43,401 nt of DNA from the NCBI GenBank assembly GCA_021777475.1, contig JAJYDM010000009.1, forward strand, positions 1 through 43,401, read 5' to 3'. Position 1 is the stretch's first letter; each line of letters opens with the position of its first letter. This document shows positions 1 to 43,401 of the stretch, in pieces. Below the pieces are notes generated by a model. The model was not told the origin of the DNA. It did no database searches and was given only the letters and a program-made list of their open reading frames with translations. The stretch comes from Actinomycetes bacterium (GTDB lineage: Bacteria; Actinomycetota; Acidimicrobiia; Acidimicrobiales; Acidimicrobiaceae). Both the position numbers and the translations under genes were made by a program.

Positions 1-719
1 CTGTCAGGATGGAACTGAGAAGTCTCTTTGTTGAAGGCGAGCGGGACCTCGAATATGCCGATGAGTCCCCCACGGTTTGGTTGGTGGTTGGGGTGAACGG
101 CGTTGGCAAGACCACCTCTATTGGGAAACTCTCCGCAATGGTGGCCGCTGACGGTAAAAAGGTGGTACTTGCGGCTGGAGATACATTCCGAGCTGCGGCA
201 GCAGATCAGCTTCAAATGTGGGCAGAGAGAACCGGGGCTGACATAGTCCGTTCAGTCCCTGGGGCGGATCCGTCCTCAGTGGTGTATGACTCGATTCAAA
301 AGGCCGCGGCTCGCGGATTCGACATGGTGATCGCAGATACTGCTGGGAGACTTCACACAAAGTCGAATCTCATGGATGAATTGAGAAAGCTTAGGCGTAC
401 GGCGGAAAAGGAGCCTGCTCATTTGATGGAGGTGCTCTTGGTGCTGGACGCCACCACCGGGCAGAATGGTTTGGTGCAGGCCAGAGAGTTTGCAAAGGCG
501 GCACAGATAACAGGGGTGATTCTCACGAAGCTCGATGGTTCTGCAAAAGGGGGTATTGCTCTGGCCGCTGAGGCCGAATTGGGAGTGCCGATCAAGCTTG
601 TGGGTATTGGCGAGAAGGTGAATGATCTAATTGTCTTTTCTCCGGACGAATTCCTGGATGCACTACTGGAGGTTGAACCTCAATATGGATTGTCAAATGA
701 AGACCTGGGTGCAAGCTAA
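1..719 (+). CDS. ftsY: Signal recognition particle receptor FtsY, C-terminal part (5' end outside window)
   Basis: FtsY is the SRP receptor GTPase that docks ribosome-nascent chain-SRP complexes at the membrane. The visible 236+ residues are the end of the N domain and the G domain: P-loop GVNGVGKTT, DTFRAAAADQL, DTAGRLH, TKLDGSAKGG and the closing GIGEKVNDL segment. The reading frame is open to the left edge, so the ATG at 9 is probably an internal methionine and the acidic N-terminal region lies outside the window. The stop codon TAA overlaps the ATG of ffh by one base, so both halves of the targeting GTPase pair are probably co-translated. Identification is secure; the true start cannot be seen. 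Confidence 0.97.
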   Translation, partial: VRMELRSLFVEGERDLEYADESPTVWLVVGVNGVGKTTSIGKLSAMVAADGKKVVLAAGDTFRAAAADQLQMWAERTGADIVRSVPGADPSSVVYDSIQKAAARGFDMVIADTAGRLHTKSNLMDELRKLRRTAEKEPAHLMEVLLVLDATTGQNGLVQAREFAKAAQITGVILTKLDGSAKGGIALAAEAELGVPIKLVGIGEKVNDLIVFSPDEFLDALLEVEPQYGLSNEDLGAS

Positions 720-2062
720 TGTTCGATAACCTCACTGACCGCTTTGAAGAAATATTCTCTCGCATACGTGGCAAGGGACGGCTTAGCGAAGCTGAAGTTG
801 ACGCGGTCCTGCGTGAAATCAGGGCGGCTCTGATCGAAGCCGATGTCAACGTTGGCGTCGTTCGGTTATTTGTTGAGCGCGTGAGGGCCAATACTGTAGG
901 CGAGGAACTCCAGCGGAGTCTTTCGCCGGCTCAGCACGTCATAAAGATGGTCAATGCCGAGCTCACAAACGCGCTCGGTGGCGACAGTCTGAAGATAATG
1001 TACGCCAGTAGGCCGCCGACCGTGGTGCTGATGGCGGGACTTCAAGGCGTTGGCAAGACCACCGCTGCCGCGAAGCTTGCACTTTGGTTTCGTCACCAAG
1101 GTAGGAGTCCATTGTTGGCTGGTGCCGACCTCCAACGGCCAGCAGCCGTGGAACAGCTCAAGGTTCTCGGGGGACAGGCAAATGTACCTGTGTTCTCAGT
1201 AGAGGGCGATCCGGTGAAAACGGCGGCGGCCGGTGTCGAGGAGGCCCGACGGATTGGGCGCGACGTAGTGATCGTCGACACTGCCGGACGATTATCAATC
1301 GATGAGAAGCTGATGGATGAGGTCCGGAGGATTTCAGGTTCGATCTCGCCAAACTACACATTTCTAGTGATCGATGCGATGGTAGGTCAGGACGCAGTCA
1401 ACTCCGCCAAAGTCTTCAATGAAGCTCTATCCTTGGATGGGATTATTCTCACAAAGCTTGATGGTGATGCGCGTGGAGGGGCCGCTCTGTCTGTACGTCA
1501 GGTGGTTGGCAAGCCGATCGGCTTCGTGTCGACCGGCGAGAAGCTTGCAGATTTCGATCTCTTCTATCCGGATCGTATGGCTAACCGAATTCTAGGGATG
1601 GGTGATGTTCTGACTCTAATTGAACAGGCGGAAAGGACCCTAGACAAGGAGATAACCGAAAGAGGAGCCAAGAAGCTCAAGGGTGGCAAGTTCGATCTCG
1701 AGGATTTTTTGGAGCAGATGCAGCAGGTCAAAAAGATGGGTCCCTTAAAAGGCGTTCTCTCTATGCTCCCTGGAGTGCCGAAGGAGATTCGAGATGCCGA
1801 CATAAATGAAGGGGAACTGGTCAAGGTTGAGGCTATCATCTCGTCGATGACAAGAGCAGAGAGAAACAACCCTGACATGATTGACAGTTCCAGGCGTCTT
1901 AGGATTGCCAAGGGTGCTGGGACCACGACCGCCGCAGTCGGGACGCTGTTGAAGCAGTTCAAGGATATGCAGAAGATGATGCGGTCGATGGGCATGGGTG
2001 GTCCGTCTGCAACAAAAAAATCCCCAAATCGGCCGATCAGTAAGAAGAAGAAGCGTCGTTAG
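719..2062 (+). CDS. ffh: Signal recognition particle protein Ffh (SRP54)
   Basis: Ffh is the GTPase protein of SRP; it binds 4.5S RNA and hydrophobic signal sequences and hands them to FtsY. The 447-residue length is normal. N domain residues about 1-90; G domain with GLQGVGKTTAAAKLA near residue 107, DLQRPAAVEQL, DTAGRLSIDE and TKLDGDARGG; Met-rich M domain from about 325 (the FLEQMQQVKKMG and MIDSSRRLRIAKGAG segments) and a basic Lys/Arg tail. It starts on an ATG whose A is the last base of the ftsY stop codon. It is followed by a 157-bp gap before rpsP that contains promoter-like sequence, so the ribosomal block downstream may be transcribed on its own. Confidence 0.98.
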   Translation: MFDNLTDRFEEIFSRIRGKGRLSEAEVDAVLREIRAALIEADVNVGVVRLFVERVRANTVGEELQRSLSPAQHVIKMVNAELTNALGGDSLKIMYASRPPTVVLMAGLQGVGKTTAAAKLALWFRHQGRSPLLAGADLQRPAAVEQLKVLGGQANVPVFSVEGDPVKTAAAGVEEARRIGRDVVIVDTAGRLSIDEKLMDEVRRISGSISPNYTFLVIDAMVGQDAVNSAKVFNEALSLDGIILTKLDGDARGGAALSVRQVVGKPIGFVSTGEKLADFDLFYPDRMANRILGMGDVLTLIEQAERTLDKEITERGAKKLKGGKFDLEDFLEQMQQVKKMGPLKGVLSMLPGVPKEIRDADINEGELVKVEAIISSMTRAERNNPDMIDSSRRLRIAKGAGTTTAAVGTLLKQFKDMQKMMRSMGMGGPSATKKSPNRPISKKKKRR

Positions 2063-2090
2063 CCTAAACTGGCGGTTAGACGGTCCCTAG

Positions 2091-2136
2091 TTGACAGGCG
2101 GGCGGTGCAGTAATCTGGGGGGAAAGACCTTAGACT
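2091..2136 (+). promoter_or_regulatory. Candidate promoter region upstream of rpsP
   Basis: The ffh-rpsP gap holds TTGACA at 2091-2096, TAATCT at 2111-2116 (only 14 bp away, short for a sigma-A pair) and TAGACT at 2131-2136. The last hexamer also occurs at -10-like positions before rnpB and the GtrA gene in this window. I see no single -35/-10 pair with ideal spacing, so the exact promoter is unresolved. Confidence 0.35.
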
Positions 2137-2222
2137 ATAGCGGCTGATGACTGATGCCGATTTTAGAGGTTCACTGTAATGGTTTCAGTCCGATTGGTTT
2201 TGGGAAAAATAAGGAGTAGTTG

Positions 2223-2489
2223 GTGGCGGTTAAGCTACGTTTAGTTCGAATGGGAAAGAAGAAGCAGCCTACGTATCGAATCATTGCTGCAGATTCCCGT
2301 TCGCCAAGGGATGGTCGGTTTATCGAGATTTTGGGACATTATGATCCCAAGCTGGAACAGTCAAAAATTGTGATAAACAATGAGGCTGCAATAAAGTGGT
2401 TGCGCCAGGGTGCCCAGCCCACCGAGACTGTTGGCAAGCTACTGAAAATATCTGGTGCCTGGGATGAGTTCCAGGCAAAGGCTGAGTAA
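2223..2489 (+). CDS. rpsP: 30S ribosomal protein S16
   Basis: S16 is a small primary binding protein of the 30S body. The 88-residue product reads [19 protein letters not shown] and then [12 protein letters not shown] and GHYDP, the family hallmarks. I chose GTG at 2223, not TTG at 2220, because it gives the conserved MAVKLRL start and sits 6 bases after AAGGAG at 2211-2216. It opens the classic rpsP-khpA-rimM-trmD-rplS order, so expression is probably as one translation-related operon. Confidence 0.97.
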
Positions 2490-2493
2490 TCAC

Positions 2494-2787
2494 GTGAGCA
2501 CAACAGAGCCGTTAGATCATAAAGAATCCGATGAGACCGAGGAAGAACTTGCTGTCTCAGTTCTGAGGTATCTGGCTTCACAGGTGGTGGACGACCCCAA
2601 TGCCATCAACATCAAGCGCGAGATCTCAGATGATGGGAAATTGCATCTTACATTGCAGGTGGCCGATGATGATATGGGCAAGGTCATTGGCCGCAAAGGA
2701 AGAGTTGCCTATTCTATCAGGACGATCGTGCGGGCGGCAGGTGCCCGTGAAGGTCTGGATGCCTCAGTGGAAATCGTAGAGCGATAA
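2494..2787 (+). CDS. khpA: KH-domain RNA-binding protein (KhpA / YlqC family)
   Basis: A 97-residue single KH-domain protein. The RNA-binding loop is visible as GKVIGRKGRVAYSIRTIV (GxxG = GRKG), preceded by an acidic leader (KESDETEEELAV). In Firmicutes and Actinobacteria this gene always sits between rpsP and rimM; KhpA with KhpB binds RNA and influences cell envelope growth. GTG at 2494, four bases after the rpsP stop, gives a normal-sized protein; an in-frame ATG at 2455 would run 35 bp into rpsP and is less likely. The role here rests on family and position. Confidence 0.92.
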   Translation: MSTTEPLDHKESDETEEELAVSVLRYLASQVVDDPNAINIKREISDDGKLHLTLQVADDDMGKVIGRKGRVAYSIRTIVRAAGAREGLDASVEIVER

Positions 2788-2803
2788 GGACTTTAGTTTC
2801 ATC

Positions 2804-3292
2804 GTGGCCGAAAAAACTCTGGAAGTCGGCTATGTAGTTAAGGCGCATGGCCTAAAGGGCGAAGTGATCGTTGCCTTGACCACCAACAGGTCTGAAAGGG
2901 TTGAACCAGGTTCCACGCTACGCTGCTCCGGCAAGGATTTAAAGATTATCTCATCGTCGGCACACCAGGGTAGATGGATTGTCCGTTTTGAAGGTGTCGA
3001 CGATCGCAATCAGGCGGAGGCACTGAGGGGCATGGTGATGTCAGCATCGCCTATTCTTGATGAGAATGAAATCTGGGTCGATGAGATCGTGGGTCTGCCG
3101 GTGTTCGATCAGGCAGGAAACAAGCTGGGCGTAGTTGACGCCCTTCAAGCAAACCCAGCGTCAGATCTACTGGTGCTCGATTCAGGGGTACTCATTCCGC
3201 TTGTGTTTGTTGTTGAGGGTGAGCTTGCCTATCGCCGATGCGGCGCGATTCACGTCAGTATCCCTGACGGGCTTCTTGAGAGCGAGTTATAG
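2804..3292 (+). CDS. rimM: Ribosome maturation factor RimM
   Basis: RimM assists 16S rRNA processing and assembly of the 30S head, and binds S19. The product is 162 residues with an N-terminal beta-barrel (VGYVVKAHGLKGEVIV), GRWIVRFEGVDDRNQAEALRG, and a C-terminal PRC-barrel (DEIVGLPVFDQAGNKLGVV, then a PASDLLVL segment). GTG start at 2804. The stop codon TAG (3290-3292) is followed directly by the trmD ATG, consistent with translational coupling. Confidence 0.96.
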   Translation: MAEKTLEVGYVVKAHGLKGEVIVALTTNRSERVEPGSTLRCSGKDLKIISSSAHQGRWIVRFEGVDDRNQAEALRGMVMSASPILDENEIWVDEIVGLPVFDQAGNKLGVVDALQANPASDLLVLDSGVLIPLVFVVEGELAYRRCGAIHVSIPDGLLESEL

Positions 3293-4030
3293 ATGCGGAT
3301 TGGCGTCGTATCGCTCTTTCCTGAGGTGATCGAATCCTACCTTTCAGTCTCCTTGCTTTCAAAGGCTCGCGAGCGGGGGGTTTTCAGCGTCGAGGTCTAT
3401 GACCCAAGGTCATATGCCACTGATCCGCACAAGACAGTTGACGACGCGCCATTTGGCGGAGGACCAGGCATGGTTGTGAAGTGTCAGCCGGTCTTTGATC
3501 TGATCGACGACCGTAAGCCTCCTAAACCGATGATCGTGCTGTCTCCCGGGGGCCGGGTGTTCAACCAGGCGGTTGCCATGGAGCTCAGCATAGGTGAAGG
3601 TTTTACACTCCTTTGCGGGCGTTACGAGGGGTTCGACCAGAGAATTGTTGATCATTTTGCTGACCTTGAGCTGTCTGTCGGAGATTATGTGCTTGCTGGA
3701 GGGGAGCTTGCAGCGCTTACGGTTATTGAAACCACAGTTCGCCTTCTCAAGGGAGTGCTCGGCAACGAGGAATCTCCAGTGGAGGAGAGCTTCACGGGCG
3801 GACTTCTGGAGTATCCCCACTACACTAGACCGGCTAGCTTTAAGGGCTTGGAGGTTCCAGAAGTGTTGCTTTCCGGTAACCATGCGCTGATTGCCGAGTG
3901 GCGCAAAGCGGCCGCTCTTTTTAGAACTCTGACCCACAGGCCTGATTTGATCAACGTTCGTGGCGGTCTGAGCAAAGAGGATGAGCGGATTCTTGCAAAG
4001 CACGGTTATTCTTATAAAGTCTCTGAATAA
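3293..4030 (+). CDS. trmD: tRNA (guanine-N1)-methyltransferase TrmD
   Basis: TrmD makes m1G37 in tRNAs reading CNN codons and prevents frameshifting. The product is 245 residues. The SPOUT-family knot is seen in LSPGGRVFNQ, LLCGRYEGFDQRI and VGDYVLAGGE, and the DDAPFGGGPGM loop of the SAM-binding region is intact. The C-terminal domain has LLEYPHYTRP and LSGNHALIAEWR. It sits between rimM and rplS as in most bacteria, with 21 bp before rplS. Confidence 0.98.
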   Translation: MRIGVVSLFPEVIESYLSVSLLSKARERGVFSVEVYDPRSYATDPHKTVDDAPFGGGPGMVVKCQPVFDLIDDRKPPKPMIVLSPGGRVFNQAVAMELSIGEGFTLLCGRYEGFDQRIVDHFADLELSVGDYVLAGGELAALTVIETTVRLLKGVLGNEESPVEESFTGGLLEYPHYTRPASFKGLEVPEVLLSGNHALIAEWRKAAALFRTLTHRPDLINVRGGLSKEDERILAKHGYSYKVSE

Positions 4031-4051
4031 TTTTTAGGAGTTCCAGATACG

Positions 4052-4393
4052 ATGAAGCCAACCGACCTAGTTGACAGGGACAGTCTCCGCGAAGACGTAC
4101 CCACTTTTGGACCCGGTGACACTCTCAAGGTGCACGTTAGGGTGGTAGAAGGCACCAGAGAAAGAGTGCAGATCTTTCAGGGTGTAGTTATCCGGAAATC
4201 CGGGCCTGGACTTCAGGAAACCTTTACGGTTCGTAAGGTTTCCTTCGGAGTTGGGGTTGAGAGGATCTTTCCTGTTCACTCTCCGATTATTGCGAAACTC
4301 GAAGTTGTCTCTAGGGGTGACGTTCGAAGGGCAAAACTTTACTATTTGAGAGATCGGGTCGGAAAGGCCGCGAAGATCAAAGAAAAGCGCTAA
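4052..4393 (+). CDS. rplS: 50S ribosomal protein L19
   Basis: L19 sits at the 30S-50S interface. The 113-residue product shows [57 protein letters not shown] and the basic end [18 protein letters not shown], all family landmarks. It ends the rpsP operon and is followed by an inverted repeat at 4426-4459. Confidence 0.98.
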
Positions 4394-4425
4394 GAATTAT
4401 TTAGTGGTTGTTTACGTTTTTTCAG

Positions 4426-4459
4426 ATGGAGTGGCTTCGGTGATCTCTGGCCACTCCAT
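4426..4459 (+). terminator. Stem-loop after rplS, possible terminator or attenuator
   Basis: A perfect 10-bp inverted repeat (ATGGAGTGGC at 4426-4435, GCCACTCCAT at 4450-4459) with a 14-nt loop follows rplS by 32 bp. There is no clear T-run after it, so full termination is uncertain; partial termination before the DUF2469 gene is plausible. Confidence 0.5.
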
Positions 4460-4486
4460 TGTTCATTTAAAGGTTGGAGAGTACCT

Positions 4487-4783
4487 ATGAGCTCAGAAGA
4501 TCTTGAAAATTATGAAACCGAAATTGAACTCGCGCTTTATCAAGAGTATCGTGCGGTTCTTCCCATGTTTCAGTATGCCGTTGAAACGGAACGAAGGTTC
4601 TACCTAACCAACGAGGTCAAGATAACTCCGCTTGGTGAAGGTGACAGGTCTTATTTTCAGGTCGAGTTGAAAGACGCTTGGGTGTGGGACATGTACAGGC
4701 CGGTTCGCTTTGTTGACAATGTCAAGGTCGTGACGTTTAGAGATGTCAATATAGAGAAGCTTCCTGAGCATCAAGAGATCTAA
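4487..4783 (+). CDS. DUF2469 family protein (actinobacterial, Rv2901c-like)
   Basis: A 98-residue protein of unknown function that matches the actinobacterial DUF2469 family: MSSEDLENYETEIELALYQEY, YAVETERRFYLTNEV, DAWVWDMYRPVRFV and VVTFRDVNIEKL closely follow the pattern of M. tuberculosis Rv2901c. In mycobacteria this gene lies a few genes from rplS, with lepB and rnhB between; here those two are absent from the interval. Clean ATG with GGAGAG ten bases upstream. No catalytic motif is visible; the even spread of conserved aromatic and acidic residues suggests a small binding protein. Confidence 0.93.
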   Translation: MSSEDLENYETEIELALYQEYRAVLPMFQYAVETERRFYLTNEVKITPLGEGDRSYFQVELKDAWVWDMYRPVRFVDNVKVVTFRDVNIEKLPEHQEI

Positions 4784-4790
4784 TCTTGAC

Positions 4791-4805
4791 CCAGACTAAG
4801 TCTGG
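4791..4805 (+). terminator. Short palindrome after the DUF2469 gene
   Basis: CCAGACTAAGTCTGG folds as a 6-bp stem with a TAA loop, eight bases past the stop codon. It has no T-tail. It may mark the end of the ribosomal transcript, but it is short. Confidence 0.3.
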
Positions 4806-4922
4806 TGGTATGTGCTTGATCTGAGATCAGGCTAATGGTGAGGATTCGTCTGTGAACTTCGGCGATTCATCACGCCGTCTTTTCTGAGCCAATATGTTCC
4901 TGGATCTGAGTGTCGGCCAGAC

Positions 4923-5258
4923 TCAGCGCAGCTTCTTTTTGCCGTTCTTTTTATCGGGCAGGACTCTGTTTTGGCGTCTGACCCAACAGTAGGTATGCCA
5001 ATGACGGCGAAGATCAAGAGCGTAGTGTGGTACCACCACAACATGCGAAGTACCCTTTTCAATTACGTCATTGCACTCTGGACATATGTAAGGCTTTGTG
5101 GCTTGATATCCTTGTATTGCTCGCAGTGAGGCCTCATAACCTGTCAGAGGGTCGATGATGGAGTCGTCAGGTGTGAAGCTGTTTCGGTCATCTGACTTGG
5201 GTAGCAGATCGTGAGTGCTGTTTGCCTTTGCGTGTTTGCGTTTGTGACGTTTTTTCAC
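4923..5258 (-). CDS. Small zinc-binding protein of an actinobacterial family (often labelled ATP/GTP-binding protein)
   Basis: A basic protein of about 111 residues. The core is a probable zinc site: YICPECNDVIEKGTSHVVVV (CxxC), then LRRHWHTYCW (HxxxC). This resembles a small family in Streptomyces and relatives that carries the generic label ATP/GTP-binding protein, although no P-loop is visible here. Both ends are Lys/Arg-rich (VKKRHKRKHAK and KKNGKKKLR), which suggests nucleic-acid contact. I prefer GTG at 5258; an in-frame ATG at 5285 gives nine more residues without a ribosome site. Function unknown. Confidence 0.75.
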   Translation of the reverse strand: MKKRHKRKHAKANSTHDLLPKSDDRNSFTPDDSIIDPLTGYEASLRAIQGYQATKPYICPECNDVIEKGTSHVVVVPHYALDLRRHWHTYCWVRRQNRVLPDKKNGKKKLR

Positions 5259-5661
5259 TGGAATTACCCCACTCGTGCAGCCCATCTGAACTTGGCTTCA
5301 AATTTTTCAATTTTTGGAATAGGTGTTTGGATGCAGGCTTTTGAACAATGCTAGCCTGTGCTTATTTATAAGGGTAATGACTGGGGCCAGGTGACTTCAG
5401 GCGTCCTTGGGCAGAATTGCGGTCACTGAAGTATCGAGTCTTGGCGTTTTCGGTGTGGCTGGGTTCTTGTCTTGGTAAGGATGGAAGCAGTATACGATAG
5501 TGCAGGACAACCTGAAATGTACGGGGTGTCGAGCGTCTTCGTTTGTGGTCTAAATGCTGTTTCACCAGGCAGTGTTCCGGTAAGTGGACCAGTTCTTCTG
5601 CCAAAGTGTAGAGCATTGTTTTGGCGCAGTGTGCGGATCGCTGAGAGTGAATGGAGTCGAT
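5259..5661 (+). other. Gap between the small zinc protein and ppa; probable long ppa leader
   Basis: About 400 bp without a convincing gene. A sigma-A-like pair TTGAAC (5341-5346) / TATTTA (5363-5368), spacing 16, could start a leader of nearly 290 nt before ppa. The leader contains complementary segments, for example ACTTCAG at 5394-5400 with CTGAAGT some 25 nt later, and TTGTC with GACAA flanking about 30 nt. No known riboswitch pattern was recognised. Confidence 0.4.
5341..5368 (+). promoter_or_regulatory. Candidate promoter for ppa
   Basis: TTGAAC at 5341-5346 and TATTTA at 5363-5368 are separated by 16 bp and point toward ppa. The start of transcription would leave a leader of nearly 290 nt. 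Sequence match only. Confidence 0.4.
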
Positions 5662-6150
5662 GTGGGTTTCGAAGTAGTCATTGAGATCCCAAAGGGATCA
5701 AAGAACAAGTATGAAGTCGATCACGATAGTGGGCAGGTTTGGTTGGATCGCACTCTATTTACTCCTATGGGATACCCTACGGATTATGGATACATTGAAG
5801 GGACTTTGGGTGAAGACGGGGATCCCTTGGATGCTCTTGTTCTGCTCGATGTGCCGACATTTCCCGGCTGTCACCTTAAGGCCAGGGCTGTCGGTGCCTT
5901 CATCATGAGCGATGAGGCCGGGCGAGATGTCAAGTTGCTCTGCGTATTGGAAAAAGATCCAAGGTGGTCACATATTCAGAATGTGGACGACGTTCGTGAA
6001 AGCATCAAGGATGAAATCACCCACTTTTTCTCTCATTACAAGGATCTTGAGCCTGGTAAGAGCGTAACTATCGAGGGCTGGAGAGACAAGGCAAGCGCAG
6101 AAAAAGAGTTGGCAGACTCACAGGTTCGTCTTGGTTCCGGCGGTCATTGA
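5662..6150 (+). CDS. ppa: Inorganic pyrophosphatase (family I)
   Basis: Cytoplasmic Mg2+-dependent enzyme that hydrolyses PPi from biosynthetic reactions. The 162-residue length is typical. Landmarks: [28 protein letters not shown], the metal-binding [10 protein letters not shown] signature, KDPRWSHI and [13 protein letters not shown]. The start is set at GTG 5662, five bases after GGAG at 5653-5656, because it gives the conserved MxFxVxIEIPKG opening; longer in-frame starts at 5584 or 5647 add residues not seen in the family. It has its own probable promoter and leader. Confidence 0.96.
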
Positions 6151-6223
6151 AAGGTTGGGGTGAAGCAGGTTTCCACTAAAAAGAAAAAATGAAGAATTTA
6201 TCCTATCTAAATAGGTGTAAATC

Positions 6224-6598
6224 TTGCCAGTGGCTAAAATGGGTTTAATTGGCGAGAAAGTAGAAATTGAAGTGGAAACTATTCTAACCGAAGATGAGAA
6301 GCTTGAACGTGAGAGGGAGCTCGAGGCCCTAATCGAAATGATCCGTCCCGCCGTCCAGTCCGACGGAGGCGACCTCATGCTTCTCTCCGCAGATGTGGAA
6401 ACGGGTGTGGTCAAGATAATGCTGGTCGGTTCGTGCTCATCGTGTGCGATATCGGAGACAACCTTGAAGGCTGGAATCGAGAGGATTCTTACGGGCAGAC
6501 TTCCTTGGGTGACGAGCGTGGTTGGAGATGTTGACGATTCGATGGAGTTTGAGGACTCGTATGCGATGGGGCGGGGTGGATACGTACCCAAGATCTGA
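6224..6598 (+). CDS. NifU C-terminal domain protein (Nfu-type Fe-S cluster carrier)
   Basis: A 124-residue protein built on the NifU C-terminal domain: IRPAVQSDGGDLMLLSADVE, then GSCSSCAISETTLKAGIERIL. The CxxC pair (CSSC) binds a [4Fe-4S] cluster between two subunits for delivery to apoproteins. The front 35 residues are a charged helix, not an A-type domain, so this is a stand-alone Nfu. The start is uncertain: TTG 6224 follows AGGTG at 6212-6216; GTG 6230 and ATG 6239 are alternatives. No isc/suf genes lie nearby. Possible clients in this window are the Fe-S oxidoreductase at 20125 and other redox proteins, which is inference. Confidence 0.88.
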   Translation: MPVAKMGLIGEKVEIEVETILTEDEKLERERELEALIEMIRPAVQSDGGDLMLLSADVETGVVKIMLVGSCSSCAISETTLKAGIERILTGRLPWVTSVVGDVDDSMEFEDSYAMGRGGYVPKI

Positions 6599-6714
6599 GG
6601 TTTCGATAAGATGCCAGACGATTGTTGAACGGCCATGATTACCGAAATGCCTAGTGAGAGGCTAAAGTCTTAACTGCGAATTGTCGTCTAGGTGTCTGGG
6701 GATCCTAAATCCAT

Positions 6715-8829
6715 ATGCGGGTTTTATCGAAACTTGTGCTCACGGTGATATTTGGCGGCCTGCTGCTTGGCTTAGGTTCTCTGCTTTTTTTCCCGGCTCT
6801 TTCAAATCTTACACTTTTCATTGAACCTGGCACGCTTTCGACGCCGCTGCAGCTGCGAACACTAGCCTATCCGTCGAAAATATATGACGCACAGGGGAAC
6901 CTGCTCTACGTGATGCAAGGAAACGGCTACCGAATTCCGATAACCCTTGCCCAAGTGCCAACCAATGTGATCAATGCGGTTCTTGACGTGGAGGATCACA
7001 CTTTTTACCAGCATGGACCGATAGATCTGAAGTCCATCGCACGGGCCTTGTCGGCCGACGTTTCTGGGGGCACGATTCTTGAGGGTGGGTCCACCATAAC
7101 CCAGCAGTTGGTGAAAAATACCATTCTTACGCCTCAGCGCACCCTATCCAGAAAAATTCAGGAGGCCATCGATTCCTACCGAATCGAAGGGCAGTTCACT
7201 AAGAGCCAGATTTTACAAAAATACCTAAACACGGTATATTTTGGCGATGGGGCTTATGGAATAGGCGCTGCCGCAAAGACATACTTTAATCTGAGTGTGG
7301 ACAAGCTGAGTACCGCTCAGGCAGCTCTACTGGCAATCCTGATTGAAGACCCATCGGGAAATGACCCGTTCCTGCATCCAGCCAATGCACTTGCCAGGAG
7401 AAACGTTGCACTTGACCAGATGGTCCAGTACAATGACCTCACCCAGGCTCAGGCAAATCAGGATAAGCTTGAGGCCTTGCCACAGGTTTCTTACAGACCT
7501 CAGGTGAGCGCGCCCTCTACCTTTGTTCAAGAGGTTATAAATCGGATTTTGACCTCGCCTAAGTACTTGATACTGGGGAGCTCTCAGAATCAGAGGCTGC
7601 AGGCATTGAACAGCGATGGACTGCAAATATATACCACTCTGAACTCAAAGTATGAGGCCGAGGCCCAAGCGGCCGTGAAGAAGATCGTGCCAAACACCAA
7701 TGGCAAGTACACTGCGGCGCTTGTAAGTATGGACCCCAGCACCGGTGCGGTGGAGGCTCTGGTGTCAGGTAACCCATCGCATGGATATGGCGGATACGAT
7801 GTCGTTACGGGTAGAGGAGGAACGGGCAGGCAGCCTGGATCGTCCTTCAAGCCGATCGTCTTGGCGGCACTCTTGCAGCAGGGGTATAGTCCAAGCGACA
7901 TCATAGACGGAACCGGCCCGTGTCAATTTGTGATTCCAAACGTGAAGCCTTCGCCGTATATCGTTCACAACGCTGAACCCGGATACGGCTTGATGACCAT
8001 CACAAAGGCAACCGCGGACTCCGTCAACTGTGCGTACGTTCGGCTCGGTGTTAACCTCGGCGACAACAACATCGTTAATATGGCCCACATTATGGGTGTA
8101 ACCAGCCCGCTAACTGCGGTTCCTTCAATAGCGATCGGGTCCGAAGACGTAACTCCGCTCGAAATGGCCGAAGTCTATTCGACTCTGGCTGACAACGGAA
8201 TTAGACACACTCCGTACTTCACGACAAAGATTCTTGATCCAAACGGCAAGACCCTTATCCAGACCTCTTCTCCGGGGGTTCGGGTTTTGTCCGCCCAGAA
8301 TGTGGAAGTCGAAGATCAGGTTATGCAGGCAGTGGTGCAATATGGAACTGGAACCGCAGCCGCGATTCCTGGTCGAGAGATTGCGGGAAAGACGGGGACG
8401 ACCGACAACTTCACTGATGGTTGGTTCAATGGCTTTACTCCCCAGCTCGAAACGGCCGTTTGGATGGGAGATCCGGCTGGATCAGTGCCAATGACTGATG
8501 TCGGAGGAATTCCAGTTTACGGTGGAACCTATCCGGCGGAGATTTGGCATGCTTACATGAGCCAGGCTCTTGCCGGTCTTCCGATTGTCAACTTTCCGCC
8601 GCCCAATCCAGCGCTTATCCCTCCTGGGAAGTTCATTGTTCCAATCGACTCTCCCGGCGCGATAACGACTCCGCCAACCACCTCCACGACGACGACGACT
8701 TTACCTGCGGAATCGTCTCCAGGCACCACAGGAACAACCTCGGCCTCCGGTTCTGTCACTACAACTACTATTTCAACTACCGGTACAACTACTCCATCGG
8801 TGACAGGCACTGGTCCAGGGAGTGGATAG
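6715..8829 (+). CDS. Class A penicillin-binding protein (bifunctional transglycosylase/transpeptidase)
   Basis: A 704-residue membrane-anchored peptidoglycan synthase. Residues 1-32 hold one membrane segment (LVLTVIFGGLLLGLGSLLFF). The GT51 glycosyltransferase domain has the catalytic Glu93 in VEDHTFYQHGPID, GGSTITQQLVKN, and KYLNTVYFGDGAYGIGAAA. The transpeptidase domain has SSFK (Ser376, Lys379), SVN (436-438) and KTGTTDNFTDGWF (559 on), so both activities look intact. After about residue 645 the protein turns into a Pro/Thr/Ser/Gly-rich tail (PPTTSTTTTTLP and onward), probably an extracellular spacer. No PASTA or FN3 domain is visible. It stands alone between an Nfu gene and a coiled-coil gene. 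Confidence 0.96.
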   Translation: MRVLSKLVLTVIFGGLLLGLGSLLFFPALSNLTLFIEPGTLSTPLQLRTLAYPSKIYDAQGNLLYVMQGNGYRIPITLAQVPTNVINAVLDVEDHTFYQHGPIDLKSIARALSADVSGGTILEGGSTITQQLVKNTILTPQRTLSRKIQEAIDSYRIEGQFTKSQILQKYLNTVYFGDGAYGIGAAAKTYFNLSVDKLSTAQAALLAILIEDPSGNDPFLHPANALARRNVALDQMVQYNDLTQAQANQDKLEALPQVSYRPQVSAPSTFVQEVINRILTSPKYLILGSSQNQRLQALNSDGLQIYTTLNSKYEAEAQAAVKKIVPNTNGKYTAALVSMDPSTGAVEALVSGNPSHGYGGYDVVTGRGGTGRQPGSSFKPIVLAALLQQGYSPSDIIDGTGPCQFVIPNVKPSPYIVHNAEPGYGLMTITKATADSVNCAYVRLGVNLGDNNIVNMAHIMGVTSPLTAVPSIAIGSEDVTPLEMAEVYSTLADNGIRHTPYFTTKILDPNGKTLIQTSSPGVRVLSAQNVEVEDQVMQAVVQYGTGTAAAIPGREIAGKTGTTDNFTDGWFNGFTPQLETAVWMGDPAGSVPMTDVGGIPVYGGTYPAEIWHAYMSQALAGLPIVNFPPPNPALIPPGKFIVPIDSPGAITTPPTTSTTTTTLPAESSPGTTGTTSASGSVTTTTISTTGTTTPSVTGTGPGSG

Positions 8830-8866
8830 TTATGCCGTATCATTTTGACCAAAGGTAGGGTTAGCA

Positions 8867-9592
8867 GTGGAGAAGTCTGAATTGGAGCAGCTTTTTGCTG
8901 TGCAGGAGGTGGACGCGAGATTGCGCGAGTTGCGTCACAGGCTCGCCAATTTGGCGGAAACGTCTGGAGCAAAGTCCCTTGCTGAAGACCTGAGATTGCT
9001 TCAGCTGAGTCGTAACCGCATGAAAGCTTCGATGGAAAGCCTCGGGAAGCGGAGAGACGAACTTGAAGATCGTTCACGGATTCTGATGGGCAAGGTGAAA
9101 AATATCAAAGCAAAGGAGATGAGCGGGGCGATATCTCATAGGGATATTGCAACGACTGAAGCTGAGATTTCACATCTTGAGACCCAGCGTTCCGAGCTAG
9201 AGGATGCCGAATTTGAGGTCTTGTCAGAGATCGAACACCTTGAACCTCAACTGCTGGACTTAGAAAGTCGAATCGCCGAACGTGATATCGAGCTATCCAA
9301 ATTGAATGGGCAGAATTTGGACATCACGAACGGGGTCAATGGTGAGATCACAGAAATGGATGGCAAGCGCATAGCTCTTGTCGGAGGCATCGACGCAGCG
9401 CTTTTAAAGATCTACGACGATATTTATGCAAGGGTTGATTCGCTTGCTGTTGCAAAGGTTGAGAATGGAAACTGTCAAGGTTGCCGATTGAAGTTGTCCT
9501 CGGTAGAAATCGAGAACGTCAGGCGCACACTTTCAGGTGACTTTTCGAGACCGCCCACTTGCGAGCAGTGCGGTAGAATTCTATATCTGTAG
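8867..9592 (+). CDS. Coiled-coil protein with C-terminal C4 zinc ribbon (DUF164 / CT398 type)
   Basis: A 241-residue protein, almost wholly heptad-rich coiled coil to about residue 175 (long runs of E, L, R, K and S), followed by a zinc ribbon with CQGCRLKL and CEQCGRILYL. Actinobacterial members (Rv2229c-like) are widespread and of unknown biochemical role; they are often near RNA-processing genes such as RNase H or rnpB. GTG start at 8867 after GGTAGGG. Its stop codon ends exactly where the 3' terminal stem of rnpB on the opposite strand begins. Confidence 0.92.
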   Translation: MEKSELEQLFAVQEVDARLRELRHRLANLAETSGAKSLAEDLRLLQLSRNRMKASMESLGKRRDELEDRSRILMGKVKNIKAKEMSGAISHRDIATTEAEISHLETQRSELEDAEFEVLSEIEHLEPQLLDLESRIAERDIELSKLNGQNLDITNGVNGEITEMDGKRIALVGGIDAALLKIYDDIYARVDSLAVAKVENGNCQGCRLKLSSVEIENVRRTLSGDFSRPPTCEQCGRILYL

Positions 9593-9930
<338 letters not shown>

Positions 9931-9935
9931 ATTAA

Positions 9936-9941
9936 AGTCTA
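9936..9941 (-). promoter_or_regulatory. -10 element of the rnpB promoter
   Basis: TAGACT on the minus strand lies five bases before the first base of helix P1, the right place for a -10 box. The -35 region is not recognisable. Confidence 0.5.
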
Positions 9942-10031
9942 GATGTCTCATGGTGTTGGTGAGCTAATCAACTTTGTACCAACCTCAGGTTATGGTAGTC
10001 GATAAAGAAAAGCGGGTTTTAGGAGTAATAG

Positions 10032-11141
10032 GTGAAGATTGCCGCACTTGGAGATGCACATGTTGGGCGTTCAAGTTATCCGGTTGCCTATGATGGGGTG
10101 AACGTCCGAGAAAAAGATTTTGAGAGGTCGTTCCTAGAGGCCGTTGACCTGCTGCTGGACCAGAGTCCAGATCTGATTCTCTTTTTAGGAGACATTTTCG
10201 ATTTTCCCCGACCCTCATTTCGATCATTCAGAACGGTGCAAAAGGGGCTCTTCGTTATCAAGCGATCCGGTATTCCGCTTGTGGCGATTAGTGGAAATCA
10301 TGACACGCCCCGGCTCCATGGAACCGAAAGTCCATACGGTGCTTTGCACGATGTCTTTCCAGAATTCGGGCTGATATACCGACAGCAGTACGAGTGTTTC
10401 GACGTTGGGGAGGTGCGTATCCACGGCATTCCTCAGATGCTTGCTGAGGTCGAGACGGCTGAAGCTCTGGAGATGGCTTCATCAAATAAGAGTTTCAGCA
10501 AAGTAAATCTGGTCATAACTCATCCGAGGGTGAAGCAATTGACACCGTCCTACGCCGATATCAATGAGATCGAGTTGGATGCGGAGGATATAAAGGGAGA
10601 CTTTGCGCTTCTGGGTCACTATCACTTTCACGCCAAGGTCAAAGAGAACATGTGGTATGTAGGATCGACGGACACGTTTTCTTTCGGCGACAGTCCGGAG
10701 TTGTCAAAGGGTATTGCCGTCTTGGACACGGATTCGGGGGAGTGTTCCCATGTGGCTCTCAAGAATCAGCGGTCTTTGCTCGACCTGGGTTTGACGCCAG
10801 CGTTCGGGCTTGGAGCTAGAGAGCTGGAACAGATAGTAGAGGAGCAGTTGGCTTGTACTCCTGAAGGGTCGGTTGCCAGGTTGCGTCTGGATGGAGTTGA
10901 TCCGGCTGCATACCGGCTAGTCGATCCCGCTGTGATTCGTGAGCTGAGCAGTCATCTGCTTTACTTCAGGCTGGAGCCACTCTATCTTTCCGCAGCCCTA
11001 GAGGTCGAGCTTCCGGAGCTTGACTCGATGCCTTCGAAATGGATGCGTTTCGTGGAGCAGCAGGACGTTGCCGACGGTGACAAACATGAAATATCGCAGA
11101 TGGGCATTGAGTATATAAACAAGGCGATCGAGGCTTCATGA
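10032..11141 (+). CDS. sbcD: SbcD/Mre11-type DNA repair exonuclease subunit
   Basis: Metal-dependent phosphoesterase of the Mre11/SbcD group that with its ATPase partner opens hairpins and trims DNA ends. The 369-residue product has the five phosphoesterase motifs: GDAHVG (Asp8, His10), GDIFD (Asp54), GNHD (Asn89-Asp91), ITHPR, and GHYHFHAK. The second half is the capping and partner-binding region, poorly conserved. GTG start at 10032, with AGGAG at 10021-10025. Its last four bases (ATGA) overlap the start of the SbcC gene, so the pair is translationally coupled. Gene symbol by family. Confidence 0.9.
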   Translation: MKIAALGDAHVGRSSYPVAYDGVNVREKDFERSFLEAVDLLLDQSPDLILFLGDIFDFPRPSFRSFRTVQKGLFVIKRSGIPLVAISGNHDTPRLHGTESPYGALHDVFPEFGLIYRQQYECFDVGEVRIHGIPQMLAEVETAEALEMASSNKSFSKVNLVITHPRVKQLTPSYADINEIELDAEDIKGDFALLGHYHFHAKVKENMWYVGSTDTFSFGDSPELSKGIAVLDTDSGECSHVALKNQRSLLDLGLTPAFGLGARELEQIVEEQLACTPEGSVARLRLDGVDPAAYRLVDPAVIRELSSHLLYFRLEPLYLSAALEVELPELDSMPSKWMRFVEQQDVADGDKHEISQMGIEYINKAIEAS

Positions 11142-13432
11142 GGATCTTTCGAATTTTGCTTCAGAGCTACCGTGTTTTCGAAGATCCATTGGAACTGGAG
11201 TTTCCGTCTGGGTTGGTGGGAGTATACGGTTCAAACGGCGCGGGAAAATCATACTTGATTGAGTCCATACCATGGACGCTCTATGGAAGGAGTAGGACTT
11301 CTGTCCAAGATGTCCGCACTTCAGGTAGCGACAAGGAGTGTGTCACGGAAATTGAATTTGAACATGATGACCATCTTTACAGGGTGAGGCGCAGCGTTTC
11401 TGTCAGGGGACTTGTTAGAGCGCGAGGCTGGATCGATAACGATCTCGTTTGTGATGGTGTGAAGGAAACAAACCGTTTTGTTCATGCGACGTTGGGGATG
11501 GACATAGATGGGTTCCGGTCGTCTGTATTTGCGGAGCAGAAGCAGCTTTCGGCCTTTTCCGACGCTAATCCAGCTGATCGTCAGAGACTTGTTTTATCTT
11601 TGCTTGGTATCACTCCGCTTGACAAGGCCAGGGACATGGCCCGATCGGATGCAAGGCTGCAAATGGATCAGCTCAAGCTTGCCAGGGCCTCTCTACCTGA
11701 TATCGGCCGATTCATTGCTGAAAGAGAGGAATTTCTTGAGGAGACCCACAAAGCTAAGTCAGATTTTCAAAAGAGCTTGGAACGACTGAATGAACTGTCT
11801 CGGCGGGCTGAAGCTGAGGAAAATGAGCTGAAGCGTCTTGACGCCGTCAAGATTCATAGCGATCAAATCATTGCAGTTGGTAAAGAGAAGCGCCGACTAT
11901 TCGATGAGCTGGCCGAACAGGTTGCCAAGCTGTCATTTGCCCAGGGGAGGCTGAACGAAATTGAGGTTGACCTCTTGGCATTGGCCGGTGCTGATCGTGA
12001 GGTGGGCGAGCTAGAAGTCAAGGCCAGTGAGATCAAGGCTTTGCTCGACATGACAATACAGATGGAAAAGTCCAGTGCCGAGCTTAGGTCCTTGCTTGAC
12101 CAATTTGGATGCCAGTCTGTCGAGGAACTTCGCCACATGAGTGAGGTAATTTGGGATCGTTTGGAGGAGAGCGAGAGTAGTCGCCAGACTGTGTTGGCCG
12201 AAATTCGCACAGTGGAACTTGATCTGGCCTATTTGAAGGCTAATTGCAAGTCCGCCGAGGATGCCATGGCGATGCTCGAGAGTCTCGGATCTGATTCGCC
12301 TTGCCCAACCTGCGGCCAGCAGCTTGGGGAGGAGTTTGAGGACCATCTCAGCGAATCTCGGATTAATTTGGATGCTCAGACTTCGTTGCTTTGCTCAAAG
12401 GAGCCAGAACTGCTCGGACTCAAGTCTCGATTGGAATCTTTCGAAAGCATGCGGTGTGAGTTGATTCTGGAGAAGGAGTCCGTTGAAGGGGCCATTATCA
12501 GGGCCTCGATTCTAAGTGAGGCGATTGATGGCTTGAATCCGTCAGGAAGCGTGATGGAACTAAGGCTCGGTTTGGAAAAGGCTATGTGCGATCTGAAACA
12601 GGCAAGGGGCGCACAGGCCCGTTCTCTTGGCCTGTTGGCCGAAAAACACGAGCTTGATCGGACGTTGCAGTCGGAATCTCGAATACTGAGGGCATATAAA
12701 GATGTGGAGTGCGAGCTTCAGGAACTCAAGCTACGGCTGAATGAGTTGGATTTTGATTTTGAACGATATCGTCGACAAGCGAAAGTCGTGGCGACCTGTC
12801 AACGTGAGGCACAACATGCCAAGGAACTTCATGATAGTGAGATAGTCAGGCAAGTCCAACTTGCTGGCAAGCTTGAAAGAGTTGATGCGCTAATCGACCA
12901 AGTCAGGGAGTCGCACGCGGTAGTTGGACGTCTGGAAGTGCGTTCGGAATTGGTTGGCCGGGTGGCTGACTACTTGAACGAGTTCCGCCGATCGACCATT
13001 TCGGCGCTGGGTCCCCGGCTGGCAGCAGCTTCAGCTTCTCTTTTTGCGGAGCTGACGGAGTCGGATTACGATCGTCTCGAGGTTGATACGTCCAACTGGC
13101 AACTTCGAATTTCCGATTACGGTTCGGCACATGATTTGGGAAGATTTTCCGGGTCGGAGCGTGACTTGGCCAACCTAGCGTTTCGCATCGCAATCTCCGA
13201 ACAGATCGGACACAGTTTCGGACAGCAGGTTGGGCTGCTAGTTCTTGACGAAATATTTGGACCACTTGATGACCAACGGAAGTTCGTCATGTTAGGAGCA
13301 CTCGATAGCCTGAAAGCGCGATTTAATCAGGTTATTGTGGTTACTCATGGTACCGAGATAAAAGAGCAGATGCCCGGAGCCATTGAGGTTGTAAAAGTGG
13401 GGAGGAGGAGAGCGACGGCTAGAGTGGCATAG
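11138..13432 (+). CDS. sbcC: SbcC/Rad50-type ATPase
   Basis: The SMC-like ATPase partner of SbcD. 764 residues, shorter than the roughly 1050 of E. coli SbcC because the coiled coils are shorter. Walker A GSNGAGKS at 31-38; two long coiled-coil arms around a zinc hook CPTC (Cys389, Cys392); ABC signature FSGSERDLANLAFRIA near 670; Walker B LLVLDE with Asp704-Glu705, then IFGPLDDQRK (D-loop). All ATPase parts are intact. It overlaps sbcD by 4 bp. The next gene is a sigma factor with its own promoter-like sequence, so a shared operon with it is not obvious. Confidence 0.94.
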   Translation: MRIFRILLQSYRVFEDPLELEFPSGLVGVYGSNGAGKSYLIESIPWTLYGRSRTSVQDVRTSGSDKECVTEIEFEHDDHLYRVRRSVSVRGLVRARGWIDNDLVCDGVKETNRFVHATLGMDIDGFRSSVFAEQKQLSAFSDANPADRQRLVLSLLGITPLDKARDMARSDARLQMDQLKLARASLPDIGRFIAEREEFLEETHKAKSDFQKSLERLNELSRRAEAEENELKRLDAVKIHSDQIIAVGKEKRRLFDELAEQVAKLSFAQGRLNEIEVDLLALAGADREVGELEVKASEIKALLDMTIQMEKSSAELRSLLDQFGCQSVEELRHMSEVIWDRLEESESSRQTVLAEIRTVELDLAYLKANCKSAEDAMAMLESLGSDSPCPTCGQQLGEEFEDHLSESRINLDAQTSLLCSKEPELLGLKSRLESFESMRCELILEKESVEGAIIRASILSEAIDGLNPSGSVMELRLGLEKAMCDLKQARGAQARSLGLLAEKHELDRTLQSESRILRAYKDVECELQELKLRLNELDFDFERYRRQAKVVATCQREAQHAKELHDSEIVRQVQLAGKLERVDALIDQVRESHAVVGRLEVRSELVGRVADYLNEFRRSTISALGPRLAAASASLFAELTESDYDRLEVDTSNWQLRISDYGSAHDLGRFSGSERDLANLAFRIAISEQIGHSFGQQVGLLVLDEIFGPLDDQRKFVMLGALDSLKARFNQVIVVTHGTEIKEQMPGAIEVVKVGRRRATARVA

Positions 13433-13449
13433 CGCTTCCTCCCTAACGG

Positions 13450-13479
13450 TTGCTCAATTGGCAATCGTCGGGGTATATT
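13450..13479 (+). promoter_or_regulatory. Candidate promoter of the sigma-factor gene
   Basis: TTGCTC (13450-13455) and TATATT (13474-13479) are 18 bp apart, upstream of the GTG at 13518. It looks like a housekeeping promoter, not a typical ECF autoregulated one. Confidence 0.45.
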
Positions 13480-13517
13480 TCGTCAGAGGTGGCTAGAAAT
13501 CTGATACCGTTACGAAA

Positions 13518-14108
13518 GTGTTCAATCGACTAGTGTTTGATCCTGCAGAAACGATTGCAAAGGCCAAGACAGGCGACAAGGATGCCCTGGCCAGGCTCTG
13601 GTCTCTATTAAATCCAGGACTAGTGAGGTATCTATCCTCTTTGGGCTGCAGCTCCTCGGAAGATATTGCTTCGGAGAGTTGGATCTCCCTTTCCAAGGTA
13701 CTTTTGAGATTTCAAGGCAACATTTCAGCTTTACAGGGTTTGTTGTTTCAGATCGCGCGCGCAAGACTTTATGATCAATTGCGCAAAGATTACCGGCGAC
13801 CCAGGCCGACCCTCATGGTTGTGGACGAGAATACCTTTCACGATCAGGTCAGCATCGAGCCAGAGATTTCTTATGATGAGTCGTCGTCGAGAACGCTTGG
13901 GTGGCTGTCCAAGATTCCAACTTCCCAGGCTGAAGTGGTGTCGCTACGAGTTATCGTCGGGATGTCTCACTTTGAGATCTCTCAGATCATTGGAAAGTCT
14001 GAGGGCGCCGTGAGGATTCTCTTCTTCAGGGGGTTGGAAAACCTTGAGAAAGTGATCTCCGGGGAGGAGAAAGGAAATTCATCAAAGAAATTTTTCACCT
14101 CTGCGTAA
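13518..14108 (+). CDS. RNA polymerase sigma factor, sigma-70 family, ECF-like
   Basis: A 196-residue sigma factor with only regions 2 and 4. Region 2: AKTGDKDALARLWSLLNPGL, DIASESWISLSKVLLRFQGN, LLFQIARARLYDQLRKDYRR. Region 4: LSKIPTSQAEVVSLRVIVGM, SHFEISQIIGKSEGAVRILFFRGLENL, a helix-turn-helix of the ECF kind. The linker between them is about 40 residues. The following gene, 33 bp on, codes a single-pass membrane protein and is the best candidate for its regulator; this is inferred from position. GTG start. The inducing signal is unknown. Confidence 0.9.
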   Translation: MFNRLVFDPAETIAKAKTGDKDALARLWSLLNPGLVRYLSSLGCSSSEDIASESWISLSKVLLRFQGNISALQGLLFQIARARLYDQLRKDYRRPRPTLMVVDENTFHDQVSIEPEISYDESSSRTLGWLSKIPTSQAEVVSLRVIVGMSHFEISQIIGKSEGAVRILFFRGLENLEKVISGEEKGNSSKKFFTSA

Positions 14109-14141
14109 CATTTCAGGTGTGCGATACGATTTGTACATGTT

Positions 14142-15107
14142 ATGGTGGACGACGATCGAATAGCAAATGACAGTTCCGATGGTTTTCATCATGACGAGTT
14201 CGATCGTTTCATAGATCATCTCATCGCAGGGGATCTCCCGCGGGATAAAGAGTTTTCGCAGCTTGAAAGCGCTCTGATCGAGATGTCCAGTTTTACAGCA
14301 ACCGACGCCTTGACTGGGGGGTCAGTTGTCGTCGAACGCATGGCAGAGGAGATTGAGAGTTCGGCTTCACACCCGGGCTCCAACGACAAGCGCACCTACC
14401 TTGCCCGCTTTTTGGGAGTCAAGGCGATTATTGCGGTGACTACGGCAGTGGCTTTTACCGGCGCTTCCGCAGCTGCAGCATCCGGCTCACTTCCAGAGCC
14501 GATTCAAAAGGTATTTTCTGCAGCTGTTTCGAATCTCGGAGTTTCGCTACCTTCTGCTTCGGCCGCAACTACTTCGACCACGCTGAAATCGGTTTCAATT
14601 GGTTCTCAGAGCAGCGATACGATATCTCAGGCGACCACGCCAAATACCGACATATCGTCGTCTGCGGCCGGCCCCACGACTTCAGTGCCAGCGTCTTCGA
14701 ACGTCAAGTCTGATTCGATTTACTGCTTGCCGTTAATTTCGGAAAGTATTAATTCGCCGTTGATCTCAGGTTCCACAACATCTGGTTCGGTGACCACAAG
14801 CAGTTCACCAACAACGAGTTCAACCACGACCAGTTCATCTACGACAACGTCTTCTACTACAACAACTTCCACCACGACCACTACACAACCAACCACCACG
14901 ACCACCGGCGCCAACAGGTGTGTCCCAACGAGTTCAACCACGACCAGTTCATCTACGACAACGTCTTCTACTACAACAACTTCCACCACGACCACGACAC
15001 AACCATCCACAACGACCACGACACAACCAACCACCACGACCACGACACAACCAACTACAACGGCCGCCTCCGCATCGATTTCGGCGGATGTCGGGCGGTC
15101 TGATTGA
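14142..15107 (+). CDS. Single-pass membrane protein with Thr/Ser-rich repeat tail, possible anti-sigma partner
   Basis: 321 residues. Residues 1-85 are an acidic cytoplasmic-type domain (DEFDRFIDHLIAGDL, FSQLESALIEM), then a membrane segment at about 93-112 (IIAVTTAVAFTGASAAAASG), then a long outside region that ends in Thr/Ser/Gln/Pro low complexity (SSTTTSSSTTTSSTTTT, TTTTQPTTTT). The layout of sigma gene followed by N-in membrane protein is that of many anti-sigma systems, but no HxxxCxxC zinc anti-sigma motif is present, so the role is a guess. The tail is encoded by repeated DNA, including an exact 70-bp repeat. A hairpin follows at 15185-15222. Confidence 0.75.
   Translation: MVDDDRIANDSSDGFHHDEFDRFIDHLIAGDLPRDKEFSQLESALIEMSSFTATDALTGGSVVVERMAEEIESSASHPGSNDKRTYLARFLGVKAIIAVTTAVAFTGASAAAASGSLPEPIQKVFSAAVSNLGVSLPSASAATTSTTLKSVSIGSQSSDTISQATTPNTDISSSAAGPTTSVPASSNVKSDSIYCLPLISESINSPLISGSTTSGSVTTSSSPTTSSTTTSSSTTTSSTTTTSTTTTTQPTTTTTGANRCVPTSSTTTSSSTTTSSTTTTSTTTTTQPSTTTTTQPTTTTTTQPTTTAASASISADVGRSD
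14812..14881 (+). repeat. 70-bp exact direct repeat, copy 1 (in the Thr-rich tail)
   Basis: Identical base for base to 14926-14995, offset 114 bp (38 codons). It codes the SSTTTSSSTTTSSTTTTST part of the tail. The identity extends to synonymous positions, so it is a recent duplication or has been kept alike by conversion. Confidence 0.92.
14926..14995 (+). repeat. 70-bp exact direct repeat, copy 2 (in the Thr-rich tail)
   Basis: Second copy of 14812-14881. Downstream of it a shorter unit, CACGACCACGACACAACCA and close variants, recurs three times up to about 15053, coding TTTTQP units. Confidence 0.92.
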
Positions 15108-15184
15108 AAAGTTATGCCGATTTATCAACATGGGATAAATGTAGGACTCAAGTCCTGAAGACCTCGCCAAGGTATCCCATATGC

Positions 15185-15222
15185 CAATAGACTCCGACCC
15201 AGGCTGTGGTCGGAGTCTATTG
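15185..15222. terminator. Strong hairpin between convergent genes
   Basis: A perfect 15-bp inverted repeat (15185-15199 with 15208-15222) around an 8-nt loop lies between the Thr-rich membrane protein gene and the end of purE. Neither side has a long T-run, as is common in actinobacterial terminators. It can serve both strands. This gap (15108-15362) shows nothing else. Confidence 0.75.
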
Positions 15223-15362
15223 TTCCCAGGATCGGAAGTTTGCTTTTTGCCTATTTCAATTTTTTCATTTGGTCTGGCTGAATATTGATTGGAAGCTGCG
15301 GGATCCTGGTCGCCAGTCAAGCGACGTACCTGAAGTGCTTTTCGCTCAAACCCCGCAGAAAA

Positions 15363-15845
15363 CTAAGTTGGTGGAAGCACTTTTGCTAACGACTCGGCAG
15401 CCATTTCACTTTGGTAGGCGGAGAGTTTGAGTCTTAGGGTTGGGTCGGCGGTCGAGAGTATCCTTACAGCAAGTAGGCCAGCGTTCTTGGCGTTGTCAAT
15501 TGCCACGGTTGCAACCGGTATCCCGGAAGGCATTTGAACTATGGAAAGCAGGGAGTCAAGGCCATCTAACCTCTTCAAAGCCACCGGAACACCTATCACC
15601 GGTATCGTTGTTACCGATGCCAGCATTCCCGGAAGATGGGCGGCTCCTCCTGCACCGGCGATTATGACCCGTAGTCCGTTGCCGTAGGCGTCCGATCCGT
15701 AGGTCAGCATCTTCTGGGGGGTGCGGTGGGCAGACAGGACTCTTAACTCGTATTCAATCCCAAAGGACTCAAGCACCTGCGCCGCAGGGGCCATCACAGG
15801 GTAGTCCGAATCTGATCCCATGACGATTCCAACGATTGCCGCCAT
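15363..15845 (-). CDS. purE: N5-carboxyaminoimidazole ribonucleotide mutase PurE
   Basis: Purine synthesis: converts N5-CAIR to CAIR, after PurK. The 160-residue class I form is recognised by [13 protein letters not shown], the catalytic-His loop [27 protein letters not shown] and [16 protein letters not shown] at 15845 with AGGAG six bases upstream. It lies 20 bp downstream of purK on the same strand, so both steps are co-expressed. Confidence 0.97.
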
Positions 15846-15865
15846 TGCGAACTCCTATTTCTGAG

Positions 15866-17101
15866 TCATCCCTCAAGTATTTCAAGGCCGGATAAATGGT
15901 CTACTGTTTGATGGGCAGCTTCGAGAGCTTCCTCTACCGACCCGGCCGTCACTGTCACATGGCCAATCTTACGGTTTTTCCTAGATGATTTTGAATAAAG
16001 GTGCAAAGAAGCACCTTTAACCGAAAGTGCTGCCGGCAATAGCGGCAGCAGGTTCTGGCTGTTCGAGTTGGAGATCAGGTTCACCATGGCAGCAGCGGGC
16101 ACCCTAAGATCTGTGGATCCTAATGGCAACCCAAGAACGGCCCGCAAGTGATTTTCAAATTGGGAAGTGACATTGGCCTCAATTGTGATGTGACCGCTGT
16201 TATGAGGGCGCGGTGCTAATTCGTTTACCATTAGCTTTCCATCGATCACGAAAAATTCGACCGCGAGAATGCCAATAACCTCGAGTTCCTCGGCCAGTTT
16301 TCCAGCGACGCGCCGTGCCTCTGCTGCAATTTCCTGTGGGAAGTCCCCTGGCGAAGTGACCTCGCGGCACATTCCTTCTACTTGCAAGGTCTTTACCATC
16401 GGATAGGTGAGACACTCGCCGGTGGTGGAGCGAACGGCCAGAACTGAACCCTCGGCGTCCAGCTGCAGTTTTGGCTCTACGACGAATGGCAAGTGAGATG
16501 AAAGACTGTTAAAAATGGATGCTGCATCGGTTTCTCCATCGACCATGTATACCCCCCGTCCGTCATAGCCTCCTGTAGAAGGCTTAATCACGATTGGCCA
16601 ACCGTATCGGGCTCCAAATGAGGTTATTTCCGAGAGGGTGTTGCAAATCTGGTAAGGAGGAAGCGAATAGCCGAGTTGGGTGAGGCGTTGCCTCTGGTTA
16701 GCCTTGTTGGCGGAGAGTTCAAGAGTCGAGGCCGTGGGTAGCATCAAGCAGCCCCGTTTCTCGAGTTCCCTGACGATATTTGGCGAAACAAGTTCGTGGT
16801 CGAAGGTCACCGCGTCGCACTTTTGGGCGAAGTGGTAGATCTCTGGAGGAGTCCACGATTCAGATGATGCTCTGGTTATGTCGCGAAAGTATTTTGGAGC
16901 CGCCTCATCGGTGGGCGACGCGAAAAGATGTGCTTCGATGCCGAGAGAAATGGCGCTCTGGTAGAGCATTTGCGCAAGCTGACCTCCACCGATGATGCCT
17001 ACCGTCGGAGGTTTCGTCACCTTGGGCCAGTCAATTGTTTTCGAGTTCGAATCAGAATGATTTTCCGAATCTGGCGTTCGTCGTTCCTGTTGTATGCTCA
17101 T
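15866..17101 (-). CDS. purK: N5-carboxyaminoimidazole ribonucleotide synthase PurK
   Basis: ATP-grasp enzyme that makes N5-CAIR from AIR, ATP and bicarbonate. 411 residues. TVGIIGGGQLAQMLYQSA opens the pre-ATP-grasp domain at about residue 34; ATP-grasp landmarks are PIVIKPSTGGYDGRGV, LAVEFFVIDGKLMVNELAPRPHNSGHIT. The first 30 residues (polar, SENHSDSNSK) are longer than in most PurK and could be an over-long start, but I see no better in-frame site with a ribosome signal. A 105-bp gap separates it from the FGGY kinase gene upstream. Confidence 0.96.
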   Translation of the reverse strand: MSIQQERRTPDSENHSDSNSKTIDWPKVTKPPTVGIIGGGQLAQMLYQSAISLGIEAHLFASPTDEAAPKYFRDITRASSESWTPPEIYHFAQKCDAVTFDHELVSPNIVRELEKRGCLMLPTASTLELSANKANQRQRLTQLGYSLPPYQICNTLSEITSFGARYGWPIVIKPSTGGYDGRGVYMVDGETDAASIFNSLSSHLPFVVEPKLQLDAEGSVLAVRSTTGECLTYPMVKTLQVEGMCREVTSPGDFPQEIAAEARRVAGKLAEELEVIGILAVEFFVIDGKLMVNELAPRPHNSGHITIEANVTSQFENHLRAVLGLPLGSTDLRVPAAAMVNLISNSNSQNLLPLLPAALSVKGASLHLYSKSSRKNRKIGHVTVTAGSVEEALEAAHQTVDHLSGLEILEG

Positions 17102-17206
17102 TGTCCTCTGGTCTATCCCGCAATTGGCGCTTGGTGCATAACAATCACTTTAGCCTTTGAGACAGCCGTAATTTGTCCTGCATTATGTAGAGACGCTGCA
17201 TTATCG

Positions 17207-18679
17207 CTAAAAAGTCACTGTACTGAGTTCCGGAACAGAATTACGTGAGATTTCCACCGCCTTAAGCCAGCTGTCCTTCGACATTTCCGCTTGATGCATA
17301 TCGAATGCCCTCTCAGGATCGACAATCTGAATCGGACTGATGATTTCGTCTATGTAGCTGATGTGCGGGAGTGTACCCATGGCAAGGTGTCCGGCTAGAC
17401 CTGCTCCAACAGTTGTGGCTTCTTTGGCCGATGAGATCCTCAGGCGCTTTTGGCTGAAGTTGGCGAGATGTTGCAGGAACAGTTGGTTTTGGGTCATTCC
17501 TCCGTCGACGCTCAGTGACTCCAACGCCACCTGGCTATCTGCCTCTATGGCTTCGATCAAATCTGCACCCAAGTGTGCAACGCCTGCAAGTGTGGCGTTT
17601 GCGAGGTCAGATTTGGTGGTGGCATGAGTGATATTTGCAAAGCAGGCAAGGGCCCCGAAATCCCAATACGGGGTTGCAAGACCAGTCAGTGCTGGCACGA
17701 AGACTTCATTGGATCGGGAATGCGTTTCTCGTGCGAGAGCCTCAATAGAAGCGGGAGAATCCGCGATTCCAAGGTTGGCGCATACGAAGTCAACGGCTGA
17801 TCCCGCATGCAGTCCAATTGCTTCAAGGCCAAAGAGTATTTGGTCTCCCTTGGAACGCGCAACTATTGGGAATGTGCCATGGGATAAACGGGCGGTCGTA
17901 GTCGGCCCCTGCTCTCCGGTGAGAATATCCACCATGGCACCCGTTCCGAAGGTCGCCTTTGCGCGCTTCGGAACGGTTATCGCCTGTCCGAGCATGGAGG
18001 CTTGTTGGTCTCCCAATATTGCGACAAGAGGTAGGAATAGTCCGTCAATTTCCGCCTCTCCCAGGTAGCCGATAGATGGCACGATCTCCGGCAATGCCTT
18101 TATGGGGATTTTTAGTTTTGACAAAATCGTGGGGTCGTATCTTGATACGGTTGGCTCGACCAGGCCGGTCATGGCGGCATTCGTATGGTCTGTCTTGAAT
18201 TCACCGGTCAGACGAAAGCAGATCCAAGCGTCAATAGTCCCTCCCAGGAGGCCGCGGCTGCGATCCTTGTCGAACAGATCCATCATAAGGGAGATCTTTG
18301 TTGCACTCTGGTTAGGTGACAATGAGATGCCAGAAGCCTTGAGCGCCAAACACATAGGGGCTGTCCGAAGGTCCTGCCAGCTCTGTCCCATGCAAACTGG
18401 AATTTTAGAAACAGGGTCGAATACCACCGCCGAGGCCCGCTGATTAGTCAGAGCAATTGCAGAACAGGGGGTTTCCGAAAGGAGGCTTTTCATTAGACGG
18501 AGGCATGTTTGGAAAAGCTCCTCTGCGTCGAACTCAACGAAACCTCGTGTTGGGGAAAGCTTCGTGAACGTCGACCGAAATTCCGCGGTGACGGTGCCGG
18601 AAAGACTCACAGCGGATGCCCGGATGTTTGATGTCCCGATGTCAAGGACTGCTATCAGTGTCTCATGTAGCTGGTTCAT
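17207..18679 (-). CDS. FGGY-family carbohydrate kinase, glycerol-kinase-like with altered substrate pocket
   Basis: 490 residues, GlpK-like over its length: LDIGTSNIRASAV (phosphate 1), GDQQASMLGQ, FGTGAMVDIL (phosphate 2) and SVDGGMTQNQLFLQHLA (adenosine motif). Two positions that hold glycerol in GlpK are changed: the Arg-Glu pair of NQRE reads NQRA here (Arg81-Ala82), and the Tyr of PYFSATK reads Asn (PNQSATK, Asn123). Trp101 and the Asp-Gln pair remain. I infer a different polyol or sugar substrate, or a degenerate enzyme. No transporter or dehydrogenase gene is adjacent. It lies upstream of purK and downstream of a palindromic operator-like region. Confidence 0.85.
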   Translation of the reverse strand: MNQLHETLIAVLDIGTSNIRASAVSLSGTVTAEFRSTFTKLSPTRGFVEFDAEELFQTCLRLMKSLLSETPCSAIALTNQRASAVVFDPVSKIPVCMGQSWQDLRTAPMCLALKASGISLSPNQSATKISLMMDLFDKDRSRGLLGGTIDAWICFRLTGEFKTDHTNAAMTGLVEPTVSRYDPTILSKLKIPIKALPEIVPSIGYLGEAEIDGLFLPLVAILGDQQASMLGQAITVPKRAKATFGTGAMVDILTGEQGPTTTARLSHGTFPIVARSKGDQILFGLEAIGLHAGSAVDFVCANLGIADSPASIEALARETHSRSNEVFVPALTGLATPYWDFGALACFANITHATTKSDLANATLAGVAHLGADLIEAIEADSQVALESLSVDGGMTQNQLFLQHLANFSQKRLRISSAKEATTVGAGLAGHLAMGTLPHISYIDEIISPIQIVDPERAFDMHQAEMSKDSWLKAVEISRNSVPELSTVTF

Positions 18680-19009
18680 CGAGTCCCACCTGTTGAAAGT
18701 CCATCACGCACATCCCACTGTTGCTTAATAATATGATTAAAGGCACTGGCTAAGGTGCCCGAAGCCGAACTCTGGGTGGGTGGCACTGGAGTGTCGATTG
18801 ATTGAAATCAATCTTAGCGTCAGATCTTTTGGCTGGGTTGTCCTTGTGAAAGGCTATTGTAATCGAGCAACTTGGAGCGCTAAGTTAACTTCTGCTGCGG
18901 ATCCCGAATCCGGAGTGTATAGTGCAGCTACCGTACATATCAGTGTGGAAACAATGATTTTCCGTTACTAGGCGATGGTAAGTGTAAGCGAATGGTGATA
19001 GAATGAATT
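18680..19009. other. Divergent intergenic region between the FGGY kinase and perR
   Basis: 330 bp holding two palindromes. TTAAT (18725-18729) and ATTAA (18736-18740) form an AT-rich 16-bp element 45 bp before the kinase start, and GATTGATT/AATCAATC (18796-18813) lies mid-region. Both divergent promoters must be here. I see no gene; the open frame at 18780-18971 lacks any recognisable protein. Confidence 0.6.
18796..18813. promoter_or_regulatory. 18-bp operator-like palindrome
   Basis: GATTGATT-GA-AATCAATC: perfect 8-bp arms, 2-bp centre, size and symmetry of a dimeric repressor site. The regulator is unknown. It is not a good match to the Fur or PerR consensus. Confidence 0.5.
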
Positions 19010-19444
19010 GTGATGAGAAGTCCTGAAGAGTTGGTAAAGAGTTTTAGAGAGCACGGTTTGAAGGTCACTCCCCAGCGGGAGCGGATCTTCCGGATTCTAC
19101 AGGCGAACGAGTCTCACCCTACGGCAGAGTCGGTCCATGCGGAGTTGGTTAGAGAGATGCCATCTGTGTCGCTCAAGACCGTATACCAGACGCTGCATGA
19201 GCTGGCAGACATGGGAGAAATCTCTTCTTTGGACCTCGGTACAGGATCGTCAAGGTTCGATCCCAATCAGTCCACCCACCATCACTTGGTATGTACGCGA
19301 TGTCACCTGGTGAGAGATCTTTATTTAGATATTGACGATGTTATGATTCCGAAGGAGCAACTCCAAGGGTTCAAGGCAGGTACGGCAGAGATTACGTTCC
19401 GGGGGCTGTGTGCAAAGTGTCTGGTTGAGGTCTCTGAAGATTGA
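19010..19444 (+). CDS. perR: Fur-family peroxide regulator, PerR type
   Basis: 144 residues. Winged-helix half: GLKVTPQRERIFRIL, SVSLKTVYQTLHEL. The metal residues align one-for-one with B. subtilis PerR: regulatory site His36, Asp84, His90, His92, Asp103; structural zinc Cys95, Cys98 (CTRC) and Cys134, Cys137 (CAKC). Asp103 in place of the Glu usual in Fur is a PerR mark. PerR senses H2O2 by iron-catalysed His oxidation and de-represses peroxide defence genes. Rubrerythrin follows directly, a classic PerR target. GTG 19010 or ATG 19013 both fit as start. Confidence 0.9.
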   Translation: MMRSPEELVKSFREHGLKVTPQRERIFRILQANESHPTAESVHAELVREMPSVSLKTVYQTLHELADMGEISSLDLGTGSSRFDPNQSTHHHLVCTRCHLVRDLYLDIDDVMIPKEQLQGFKAGTAEITFRGLCAKCLVEVSED

Positions 19445-19535
19445 CTGGCGGATCTACTGTTGCGATTTATGAGTTGAATTAGGAATAACAATCCGTTTGT
19501 AGCTTAGGTGGCATTAGATAACAAGGAGATAAATT

Positions 19536-19958
19536 ATGGCAGAGCTTAAAAGTTCCAAGACGGCGGAAAACTTGAAAGAGGCGTTTGCAGGAGAGAGTCA
19601 GGCAAATCGCCGTTACCTTTACTTCGCCCAGAAGGCTGACGTGGAAGGTTACCCAGACATCGCTTCGTTGTTCAGGTCGGTTGCTGATGGTGAAACAGGG
19701 CATGCATTCGGCCATTTCGATTTCTTGGCTGATGGTGTGGGCGATCCCGTAACCGGCGTTCCTGTTGGCGGCTCTGAGGACAATTTGAAATCTGCCATCG
19801 AGGGTGAGACCTACGAGTACACGGAGATGTATCCAGGTTTTGCACGCACTGCGAGGGATGAGGGTTTTCAAGAGATTGCCGAATGGTTTGAAACATTGGC
19901 CCGGGCTGAGAAGAGCCACGCTGGTCGCTTTACTCAGGGTCTTGAGTCAATATCATAA
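19536..19958 (+). CDS. rbr: Rubrerythrin, diiron domain only
   Basis: NADH-peroxidase-type non-haem diiron protein that reduces H2O2. 140 residues. Ligands visible in the four-helix bundle: Glu20 (FAGESQANRRY), Glu53 and His56 (DGETGHAFGHF), Glu91 and Glu94 (EGETYEYTEMY), Glu124 and His127 (RAEKSHAGRF). The C-terminal rubredoxin domain with its two CxxC pairs is absent, so electrons must come from a separate protein; the Fe-S protein encoded next is a candidate. ATG with AAGGAG. Located 91 bp after perR. Confidence 0.96.
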   Translation: MAELKSSKTAENLKEAFAGESQANRRYLYFAQKADVEGYPDIASLFRSVADGETGHAFGHFDFLADGVGDPVTGVPVGGSEDNLKSAIEGETYEYTEMYPGFARTARDEGFQEIAEWFETLARAEKSHAGRFTQGLESIS

Positions 19959-19991
19959 TTTCACCTGAGAATTGAAATGTGCAGCTCGCCA

Positions 19992-20053
19992 CGTCATACT
20001 GTGTTCGGTATTTGCTCGGCAGCAAATGTGCCGTGCAAATACCGAGTCTGACG
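19992..20053 (+). other. Long interrupted stem-loop between rubrerythrin and Fe-S protein genes
   Basis: CGGTATTTGC (20006-20015) pairs with GCAAATACCG (20035-20044); inside, GGCA (20018-20021) pairs with TGCC (20029-20032); outside, CGTCA (19992-19996) pairs with TGACG (20049-20053). No T-run follows. It could be a terminator, an mRNA-stability element giving more rubrerythrin than downstream product, or an operator. Confidence 0.65.
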
Positions 20054-20124
20054 CGACAAATTTAGACGGTTCAATTTACTCGGCCCGAGCTTGTTAATGG
20101 GTATGGGTGCTGGTCAGGAGGAAC

Positions 20125-21414
20125 ATGGCAACTACTTACGATCCATCTCATGCCTTATATTTTGATGAGCCAGATCTTAGGTTGGAACTGACCAGGGTAT
20201 TTGATCTTTGCCACGGGTGCAGGCTTTGCCTTCATCTTTGTCCGGCTTTTCCGACGCTTTTCAATTCAATCGATGCGAGAGATGGCGACGTGGAGGGTTT
20301 GACGCCCACAGAGCAGAATCAAGTCGTCGACGAATGCTATCAGTGCAAGCTGTGCTATATAAAGTGTCCGTACATTCCGCCCCACGAGTGGGATTTAGAC
20401 TTCCCTCGCCTGATGATGCGCGCCAATGCGGTCAAGAAGAGGAATAATCATCAGAGTTCAAGCGAGAAACTTGCCGATCAGCTTCTGAGTCGTACTGACT
20501 TGTTGGGAACGGTTTCGGTGAAGTTTTCGGGTTTGGCAAACAAGGCGCTTTCAACTGATTCAACCTTGTTGAGAAAGGCAATGGAGAAGGTTGTGGGCAT
20601 TGCGGCTCAACGGGTCCTTCCACCGTATGCAAAACAGCGATTCTCCGTCTGGTTCAAGAACCGCATAAAGCCATTTGTCGAGAATCGACGTGCCACGGCC
20701 GTGATCTACCCCACCTGCTTCATTGAGTACCAGGAGCCTGCGATTGGTAAGGACTTAGTGGCGGTGTATGAGAGAAATGGTATCGAGTGCTCGCTTCCTG
20801 ATGGTGTGACTTGTTGCGGTGCTCCTTGGTTGCACAGCGGCGACGTTGACCATTTCAAGAAGACCGCGGAGAAAAACGTCACGGCGCTGGTAAGCCGGGC
20901 GCGTCAAGGCAATGCGATTGTTGTTTCCCAGCCCACCTGCGCTTACGTTATAAAGCGTGACTATCCTCTGTATCTCCAGTCACAGGAGGCTAAAGATGTT
21001 GCAGGTGCGACATATGACGCTGCCGAATACTTGATGGATGTTCACAAAAATAAGGGAGGGATTAGTCTCGACTTTAACGGCCCAGCTCCAGCTTCAGTCA
21101 CTTATCATGCCCCGTGCCACCTTCAGGCGCAGAACATCGGTTTCAAGAGCCGCGACCTTTTGAAACTGACTGGCACCAAGGTGACGGTAGTCAACAAGTG
21201 TTCTGGCATAGACGGGACGTGGGGCTACCGCAAAGAGAATTATGAGCTGTCTAAAAAGGTCGCTAGCGGACTAGTTAAAGCTATAGAAAAGAGTGAAGGC
21301 GAGGTCTTGTCAGGGGACTGCCATCTCGCTAACACCGCAATAACCGAAGAGACGGAACGAAGAGTATTCCATCCTATTCAGATCATTGCCCGGGCTTACG
21401 GTATCAAGGAGTAA
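20125..21414 (+). CDS. Fe-S oxidoreductase with heterodisulfide-reductase-like CCG domains (GlpC/HdrD type)
   Basis: 429 residues. N-terminal ferredoxin part with two 4Fe-4S motifs: CHGCRLCLHLCPAFP and CYQCKLCYIKCPYIPP. C-terminal CCG (cysteine-rich) modules: CCGAPWLHSGD, and HAPCHLQAQNIG with CSGIDGTWGYR, where the second module has CSG in place of CCG. Such proteins move electrons to a membrane or thiol partner. I chose ATG 20125, after AGGAGG at 20116-20121, over GTG 20107. It lies between rubrerythrin and DUF3501, a grouping seen in many bacteria, and may be the electron donor to rubrerythrin (inference). Confidence 0.9.
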   Translation: MATTYDPSHALYFDEPDLRLELTRVFDLCHGCRLCLHLCPAFPTLFNSIDARDGDVEGLTPTEQNQVVDECYQCKLCYIKCPYIPPHEWDLDFPRLMMRANAVKKRNNHQSSSEKLADQLLSRTDLLGTVSVKFSGLANKALSTDSTLLRKAMEKVVGIAAQRVLPPYAKQRFSVWFKNRIKPFVENRRATAVIYPTCFIEYQEPAIGKDLVAVYERNGIECSLPDGVTCCGAPWLHSGDVDHFKKTAEKNVTALVSRARQGNAIVVSQPTCAYVIKRDYPLYLQSQEAKDVAGATYDAAEYLMDVHKNKGGISLDFNGPAPASVTYHAPCHLQAQNIGFKSRDLLKLTGTKVTVVNKCSGIDGTWGYRKENYELSKKVASGLVKAIEKSEGEVLSGDCHLANTAITEETERRVFHPIQIIARAYGIKE

Positions 21415-21419
21415 TTGCG

Positions 21420-22016
21420 ATGACAAAGTTGCAGTTGGGCGACATTGTTGACCTCCGTGAGTACGAGCGCGAGCGCGAGGATTTTCGCCGCTCAATTATC
21501 GCGCTAAAGGCTGTCCGGCGAGTCGCTCTCGGAAATGTGGTGACAGTGGTGTTCGAAAATCGCGATACTATCAGGTTTCAGATCCAGGAAATGGCGCGGG
21601 CTGAGAAGATGCTTCGTGACGAGCAAATCGAAACTGAGCTGGCAATATATAATCCGATGATCCCAGAAAAGGGGGAGCTAAAGGCGACGCTTTTTCTCGA
21701 GCTTACATCGAAGGACTTGCTTCAGGAATGGCTTCCAGCGCTGGTGGGCATAGAGAGGTCTGTCTACTTGGAGGTTGGAAAGGGTGGATCACTCAGGCGA
21801 AGTTTGTCCCAGCCGGAGGGCGACCATGAGTTGCAACTGACTCGAGAAGATGTCACTGCATCGGTCCACTATATCGAATGGACATTGGATCAGGATTTTC
21901 AGCGGCAGATGAGGGGTGGGGGAGTCTACCTGGGAATAGATCATCCCAGATACCAGGCTCGCGTGGAACTGTCGCGCTCCACCATAGAGTCGCTTATTTC
22001 CGATTGGCGCGACTAG
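21420..22016 (+). CDS. DUF3501 family protein
   Basis: 198 residues, no known biochemical role. Recognised from LGDIVDLREYEREREDFRRS, VVTVVFENRDTIRFQIQEMARAEKM, HYIEWTL and the VYLGIDHPRYQARVELS end, and from its position five bases after the Fe-S oxidoreductase gene, as in other rubrerythrin clusters. Soluble, no membrane segment, no Cys pairs. It could be an assembly or partner protein of the Fe-S oxidoreductase. Confidence 0.88.
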   Translation: MTKLQLGDIVDLREYEREREDFRRSIIALKAVRRVALGNVVTVVFENRDTIRFQIQEMARAEKMLRDEQIETELAIYNPMIPEKGELKATLFLELTSKDLLQEWLPALVGIERSVYLEVGKGGSLRRSLSQPEGDHELQLTREDVTASVHYIEWTLDQDFQRQMRGGGVYLGIDHPRYQARVELSRSTIESLISDWRD

Positions 22017-22073
22017 CTGTCATTCTTAGCACCTAGCCCATTTCTTGGTAGCTGCAGTGATATTGGTATCTCT

Positions 22074-22757
22074 CTAGTGGAGTATGTTCACTGCTCGCGC
22101 TCCCACCAGGATGACTGTTATGACTGAGACCATCGACTGGACCAGCATTAGGAACTTTGCCATAGGCGTTAGTGGCATGGTGTCGGTAGGGCTGAAGGCC
22201 AGGGCATTGGTGAATGAGACGTAGAGGTAATCCATGAAAGTGGGGACCCATTTTCCAATGGTGGTTCCCGGGGAAGTCATCTGTGGGAAGAGAAAGTCAG
22301 GATTGCGCCGAAGGTTGGAGCATCTGGCGAAAGGCCCACCTCTGTCCAGCTCCCAGAACCACAAGCCAAACACCATTACGTTTGTGACCCAAATTGCCAC
22401 CGCGGCGTAAATAAGCGAACGGCCGCTTGTGCTTCCACCGGCCACGAGGGTGTAGCTGAGCAATGCGAGGTTGCTAGCATTGGCCAGGTTGACCAGGCCA
22501 ATGAGGGCCAGTGAAAGGACCCTTATATTTTTGGATTCTCTGGTTATTTTCATCGGGTTGGAAGCCGTAAGTGCAATTAAAATTATTAGTTCAAGCGCGG
22601 GTAAAAGATACCTTGGGCCAAGGATGAGTCTCTTTGGCAGAAGGGTGTAGATAAGTATCGCCAAAAGAATGGCTATCGTAGCTGGTAGACGGTGTTCATG
22701 CTCGGATCTGAATCCGTACGCTGGTGACTCTGGTGGCTTTCGCTGATCTGCTGCCAT
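22074..22757 (-). CDS. Integral membrane protein, unknown function
   Basis: 227 residues with about five membrane segments: near 27-43, 50-66, 80-105, 115-136 and 198-220. A conserved-looking loop reads WFWELDRGGPFAR, followed by PDFLFPQMT and FMDYLYVSFTNALAFSPTD, then a last helix ending ILVGARAVNIL. The layout, with a loop before the last helix, recalls two-helix ion-channel-like proteins and DUF1345-type proteins of Actinobacteria, but no TVGYGD-type selectivity filter is present. Convergent with DUF3501, divergent from trpD. Confidence 0.8.
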   Translation of the reverse strand: MAADQRKPPESPAYGFRSEHEHRLPATIAILLAILIYTLLPKRLILGPRYLLPALELIILIALTASNPMKITRESKNIRVLSLALIGLVNLANASNLALLSYTLVAGGSTSGRSLIYAAVAIWVTNVMVFGLWFWELDRGGPFARCSNLRRNPDFLFPQMTSPGTTIGKWVPTFMDYLYVSFTNALAFSPTDTMPLTPMAKFLMLVQSMVSVITVILVGARAVNILH

Positions 22758-22907
22758 GGTTTTATATTAGAGTTGTCGGGCGGGTTTTGTCTTCAGCCCG
22801 CAAGAAGCTACAGCCATTTTGCGCCCCATGGTGCGATGCAGTCTTCAGCGTCTTTATAAATGACTGCTGGTGGAGGTGCAGTGCTGAACTGAGTATCCTC
22901 TTATAGA

Positions 22908-23969
22908 GTGACTCTAGAAGATGTGAAAACATTACAAGAATTTCCTGGCTGGCCGTCTGTCCTGGCACGTTTGTTTCGGCGGGAGGACTTGGGTTATGAG
23001 CTATCTCGGCTTGCCCTCACCGAGATTCTCTCAGGTGAGACGTCAATGGCTCATGCGGCAGCGTTTGTCTCCGCTCTAAGGACCAAGGGCGAGACTGTCA
23101 ACGAAGTGTCCGGCATGGCTGCAGCGATGTTGGAGATGGCGACCTTAATTGACGTTGATCCACACGTGGTCGATACCTGCGGAACCGGTGGGGACAGGGC
23201 TATGACTATCAATGTCTCCACTATGGCGGCACTGATAGTGGCGGGTGCTGGCGCTAAGGTCTGTAAGCATGGAGGTCGTGCGTCATCTTCGAAATCCGGC
23301 TCAGCCGACGTGTTGGAGTCACTTGGCGTTAAGGTCGACATCGGCCCGACATTGGTCGCGGAGTGCATTTCCAAGGCAAACATTGGATTCTGTTTTGCTC
23401 CGAAGTTCCATCCGGCGATGGCAAGTGTGGGTGGTCTGCGGCGTGAGCTTGGCGTTCCAACGATTTTCAACTTTTTGGGTCCCCTTGTGAATCCCGCCAG
23501 GGCAAAGTATCAAGTTGTCGGCGTGTCCGACCCGGCAATGGCTGAGACGATGATTGGTGTCCTGGCAAACCAGGGATCTGAACGCGCAATGGTCGTTTTT
23601 GGTGATGACGGATTGGATGAAATCTCTACGACCGCGGTCACCTCGGTTCTTGAACTCTCACGAGAGATTGATGACAAAGTCGTGATAAAGCGGTACAAGA
23701 TCGATCCGACTGATCTAGGAGTTCCGCTTGCTACGCTCAAGGACTTGCGCGGAGGCGAAGCCAGTGAGAACGCTGAAATCGTGAGGAGAGTTCTTGAAGG
23801 CGAGCCAGGACCCAAGGCGAATATTGCGATACTTAATGCTGGTGCAGCCCTCTACATTTGTGGCGCGGCTCCATCAATCGCCGAAGGCGTGGAACGCGCG
23901 CGGGTGTCGGTCTCCTCGGGTTCGGCACTTCGAGCACTTGAGTTGCTGGTGGCGAGTTCTCAACTTTAG
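22908..23969 (+). CDS. trpD: Anthranilate phosphoribosyltransferase TrpD
   Basis: Second step of tryptophan synthesis: joins anthranilate and PRPP. 353 residues. Landmarks: VVDTCGTGGDRAMTINVSTM (PRPP loop), KHGGRASSSKSGSADVLESLG, FAPKFHPAM, GPLVNPA and the metal pair in DDGLDEIS. GTG start at 22908 without a clear ribosome site. No other trp gene is near; in Mycobacterium trpD is likewise solitary and close to pimB'. Confidence 0.97.
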   Translation: MTLEDVKTLQEFPGWPSVLARLFRREDLGYELSRLALTEILSGETSMAHAAAFVSALRTKGETVNEVSGMAAAMLEMATLIDVDPHVVDTCGTGGDRAMTINVSTMAALIVAGAGAKVCKHGGRASSSKSGSADVLESLGVKVDIGPTLVAECISKANIGFCFAPKFHPAMASVGGLRRELGVPTIFNFLGPLVNPARAKYQVVGVSDPAMAETMIGVLANQGSERAMVVFGDDGLDEISTTAVTSVLELSREIDDKVVIKRYKIDPTDLGVPLATLKDLRGGEASENAEIVRRVLEGEPGPKANIAILNAGAALYICGAAPSIAEGVERARVSVSSGSALRALELLVASSQL

Positions 23970-24033
23970 AAATCATAGTTTTCGGCTGTGCGAGCGGTTT
24001 AGTAAAGTGCCGCATTTGGTTCTTGAGGTCTAG

Positions 24034-24249
24034 GTGGCATCATTGTCGTTGCAATTGTTTGTCATCCACCCGGTTGAGGCGGTCGTCGCTCGTTGGCACT
24101 GCTTATTGGCGGGGTCATTGAGGAATGAACCTGTCATTGAAGTGTGGTCCTCGCCCCGCTTTGAGATAGTGAGACTATTTGAGTTGTCAATTATGTTGGA
24201 ATTTGGCGCCCCTAAGGAATTGGCTGCTCGGCTAGTCTCGATTCTGTGA
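24034..24249 (+). CDS. Short hypothetical protein, coupled to the next gene
   Basis: 71 residues (MASLSLQLFVIHPVEAVVAR, then LLAGSLRNEPVIEVWSSPRF, LSIMLEFGAPKELAARLVSI). I do not recognise a family. Support for reality: GTG at 24034 with GAGGT upstream, and a 4-bp stop/start overlap (GTGA) with the zinc-ribbon gene, which points to translational coupling. Confidence 0.55.
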   Translation: MASLSLQLFVIHPVEAVVARWHCLLAGSLRNEPVIEVWSSPRFEIVRLFELSIMLEFGAPKELAARLVSIL

Positions 24250-24458
24250 ATATGACAAGATATCGTTGTGCCGCATGTGGCAACGTCACTAGATTCGACG
24301 TGACGGTGAGCAAGAAGACCAAGTCCTTTTATCACTTCAGTATTGGCGGAGACCTGCGCGTCGAGAGTGAGGAAGTGCTCGAAGAGACTGTAGATGAGGT
24401 AAGTTGCAGGTGGTGCGGCCATTCAAAATCTATCGAGGTTATTGAGGGTTTGAACTGA
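24246..24458 (+). CDS. Small two-CxxC zinc-ribbon protein
   Basis: 70 residues with two Cys pairs, YRCAACGNVTRFDV and VSCRWCGHSKSIEVI, forming a probable zinc ribbon; the middle is acidic (ESEEVLEETVDEV). Function unknown. GTG at 24246 overlaps the previous stop; ATG 24252 is an alternative start (MTRYRCAACG). The compact, patterned sequence argues for a real gene. Confidence 0.8.
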   Translation: MNMTRYRCAACGNVTRFDVTVSKKTKSFYHFSIGGDLRVESEEVLEETVDEVSCRWCGHSKSIEVIEGLN

Positions 24459-24786
24459 GCATTCACAAGCATGAACTTAGTGAGGTAATTTCATCCGCAG
24501 TGGAGCCGTGAGTTAAAAGTCGCATTTCGAAACGGCTTTGAAAAGTGGCAAATAAATCCGGTGTCAGCTGTGTTTTTAGGCCGCAGGCTTGGAGGTACCT
24601 GGCCTTGAGAAGGGTATTTCGGTTTCGTTGTGGCGGGTTCGGGCTCAGTGGAATTTTAGTTTTGCCTTTTCAGTTTGGAGGCACGGTCGTGCTGATCCTT
24701 CACGGTAATACCAGGGTGCAGCAATTAGAAGATGGGTTGGGTCTAAAGTTGCTTGACAATCAAGTTCAAGTTCTCGGGGTATTTTA
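24459..24786 (+). other. Gap between the zinc-ribbon and DUF4031 genes
   Basis: 328 bp. One open frame (24545-24787, GTG start, 80 codons) ends in TAATG over the DUF4031 start, but its product has no recognisable character. A short hairpin (CTTGA-CAA-TCAAG) and a TTGACA lie just before the DUF4031 gene. Confidence 0.4.
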
Positions 24787-25035
24787 ATGATCCTGGTCGA
24801 TCAGGCCATTTGGCCTCATAGGGGAAAGAGATGGGCGCATTTGGTCTCTGATGAATCCTATGAGGAACTCCATAACTTTGCGGAGAATTTGGGATTGGTG
24901 AGAAGCATGTTTCAGAAGGACCATTACGACGTGCATCATGATTTGCGGGCGCGCGCAATTGCCATGGGGGCGACACCGGTTGATTTCAGGGTGCTGGCCC
25001 GGGCACTTAGAAATGCCGGCCTGAGATGTCGCTGA
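24787..25035 (+). CDS. DUF4031 family protein
   Basis: 82 residues: MILVDQAIWPHRGKRWAHLV, SDESYEELHNFAENLGL, FQKDHYDVHHDLRARAIAMG, TPVDFRVLARALR. The W-H-L...D...EEL..FA..LG...HYD pattern is that of DUF4031, a small family common in Actinobacteria and Proteobacteria with no known function. The conserved Asp/His residues could bind a metal. ATG start, weak ribosome site. Confidence 0.85.
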   Translation: MILVDQAIWPHRGKRWAHLVSDESYEELHNFAENLGLVRSMFQKDHYDVHHDLRARAIAMGATPVDFRVLARALRNAGLRCR

Positions 25036-25226
25036 CGCGAATGCCAAGTTATATCCAGCATCAATTTGAATTTGGGGTGCACAGAAGTTTTCCAACATCA
25101 CAGGCCTTGTGTCACAAATCAGGGACTTTGGAATTAGTCGGGAGCTTTTGGGCGGTTAGTGGTTGGTTAACTGGGGGAGTTAGTTTTAGGCTGATGCAAA
25201 AGTGTTTCAGGTGACCTGGAGAATTG

Positions 25227-26387
25227 ATGGTCAAGCATCTTTTAGTTACAAATGACTTTCCACCAAAGGTAGGTGGGATTCAAAACTACCTGTATGAATT
25301 ATGGCGGCGGCTTGACCCGCAGAGCTTTGTCGTTGTTACAACGCCACATCCCAATGCGGATGCCTTTGATGCTCAACAGGATTTTGAGATAATTCGCCTC
25401 CCTCGAAAAGTGTTCCTGCCGACTTCCTCTCTGGCGCGGAAAATTCGTGAGGTTGCCGAAGAATATGGCGTCTCCTTTATTGTCTGGGATCCCGCACTTC
25501 CTGTGGGCATACTGGCGCCCAAGGTGGGTATTCCGTACGGGGTAATACTCCATGGCGCAGAACTGACCGTGCCAGCCAGGTTGCCGATTCTCTCCGGTTG
25601 GATGGTAAGAGTTTTATCTAAGGCAAGATTTGTCATTGCCGCCGGACAATATCCGCGAGGAGAAGTGGAGCGTCTTTTTGCGCGGGCAAACAGTGATCTG
25701 CCTGAGGTGTTTGAGATTCCTCCGGGTGTAGATCCGGTTCGCTTCGAGCCATTGAGTTCTGAGATCCGCAAAAAATACAGAAAGTCCATTGGCATCAGCG
25801 ACGAAGACTTTCTTGTGTCATCTGTTTCGAGACTCGTCCCAAGAAAAGGTATGGATGCGCTTATTGGTGCGGTGAGTCTACTCCAGGATGCCCATCCCGA
25901 GTTGAAGGTCGTCATTGCCGGAGCAGGACGCGATGAGGGGCGCCTTCGGCGTCTCGTTAGGAGACACCGCGCATCAGTGCAGCTGTTTGGAAGAGTTACA
26001 GAAGATGAATTGCCATATCTTTTGGGAGCAAGCGATGCTTTTGCGGTTTTATGCCGCAGCCGATGGGTTGGATTGGAGCAGGAGGGGTTCGGTATTGTGT
26101 TCTTGGAGGCGAGCTCTTGCGGGGTTCCCGTTATTGCAGGCTATTCTGGGGGTTCAACCGAAGCCGTGACTCACGAGCAGACTGGATTCGTTGTCTACCA
26201 GCCGAAGTCTCCGCGCAAGGCAGCTGAGGCTATTTCAATGTTGATCAGCAACGACCAACTTCGAGAGCAGATGGGAGCAAATGGCAGGCGCAGGGCCTTG
26301 GATGATTTTTCGTATAATCATCTCAGTGAGAAGCTAAGCAAGTGTCTGGCGTCGATCAACTGGGATATAACCGATTCAAATTCCTGA
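25227..26387 (+). CDS. GT4 glycosyltransferase, PimB-type mannosyltransferase
   Basis: 386 residues. GT-B fold: N-terminal GGIQNYLYELWRRL acceptor loop, ILHGAELTVPARLP, IPPGVDPVRF, VSRLVPRKGMDALI (sugar-nucleotide site) and EGFGIVFLEASSCG (the EX7E motif). Closest by pattern to PimB' (Rv2188c), which puts the second mannose on phosphatidylinositol mannoside using GDP-mannose. The adjoining SRPBCC gene and nearby trpD repeat the mycobacterial order, which supports the call. ATG 25227 after GGAG at 25218-25221 is preferred over TTG 25224. The acceptor in this organism is unproven. Confidence 0.88.
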   Translation: MVKHLLVTNDFPPKVGGIQNYLYELWRRLDPQSFVVVTTPHPNADAFDAQQDFEIIRLPRKVFLPTSSLARKIREVAEEYGVSFIVWDPALPVGILAPKVGIPYGVILHGAELTVPARLPILSGWMVRVLSKARFVIAAGQYPRGEVERLFARANSDLPEVFEIPPGVDPVRFEPLSSEIRKKYRKSIGISDEDFLVSSVSRLVPRKGMDALIGAVSLLQDAHPELKVVIAGAGRDEGRLRRLVRRHRASVQLFGRVTEDELPYLLGASDAFAVLCRSRWVGLEQEGFGIVFLEASSCGVPVIAGYSGGSTEAVTHEQTGFVVYQPKSPRKAAEAISMLISNDQLREQMGANGRRRALDDFSYNHLSEKLSKCLASINWDITDSNS

Positions 26388-26422
26388 CAGGTGTCGGCCG
26401 TGTGTAGGGTAATCTGCTTAAT

Positions 26423-26448
26423 GTTTCCGGATTTGCACTACCGGAAAC
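26423..26448 (+). other. Leader hairpin before the SRPBCC gene
   Basis: GTTTCCGG (26423-26430) and CCGGAAAC (26441-26448) form an 8-bp stem with a 10-nt loop. GGAG at 26450-26453, a possible ribosome site for TTG 26464, begins two bases after the stem, so folding may affect initiation. It could equally be an operator or a terminator of the glycosyltransferase gene. Confidence 0.55.
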
Positions 26449-26463
26449 GGAGTAAATTTAGTT

Positions 26464-26955
26464 TTGTCTGAGGCAGAAGGGACTCGAGCTGTGGAAAATG
26501 CTCGTGAGAAGATGGTAATTGGAGCCACTCCAGACCAATGCTATGCGGTTGCGGCCTCCTTTGAGGAGTACCCTGCCTGGGCTCAGGACATCAAAGAAGT
26601 GGTAATCGTCGCTCGTGACAGCAAAGGCCGCCCGGTCGCAGTCACCTTTCGGGCCGGGGCGTTCGGCCGCACAACTTCATATACGCTCAGATACGACTAC
26701 TCTGAGGCGCCAAAGGTTCTTTCGTGGGTTCAAATTGGCGGTGACATAACCTCAAAGCTCGATGGGAGCTATGTTTTTGAATCAGACGATTTGAACCAAA
26801 CCCAAGTCACTTACGAATTGACAGTTGAGTTGGCCGTCCCAATTCCGGGATTTGTCAAGCGCCGCGCGGAGGTTCGCATCGTTCATGCCGCCTTGAGAGA
26901 CTTGAAGGAAAGGGTTGAGTCGGTGATGGGGGCGAAGTCTGCTGTTCCAAAATAG
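26464..26955 (+). CDS. SRPBCC / polyketide-cyclase-like lipid-binding protein
   Basis: 163 residues of the START/SRPBCC fold: IGATPDQCYAVAASFEEYPAW and DIKEVVIVARDSKGRPVAVT, SYVFESDDLNQTQVTYELTV, VRIVHAALRDLKERVESVM. Such proteins bind hydrophobic ligands in a helix-grip cavity. M. tuberculosis Rv2185c (TB16.3) occupies the same place near pimB', so a lipid-related role with the mannosyltransferase is possible. TTG start at 26464; GTG 26491 is an alternative. Confidence 0.85.
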   Translation: MSEAEGTRAVENAREKMVIGATPDQCYAVAASFEEYPAWAQDIKEVVIVARDSKGRPVAVTFRAGAFGRTTSYTLRYDYSEAPKVLSWVQIGGDITSKLDGSYVFESDDLNQTQVTYELTVELAVPIPGFVKRRAEVRIVHAALRDLKERVESVMGAKSAVPK

Positions 26956-27707
26956 GCAGCCTCTTTGTTGTTAAGTATCTCCTGGTGAGATTTAGGCTCA
27001 ATAAGCTCAAGTTTCGCCTTCCCAAGGGCTGTGTGATTTGTTAAGTCGGGGTATTTCCGATATATCTGGTGAAAGTCCTCCGACTCGCGATCTTCAATTT
27101 ACGATGGACATCAATCATGCTTGAGATCAATTATCGGTAGAGTTGGACCGGCTCTGGCGATCGGCAGGGTTTGACAGAACAGCACAATTCGTGTCCCAGT
27201 GTGGGTGCCACATCGTTTGGTCGATACTGAATCGTCTTCGGCATTTCTCAACTTGCCAGCGAGGTCGGCTGCGTTTGGATCGACTGGGCTGACGGCTCTG
27301 CTTTTGTGGGATAGAGGCGATGGCGGAGGCGAGCTAGCTTCCGGCCCGGTTTGGATTATATGAGAGGGCACTACGCCATTCTGGGCGTGGGGGTCCCCAG
27401 CCTGTGCACTGAAAACTTTATAGTCAAGCGACTGGCCCGGGATGCACGCTTCTACCCAACGCCGGAAATAGCAAACCGGGTCTCAACAGCGGACCTGGGA
27501 AAGTCGGTGCTACCCGGCGGGATTTCAATAGTCAATGCCGAGGTGCTACCCAAGCGTGGGAGCACTTTTCGAGTCTTGTCGACCCGGTTGGGTGATGGTG
27601 CAGTAAGCAATTTTGGCGGGCAGTCTAAGTGAGTTCGCTGGTTCGGTTGGAGCAACTTATATTTGGGATTAAGGTGATCGCCAACTCGGGTGTACTATGG
27701 TAATGTC
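26956..27707. other. Gene-empty stretch before the aminotransferase
   Basis: About 750 bp. The longest frames (27111-27371 minus, 27351-27632 plus) give products without family features or ribosome sites. The motif GGTGCTACCC occurs twice around 27510-27550. A weak -10-like TACTAT (27692-27697) precedes the aminotransferase start. Otherwise nothing recognisable. Confidence 0.5.
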
Positions 27708-28925
27708 ATGGAATTTCGACGAATAACTGGGCTACCTCCCTACGTCTTTGGGGTGATTGATTCACTTAAGGCGCAGGAAAGAAGAGGTGGAAAAGACGTA
27801 ATTGACCTCGGATTTGGGAACCCCGACATTCCCTCCCCAGAGATAGCCGTCGAGAAGCTTGCTGAAGCGGCAAGAAATCCACGTAACCATCGCTATTCCT
27901 CGAGCAAAGGTTTGCCAAATCTGCGTAAAGCCGTTGCTGATATGTATATGCGAAAATTCGGTGTCGAGTTGGATCCCGAGACCGAAGTCGTCTCGACCAT
28001 AGGGGCTAAAGAGGGTTTTTCGCACTTGATGTGGGTGTTGGTTGGGCCAGGAGATGTAGCGCTCGTTCCATCTCCTTCTTATCCAATACATATTTGGGGG
28101 CCGTTGTTTGCAGGTGCAGAGGTGAGACAGGTCCGACTCGGTCCGGTGGCGAGGACCGAAGCTGTTGGGGAGGCACCTAGAAGAGGTAATCCGGAAGAGT
28201 TCTTGTCGAACCTGGTTGAGGCCTTTGAGTCATCATGGCCAAGGCCACGGGTGATCGTCATTTCATTTCCCCACAATCCCACTACGACTAGTGTTGACTT
28301 GGACTGGATGACCAAGATTGTTGAGTTTGCACGCGAGCGCGAGGTCATTGTCGTGCATGACTTTGCATATTCGGATACAGCCTTTGATGGGTACAGGCCT
28401 CCTTCGGTGTTACAGGTGCCTGGGGCCAAAGAAGTCGCGGTAGAGCTTTATACCCTGACAAAGTCTTACTCGATGGCCGGGTGGCGGTCTGCGTTTATGG
28501 TAGGGAACAAAGATGTCGTTGGGGCGCTCATTAAGCTGAAGAGCTACCTCGACTATGGCACTTTCCAGCCGATTCAGATTGCTGCAACTGTCACATTGAA
28601 TGAAGCTGACTCCTATCCTCCTTTAGTAAACGCGATATATCAGTCGCGAAGGGACGTTCTTTGTGAAGGTCTCAACCGTATCGGATGGCAAATCGAGAAG
28701 CCACGGGGCACGATGTTTGTCTGGGGCGAGATTCCGGAGCCATACCAGGATATGACGTCCCTTGAATTTGCGAAGTTCTTGGTTTCCGAGGCCCAAGTCG
28801 CTGTTTCTCCAGGCGTTGGTTTTGGGCCGGGTGGAGAAGGATTTATTCGCTTTGCACTGATAGAGAACGAGCAAAGAATTCATCAGGCTGTTCGAAACCT
28901 GAAGCGGGCACTTCCAAAACTTTGA
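27708..28925 (+). CDS. alaC: Pyridoxal-phosphate aminotransferase, AlaC type (glutamate-pyruvate)
   Basis: 405 residues, fold type I. The sequence tracks E. coli AlaC closely: FRRITGLPPYVFGVIDSLK, VIDLGFGNPDIPSP, HRYSSSKGLPNLRKAVA, TIGAKEGFSHLM, PSPSYPIHIWGPLFAGAEV, SFPHNPTTTSVDL, VVHDFAYSDTAFDGY, the PLP lysine in LYTLTKSYSMAGWR, KSYLDYGTFQPIQIAA and VSPGVGFGPGGEGFIRFAL. It probably makes alanine from pyruvate and glutamate. ATG 27708 starts where AlaC proteins start; GTG 27690 would add six residues. No ribosome site is visible, so a leaderless message is possible. Confidence 0.93.
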   Translation: MEFRRITGLPPYVFGVIDSLKAQERRGGKDVIDLGFGNPDIPSPEIAVEKLAEAARNPRNHRYSSSKGLPNLRKAVADMYMRKFGVELDPETEVVSTIGAKEGFSHLMWVLVGPGDVALVPSPSYPIHIWGPLFAGAEVRQVRLGPVARTEAVGEAPRRGNPEEFLSNLVEAFESSWPRPRVIVISFPHNPTTTSVDLDWMTKIVEFAREREVIVVHDFAYSDTAFDGYRPPSVLQVPGAKEVAVELYTLTKSYSMAGWRSAFMVGNKDVVGALIKLKSYLDYGTFQPIQIAATVTLNEADSYPPLVNAIYQSRRDVLCEGLNRIGWQIEKPRGTMFVWGEIPEPYQDMTSLEFAKFLVSEAQVAVSPGVGFGPGGEGFIRFALIENEQRIHQAVRNLKRALPKL

Positions 28926-30056
28926 AGCCGTTATTACATTCCGTTTTGGCCTTCTGATGCCTTAATCACCTCTTCATGGATTTATTCGGGGTTCCTCAGA
29001 TTTGGTGGCTCATGCCCAAAGTCTGAGGGTGGTTGACGCCTTATCGGGGCACTGTGCTATACCCGGATGGGCTTTGCCTGCGGTGTGTTTCTCTACGTCC
29101 TGCGACCGTAACTCCCGTGGCAGAATGTTGGGCGATGCGTTTTTGTCCACATTAATTTTGTGGCTACCGGGCGATCGCTTTCTGAAATAGGACTGGGACT
29201 TGCCTAGTGTTACCCAGTTGAGTCCTTATATTTGGTCTCTTCCAAACTTGGTTGGCGGTGCAAACGATGCTGGCGGATGTTCATCAACTGACCTTATCCT
29301 CTGGATTCGACCCGCTTGTGGCTTTGCCACGTTCACTTTCGACTTCACGGATGAATTTCCGAGGTTTGCGGGCTAGTTTGACTAAGAGAAAGCTTCGTGG
29401 ATTCGAGAGCGGCGTCCTGGACAACCGTTAAGGTGTCGAAGGTTGAGGCGACACATCGTGGCATATTCTCGGTGAGTTGGCTCGTCGTGGATCAGGTTGG
29501 ACAAATGGGTGCTTTCTACTTTCTGGGACAGGCCGCGTTTACATGGCTGTGTTTGGCTCGCCCTTTTCGACAGAATCGGCGAGAAAAGCTCGATATCACA
29601 TTCGCCATGTCCCGAATGAACTCAGATCGAGCCCAAATCGGGAGATCTTTTGGTAGCCGATGGAGCGTGTTACCGGGGTAGATCGGGGCGGAATGGTATC
29701 GCCCGAGGGCATTTGGGTGGAGATCGGAGCCAAGGCAGGTCGTACTCTAAATGGTGGTGGCTTCCTTTCGCCAGGCTCTGGAGGTGGAATTGAAGGCATG
29801 GAAATCTCTGCTTTGGAGTGCCATCTTTTCTGCCGGGTTTACGGCATGCGTTAGCGGTTAAAGCCAAGCGTCTCCTTGGCTTGTAACACCCAAATGTGAC
29901 CGTTTGGTGTAGCGCTTTGGCAGGACAAACACGAGGTAGGGTGTCGTTGGTGATGGACAATTTCGCCATTTGATTTCAAGATCAGTGGCCAGGTTGTTAA
30001 CCGAACTGCGTTTATTTTGAAACTTGGCTGAAACATTGGCGTTATAGGATCACATC
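28926..30056. other. Gene-empty stretch of 1.1 kb
   Basis: No frame of convincing quality on either strand; the longest (29397-29681, 29670-29969 minus) are short, overlap each other on opposite strands and lack family features. No tRNA, riboswitch or inverted terminal repeat was recognised. Candidates: a decayed gene, a long regulatory region for the ACT protein, or an unknown RNA. Confidence 0.5.
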
Positions 30057-30695
30057 GTGGCCCGATATGTGCTGAGAATATGGTTAGATGATCGTCCGGG
30101 TGCCCTGGGATCCGTTGCGTCCAGAATTGGTTCGGTCAAAGGCGACTTGGTTGGAATTGAGATATTGGAGCGAGGTGGAGGCAGAGTTATCGATGAAATC
30201 ATGGTCGATTTGCCGAACGACGAGTTAGTCGACCTCATGGTGAGGGAAGTTCAGGAAGTTGACGGGGTCGATGTCGAGAATGTGAGTTTGGAGTCAAATC
30301 CCGACCGGGATTCCCGCCTGGACCCGATCTTGACAGCTGCTGCGATTATGGAAACAGGAAGCCATCCAGAGTTCTTTGATGAGTTGATGTCCCGCCTGAG
30401 TTTCGACTACACGACGCTTTGGGTTGTGGCATTTGATATCAGAGGAAATTCGGTCATTGCGGCAACTGGCACGGCGCCAAATAGAGGATGGGTAGAAGCA
30501 TTTCTCAAAGGTGTGATGGTCGAGTCTGCCGAGGAGCATAACGATCCTTCTGATATTGCCTTAGTGGTGTTGCACCGATCGAGGGTAGCGGTTCTCCTGG
30601 GAAGACCTGAACGTCCTTTTCGTGACTTGGAGCGGTCTCAGCTGGAGGCTATTGCCAGAATCGGCGATGTGAAACTGGCATCATTTCGCGTTTAG
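30057..30695 (+). CDS. ACT-domain protein
   Basis: 212 residues. The N-terminal 75 are a clear ACT domain: RYVLRIWLDDRPGALGSVASRIGSV, GDLVGIEILERGGGRVIDEIMVDL, the amino-acid-sensing fold. The remaining 130 residues (FDYTTLWVVAFDIRGNSVIAATG, LVVLHRSRVAVLLGRPERPFRDLERSQLEAIARI) look like a GAF-type ligand domain. Actinobacteria have stand-alone proteins of this ACT+C-terminal type with unknown targets. GTG start at 30057, nine bases after TATAGG. Its 3' end overlaps the convergent glycerol kinase gene by 15 bp. Confidence 0.85.
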   Translation: MARYVLRIWLDDRPGALGSVASRIGSVKGDLVGIEILERGGGRVIDEIMVDLPNDELVDLMVREVQEVDGVDVENVSLESNPDRDSRLDPILTAAAIMETGSHPEFFDELMSRLSFDYTTLWVVAFDIRGNSVIAATGTAPNRGWVEAFLKGVMVESAEEHNDPSDIALVVLHRSRVAVLLGRPERPFRDLERSQLEAIARIGDVKLASFRV

Positions 30696-32150
30696 TCCGA
30701 GTTTGTTCAGATAGGCGTTCCAACGCTTTTCCCTTGACTTTGCGCTGATTCTATTTGCAGAGGGATCGAATGTCTTGCGGGCACTATAGCTGGTGCGAAG
30801 GCTCTCAGGTTGAATATCTCCCATGCCCACCGCTGACATCATCGCCGCGCCAAACGCCGTTGACTCGGCCAGATCAGAGGCATGGCAATCTAAATTGGTC
30901 TGATCCGCAATCAGCTGGCAAAGGAAATCAAGGTTCGAAAGACCTCCATCTAACTTCAACGAACTGATTTGGCTGCCCAGCTGGTGGCCGATCTCTTCGG
31001 ATATTTTGGCTATTTGGAGCGCAATCGATTCGAAAGCCGCCCTGGCAATTTGGCCTTTTGAACTCGAAGAATCAAGCCCGGCCAGAACTGCCGGGGTATC
31101 TTTGCTCCACCACGGTGATCCAGTTCCGAGGAAAAATGGAAGGATTGTCACCTGCTCTGACGTGCGGACGGATCTTGCCAACTCTTGGAGTGATTCGTTA
31201 TTGGAAGCAATGCCAATGACTTCAATGAGCCAATCTAAGAGGGAGGCAGTTGTGAAGATCGAGCCTTCAAGGCAAAAAGTGTTTTCAGCTCCGCTCAGGT
31301 TCCAGGCAATTGAGGTGATTAGACCGGTTTGTGGTCCGAGTCTCTTGGTGCCGGAGTTGGTGAGAAGGAATGTCCCGGTTCCCATGGTTGCTTTAGTGTC
31401 ACCGATGGCTGTACAGCCTTGGCCGAAAAGAGAGGCCTGTTGGTCTCCGAGGACCGCATGAATCGGCACTCCTAGCCAAGGCTGCAAGCTGGGATGAGTG
31501 ATTTCACCGAACATGGCATTCGATGGCAGTGGTATAGGCAGTAGGTCCAGAGGAACGCCAAAAAGGTCACCGAGTTGCTCGTCATATTCGTTGGAACTGA
31601 TATTTAGAAGAGAGGTTCGAGAGGCGTTAGTTAGGTCAGTAAGTGACTGTTCGTTGGAAGTGAGATTTGCCAGGAGCCAGCTGTCCACGGTTCCTAACTG
31701 GATCCCATTTCGCGAGGATATTCCAAGTTCTGAGACCAGGTGGGCATATTTTGTGGCAGAAAAGTATGGTTCGAGCGTCAGCCCCGTTGTCCGTCTGATT
31801 AGGTCTTCGTTCCCGGCGAGTATTAATTCTTCACAGAGTGATGCACCTCGTCGATCCTGCCAAGATATTGCCATTGCCAACGGTTTAAGTGTTTGGTTTT
31901 CCCATGCAACGACGGTCTCACGCTGGTTGGCGATTCCGATCGACCGTGGGGTCTCGTCAAGAGCTCCGGCAAGGTCATGTAATACCTCGATAGAGTGCGT
32001 TGCAATTTCGTTTGGATCCTGTTCCACCCGCCCTTGGCCCGGATGCATGGTGGTGAGATCTCGTGACGAGGTGGCCAGTATGGTGCCGTCAACCTCAAAG
32101 GCGATGGCTCTAACTGATGTTGTGCCTATGTCAAGTCCGACGTAGCTCAT
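30681..32150 (-). CDS. glpK: Glycerol kinase (FGGY family)
   Basis: 489 residues. Phosphorylates glycerol to glycerol-3-phosphate. Substrate residues of GlpK are all present: Arg77-Glu78 in NQRETVVAW, the Trp of ISWQDRR, the Tyr of EPYFSATK, and Asp-Gln in GDQQASLFGQ; nucleotide motifs GLDIGTTSVRAIAFE, MGTGTFLLTNSGTK and LKLDGGLSNLDFLCQLIADQ are intact. No GlpF or GlpD gene is adjacent. Its stop lies inside the end of the ACT gene. Its divergence from the second kinase at 17207-18679 makes it the likelier true glycerol kinase. Confidence 0.9.
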   Translation of the reverse strand: MSYVGLDIGTTSVRAIAFEVDGTILATSSRDLTTMHPGQGRVEQDPNEIATHSIEVLHDLAGALDETPRSIGIANQRETVVAWENQTLKPLAMAISWQDRRGASLCEELILAGNEDLIRRTTGLTLEPYFSATKYAHLVSELGISSRNGIQLGTVDSWLLANLTSNEQSLTDLTNASRTSLLNISSNEYDEQLGDLFGVPLDLLPIPLPSNAMFGEITHPSLQPWLGVPIHAVLGDQQASLFGQGCTAIGDTKATMGTGTFLLTNSGTKRLGPQTGLITSIAWNLSGAENTFCLEGSIFTTASLLDWLIEVIGIASNNESLQELARSVRTSEQVTILPFFLGTGSPWWSKDTPAVLAGLDSSSSKGQIARAAFESIALQIAKISEEIGHQLGSQISSLKLDGGLSNLDFLCQLIADQTNLDCHASDLAESTAFGAAMMSAVGMGDIQPESLRTSYSARKTFDPSANRISAKSREKRWNAYLNKLGLNAK

Positions 32151-32185
32151 GGTCTAGAAAATTAGTAGACTTGTCGACGGGAGTC

Positions 32186-33103
32186 TCACAATTTCGGTAA
32201 ATTCATGGCCCGGTTGAAATCCTGCCAGGTTCTGACCAAGCCTTGATCAATGTCAACATTGAAATTGACTCCTAGGGACCGTGCGAGCGAGTTGTCAACT
32301 TTGACACCGCGCATTTCTCCAGCTGGTGCATCGACTCGGTCAAATGGAATCTCTATTCCGGTGGCAATGGATGTCTTTTGAATCAAGGTATTCACGGTGA
32401 CTGAGGTGCCCGAACCGATAATGACCGGACCTTGAAAATCAGTCTTTGCCAAGTCCACAAATGCTCTGACTACGTCTTTCACGTAGACGTAGTCGCGGTA
32501 CTGCTCTCCGTCGCCGTACACTGAAAAATGGGATGTCCCAAGAGCTGTGCGCATGAGTCTTGGAATGATGGAGTCCTTCTTCGCCATCCCTTCACCGTAA
32601 ACATTTGTCAGTCTGAGCTGAGTAGCCACCACTCCGTAGCTGGCACTGTAGGCGTTGGAAAGTACTTCGGCTGCTGCCTTAGTGGAGCCATACGGTGTCA
32701 TGGGCCGAAGTGGCGTTGTCTCGGTAATCCTGTCATCCACAAAGTTGCCAACAACGGCATTTGTCGAGGCAAGGAGAATTCTGCTACTCCCCCTATCTCG
32801 TGCCAGCTCCAAAAGATTCTGTGTTCCGAGGACATTCGTGTCGAATACACCTTGCGGGTCCTTGGTTGACTGAAGTACCGACGTTCGCGCAGCCAGGTGA
32901 ATGATGGTGTCGATTCTTCTGGGAAGCTGTGACATTAGTGAGTTGCGGTCGGAAATATCTCCCACCAGGTGGCGAGTCAACGGATTTGATTCGGGTTGCA
33001 GATCGATTACGGTCACGCTCTTCGAATGTTCCAGGGCAAGCGAGGTCAGATGTGACCCGATGAATCCCGATCCTCCAGTGATTAGCAGGTGGCCTAGTTG
33101 CAT
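32186..33103 (-). CDS. NAD-dependent nucleotide-sugar epimerase/dehydratase (extended SDR)
   Basis: 305 residues. Rossmann motif LLITGGSGFIGSHLTSLALE, then VIDLQPESN, IHLAARTSV, the catalytic Tyr/Lys in YGSTKAAAEVL, and RLTNVYGEGM, with VYGDGEQYRDYVYVKDVVRA near the sugar-nucleotide site. Closest in style to UDP-glucose 4-epimerases. ATG 33103 has GGAG six bases upstream; the longer TTG start at 33121 lacks one. Divergent from the GtrA gene 72 bp away, and 35 bp upstream of the glycerol kinase on the same strand, so the two may be co-transcribed. Confidence 0.93.
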   Translation of the reverse strand: MQLGHLLITGGSGFIGSHLTSLALEHSKSVTVIDLQPESNPLTRHLVGDISDRNSLMSQLPRRIDTIIHLAARTSVLQSTKDPQGVFDTNVLGTQNLLELARDRGSSRILLASTNAVVGNFVDDRITETTPLRPMTPYGSTKAAAEVLSNAYSASYGVVATQLRLTNVYGEGMAKKDSIIPRLMRTALGTSHFSVYGDGEQYRDYVYVKDVVRAFVDLAKTDFQGPVIIGSGTSVTVNTLIQKTSIATGIEIPFDRVDAPAGEMRGVKVDNSLARSLGVNFNVDIDQGLVRTWQDFNRAMNLPKL

Positions 33104-33161
33104 CAGTCTCTCCGAGTTCAACTAAATGAGCAAGCGAACTCATCTTTTTGTCGATACGACC

Positions 33162-33167
33162 TAGACT
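33162..33167 (+). promoter_or_regulatory. -10-like element before the GtrA gene
   Basis: TAGACT eight bases before the ATG at 33176, so the transcript would be nearly leaderless. The same hexamer precedes rnpB. No good -35 is visible. Confidence 0.4.
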
Positions 33168-33175
33168 TAATTGAT

Positions 33176-33661
33176 ATGAGTTCTTATCCCAGAGAGTTTA
33201 GGCACTGGTTAAGAAGCCCAGTTGGCCAAAGGGCATTTCGTTACACCCTTGGGTCTGGAATCTCATTTGTCATCTCTCAGGTCGTATTCATAGCCTCTTA
33301 TGGCGTTTTACACCTTTTCGATGCCCGAAGTTCGTCAATCTTTGCGACAATGGCTGGAGCAGTACCGTCGTATTTCATGAACCGTTACTGGGCCTGGCAG
33401 AAACAGGGCAGGTCACATCTTTCCAAAGAGGTCTTTCCGTATTTCGTCATGGCGGCCGTGTCACTGGTGTTTTCAACCTGGTCAGCCGACTTCGCCTCTT
33501 CGCACAAGGACATCGTCGGGGCATCTCATTTCGTGCAACTCATGTTTGTGGATGGCGCCTATATTGCCTCATTCGTGATCCTTTGGTTTGCCAAGTACAC
33601 GTTCATGGACAGAATTCTGTTCGTGAAGTCGCCCTCGAGGTCAGAGAAGGTGTCTGCGTAA
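33176..33661 (+). CDS. GtrA-like membrane protein
   Basis: 161 residues with four membrane segments (about 24-43, 50-68, 87-106, 125-147). Typical of the GtrA family: FRYTLGSGISFVISQVVF, IFATMAGAVPSYFMNRYWAWQ (the NR.W.W motif) and KYTFMDRILF. GtrA proteins help move lipid-linked sugars across the membrane for glycosylation of envelope polymers, often with a GT2 enzyme such as the one at 38270. ATG 33176 is chosen; a longer frame from 33098 would overlap the epimerase gene. Confidence 0.88.
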   Translation: MSSYPREFRHWLRSPVGQRAFRYTLGSGISFVISQVVFIASYGVLHLFDARSSSIFATMAGAVPSYFMNRYWAWQKQGRSHLSKEVFPYFVMAAVSLVFSTWSADFASSHKDIVGASHFVQLMFVDGAYIASFVILWFAKYTFMDRILFVKSPSRSEKVSA

Positions 33662-34424
33662 CACTGGGATATTAGCGCTTCTCAGCGTAAGTCTTTTAGT
33701 CAAAGCCAGGAGTAGCGGCTGTGGCGAGCGTTGGGACCTCACCTAATTCTGGCGAAATGGAGGTTAGGATCTTGAGTTTTCCTTGAGAGCAACGGCTGGG
33801 TGGATGTCCAATGCATTTTGTGGAATGTTGGTTTCTCCTAGGCTAACCTTTGCTGGTAACGGACCCTGCGACGGGAACTGCCAAGGATCGAAAGAGCAGG
33901 CATTAGTGTTCCTGGGTGGCTTAGCGATTCGGCGTGTTTTGGGAGTGAGTTTTATATTGGCGATCGAAGTAGGTGAAAGAGACCTTGGGTGGATCCAAAT
34001 ATGTTCGGGAAGCGGGAGAACTGTGGTTGCACACATCGGTCAAAGCGCGCTCATCTCGGCCGCAAGTGCCGCGATATTTCGCAGCTTAGCCACTGCGGTA
34101 TTGAGCAGGTGCTATCTTCAATATGACAATCGCATGGTTGTGGGTTGCTGCCAATGAGCACTCGGATGATGTCGCTTGTCAGCTGGTCCTTTCGGAGTTC
34201 CCTTGTGGGAACTAGGGCTGACGTGGCAGGCCGGCCCGAGATTTGATAGCGCGAGAGTCGATTATGAGGTGCGCCGCCCGTGCAGGTCCAGTTCCCGGAC
34301 CTTAATGGCGGCTGATCAGTGATTGGGAGAGGCGTGCTCATAATGCCGATGATCGCAGGACTGGGGCAAGCGGTCGATTGTCAATGAGTAGCGGAGTATT
34401 GCACTATACGGGCAAGGGGTTTGA
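33662..34424. other. Gene-empty stretch between GtrA and the decarboxylase-like gene
   Basis: About 760 bp. A 124-codon frame (33783-34157) has no ribosome site or family features, and an opposite-strand frame overlaps it. One perfect hairpin AGTTCCC-TTGT-GGGAACT lies at 34196-34213. Nothing else recognised. Confidence 0.5.
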
Positions 34425-35375
34425 ATGAGTAAATGTCGAATTAGTTTGGCGGTGGGGGAGTATGACCGCACGATAGGACTAATTTCAGGTCAAGTGGTCC
34501 CTGTTGGAATTGATCTGAACATTCTTCCGATGTCAGATGCCTGGGATCGTCACCAACGGATGATTCGCAACGAGGAATTTGACGTGTCGGAACTTTCGCT
34601 TTCCTCTTATTTGATGGCAAAGGAGAGGGGACAAGAGCTTATCGCTATACCAGTGTTTCCTTACAGGATGTTTCGCCATCAATTTATGTTGGTGCGAAAA
34701 GGCAGAGGGATTGCCGATCCGAAAGACCTAAAGGGGAAGAAGGTGGGCACACCCATGTACCAGACCACAACCATGTTGTGGGTTCGCGGGATGCTCAAGC
34801 ACGAGTACGGCATTGAACCGGAGGAGATCGACTGGATTACAGAGCGCGAGGAACTCGTGCCGTTTGTTTCGGATGGGGTCAGTATCACTGTTGAATCAGA
34901 GCCCGTAGAAGAGTTGTTTGCACAAGGGAAGCTCGACGCAGTTATCGTCATAGAGGAGGTTGAGCAGCGCTGGCTCGATGATCCTGGAGTGGATCGTCTG
35001 TTCCCGAATTTTCCAGAAGTCGAAGCGGACTATTACCGGCGAACCGGCATCTACCCGATAATGCACATCTTGGCCGTGAAGGCGGGATTAGTTGCTCAAT
35101 TCCCCTGGCTCCCACGGAGCCTATATGATGCCTTTTGCCAATCCCTTCAATATGCTGATCAGATGGAGCGTTTTCCGCGGGTCGTGAACCTGGCATGGGC
35201 AAACGCCTACTTTGAGGCTGAGAGGATAGTGTTTGGCGGGAATCCATATGCATACGGGGTCACCCGCAACCGCTCCTCTCTTGAGGCGGCTGTGAAGTAT
35301 TCATTTGAACAGGGCTTGACCGGACATGCGTTCCAGGTGGAAGATATCTTTGTTCCGACCTTGCTGGATACCTAG
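34425..35375 (+). CDS. 4,5-dihydroxyphthalate-decarboxylase-like / periplasmic-binding-fold protein
   Basis: 316 residues. The pattern matches the Pht5 group of the NMT1/PhnD-type binding fold: LAVGEYDRTIGLISGQVVPVGID, EEFDVSELSLSSYLM, IAIPVFPYRMFRHQFMLV, DPKDLKGKKVGTPMYQTTTMLW, HEYGIEPEEIDWI, YYRRTGIYPIMHILAVK. There is no signal peptide, so it is not a normal ABC-transporter binding protein; members have been linked to decarboxylation of aromatic acids. No aromatic-degradation or transporter gene is nearby, so the substrate is unknown. ATG with AAGGGG five bases upstream. Confidence 0.85.
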   Translation: MSKCRISLAVGEYDRTIGLISGQVVPVGIDLNILPMSDAWDRHQRMIRNEEFDVSELSLSSYLMAKERGQELIAIPVFPYRMFRHQFMLVRKGRGIADPKDLKGKKVGTPMYQTTTMLWVRGMLKHEYGIEPEEIDWITEREELVPFVSDGVSITVESEPVEELFAQGKLDAVIVIEEVEQRWLDDPGVDRLFPNFPEVEADYYRRTGIYPIMHILAVKAGLVAQFPWLPRSLYDAFCQSLQYADQMERFPRVVNLAWANAYFEAERIVFGGNPYAYGVTRNRSSLEAAVKYSFEQGLTGHAFQVEDIFVPTLLDT

Positions 35376-35532
35376 TGTCTTCAGCAGCTGGCTGTCAGTT
35401 CTAAGTCGTTCCTCGAGGGTATATGCCCCTCCCCCTCGGCGTGGAGCAGATAATTGTGTCTTCAGAACCGTCCGCAGCGGAGTATCTGGTGATGTTTGCT
35501 GAACCTTCGAGCTGTTGTAAAGGTGTGGGTGT

Positions 35533-38268
35533 CTAATGGGTTTCCGGAGCATCCTGAGGCTCGACTGGCGCGGTCCTCTTGAGAAACTCCACTGCGATCA
35601 AGGCTAAAGTGAGAATCACTGAAACTATGGAAATCCAGATCCCCTCGTAGGCTGAGGACGGGTGGTAGAAGACGGTAATTCTCCAGTCTCCTTGTGGTAC
35701 TGAGATTTTCTGCAATGCACCGTTTTGAGTCGTTGGCAGATTCAGAACACGGTCGCCCCTAACTGAGGTGTACCTTGCCATCCATCCCGGTGCATAGGCT
35801 TCCGCCCAGGAAATGTTGGAGTTTGACGTGGCATTGACGCTCAAATGAAGGGTGCCATTCAGGTCCGTTTTCTGGGTGATGATCTTGACTTTTGATGAGT
35901 GCTGCAGGATCGACTTTGCTTTGGAGTTTTGAAAGATTGACACGTTTCCAATGGTTTCCACTTGACGAAAGTGCGGGTAGGTTAAATAAGAGGCCAGCTG
36001 GCCTTTCAAGGCAAAGTAGCCCTGGGTCGAGTTGATTCCAACTCCTGTGACTAGCGCCTGTTGGGGATCGGATATAGCTACGGGTAGGAACTGTCGCACG
36101 ACCACTCCGAGCGCGTTAATTTCCTTTGTTGTCGTCTCGCCGTGGATTCCATAGTGCAGTGCTCCAGGCACCTCTTGGCCAGCTTCAGGGCTTGTGGGTG
36201 AAAGCCACACTATAGATCCATCTGCCCGCAGAACACCAACCTCTCGAATCGTCGCTGCTGAGAAGGTGTGCCCAACACTTACGTCTACGCTGCTTACTTC
36301 CATAGTGCGTCCGAACAGGCCGTATGTGTCGGTGGCGTTCGACCGAATAGGTGCATCCAGGTAGTCGGGATACACCGTAGCCGATGACGGGTATCCGTTG
36401 GTATCTGCACCGGGGATGTAAAAGTGCGGAAGTGGCACTGCCTTTGGCGAACCGTACCTAGACATTAGGTAGTACCAGCTGGTAAGTAGTACCTTGGTGC
36501 CGAGTGTGTCAATCAGTGGATTTATAAGAAGTTTGGGGGAAAGGGTTGCCTGTGCATGAGTTTGTGTAGCGTCTTCGTATGCGCCAAGGGAAAGCGAACT
36601 GTAGCCTTGAATCGAGTGGTTGTCTGCCGCAATGTTAAGGTCAGGTTCACCAAATGCATTCAGTTGACCATAGGTATAGAGGAAGGGATCATAGACGGCG
36701 AACCTTGAGGAGTTGTCAATTAGCGAGTGAAGATAGGCCATTTGCCGGCTTGAGGAGTTGAATTGGGAAAGGTGGCTTGAGGTCCCAAGACCTCCAAAGG
36801 CATTGAATACGGCGAGATCTAAAAGGATGGCGACGACAATCAGACGTTTGCCGACTCTTGGTGCGGCGCTGCCTGCGAAGAAATAGACAAGACCACTTAA
36901 TATTGCGATTGCGAGGCTGACGGAAAACAGGAGTGATTCTTCAGAAGTTGTTACCTGAATTGCACGGGGTTGGGCGTGCAATAGCCCGGTGATGAAGGTA
37001 CTGGATCGAAGGAATGTCAAGTACAGAGCCGCGATGACGGCTGCCGGGAGAAATGCAATCGACCGGGGCCATACCTTCCGCTTGTTCTCACCCTTGAGCA
37101 GTCGATCTAGCCAGACTCCAAAGAAAGCAAAGATTGCGACATCCAGGGCAAGGATGTTTCGGCCCTGCAGTCGTTGTTGACCATAGAGTGGGAGATGATA
37201 GAGCCATGATTCCACCGGTGTGTACGAGCCAAGGGCCAAGACAGTTCCCACGATCGCCACCAACAGATATGGAAGGAGTTCACTTTCAAGTTTTCTTTTG
37301 AGGGCTCGGCCAATAGTTGCAAAGAGGGCGATGATAGGGCCGATCGTAGGGTAAATTGTCACCTCCTCCCAGTTGAACGGTCCGAAGTAGCCCGATGCGG
37401 AAAGTGCACTTGGCCCGCCGAACAGGTATGGTGCAAAAAAAGAGTAAAAATATTGCGGCGCAAAGGCGCCGAAGGCCACAAATGCAACGGTTGGGGTTGC
37501 CCGTTGGGAGATTTTCTGAAACGCGAGTCCCGGCAGCCATTGTGCTGCAGATAGGCCCAGCGAAAGAGCGCCTGCTCCCGCCAGCCAAAGTAGCTTCCTC
37601 GCCCAATCCTTTCTCGATCTCGCAAGTTTCGCCAACGAGAACACGATAAGCATTATTACTTCATCCAGCATTGCCTCCGGCGCTCCGGCGAGGACCACAA
37701 GGGAATAGCAAATCGCCAGATACAGCGCATAGCGGAGTTTCGAATGACTATTCGAATCGATGATTCTGGATGTGCAAAGAAGCATCCAAGGAGCCAGCGA
37801 GATTCCAAGAATCATGTCAAGGTGTACGCCTTGTCCGATCATCACTCCTGCATAAGCAAAGGCCAGGGCGGTGATTCTTGATGTGAATTCAGAGATCTTG
37901 ATCTCTCTCATCAGGAGGTAAAAACCAAATGAGGCCAGAAAATAAGGGAGGGTTTGGCTCAGACCCCATGCCCAAGTCGCTGGCAGGAAAGCGTACAGCC
38001 AGGATGTAGGGAAAAATACCCCGGCATTGAATCCAGCAAGAAGTGGACTGCCAGACCAGATGAACTGGTTCCAAAGAGGCAGGTTCCCATGCCGTTCGAT
38101 GCGGCCTGCAAGCACGCGCAGAGGGTTGAACTGGATCAGATTGTCACCCGCCGCGAAGGGATGGCCAAAAATACTGGGAATGAAAAAGATCGCGATAGCG
38201 ATAACGAGAAATTGAATCCAGGCCTTGGATGCGATCCGCGTAAATGAAGAGCCCATGGTGGAGGTCAC
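35533..38268 (-). CDS. YfhO-family polytopic membrane protein (GT-C-like)
   Basis: 911 residues. The first 500 or so are a dozen membrane helices with YfhO marks near the start: FAAGDNLIQFNPLRVLAGR and LPLWNQFIWSGSPLLAGFNA. A soluble region of about 350 residues outside the membrane follows, and a final helix (WISIVSVILTLALIAVEFL) ends the protein. YfhO proteins act as undecaprenyl-phosphate-sugar dependent glycosyltransferases in Gram-positives, for example adding sugars to teichoic acids. The gene begins one base after the GT2 gene stops, so the two form an operon. GTG at 38268 or ATG at 38256 could start it. Confidence 0.9.
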   Translation of the reverse strand: MTSTMGSSFTRIASKAWIQFLVIAIAIFFIPSIFGHPFAAGDNLIQFNPLRVLAGRIERHGNLPLWNQFIWSGSPLLAGFNAGVFFPTSWLYAFLPATWAWGLSQTLPYFLASFGFYLLMREIKISEFTSRITALAFAYAGVMIGQGVHLDMILGISLAPWMLLCTSRIIDSNSHSKLRYALYLAICYSLVVLAGAPEAMLDEVIMLIVFSLAKLARSRKDWARKLLWLAGAGALSLGLSAAQWLPGLAFQKISQRATPTVAFVAFGAFAPQYFYSFFAPYLFGGPSALSASGYFGPFNWEEVTIYPTIGPIIALFATIGRALKRKLESELLPYLLVAIVGTVLALGSYTPVESWLYHLPLYGQQRLQGRNILALDVAIFAFFGVWLDRLLKGENKRKVWPRSIAFLPAAVIAALYLTFLRSSTFITGLLHAQPRAIQVTTSEESLLFSVSLAIAILSGLVYFFAGSAAPRVGKRLIVVAILLDLAVFNAFGGLGTSSHLSQFNSSSRQMAYLHSLIDNSSRFAVYDPFLYTYGQLNAFGEPDLNIAADNHSIQGYSSLSLGAYEDATQTHAQATLSPKLLINPLIDTLGTKVLLTSWYYLMSRYGSPKAVPLPHFYIPGADTNGYPSSATVYPDYLDAPIRSNATDTYGLFGRTMEVSSVDVSVGHTFSAATIREVGVLRADGSIVWLSPTSPEAGQEVPGALHYGIHGETTTKEINALGVVVRQFLPVAISDPQQALVTGVGINSTQGYFALKGQLASYLTYPHFRQVETIGNVSIFQNSKAKSILQHSSKVKIITQKTDLNGTLHLSVNATSNSNISWAEAYAPGWMARYTSVRGDRVLNLPTTQNGALQKISVPQGDWRITVFYHPSSAYEGIWISIVSVILTLALIAVEFLKRTAPVEPQDAPETH

Positions 38269-38269
38269 G

Positions 38270-39112
38270 TTACGTGTTCTGATGGTTTTTCAATAGGGGA
38301 ACGAGGTACTTGTCCCTTATGATGGTCTGAAGGACCGCACGCAGGTACAGGAGCCCGTACTTCCAGTTGGCCGCCTTTTTAGATACTCCCGCGGTACGAA
38401 CCGACATTGTCACAGGATGTTCATATAATCTCGCTCCGCTGCAGATGGCGGAGATCAATATTTCCGAGGATTGATACTGTCTTTGGTGCAGTCTGACTTT
38501 TTCCAGCACCTCGCAGTTGTAAGCCCGGTAGCCAGACGAGGTGTCTCCTACGGGCGTATGGGTGGCTAATGAAATGAGGCGTGTGAAAAACTCCACTCCG
38601 AGATTGCGGAAGCGGTCCTGAACGTCTGTAGTACCCAGACGTCTCGACCCTTGGGTAAAATCCGCATCTCCCTTTACAAGCGGTGTTATCATCTCGTTAA
38701 GGTCGCTTGGATCCCATTGACCATCAGCATCCACGACGGCAACAAATCGGGTTTTGTTCTGGAGGGCAAACAGGTATCCGGTCTTCAATGCGGCGCCCTG
38801 ACCGGAGTTATGAGGCATGTCAAGGACCAGCGCACCCGCAGCTTCTGCGATTGATGATGTGTTGTCGGTGGATCCGTCATTGATCACCAGAACTTGGGTC
38901 TTCAATCCACAAGCGATTGTTGGTATTCTCAATATGACGTCTTTGATCGAGCCTTCTTCATTGAAGGCCGGAATTAATACAAGTATCGCGTTCGGAGGAA
39001 CTTCAAACTTATCCACGGAGATTTTTCGAAATGATTCGGAGAGATCTTTGGGCAGTCCTTTTTCGAGAAGCTCCTTATTCGTAGGAGTGATATTGAAAAT
39101 TTTCTCGAGCAC
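38270..39112 (-). CDS. GT2 glycosyltransferase, polyprenyl-phosphate-sugar synthase type
   Basis: 280 residues. GT-A fold: ILVLIPAFNEEGSIKDVILR, VLVINDGSTDNTSSIAE, NSGQGAALKTGYLFAL, DADGQWDPSDL (metal DxD), QGSRRLGTTDVQDRFRN, DTSSGYRAYN. This is the DPM1/GtrB pattern, which loads a sugar from a nucleotide onto a polyprenyl phosphate. No C-terminal membrane helices are present. Its product would feed the adjoining YfhO protein, with a GtrA-type flippase at 33176. GTG start at 39112. Confidence 0.93.
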   Translation of the reverse strand: MLEKIFNITPTNKELLEKGLPKDLSESFRKISVDKFEVPPNAILVLIPAFNEEGSIKDVILRIPTIACGLKTQVLVINDGSTDNTSSIAEAAGALVLDMPHNSGQGAALKTGYLFALQNKTRFVAVVDADGQWDPSDLNEMITPLVKGDADFTQGSRRLGTTDVQDRFRNLGVEFFTRLISLATHTPVGDTSSGYRAYNCEVLEKVRLHQRQYQSSEILISAICSGARLYEHPVTMSVRTAGVSKKAANWKYGLLYLRAVLQTIIRDKYLVPLLKNHQNT

Positions 39113-39256
39113 AATTTAAATAGGCTAACCATTCAGCAAATTGATTGCCACACAAAACACCGACCGGTGTATTGCCAGCTAGTTGGCTTCTTTTTGATTT
39201 CTGGTACGAAATGTTTCATTTGGTTCTTGACATGGCTGAACTACGGTGGTGAAATT

Positions 39257-39272
39257 ACACAGGATGTTGTGT
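39257..39272 (+). promoter_or_regulatory. NrdR box 1
   Basis: ACACAGGATGTTGTGT agrees with the NrdR consensus acaCwATATaTwGtgt at 13 of 16 positions, with both outer half-sites complete. NrdR represses ribonucleotide reductase genes when dATP/ATP status is high. Its distance to box 2 (31 bp) is the usual spacing of three helical turns. Confidence 0.8.
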
Positions 39273-39287
39273 TCAGTGAGACGTGAC

Positions 39288-39303
39288 AATCAATATATTG
39301 TGT
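39288..39303 (+). promoter_or_regulatory. NrdR box 2
   Basis: AATCAATATATTGTGT contains the full core CwATATaTwGtgt. The central CAATATATTG is a perfect palindrome. It overlaps the -35-like TTGTGT of a candidate nrdJ promoter (TATAGC at 39320-39325), a sensible place for repression. Confidence 0.82.
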
Positions 39304-39502
39304 TTTTACGAGACATTGTTATAGCCAAGGTGTAATATCGCCTGGAAGAAAAGATCGGCGGATTCAGAGACTCACGCAGGGCACGGCTGAGAAAAGAAAA
39401 TCATGATTGCGTTGATGACCCAGGCCCTGGTTGTTCGAGAAAGTTCTTATTCAGCTTAAGTTGATGATCTGTCTCATCAGATGGATTGGGAAAGGTAGTG
39501 TA

Positions 39503-42292
39503 ATGGCAATAGCTCCTCAGAGATCAGGAATTGGGCTCAGGCGTTTTTTTACCTCACAGGGGGTCGATCCTTACGACACCGTGAATTGGGAGCGTCGTGA
39601 TTCTCGAATAACCAATTACCAGGATGGCTCAGTCGCGTTTGAACAGCTCCAGGTTGAGGTACCGTCGACGTGGAGCGTAAATGCGACCAATATTCTCGCC
39701 CAGAAGTACTTTCGCGGAACTTTGGGCACTCCAGAGCGGGAGTGGTCACTGAAGCAGGTGGTTGACCGTGTAATAGATACAATCACCGATTGGGGAAAAA
39801 AAGACGGATATTTTGCCGACGACGACGAGGCGGAAATCTTTTCGAATGAACTCAAGTACGCGATCATCCATCAGCATGCAGCCTTTAATTCACCTGTATG
39901 GTTCAATATTGGTGTGAAAGGGGTTCCTCAACAGGCCAGTGCCTGTTTTATTCTTGCTGTTGACGATGACATGAACTCCATCTTGAACTGGTACGTAGAG
40001 GAAGGCACCATCTTCAAGGGTGGTTCTGGATCCGGAATCAATCTTTCCAAGATTCGTTCATCTCAGGAACTTCTTAAGGGCGGTGGTACTGCGTCCGGGC
40101 CAGTCAGTTTCATGAGAGGTGCTGATGCTTCGGCTGGGACTATAAAGTCAGGTGGAAAGACCAGACGTGCGGCCAAAATGGTTATTTTGAATGCGGACCA
40201 TCCTGATATTGAAGAATTTATTTGGTGCAAGACCATCGAGGAGCGTAAGGCCCGTGCTCTTAGGGACGCCGGCTTTGACATGAGCTTGGATGGCCGGGAC
40301 AGCTTTTCCATTCAATATCAGAACGCTAATAATTCAGTTAGGGTTACAGACGAGTTTATGGAGGCGGTGGTTGACGACGGGGACTGGGAACTAAAGGCTG
40401 TAACTGACGGTTCTGTTATCAAGACACTGAAGGCTCGTGAACTCATGAGGCAGATATCGGAGGCAGCGTGGGATTGCGCTGACCCTGGACTCCAGTACGA
40501 CACTACAATCAACAAATGGCACACTGCACCGAACACGGGCCGAATTAATGGCTCAAACCCGTGTTCAGAGTATGTCCACCTTGATAATTCCGCATGTAAC
40601 CTCGCGAGTCTTAACCTGATTAAATTCCTCAAGCCTGATGACACATTCGACATTGAGGGTTTCAAAGTTACAGTTGAGGTGGTATTCACCGCGCAAGATA
40701 TTTTGGTCGGTAACGCCGATTACCCGACAGAGAAGATCGGTGATACCTCCCGCAAGTTTCGTGAACTCGGGATCGGCTACGCAAATCTTGGAGCGATGCT
40801 TATGGCGCTGGGTCTTCCGTATGACTCAGAGGGTGGCAGGGCTATGGCCGGTGCGGTGACGGCCTTGCTGACTGGAGCCGCCTATGCAACGTCAACGAGA
40901 ATGGCCGCCCGACTCGGTCCCTTTGCGGGTTTCTACGATAACAGAGAACCAATGCTGAGTGTTCTGAAGATGCACCGTGCAGCGGCTGACAAGATTGATC
41001 AGTCTGAAGTAGCGCCCGAACTCATTAGTGCAGCAAAGCAAATATGGGACGAGGCCATAGATGTTGGATCCACCTATGGAGTGAGAAACTCCCAGGCTTC
41101 TGTCCTCGCACCAACCGGGACGATTGGTTTGATGATGGATTGTGATACAACCGGAGTTGAGCCTGATCTTGGTCTTGTAAAGTCAAAGAAGCTGGTTGGC
41201 GGTGGAACCATGGCAATCGTAAATCAGACAGTTCCGCGGGCTCTGGTAAGGCTGGGGTATAGCGAGTCCCAGGTTGCATCGATCGTTGCCTACATAGACA
41301 GGCACAAGAGCATAGTGGGTTCACCGGATCTCGACTCCCGGCACCTTCCAGTGTTTGCCTGTTCCATGGGCGACAACACTATCCATTACAGAGGTCACGT
41401 CAAAATGATGGCAGCCGTTCAACCGTTCATCTCGGGAGCAATTTCAAAAACCGTCAATATGCCTGAAGATGCGACGGTGGAGGAGATCGAGCAACTCTTC
41501 GTTGAGGCTTGGCGACTTGGTGTCAAAGCAGTGGCAATCTATAGAGATAACTGCAAGGTGGCTCAGCCACTGACGACCAAGGGCAAGGCATCTGCCCCGC
41601 TCATTCCCTCCAACTCCAAGTCAGAGTTGACGCATAAGATTGCGGAGCTTGAAGAGGCGCTTCAATCACAGACTGTCATAGTCAAGCGGCCAGTGCGTGA
41701 ACGTCTGCCACGCAGACGTAAGTCTTACACCTTTGCATTTCGTGTTTCTGATTGTGAGGGCTACGTAACTGTTGGTGAATACGAGGACGGTCGGCCCGGA
41801 GAAGTATTCATGAAGGTTTCTAAGCAGGGGTCGACTCTAGCGGGAATTATGGATGCTTTTTCGATATCTGTAAGCCTTGGTCTTCAACATGGGGTGCCGC
41901 TCTCCACCTACGTTAAAAAGTACACAAATATGCGATTCGAGCCCAGCGGAATAACTGATGACCCCGATCTTCGATTTGCCTCATCGCTTGTCGACTACAT
42001 TTTCCGTCGTTTGGCAATTGACTACCTTACAGTGGAAGAGAGGACTGAATTGGGAATCTCGACCACTGAGGAGAGAACACAGCTGACTCTGTTCACGGGT
42101 GATGAAGTTTCAGGTGACTATGTGCATCTTGATTCGCAATCTAAGGTGCCTTCACAGTCTGCAGAGGCCGACCTGATTCAAGGGACAATCTCGAAAGACG
42201 CTCCATATTGCTACCAATGTGGCAATCAGATGCAGCGCGCCGGTTCGTGCTATGTATGTCCGTCCTGCGGTACGACAAGCGGCTGTTCGTAG
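39503..42292 (+). CDS. nrdJ: Vitamin B12-dependent (class II) ribonucleoside-diphosphate reductase NrdJ
   Basis: 929 residues. Makes deoxyribonucleotides with adenosylcobalamin, with or without oxygen. Catalytic barrel landmarks: AAFNSPVWFNIGV, ACFILAVDDDMNSIL, IFKGGSGSGINLSKIRS, NGSNPCSEYVHLDNSACNLASLNL, LAPTGTIGLMMDCDTTGVEPDL, IYRDNCKVAQPL. A region of about 170 residues (RRRKSYTFAFRVSDCEGYVTV onward) is the C-terminal extension, ending in CYQCGNQMQRAGSCYVCPSC, whose Cys pairs relay electrons. ATG 39503 has AAAGG upstream; ATG 39431 would add 24 non-family residues. Tandem NrdR boxes upstream, terminator at 42366. nrdR itself is not in the window. Confidence 0.97.
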   Translation: MAIAPQRSGIGLRRFFTSQGVDPYDTVNWERRDSRITNYQDGSVAFEQLQVEVPSTWSVNATNILAQKYFRGTLGTPEREWSLKQVVDRVIDTITDWGKKDGYFADDDEAEIFSNELKYAIIHQHAAFNSPVWFNIGVKGVPQQASACFILAVDDDMNSILNWYVEEGTIFKGGSGSGINLSKIRSSQELLKGGGTASGPVSFMRGADASAGTIKSGGKTRRAAKMVILNADHPDIEEFIWCKTIEERKARALRDAGFDMSLDGRDSFSIQYQNANNSVRVTDEFMEAVVDDGDWELKAVTDGSVIKTLKARELMRQISEAAWDCADPGLQYDTTINKWHTAPNTGRINGSNPCSEYVHLDNSACNLASLNLIKFLKPDDTFDIEGFKVTVEVVFTAQDILVGNADYPTEKIGDTSRKFRELGIGYANLGAMLMALGLPYDSEGGRAMAGAVTALLTGAAYATSTRMAARLGPFAGFYDNREPMLSVLKMHRAAADKIDQSEVAPELISAAKQIWDEAIDVGSTYGVRNSQASVLAPTGTIGLMMDCDTTGVEPDLGLVKSKKLVGGGTMAIVNQTVPRALVRLGYSESQVASIVAYIDRHKSIVGSPDLDSRHLPVFACSMGDNTIHYRGHVKMMAAVQPFISGAISKTVNMPEDATVEEIEQLFVEAWRLGVKAVAIYRDNCKVAQPLTTKGKASAPLIPSNSKSELTHKIAELEEALQSQTVIVKRPVRERLPRRRKSYTFAFRVSDCEGYVTVGEYEDGRPGEVFMKVSKQGSTLAGIMDAFSISVSLGLQHGVPLSTYVKKYTNMRFEPSGITDDPDLRFASSLVDYIFRRLAIDYLTVEERTELGISTTEERTQLTLFTGDEVSGDYVHLDSQSKVPSQSAEADLIQGTISKDAPYCYQCGNQMQRAGSCYVCPSCGTTSGCS

Positions 42293-42295
42293 ACC

Positions 42296-42339
42296 GACAA
42301 TTATAGGATTGGATGCAACATATTCGAAGTGTGCCTAAC
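42296..42339 (+). repeat. 44-bp imperfect direct repeat, copy 1
   Basis: Matches 42611-42654 at 38 of 44 positions without gaps; the central GATGCAACATA and the later TCGAAGTG and GCCTAAC blocks are identical. It begins four bases after the nrdJ stop codon and ends before the nrdJ terminator. Confidence 0.85.
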
Positions 42340-42365
42340 AGCAATGACTAGCTATTCTCACCAGG

Positions 42366-42404
42366 GAAGGTACTCAGGAAACATGCTTGGGTACCTTCTT
42401 TTTT
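42366..42404 (+). terminator. Rho-independent terminator of nrdJ
   Basis: GAAGGTACTCAGG pairs over 13 bp (two G-T wobbles) with CTTGGGTACCTTC around a 7-nt loop, followed by six T. It is the clearest intrinsic terminator in the window. Confidence 0.88.
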
Positions 42405-43401
42405 GATAGTCATAGGCTGGAATCTCTTTAATTCAATATGTGCCGGATGTGACCAGCTCCCAAAATTGGTCATCCTATCTAGCCCCAATCAGTTAGGAAT
42501 GGCCTCCTATTACTCACCTGGAATGCCTGCATACCTAGACTCAGGTAGAACAACCGGTTGTTCGCGATGAATAGCTTGTACTTCAAATTATGGTCTTTGC
42601 TAGTATTCCCGGCAATTATGAGATTAGATGCAACATAATCGAAGTGCGCCTAACGAAATTTCCGAGAGCCAGAGATCCGGTGGTGATTCTTTGAGTGGAT
42701 ATTGTCTGGTAGGTTCCCTAATACGCCATCCAAATTCACCTTGTAGAGGAATTGGTGTGGCAATTGGAAGGTTAAGTCCCCACCTGTGTTCGACACAAAT
42801 CGCTGTTGATCTGCGGCAGAAACATCTCACTGCCGTGAGTTGATATTGGTGTCGCATGAATTGCGATCGGGGTTGCATCGGTGGAAATCGATACGAAACG
42901 AGGAACTGTTGCAAAAGGACAAAAGGGCATTCAAAGTCTCAACCTCAAGTTGAAGGTTAAGGTATGAACTCGTCGCCGTACCCCTGGTCCCGATAGATCT
43001 ACAACCTGCGTGACGCCATCACTGTTCTTTGGATCTGGCTCCCGTGGTGGAGTAGCGATTTTCACAGACTTGTTTATCAAGGAGATGACTGAATCTTTTA
43101 CCTCCCAATTCCTGATGGGACCAATGTCTTTACCCCCGTGAGGGTATTCGCGATCTGTACGCAGCGCGCGAATTGGCTCACCGGTACTGGTCTGCCGGTG
43201 CGAAAATTGGTGCGTGTTTTGGTTGGGGAGTCCCACGGCGTTCCAACCCTGAATAATCTGCTTTGGGCGATCAGGAGCTATGCCGGAATCTTGTGTTTCT
43301 GACCTTGTCACCTGGTCGAATCGGCAGTTGTTCTGGTGATGCTTGCCGGATCGGCAAAGACTCACGCTGGCGTAATGTCATCGTCAAATATAGTGCGGGT
43401 T
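42405..43401. other. Gene-empty stretch to the right edge
   Basis: About 1 kb after the nrdJ terminator. It holds the second copy of the 44-bp repeat and a hairpin CGGCAG/CTGCCG (42814-42835). A 144-codon frame on the minus strand (42931-43365, GTG) has no family features; it may be a decayed gene or a shadow. No transposase motif was recognised. Confidence 0.5.
42611..42654 (+). repeat. 44-bp imperfect direct repeat, copy 2
   Basis: Second copy, 315 bp after the first. The segment immediately left of it has no resemblance to nrdJ, so the repeat is not part of that gene. Confidence 0.85.

Follow-up and report, generated by a model that had tools for sequence, protein, structure and literature searches.

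What controls nrdJ, the ribonucleotide reductase gene carried by this contig, and which proteins would read the signals in front of it? The window, by which we mean the whole stretch of 43,401 nucleotides analyzed here, contains two sites resembling NrdR boxes directly before nrdJ. It also contains a predicted promoter and an inverted repeat of a different kind that adjoins the first box. We examined each of these elements in turn and compared them with the corresponding regions of related genomes.

nrdJ and the reductase content of the genome

The gene at issue lies toward the end of the window.

39503..42292, + strand: nrdJ, class II (adenosylcobalamin-dependent) ribonucleotide reductase, 929 aa (NF005122, TIGR02504, Pfam)

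Its product scores 1432.8 bits against NF005122 and 578.6 bits against TIGR02504, with the Pfam domains PF02867 (barrel), PF08471 (class II N-terminal), and PF12637 (TSCPD). We favor the ATG at 39503 as the start over the TTG at 39431 of the longest frame, a choice that agrees with relatives. Identity is 72-75% to the nearest named relatives (MAGs titled Acidimicrobiaceae or 'Actinomycetes') and 88-96% to copies from the same genus, and nrdJ was found in 38 of 42 genomes of the family. From the names of these nearest relatives we take the lineage to be Acidimicrobiia. Because the genome encodes one PF02867 protein and has zero matches to PF00268 and PF13597, nrdJ appears to be its sole reductase gene, as judged from an assembly that is 96% complete. 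In an Rfam search of the whole window at gathering scores, RNase P was the single hit, so a cobalamin riboswitch was not detected upstream of nrdJ.

Just 3' of nrdJ lie two copies of a 46-nt direct repeat (42294-42339 and 42609-42654; 87% identical, 315 bp apart), with no third copy of similar likeness in the 0.77 Mb of the genome examined. The contig end that follows (42931-43401) holds no recognized gene, and a 144-codon frame there lacks a Pfam match. Among other nrdJ loci, an intein-like insertion in open frame interrupts the matches of L116 (G038:C174), L122 (G020:C2), and L123 (G001:C1) near residue 355. Assembly G035 carries two nrdJ genes (L113 and L083, 96% and 90% identical to the window copy), both with NrdR boxes; these may reflect a duplication or MAG contamination, which is estimated at 3%.

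Two NrdR boxes precede nrdJ at a three-turn spacing

The preliminary description had pointed to two consensus-like 16-mers before nrdJ whose starts lie 31 bp apart. We confirmed both. Each matches at 14 of 16 positions the sequence ACACWATATVTTGTGT, which we take to be the NrdR consensus and used for box scoring.

39257..39272, + strand: NrdR box 1, ACACAGGATGTTGTGT, 14/16 to consensus; covers the predicted transcription start
39288..39303, + strand: NrdR box 2, AATCAATATATTGTGT, 14/16 to consensus
39273..39287, + strand: inter-box spacer, 15 bp; the box starts are 31 bp apart, equal to three helical turns

Box 1 has GG in place of the consensus AT; in box 2, the left arm reads AATC and not ACAC. 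Published work on other NrdRs describes a tetramer, formed with dATP plus ATP, that requires a pair of boxes separated by whole helical turns (PMC9110341; PMC12051234). In the S. coelicolor structure, the boxes are 31 bp apart and each has a highly conserved C and G separated by 9 bp (PMC9110341). All four of these positions are kept here (C39260, G39269, C39291, and G39300). By reading, box 2 fits the published NrdR box regular expression, C.[AT].A[AT].[AT].G (PMC12051234), and box 1 (CAGGATGTTG) is off at one position. The distance of 31 bp from start to start, with its 15-bp spacer, also fits the integer-turn rule (spacers of 15-16 or 25-26 bp).

How unusual are these sites? They are the only matches with at most three mismatches in the 43,401-nt window, both strands included (4 hits, a number reached by 2 of 100 shuffles). 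They are likewise the only sites with at most two mismatches to ACACWATATVTTGTGT in the assembly of 2,283,183 bases (96% complete). At up to three mismatches, single boxes occur at background across the whole assembly, with 18 forward and 13 reverse matches versus 19 and 13 for a reversed control. When 2.6 Mb of sequence was simulated with a first-order model, it contained zero pairs at a spacing of 30-32 bp in which each box reached at least 12/16. Across 0.77 Mb of the actual genome, window included, there is one other pair (12 and 12 of 16, 30 bp), and it sits within an open frame of 217 codons.

Conservation of the boxes upstream of nrdJ in relatives had been suggested as a test, and they are indeed retained in all seven aligned upstream regions from the genus (from six genomes, the 88-96% nrdJ copies) as well as in most of the class. 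Within the genus, 14 of 16 columns of box 1 and 13 of 16 of box 2 are invariant. The spacer is constant in length with 0 of 15 invariant columns, and the average invariance over the 340 columns of the alignment is 28.5%. The divergent genus copies L114, L116, and L117 do not have the boxes; L114, with 283 nt of upstream sequence, is the sole nrdJ copy found in G036, and L116 and L117 both occur in G038. Among 72 upstreams assigned by us to the putative class of the window, Acidimicrobiia, 52 have a pair above threshold (41 at 30-33 bp and 11 at 40-43 bp) and 20 are without one.

NrdR is encoded at an unlinked locus beside lexA

An nrdR gene missing from the genome had been named as grounds for abandoning NrdR control, and the gene had been noted as not adjacent to nrdJ in the window. 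We located nrdR elsewhere, on contig C65, beside lexA (on the opposite strand) and a LysM-domain gene. It encodes 157 aa and scores 168 bits against TIGR00244, for which the cut-off is 124.65. The zinc ribbon and ATP-cone are recognizable from a PF22811 hit, from the TIGR00244 match over residues 1-144, and from likeness to S. coelicolor NrdR (7p37) over residues 1-149. Of the residues that the structure paper lists as touching DNA (PMC9110341), D15, R17, R26-R29, and R37 are identical in the latter alignment and R12 is replaced by K. A difference from the S. coelicolor protein is the interdomain linker, which is three residues longer here. In this genome (L001) a perfect LexA-type box, CGAACNNNNGTTCG, begins 136 nt upstream of lexA, and similar ones occur in relatives.

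In the 400 bases before nrdR we did not find a box pair and therefore predict no NrdR autoregulation. The gene is present in 39 of 42 family genomes. Among 30 genomes searched for nrdR, G070 (L018) had neither, G045 (L020) had boxes with no nrdR found, and G071 (L029) had nrdR with no boxes found. As detected by these searches, NrdR boxes and nrdR do not invariably co-occur.

In S. coelicolor, nrdR and nrdJ form one unit behind the nrdRJ promoter (PMC9110341), whereas here nrdR is unlinked and the boxes stand directly before nrdJ. The contrast with the Streptomyces gene order that had been drawn for this locus is right, yet it applies to most class loci examined and is not specific to the window. 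Among class loci, nrdR lies in the flank in 4 of the 30 whose upstream sequence extends for 2.5 kb or more (three of them at 2.2-2.9 kb) and in 0 of the 41 with at least 1 kb. Conversely, nrdR lies 50-316 nt before nrdJ in 33 fetched loci, mostly titled Actinomycetia or Saccharibacteria with a few titled 'bacterium'. The best pair before nrdR is spaced at 31-33 bp in 26 of these 33, and 9 of the 26 pass the threshold. Rows L022 and L031 were left out of this flank comparison and of the linker comparison below. In the class loci the boxes stand before nrdJ itself. The operator thus tends to be found at whichever promoter transcribes nrdJ.

The earlier proposal that nrdJ is under NrdR control is supported by two boxes that are correctly spaced, conserved, and unique in the assembly, by an nrdR gene that keeps most of the DNA-contact residues, and by the lack of a second detectable reductase gene. 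We consider it very probable that 39257-39303 is a complete NrdR operator controlling nrdJ, the sole reductase gene detected in the genome.

Box 1 covers the predicted start of transcription

A putative promoter can be read immediately upstream of box 1.

39227..39232, + strand: predicted main promoter, -35 hexamer TTGACA; 6/6 invariant in seven genus sequences
39247..39255, + strand: extended -10-like element TG-G-TGAAAT, from sequence and alignment; hexamer at 39250-39255, 17 bp after TTGACA

The hexamer TGAAAT is nearly invariant in the seven genus sequences, and we infer a transcription start at about 39261-39263, within box 1. A sigma-70 -10 element usually has A at its second position, where TGAAAT has G. 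A sigma-70 consensus scan of 39100-39520, which demands that A, returned zero promoters; the main promoter was read from the genus alignment and not from the scanner.

Similar promoter-like elements occur across a wider set. Of 61 nrdJ upstreams, 30 (27 with exact TTGACA) have a promoter-like pair that matches at least 10 of 12 positions and stops 0-4 nt short of box 1, and in the remaining 31 no such promoter was seen at that position. The 30 comprise 18 with box pairs three turns apart and 12 with pairs four turns apart. Since the promoter keeps its place in both spacing groups, box 1 seems to be anchored at the -10 and start region, and it follows that box 2 lies one turn further away in the four-turn group.

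By homology, NrdR supplied from the unlinked gene beside lexA would sit over the -10 and start when bound here. The S. coelicolor complex kinks its DNA (PMC9110341). NrdR at this operator would do likewise and block RNA polymerase at the -35 and -10 elements (39227-39255), which end two bases before box 1. The dATP/ATP switch and the repression assumed in this scheme are carried over from published work on other bacteria.

Three-turn and four-turn spacing are not separated by the NrdR linker

From 118 nrdJ upstreams we retained 108 that were non-redundant, and in 59 of these the best pair exceeds the 99% quantile of the null. The spacing is 31-32 bp in 42, 41-42 bp in 11, and other in 6. The window pair has the common three-turn spacing, unlike the natural four-turn sites of S. 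pneumoniae with 25-26 bp between boxes (PMC12051234), which the 11 of 59 upstreams at 41-42 bp resemble. On an nrdJ tree of 70 rows built by a quick method, three- and four-turn spacing requires at least three changes, with labels set by hand for the sub-threshold rows L012, L024, L088, L089, and L105 and for L095. Sister rows can differ, as do L002 (31 bp) and L005 (42 bp).

Linker length has been speculated to set the flexibility of spacing (PMC12051234). Measured from zinc ribbon to ATP-cone with our own markers, the linker is 12 residues long in 11 of 11 NrdRs from four-turn loci and likewise in all 17 of the remaining ones, which are three-turn or lack an assigned spacing; it is 9 residues long in loci titled Actinomycetia where measured. 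We rejected linker length as the cause of four-turn spacing because the four-turn NrdRs and the others share a length of 12 residues and the groups do not separate. Linker length alone thus does not fix spacing in this class. All four-turn cases carry the longer form, and a long linker may permit both arrangements. The four-turn spacing seen here is an extension of the streptococcal precedent (PMC12051234).

An inverted repeat adjoining box 1 resembles the McdR site

A third element lies between the -35 hexamer and box 1.

39239..39256, + strand: degenerate inverted repeat AACTACGGTGGTGAAATT; candidate counterpart, by position and orthology, of a McdR/ResR-type operator

The sequence AATnACAnnnnTGTnATT is the experimentally defined site of McdR (Rv1830, ResR), a MerR-family mycobacterial regulator of cell division that binds the promoters of whiB2 and Rv0996/MSMEG_5468 (PMC9040748; PMC10336103). 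The window repeat matches the published AATnACA-N4-TGTnATT at 9 of 12 positions and AATTACA-N4-TGTAATT at 11 of 14. Taken alone, 9 of 12 is weak: of the 43,384 positions scored in the window, 17 reach it. Scores in the seven genus copies are 9-11 of 12.

We also scored the motif across nrdJ promoters. We assembled 57 in which a pair scores 12 or more at a spacing of 30-33 or 40-43 bp, keeping L095 and L103 with hand-set positions and leaving out L033, L037, L042, L078, and L118 by hand. The published motif is reached at 9, 10, 11, and 12 of 12 positions by 51, 39, 27, and 9 of these promoters, which include many close relatives and are not independent. The corresponding frequencies are 5.1%, 0.54%, 0.018%, and 0 in shuffles, and 1, 0, 0, and 0 of 49 for the stretch after box 2. 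The form AATTACA-N4-TGTAATT, derived from the promoter alignment just before box 1, is matched at 11 of 14 or better in 50 of 57 promoters versus 0.28% of shuffles.

At that threshold, the repeat ends 0-2, 9-12, 19-22, 31, 43, or 55 bp before box 1, the last in two promoters. These offsets are suggestive of whole helical turns. In a phase test on eight hand-made offset classes, p was 0.027, 0.004, and 0.005 at periods of 10.0, 10.5, and 11.0; adding a weak ninth class (-55, two promoters) changed these values to 0.13, 0.009, and 0.002.

We considered other proteins that might bind the repeat. LexA was rejected: 67 lexA upstreams, duplicates and some loci from outside the class included, score 7.60 versus a null of 7.65 for AATTACA-N4-TGTAATT. 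The same upstreams are enriched for the LexA motif CGAACNNNNGTTCG, with a mean of 8.76 of 10 versus 6.68 in shuffles. WhiA, which recognizes GACAC (PMC3781837), was set aside on the ground that the third element is a palindrome, and FtsR was set aside on the ground that its published motif differs.

The repeat precedes apparent counterparts of McdR targets

With at most one mismatch, ATTACA-N4-TGTAAT has 104 sites in 35 chosen genomes, the nrdJ sites included, versus 21 for a reversed control. The exact 13-base form is present in 67 of 296 class genomes, versus a control match in 9 genomes. We surveyed the downstream genes for a part of the sites among the matches listed. The largest groups at fetched sites are whiB-like genes (20 loci, some fetched twice, with one gene of the cluster checked by Pfam) and nrdJ (at least 18). 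The repeat also precedes dnaE in at least three genomes, this one included, and sepX/glpR-like genes, that of this genome included; examples are those of G000 and G003 (where the NCBIfam matches fall below curated cut-offs) and their relatives in G034 and G037. ftsK, recG, an RNase T-type exonuclease, a DNA methylase, and recA follow it in one or two genomes each, and many single sites fall within genes or before unrelated genes.

ftsZ was rejected as a target. Its sites (in G000, G034, G037, G025, and G244) lie inside the ftsZ frame at conserved NYxAVI codons, and the palindrome arises there because this stretch of the protein is conserved.

McdR represses whiB2 in mycobacteria, and Rv0996 is presumably a SepX/GlpR protein. 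The whiB and sepX/glpR-like genes found here are apparent counterparts of the McdR targets whiB2 and Rv0996/MSMEG_5468, and it is mainly because of this match that we name McdR as the candidate binder. In this scheme, 39239-39256, abutting box 1 on its upstream side and overlapping the -10, would serve as a McdR/ResR-type operator.

Other loci also carry the repeat. In L280-L292, from small genomes mostly of group f29, whiB is in most cases divergent from a membrane-protein gene with the McdR-type repeat between them; by eye, the membrane protein resembles a succinate dehydrogenase cytochrome subunit. In L296 (1-1898; G130:C85), recA has an ATTACA-N4-TGTAAT repeat upstream and is split by an intein with a LAGLIDADG domain.

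Weighing the alternatives

The right arm of the repeat overlaps the -10, and part of its conservation may be that of the promoter itself. Taken to its conclusion, this would make the repeat a conserved core promoter and nothing else, with TGTAAT as the -10, an extended TG, and an accidental likeness to the McdR motif. Such a view accounts for the right arm serving as the -10 hexamer in TTGACA-type promoters and for the window copy scoring 9/12, like 17 window positions. It also sits well with our search for an mcdR-like gene, which saw none in 0.73 of 2.28 Mb, about a third of the genome, using permissive patterns that lacked a positive control for mcdR. The gene is of MerR type; in C. glutamicum and other Actinobacteria, odhI/garA, ftsR, a PF02577 nuclease gene, and a second MerR gene are clustered (PMC6683498). 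It does not account for the conservation of both arms, nor for other lineages in which the repeat lies 9-43 bp further upstream, off the -10 position. The contrast between 10/12 in 39 of 57 promoters and 0.54% of shuffles, or 0 of 49 after box 2, argues in the same direction, as does the repeat before whiB and sepX/glpR-like genes. We regard a bare core promoter as the strongest competitor, though an unlikely one.

A second alternative accepts the boxes as real and moves their point of action downstream, to another possible promoter.

39310..39338, + strand: possible second promoter; GAGACA at 39310-39315, 17 bp, TAATAT at 39333-39338; GTGTANNAT invariant in seven genus rows

NrdR at box 2 would then exclude RNA polymerase from this promoter, whose -35-like hexamer is separated from box 2 by six bases. 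The invariance of GTGTANNAT in the genus makes the element worth considering. However, the downstream element is known from the genus rows alone, whereas the upstream promoter keeps a fixed geometry relative to box 1 in 30 of the 61 sequences, including 27 with exact TTGACA. We find it rather improbable that the boxes act mainly here. Finally, that the pair is a chance occurrence or a set of unrelated palindromes draws on the background frequency of single boxes at up to three mismatches and is next to impossible given their uniqueness at two mismatches, position, spacing, and conservation footprint, the conservation data contradicting it.

We therefore return to NrdR at the box pair and a cell-division regulator at the repeat. 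By a slight preponderance, we favor the view that in Acidimicrobiia NrdR, which reads dATP, and McdR/ResR act on one nrdJ promoter. The McdR operator would abut box 1 or lie roughly whole turns upstream of it, and McdR would jointly govern whiB, a sepX/glpR-type divisome gene, dnaE, and nrdJ. Our confidence in the NrdR operator does not extend to McdR control of nrdJ, which we infer with considerably less certainty.

Discussion

The NrdR pair is an ordinary new example of a well-studied operator, and in the open papers searched, none paired NrdR with Acidimicrobiia. What the locus adds on this side is a box pair immediately in front of an nrdJ gene that has no nrdR next to it.

The third element beside box 1 is the new part, and its sequence and genomic company point to direct coupling with a cell-division regulator. 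Its likeness to the mycobacterial McdR operator AATnACAnnnnTGTnATT extends to the inverted repeat, the 4-bp gap, the whiB and sepX/glpR-like targets, and a location around the promoter and start site (PMC9040748; PMC10336103). Against that operator, the copy in the window itself is a degenerate one (9/12). nrdJ ranks among the genes most often found behind the repeat here, whereas 'nrd' is absent from the main text of both McdR papers (PMC9040748; PMC10336103). Among the 15 of 106 matches listed in an open-literature search, the two McdR papers contain no reductase term, and we found none that linked McdR/Rv1830 to nrdJ or ribonucleotide reductase.

A connection of this general kind has a precedent. 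In Streptomyces venezuelae, WhiA controls nrdR through GACAC sites and so also joins the cell-division program to reductase supply (PMC3781837). WhiA acts on nrdR, whereas the link proposed here would act directly on nrdJ through a palindrome.

If the repeat is a McdR operator, dNTP supply would be tied directly to a cell-division regulator whose clinical variants have been studied in tuberculosis, and the McdR regulon would reach well beyond mycobacteria. If the two-regulator reading of the nrdJ promoter is true, deoxynucleotide supply and the replicative polymerase would both be tied to cell division in Acidimicrobiia.
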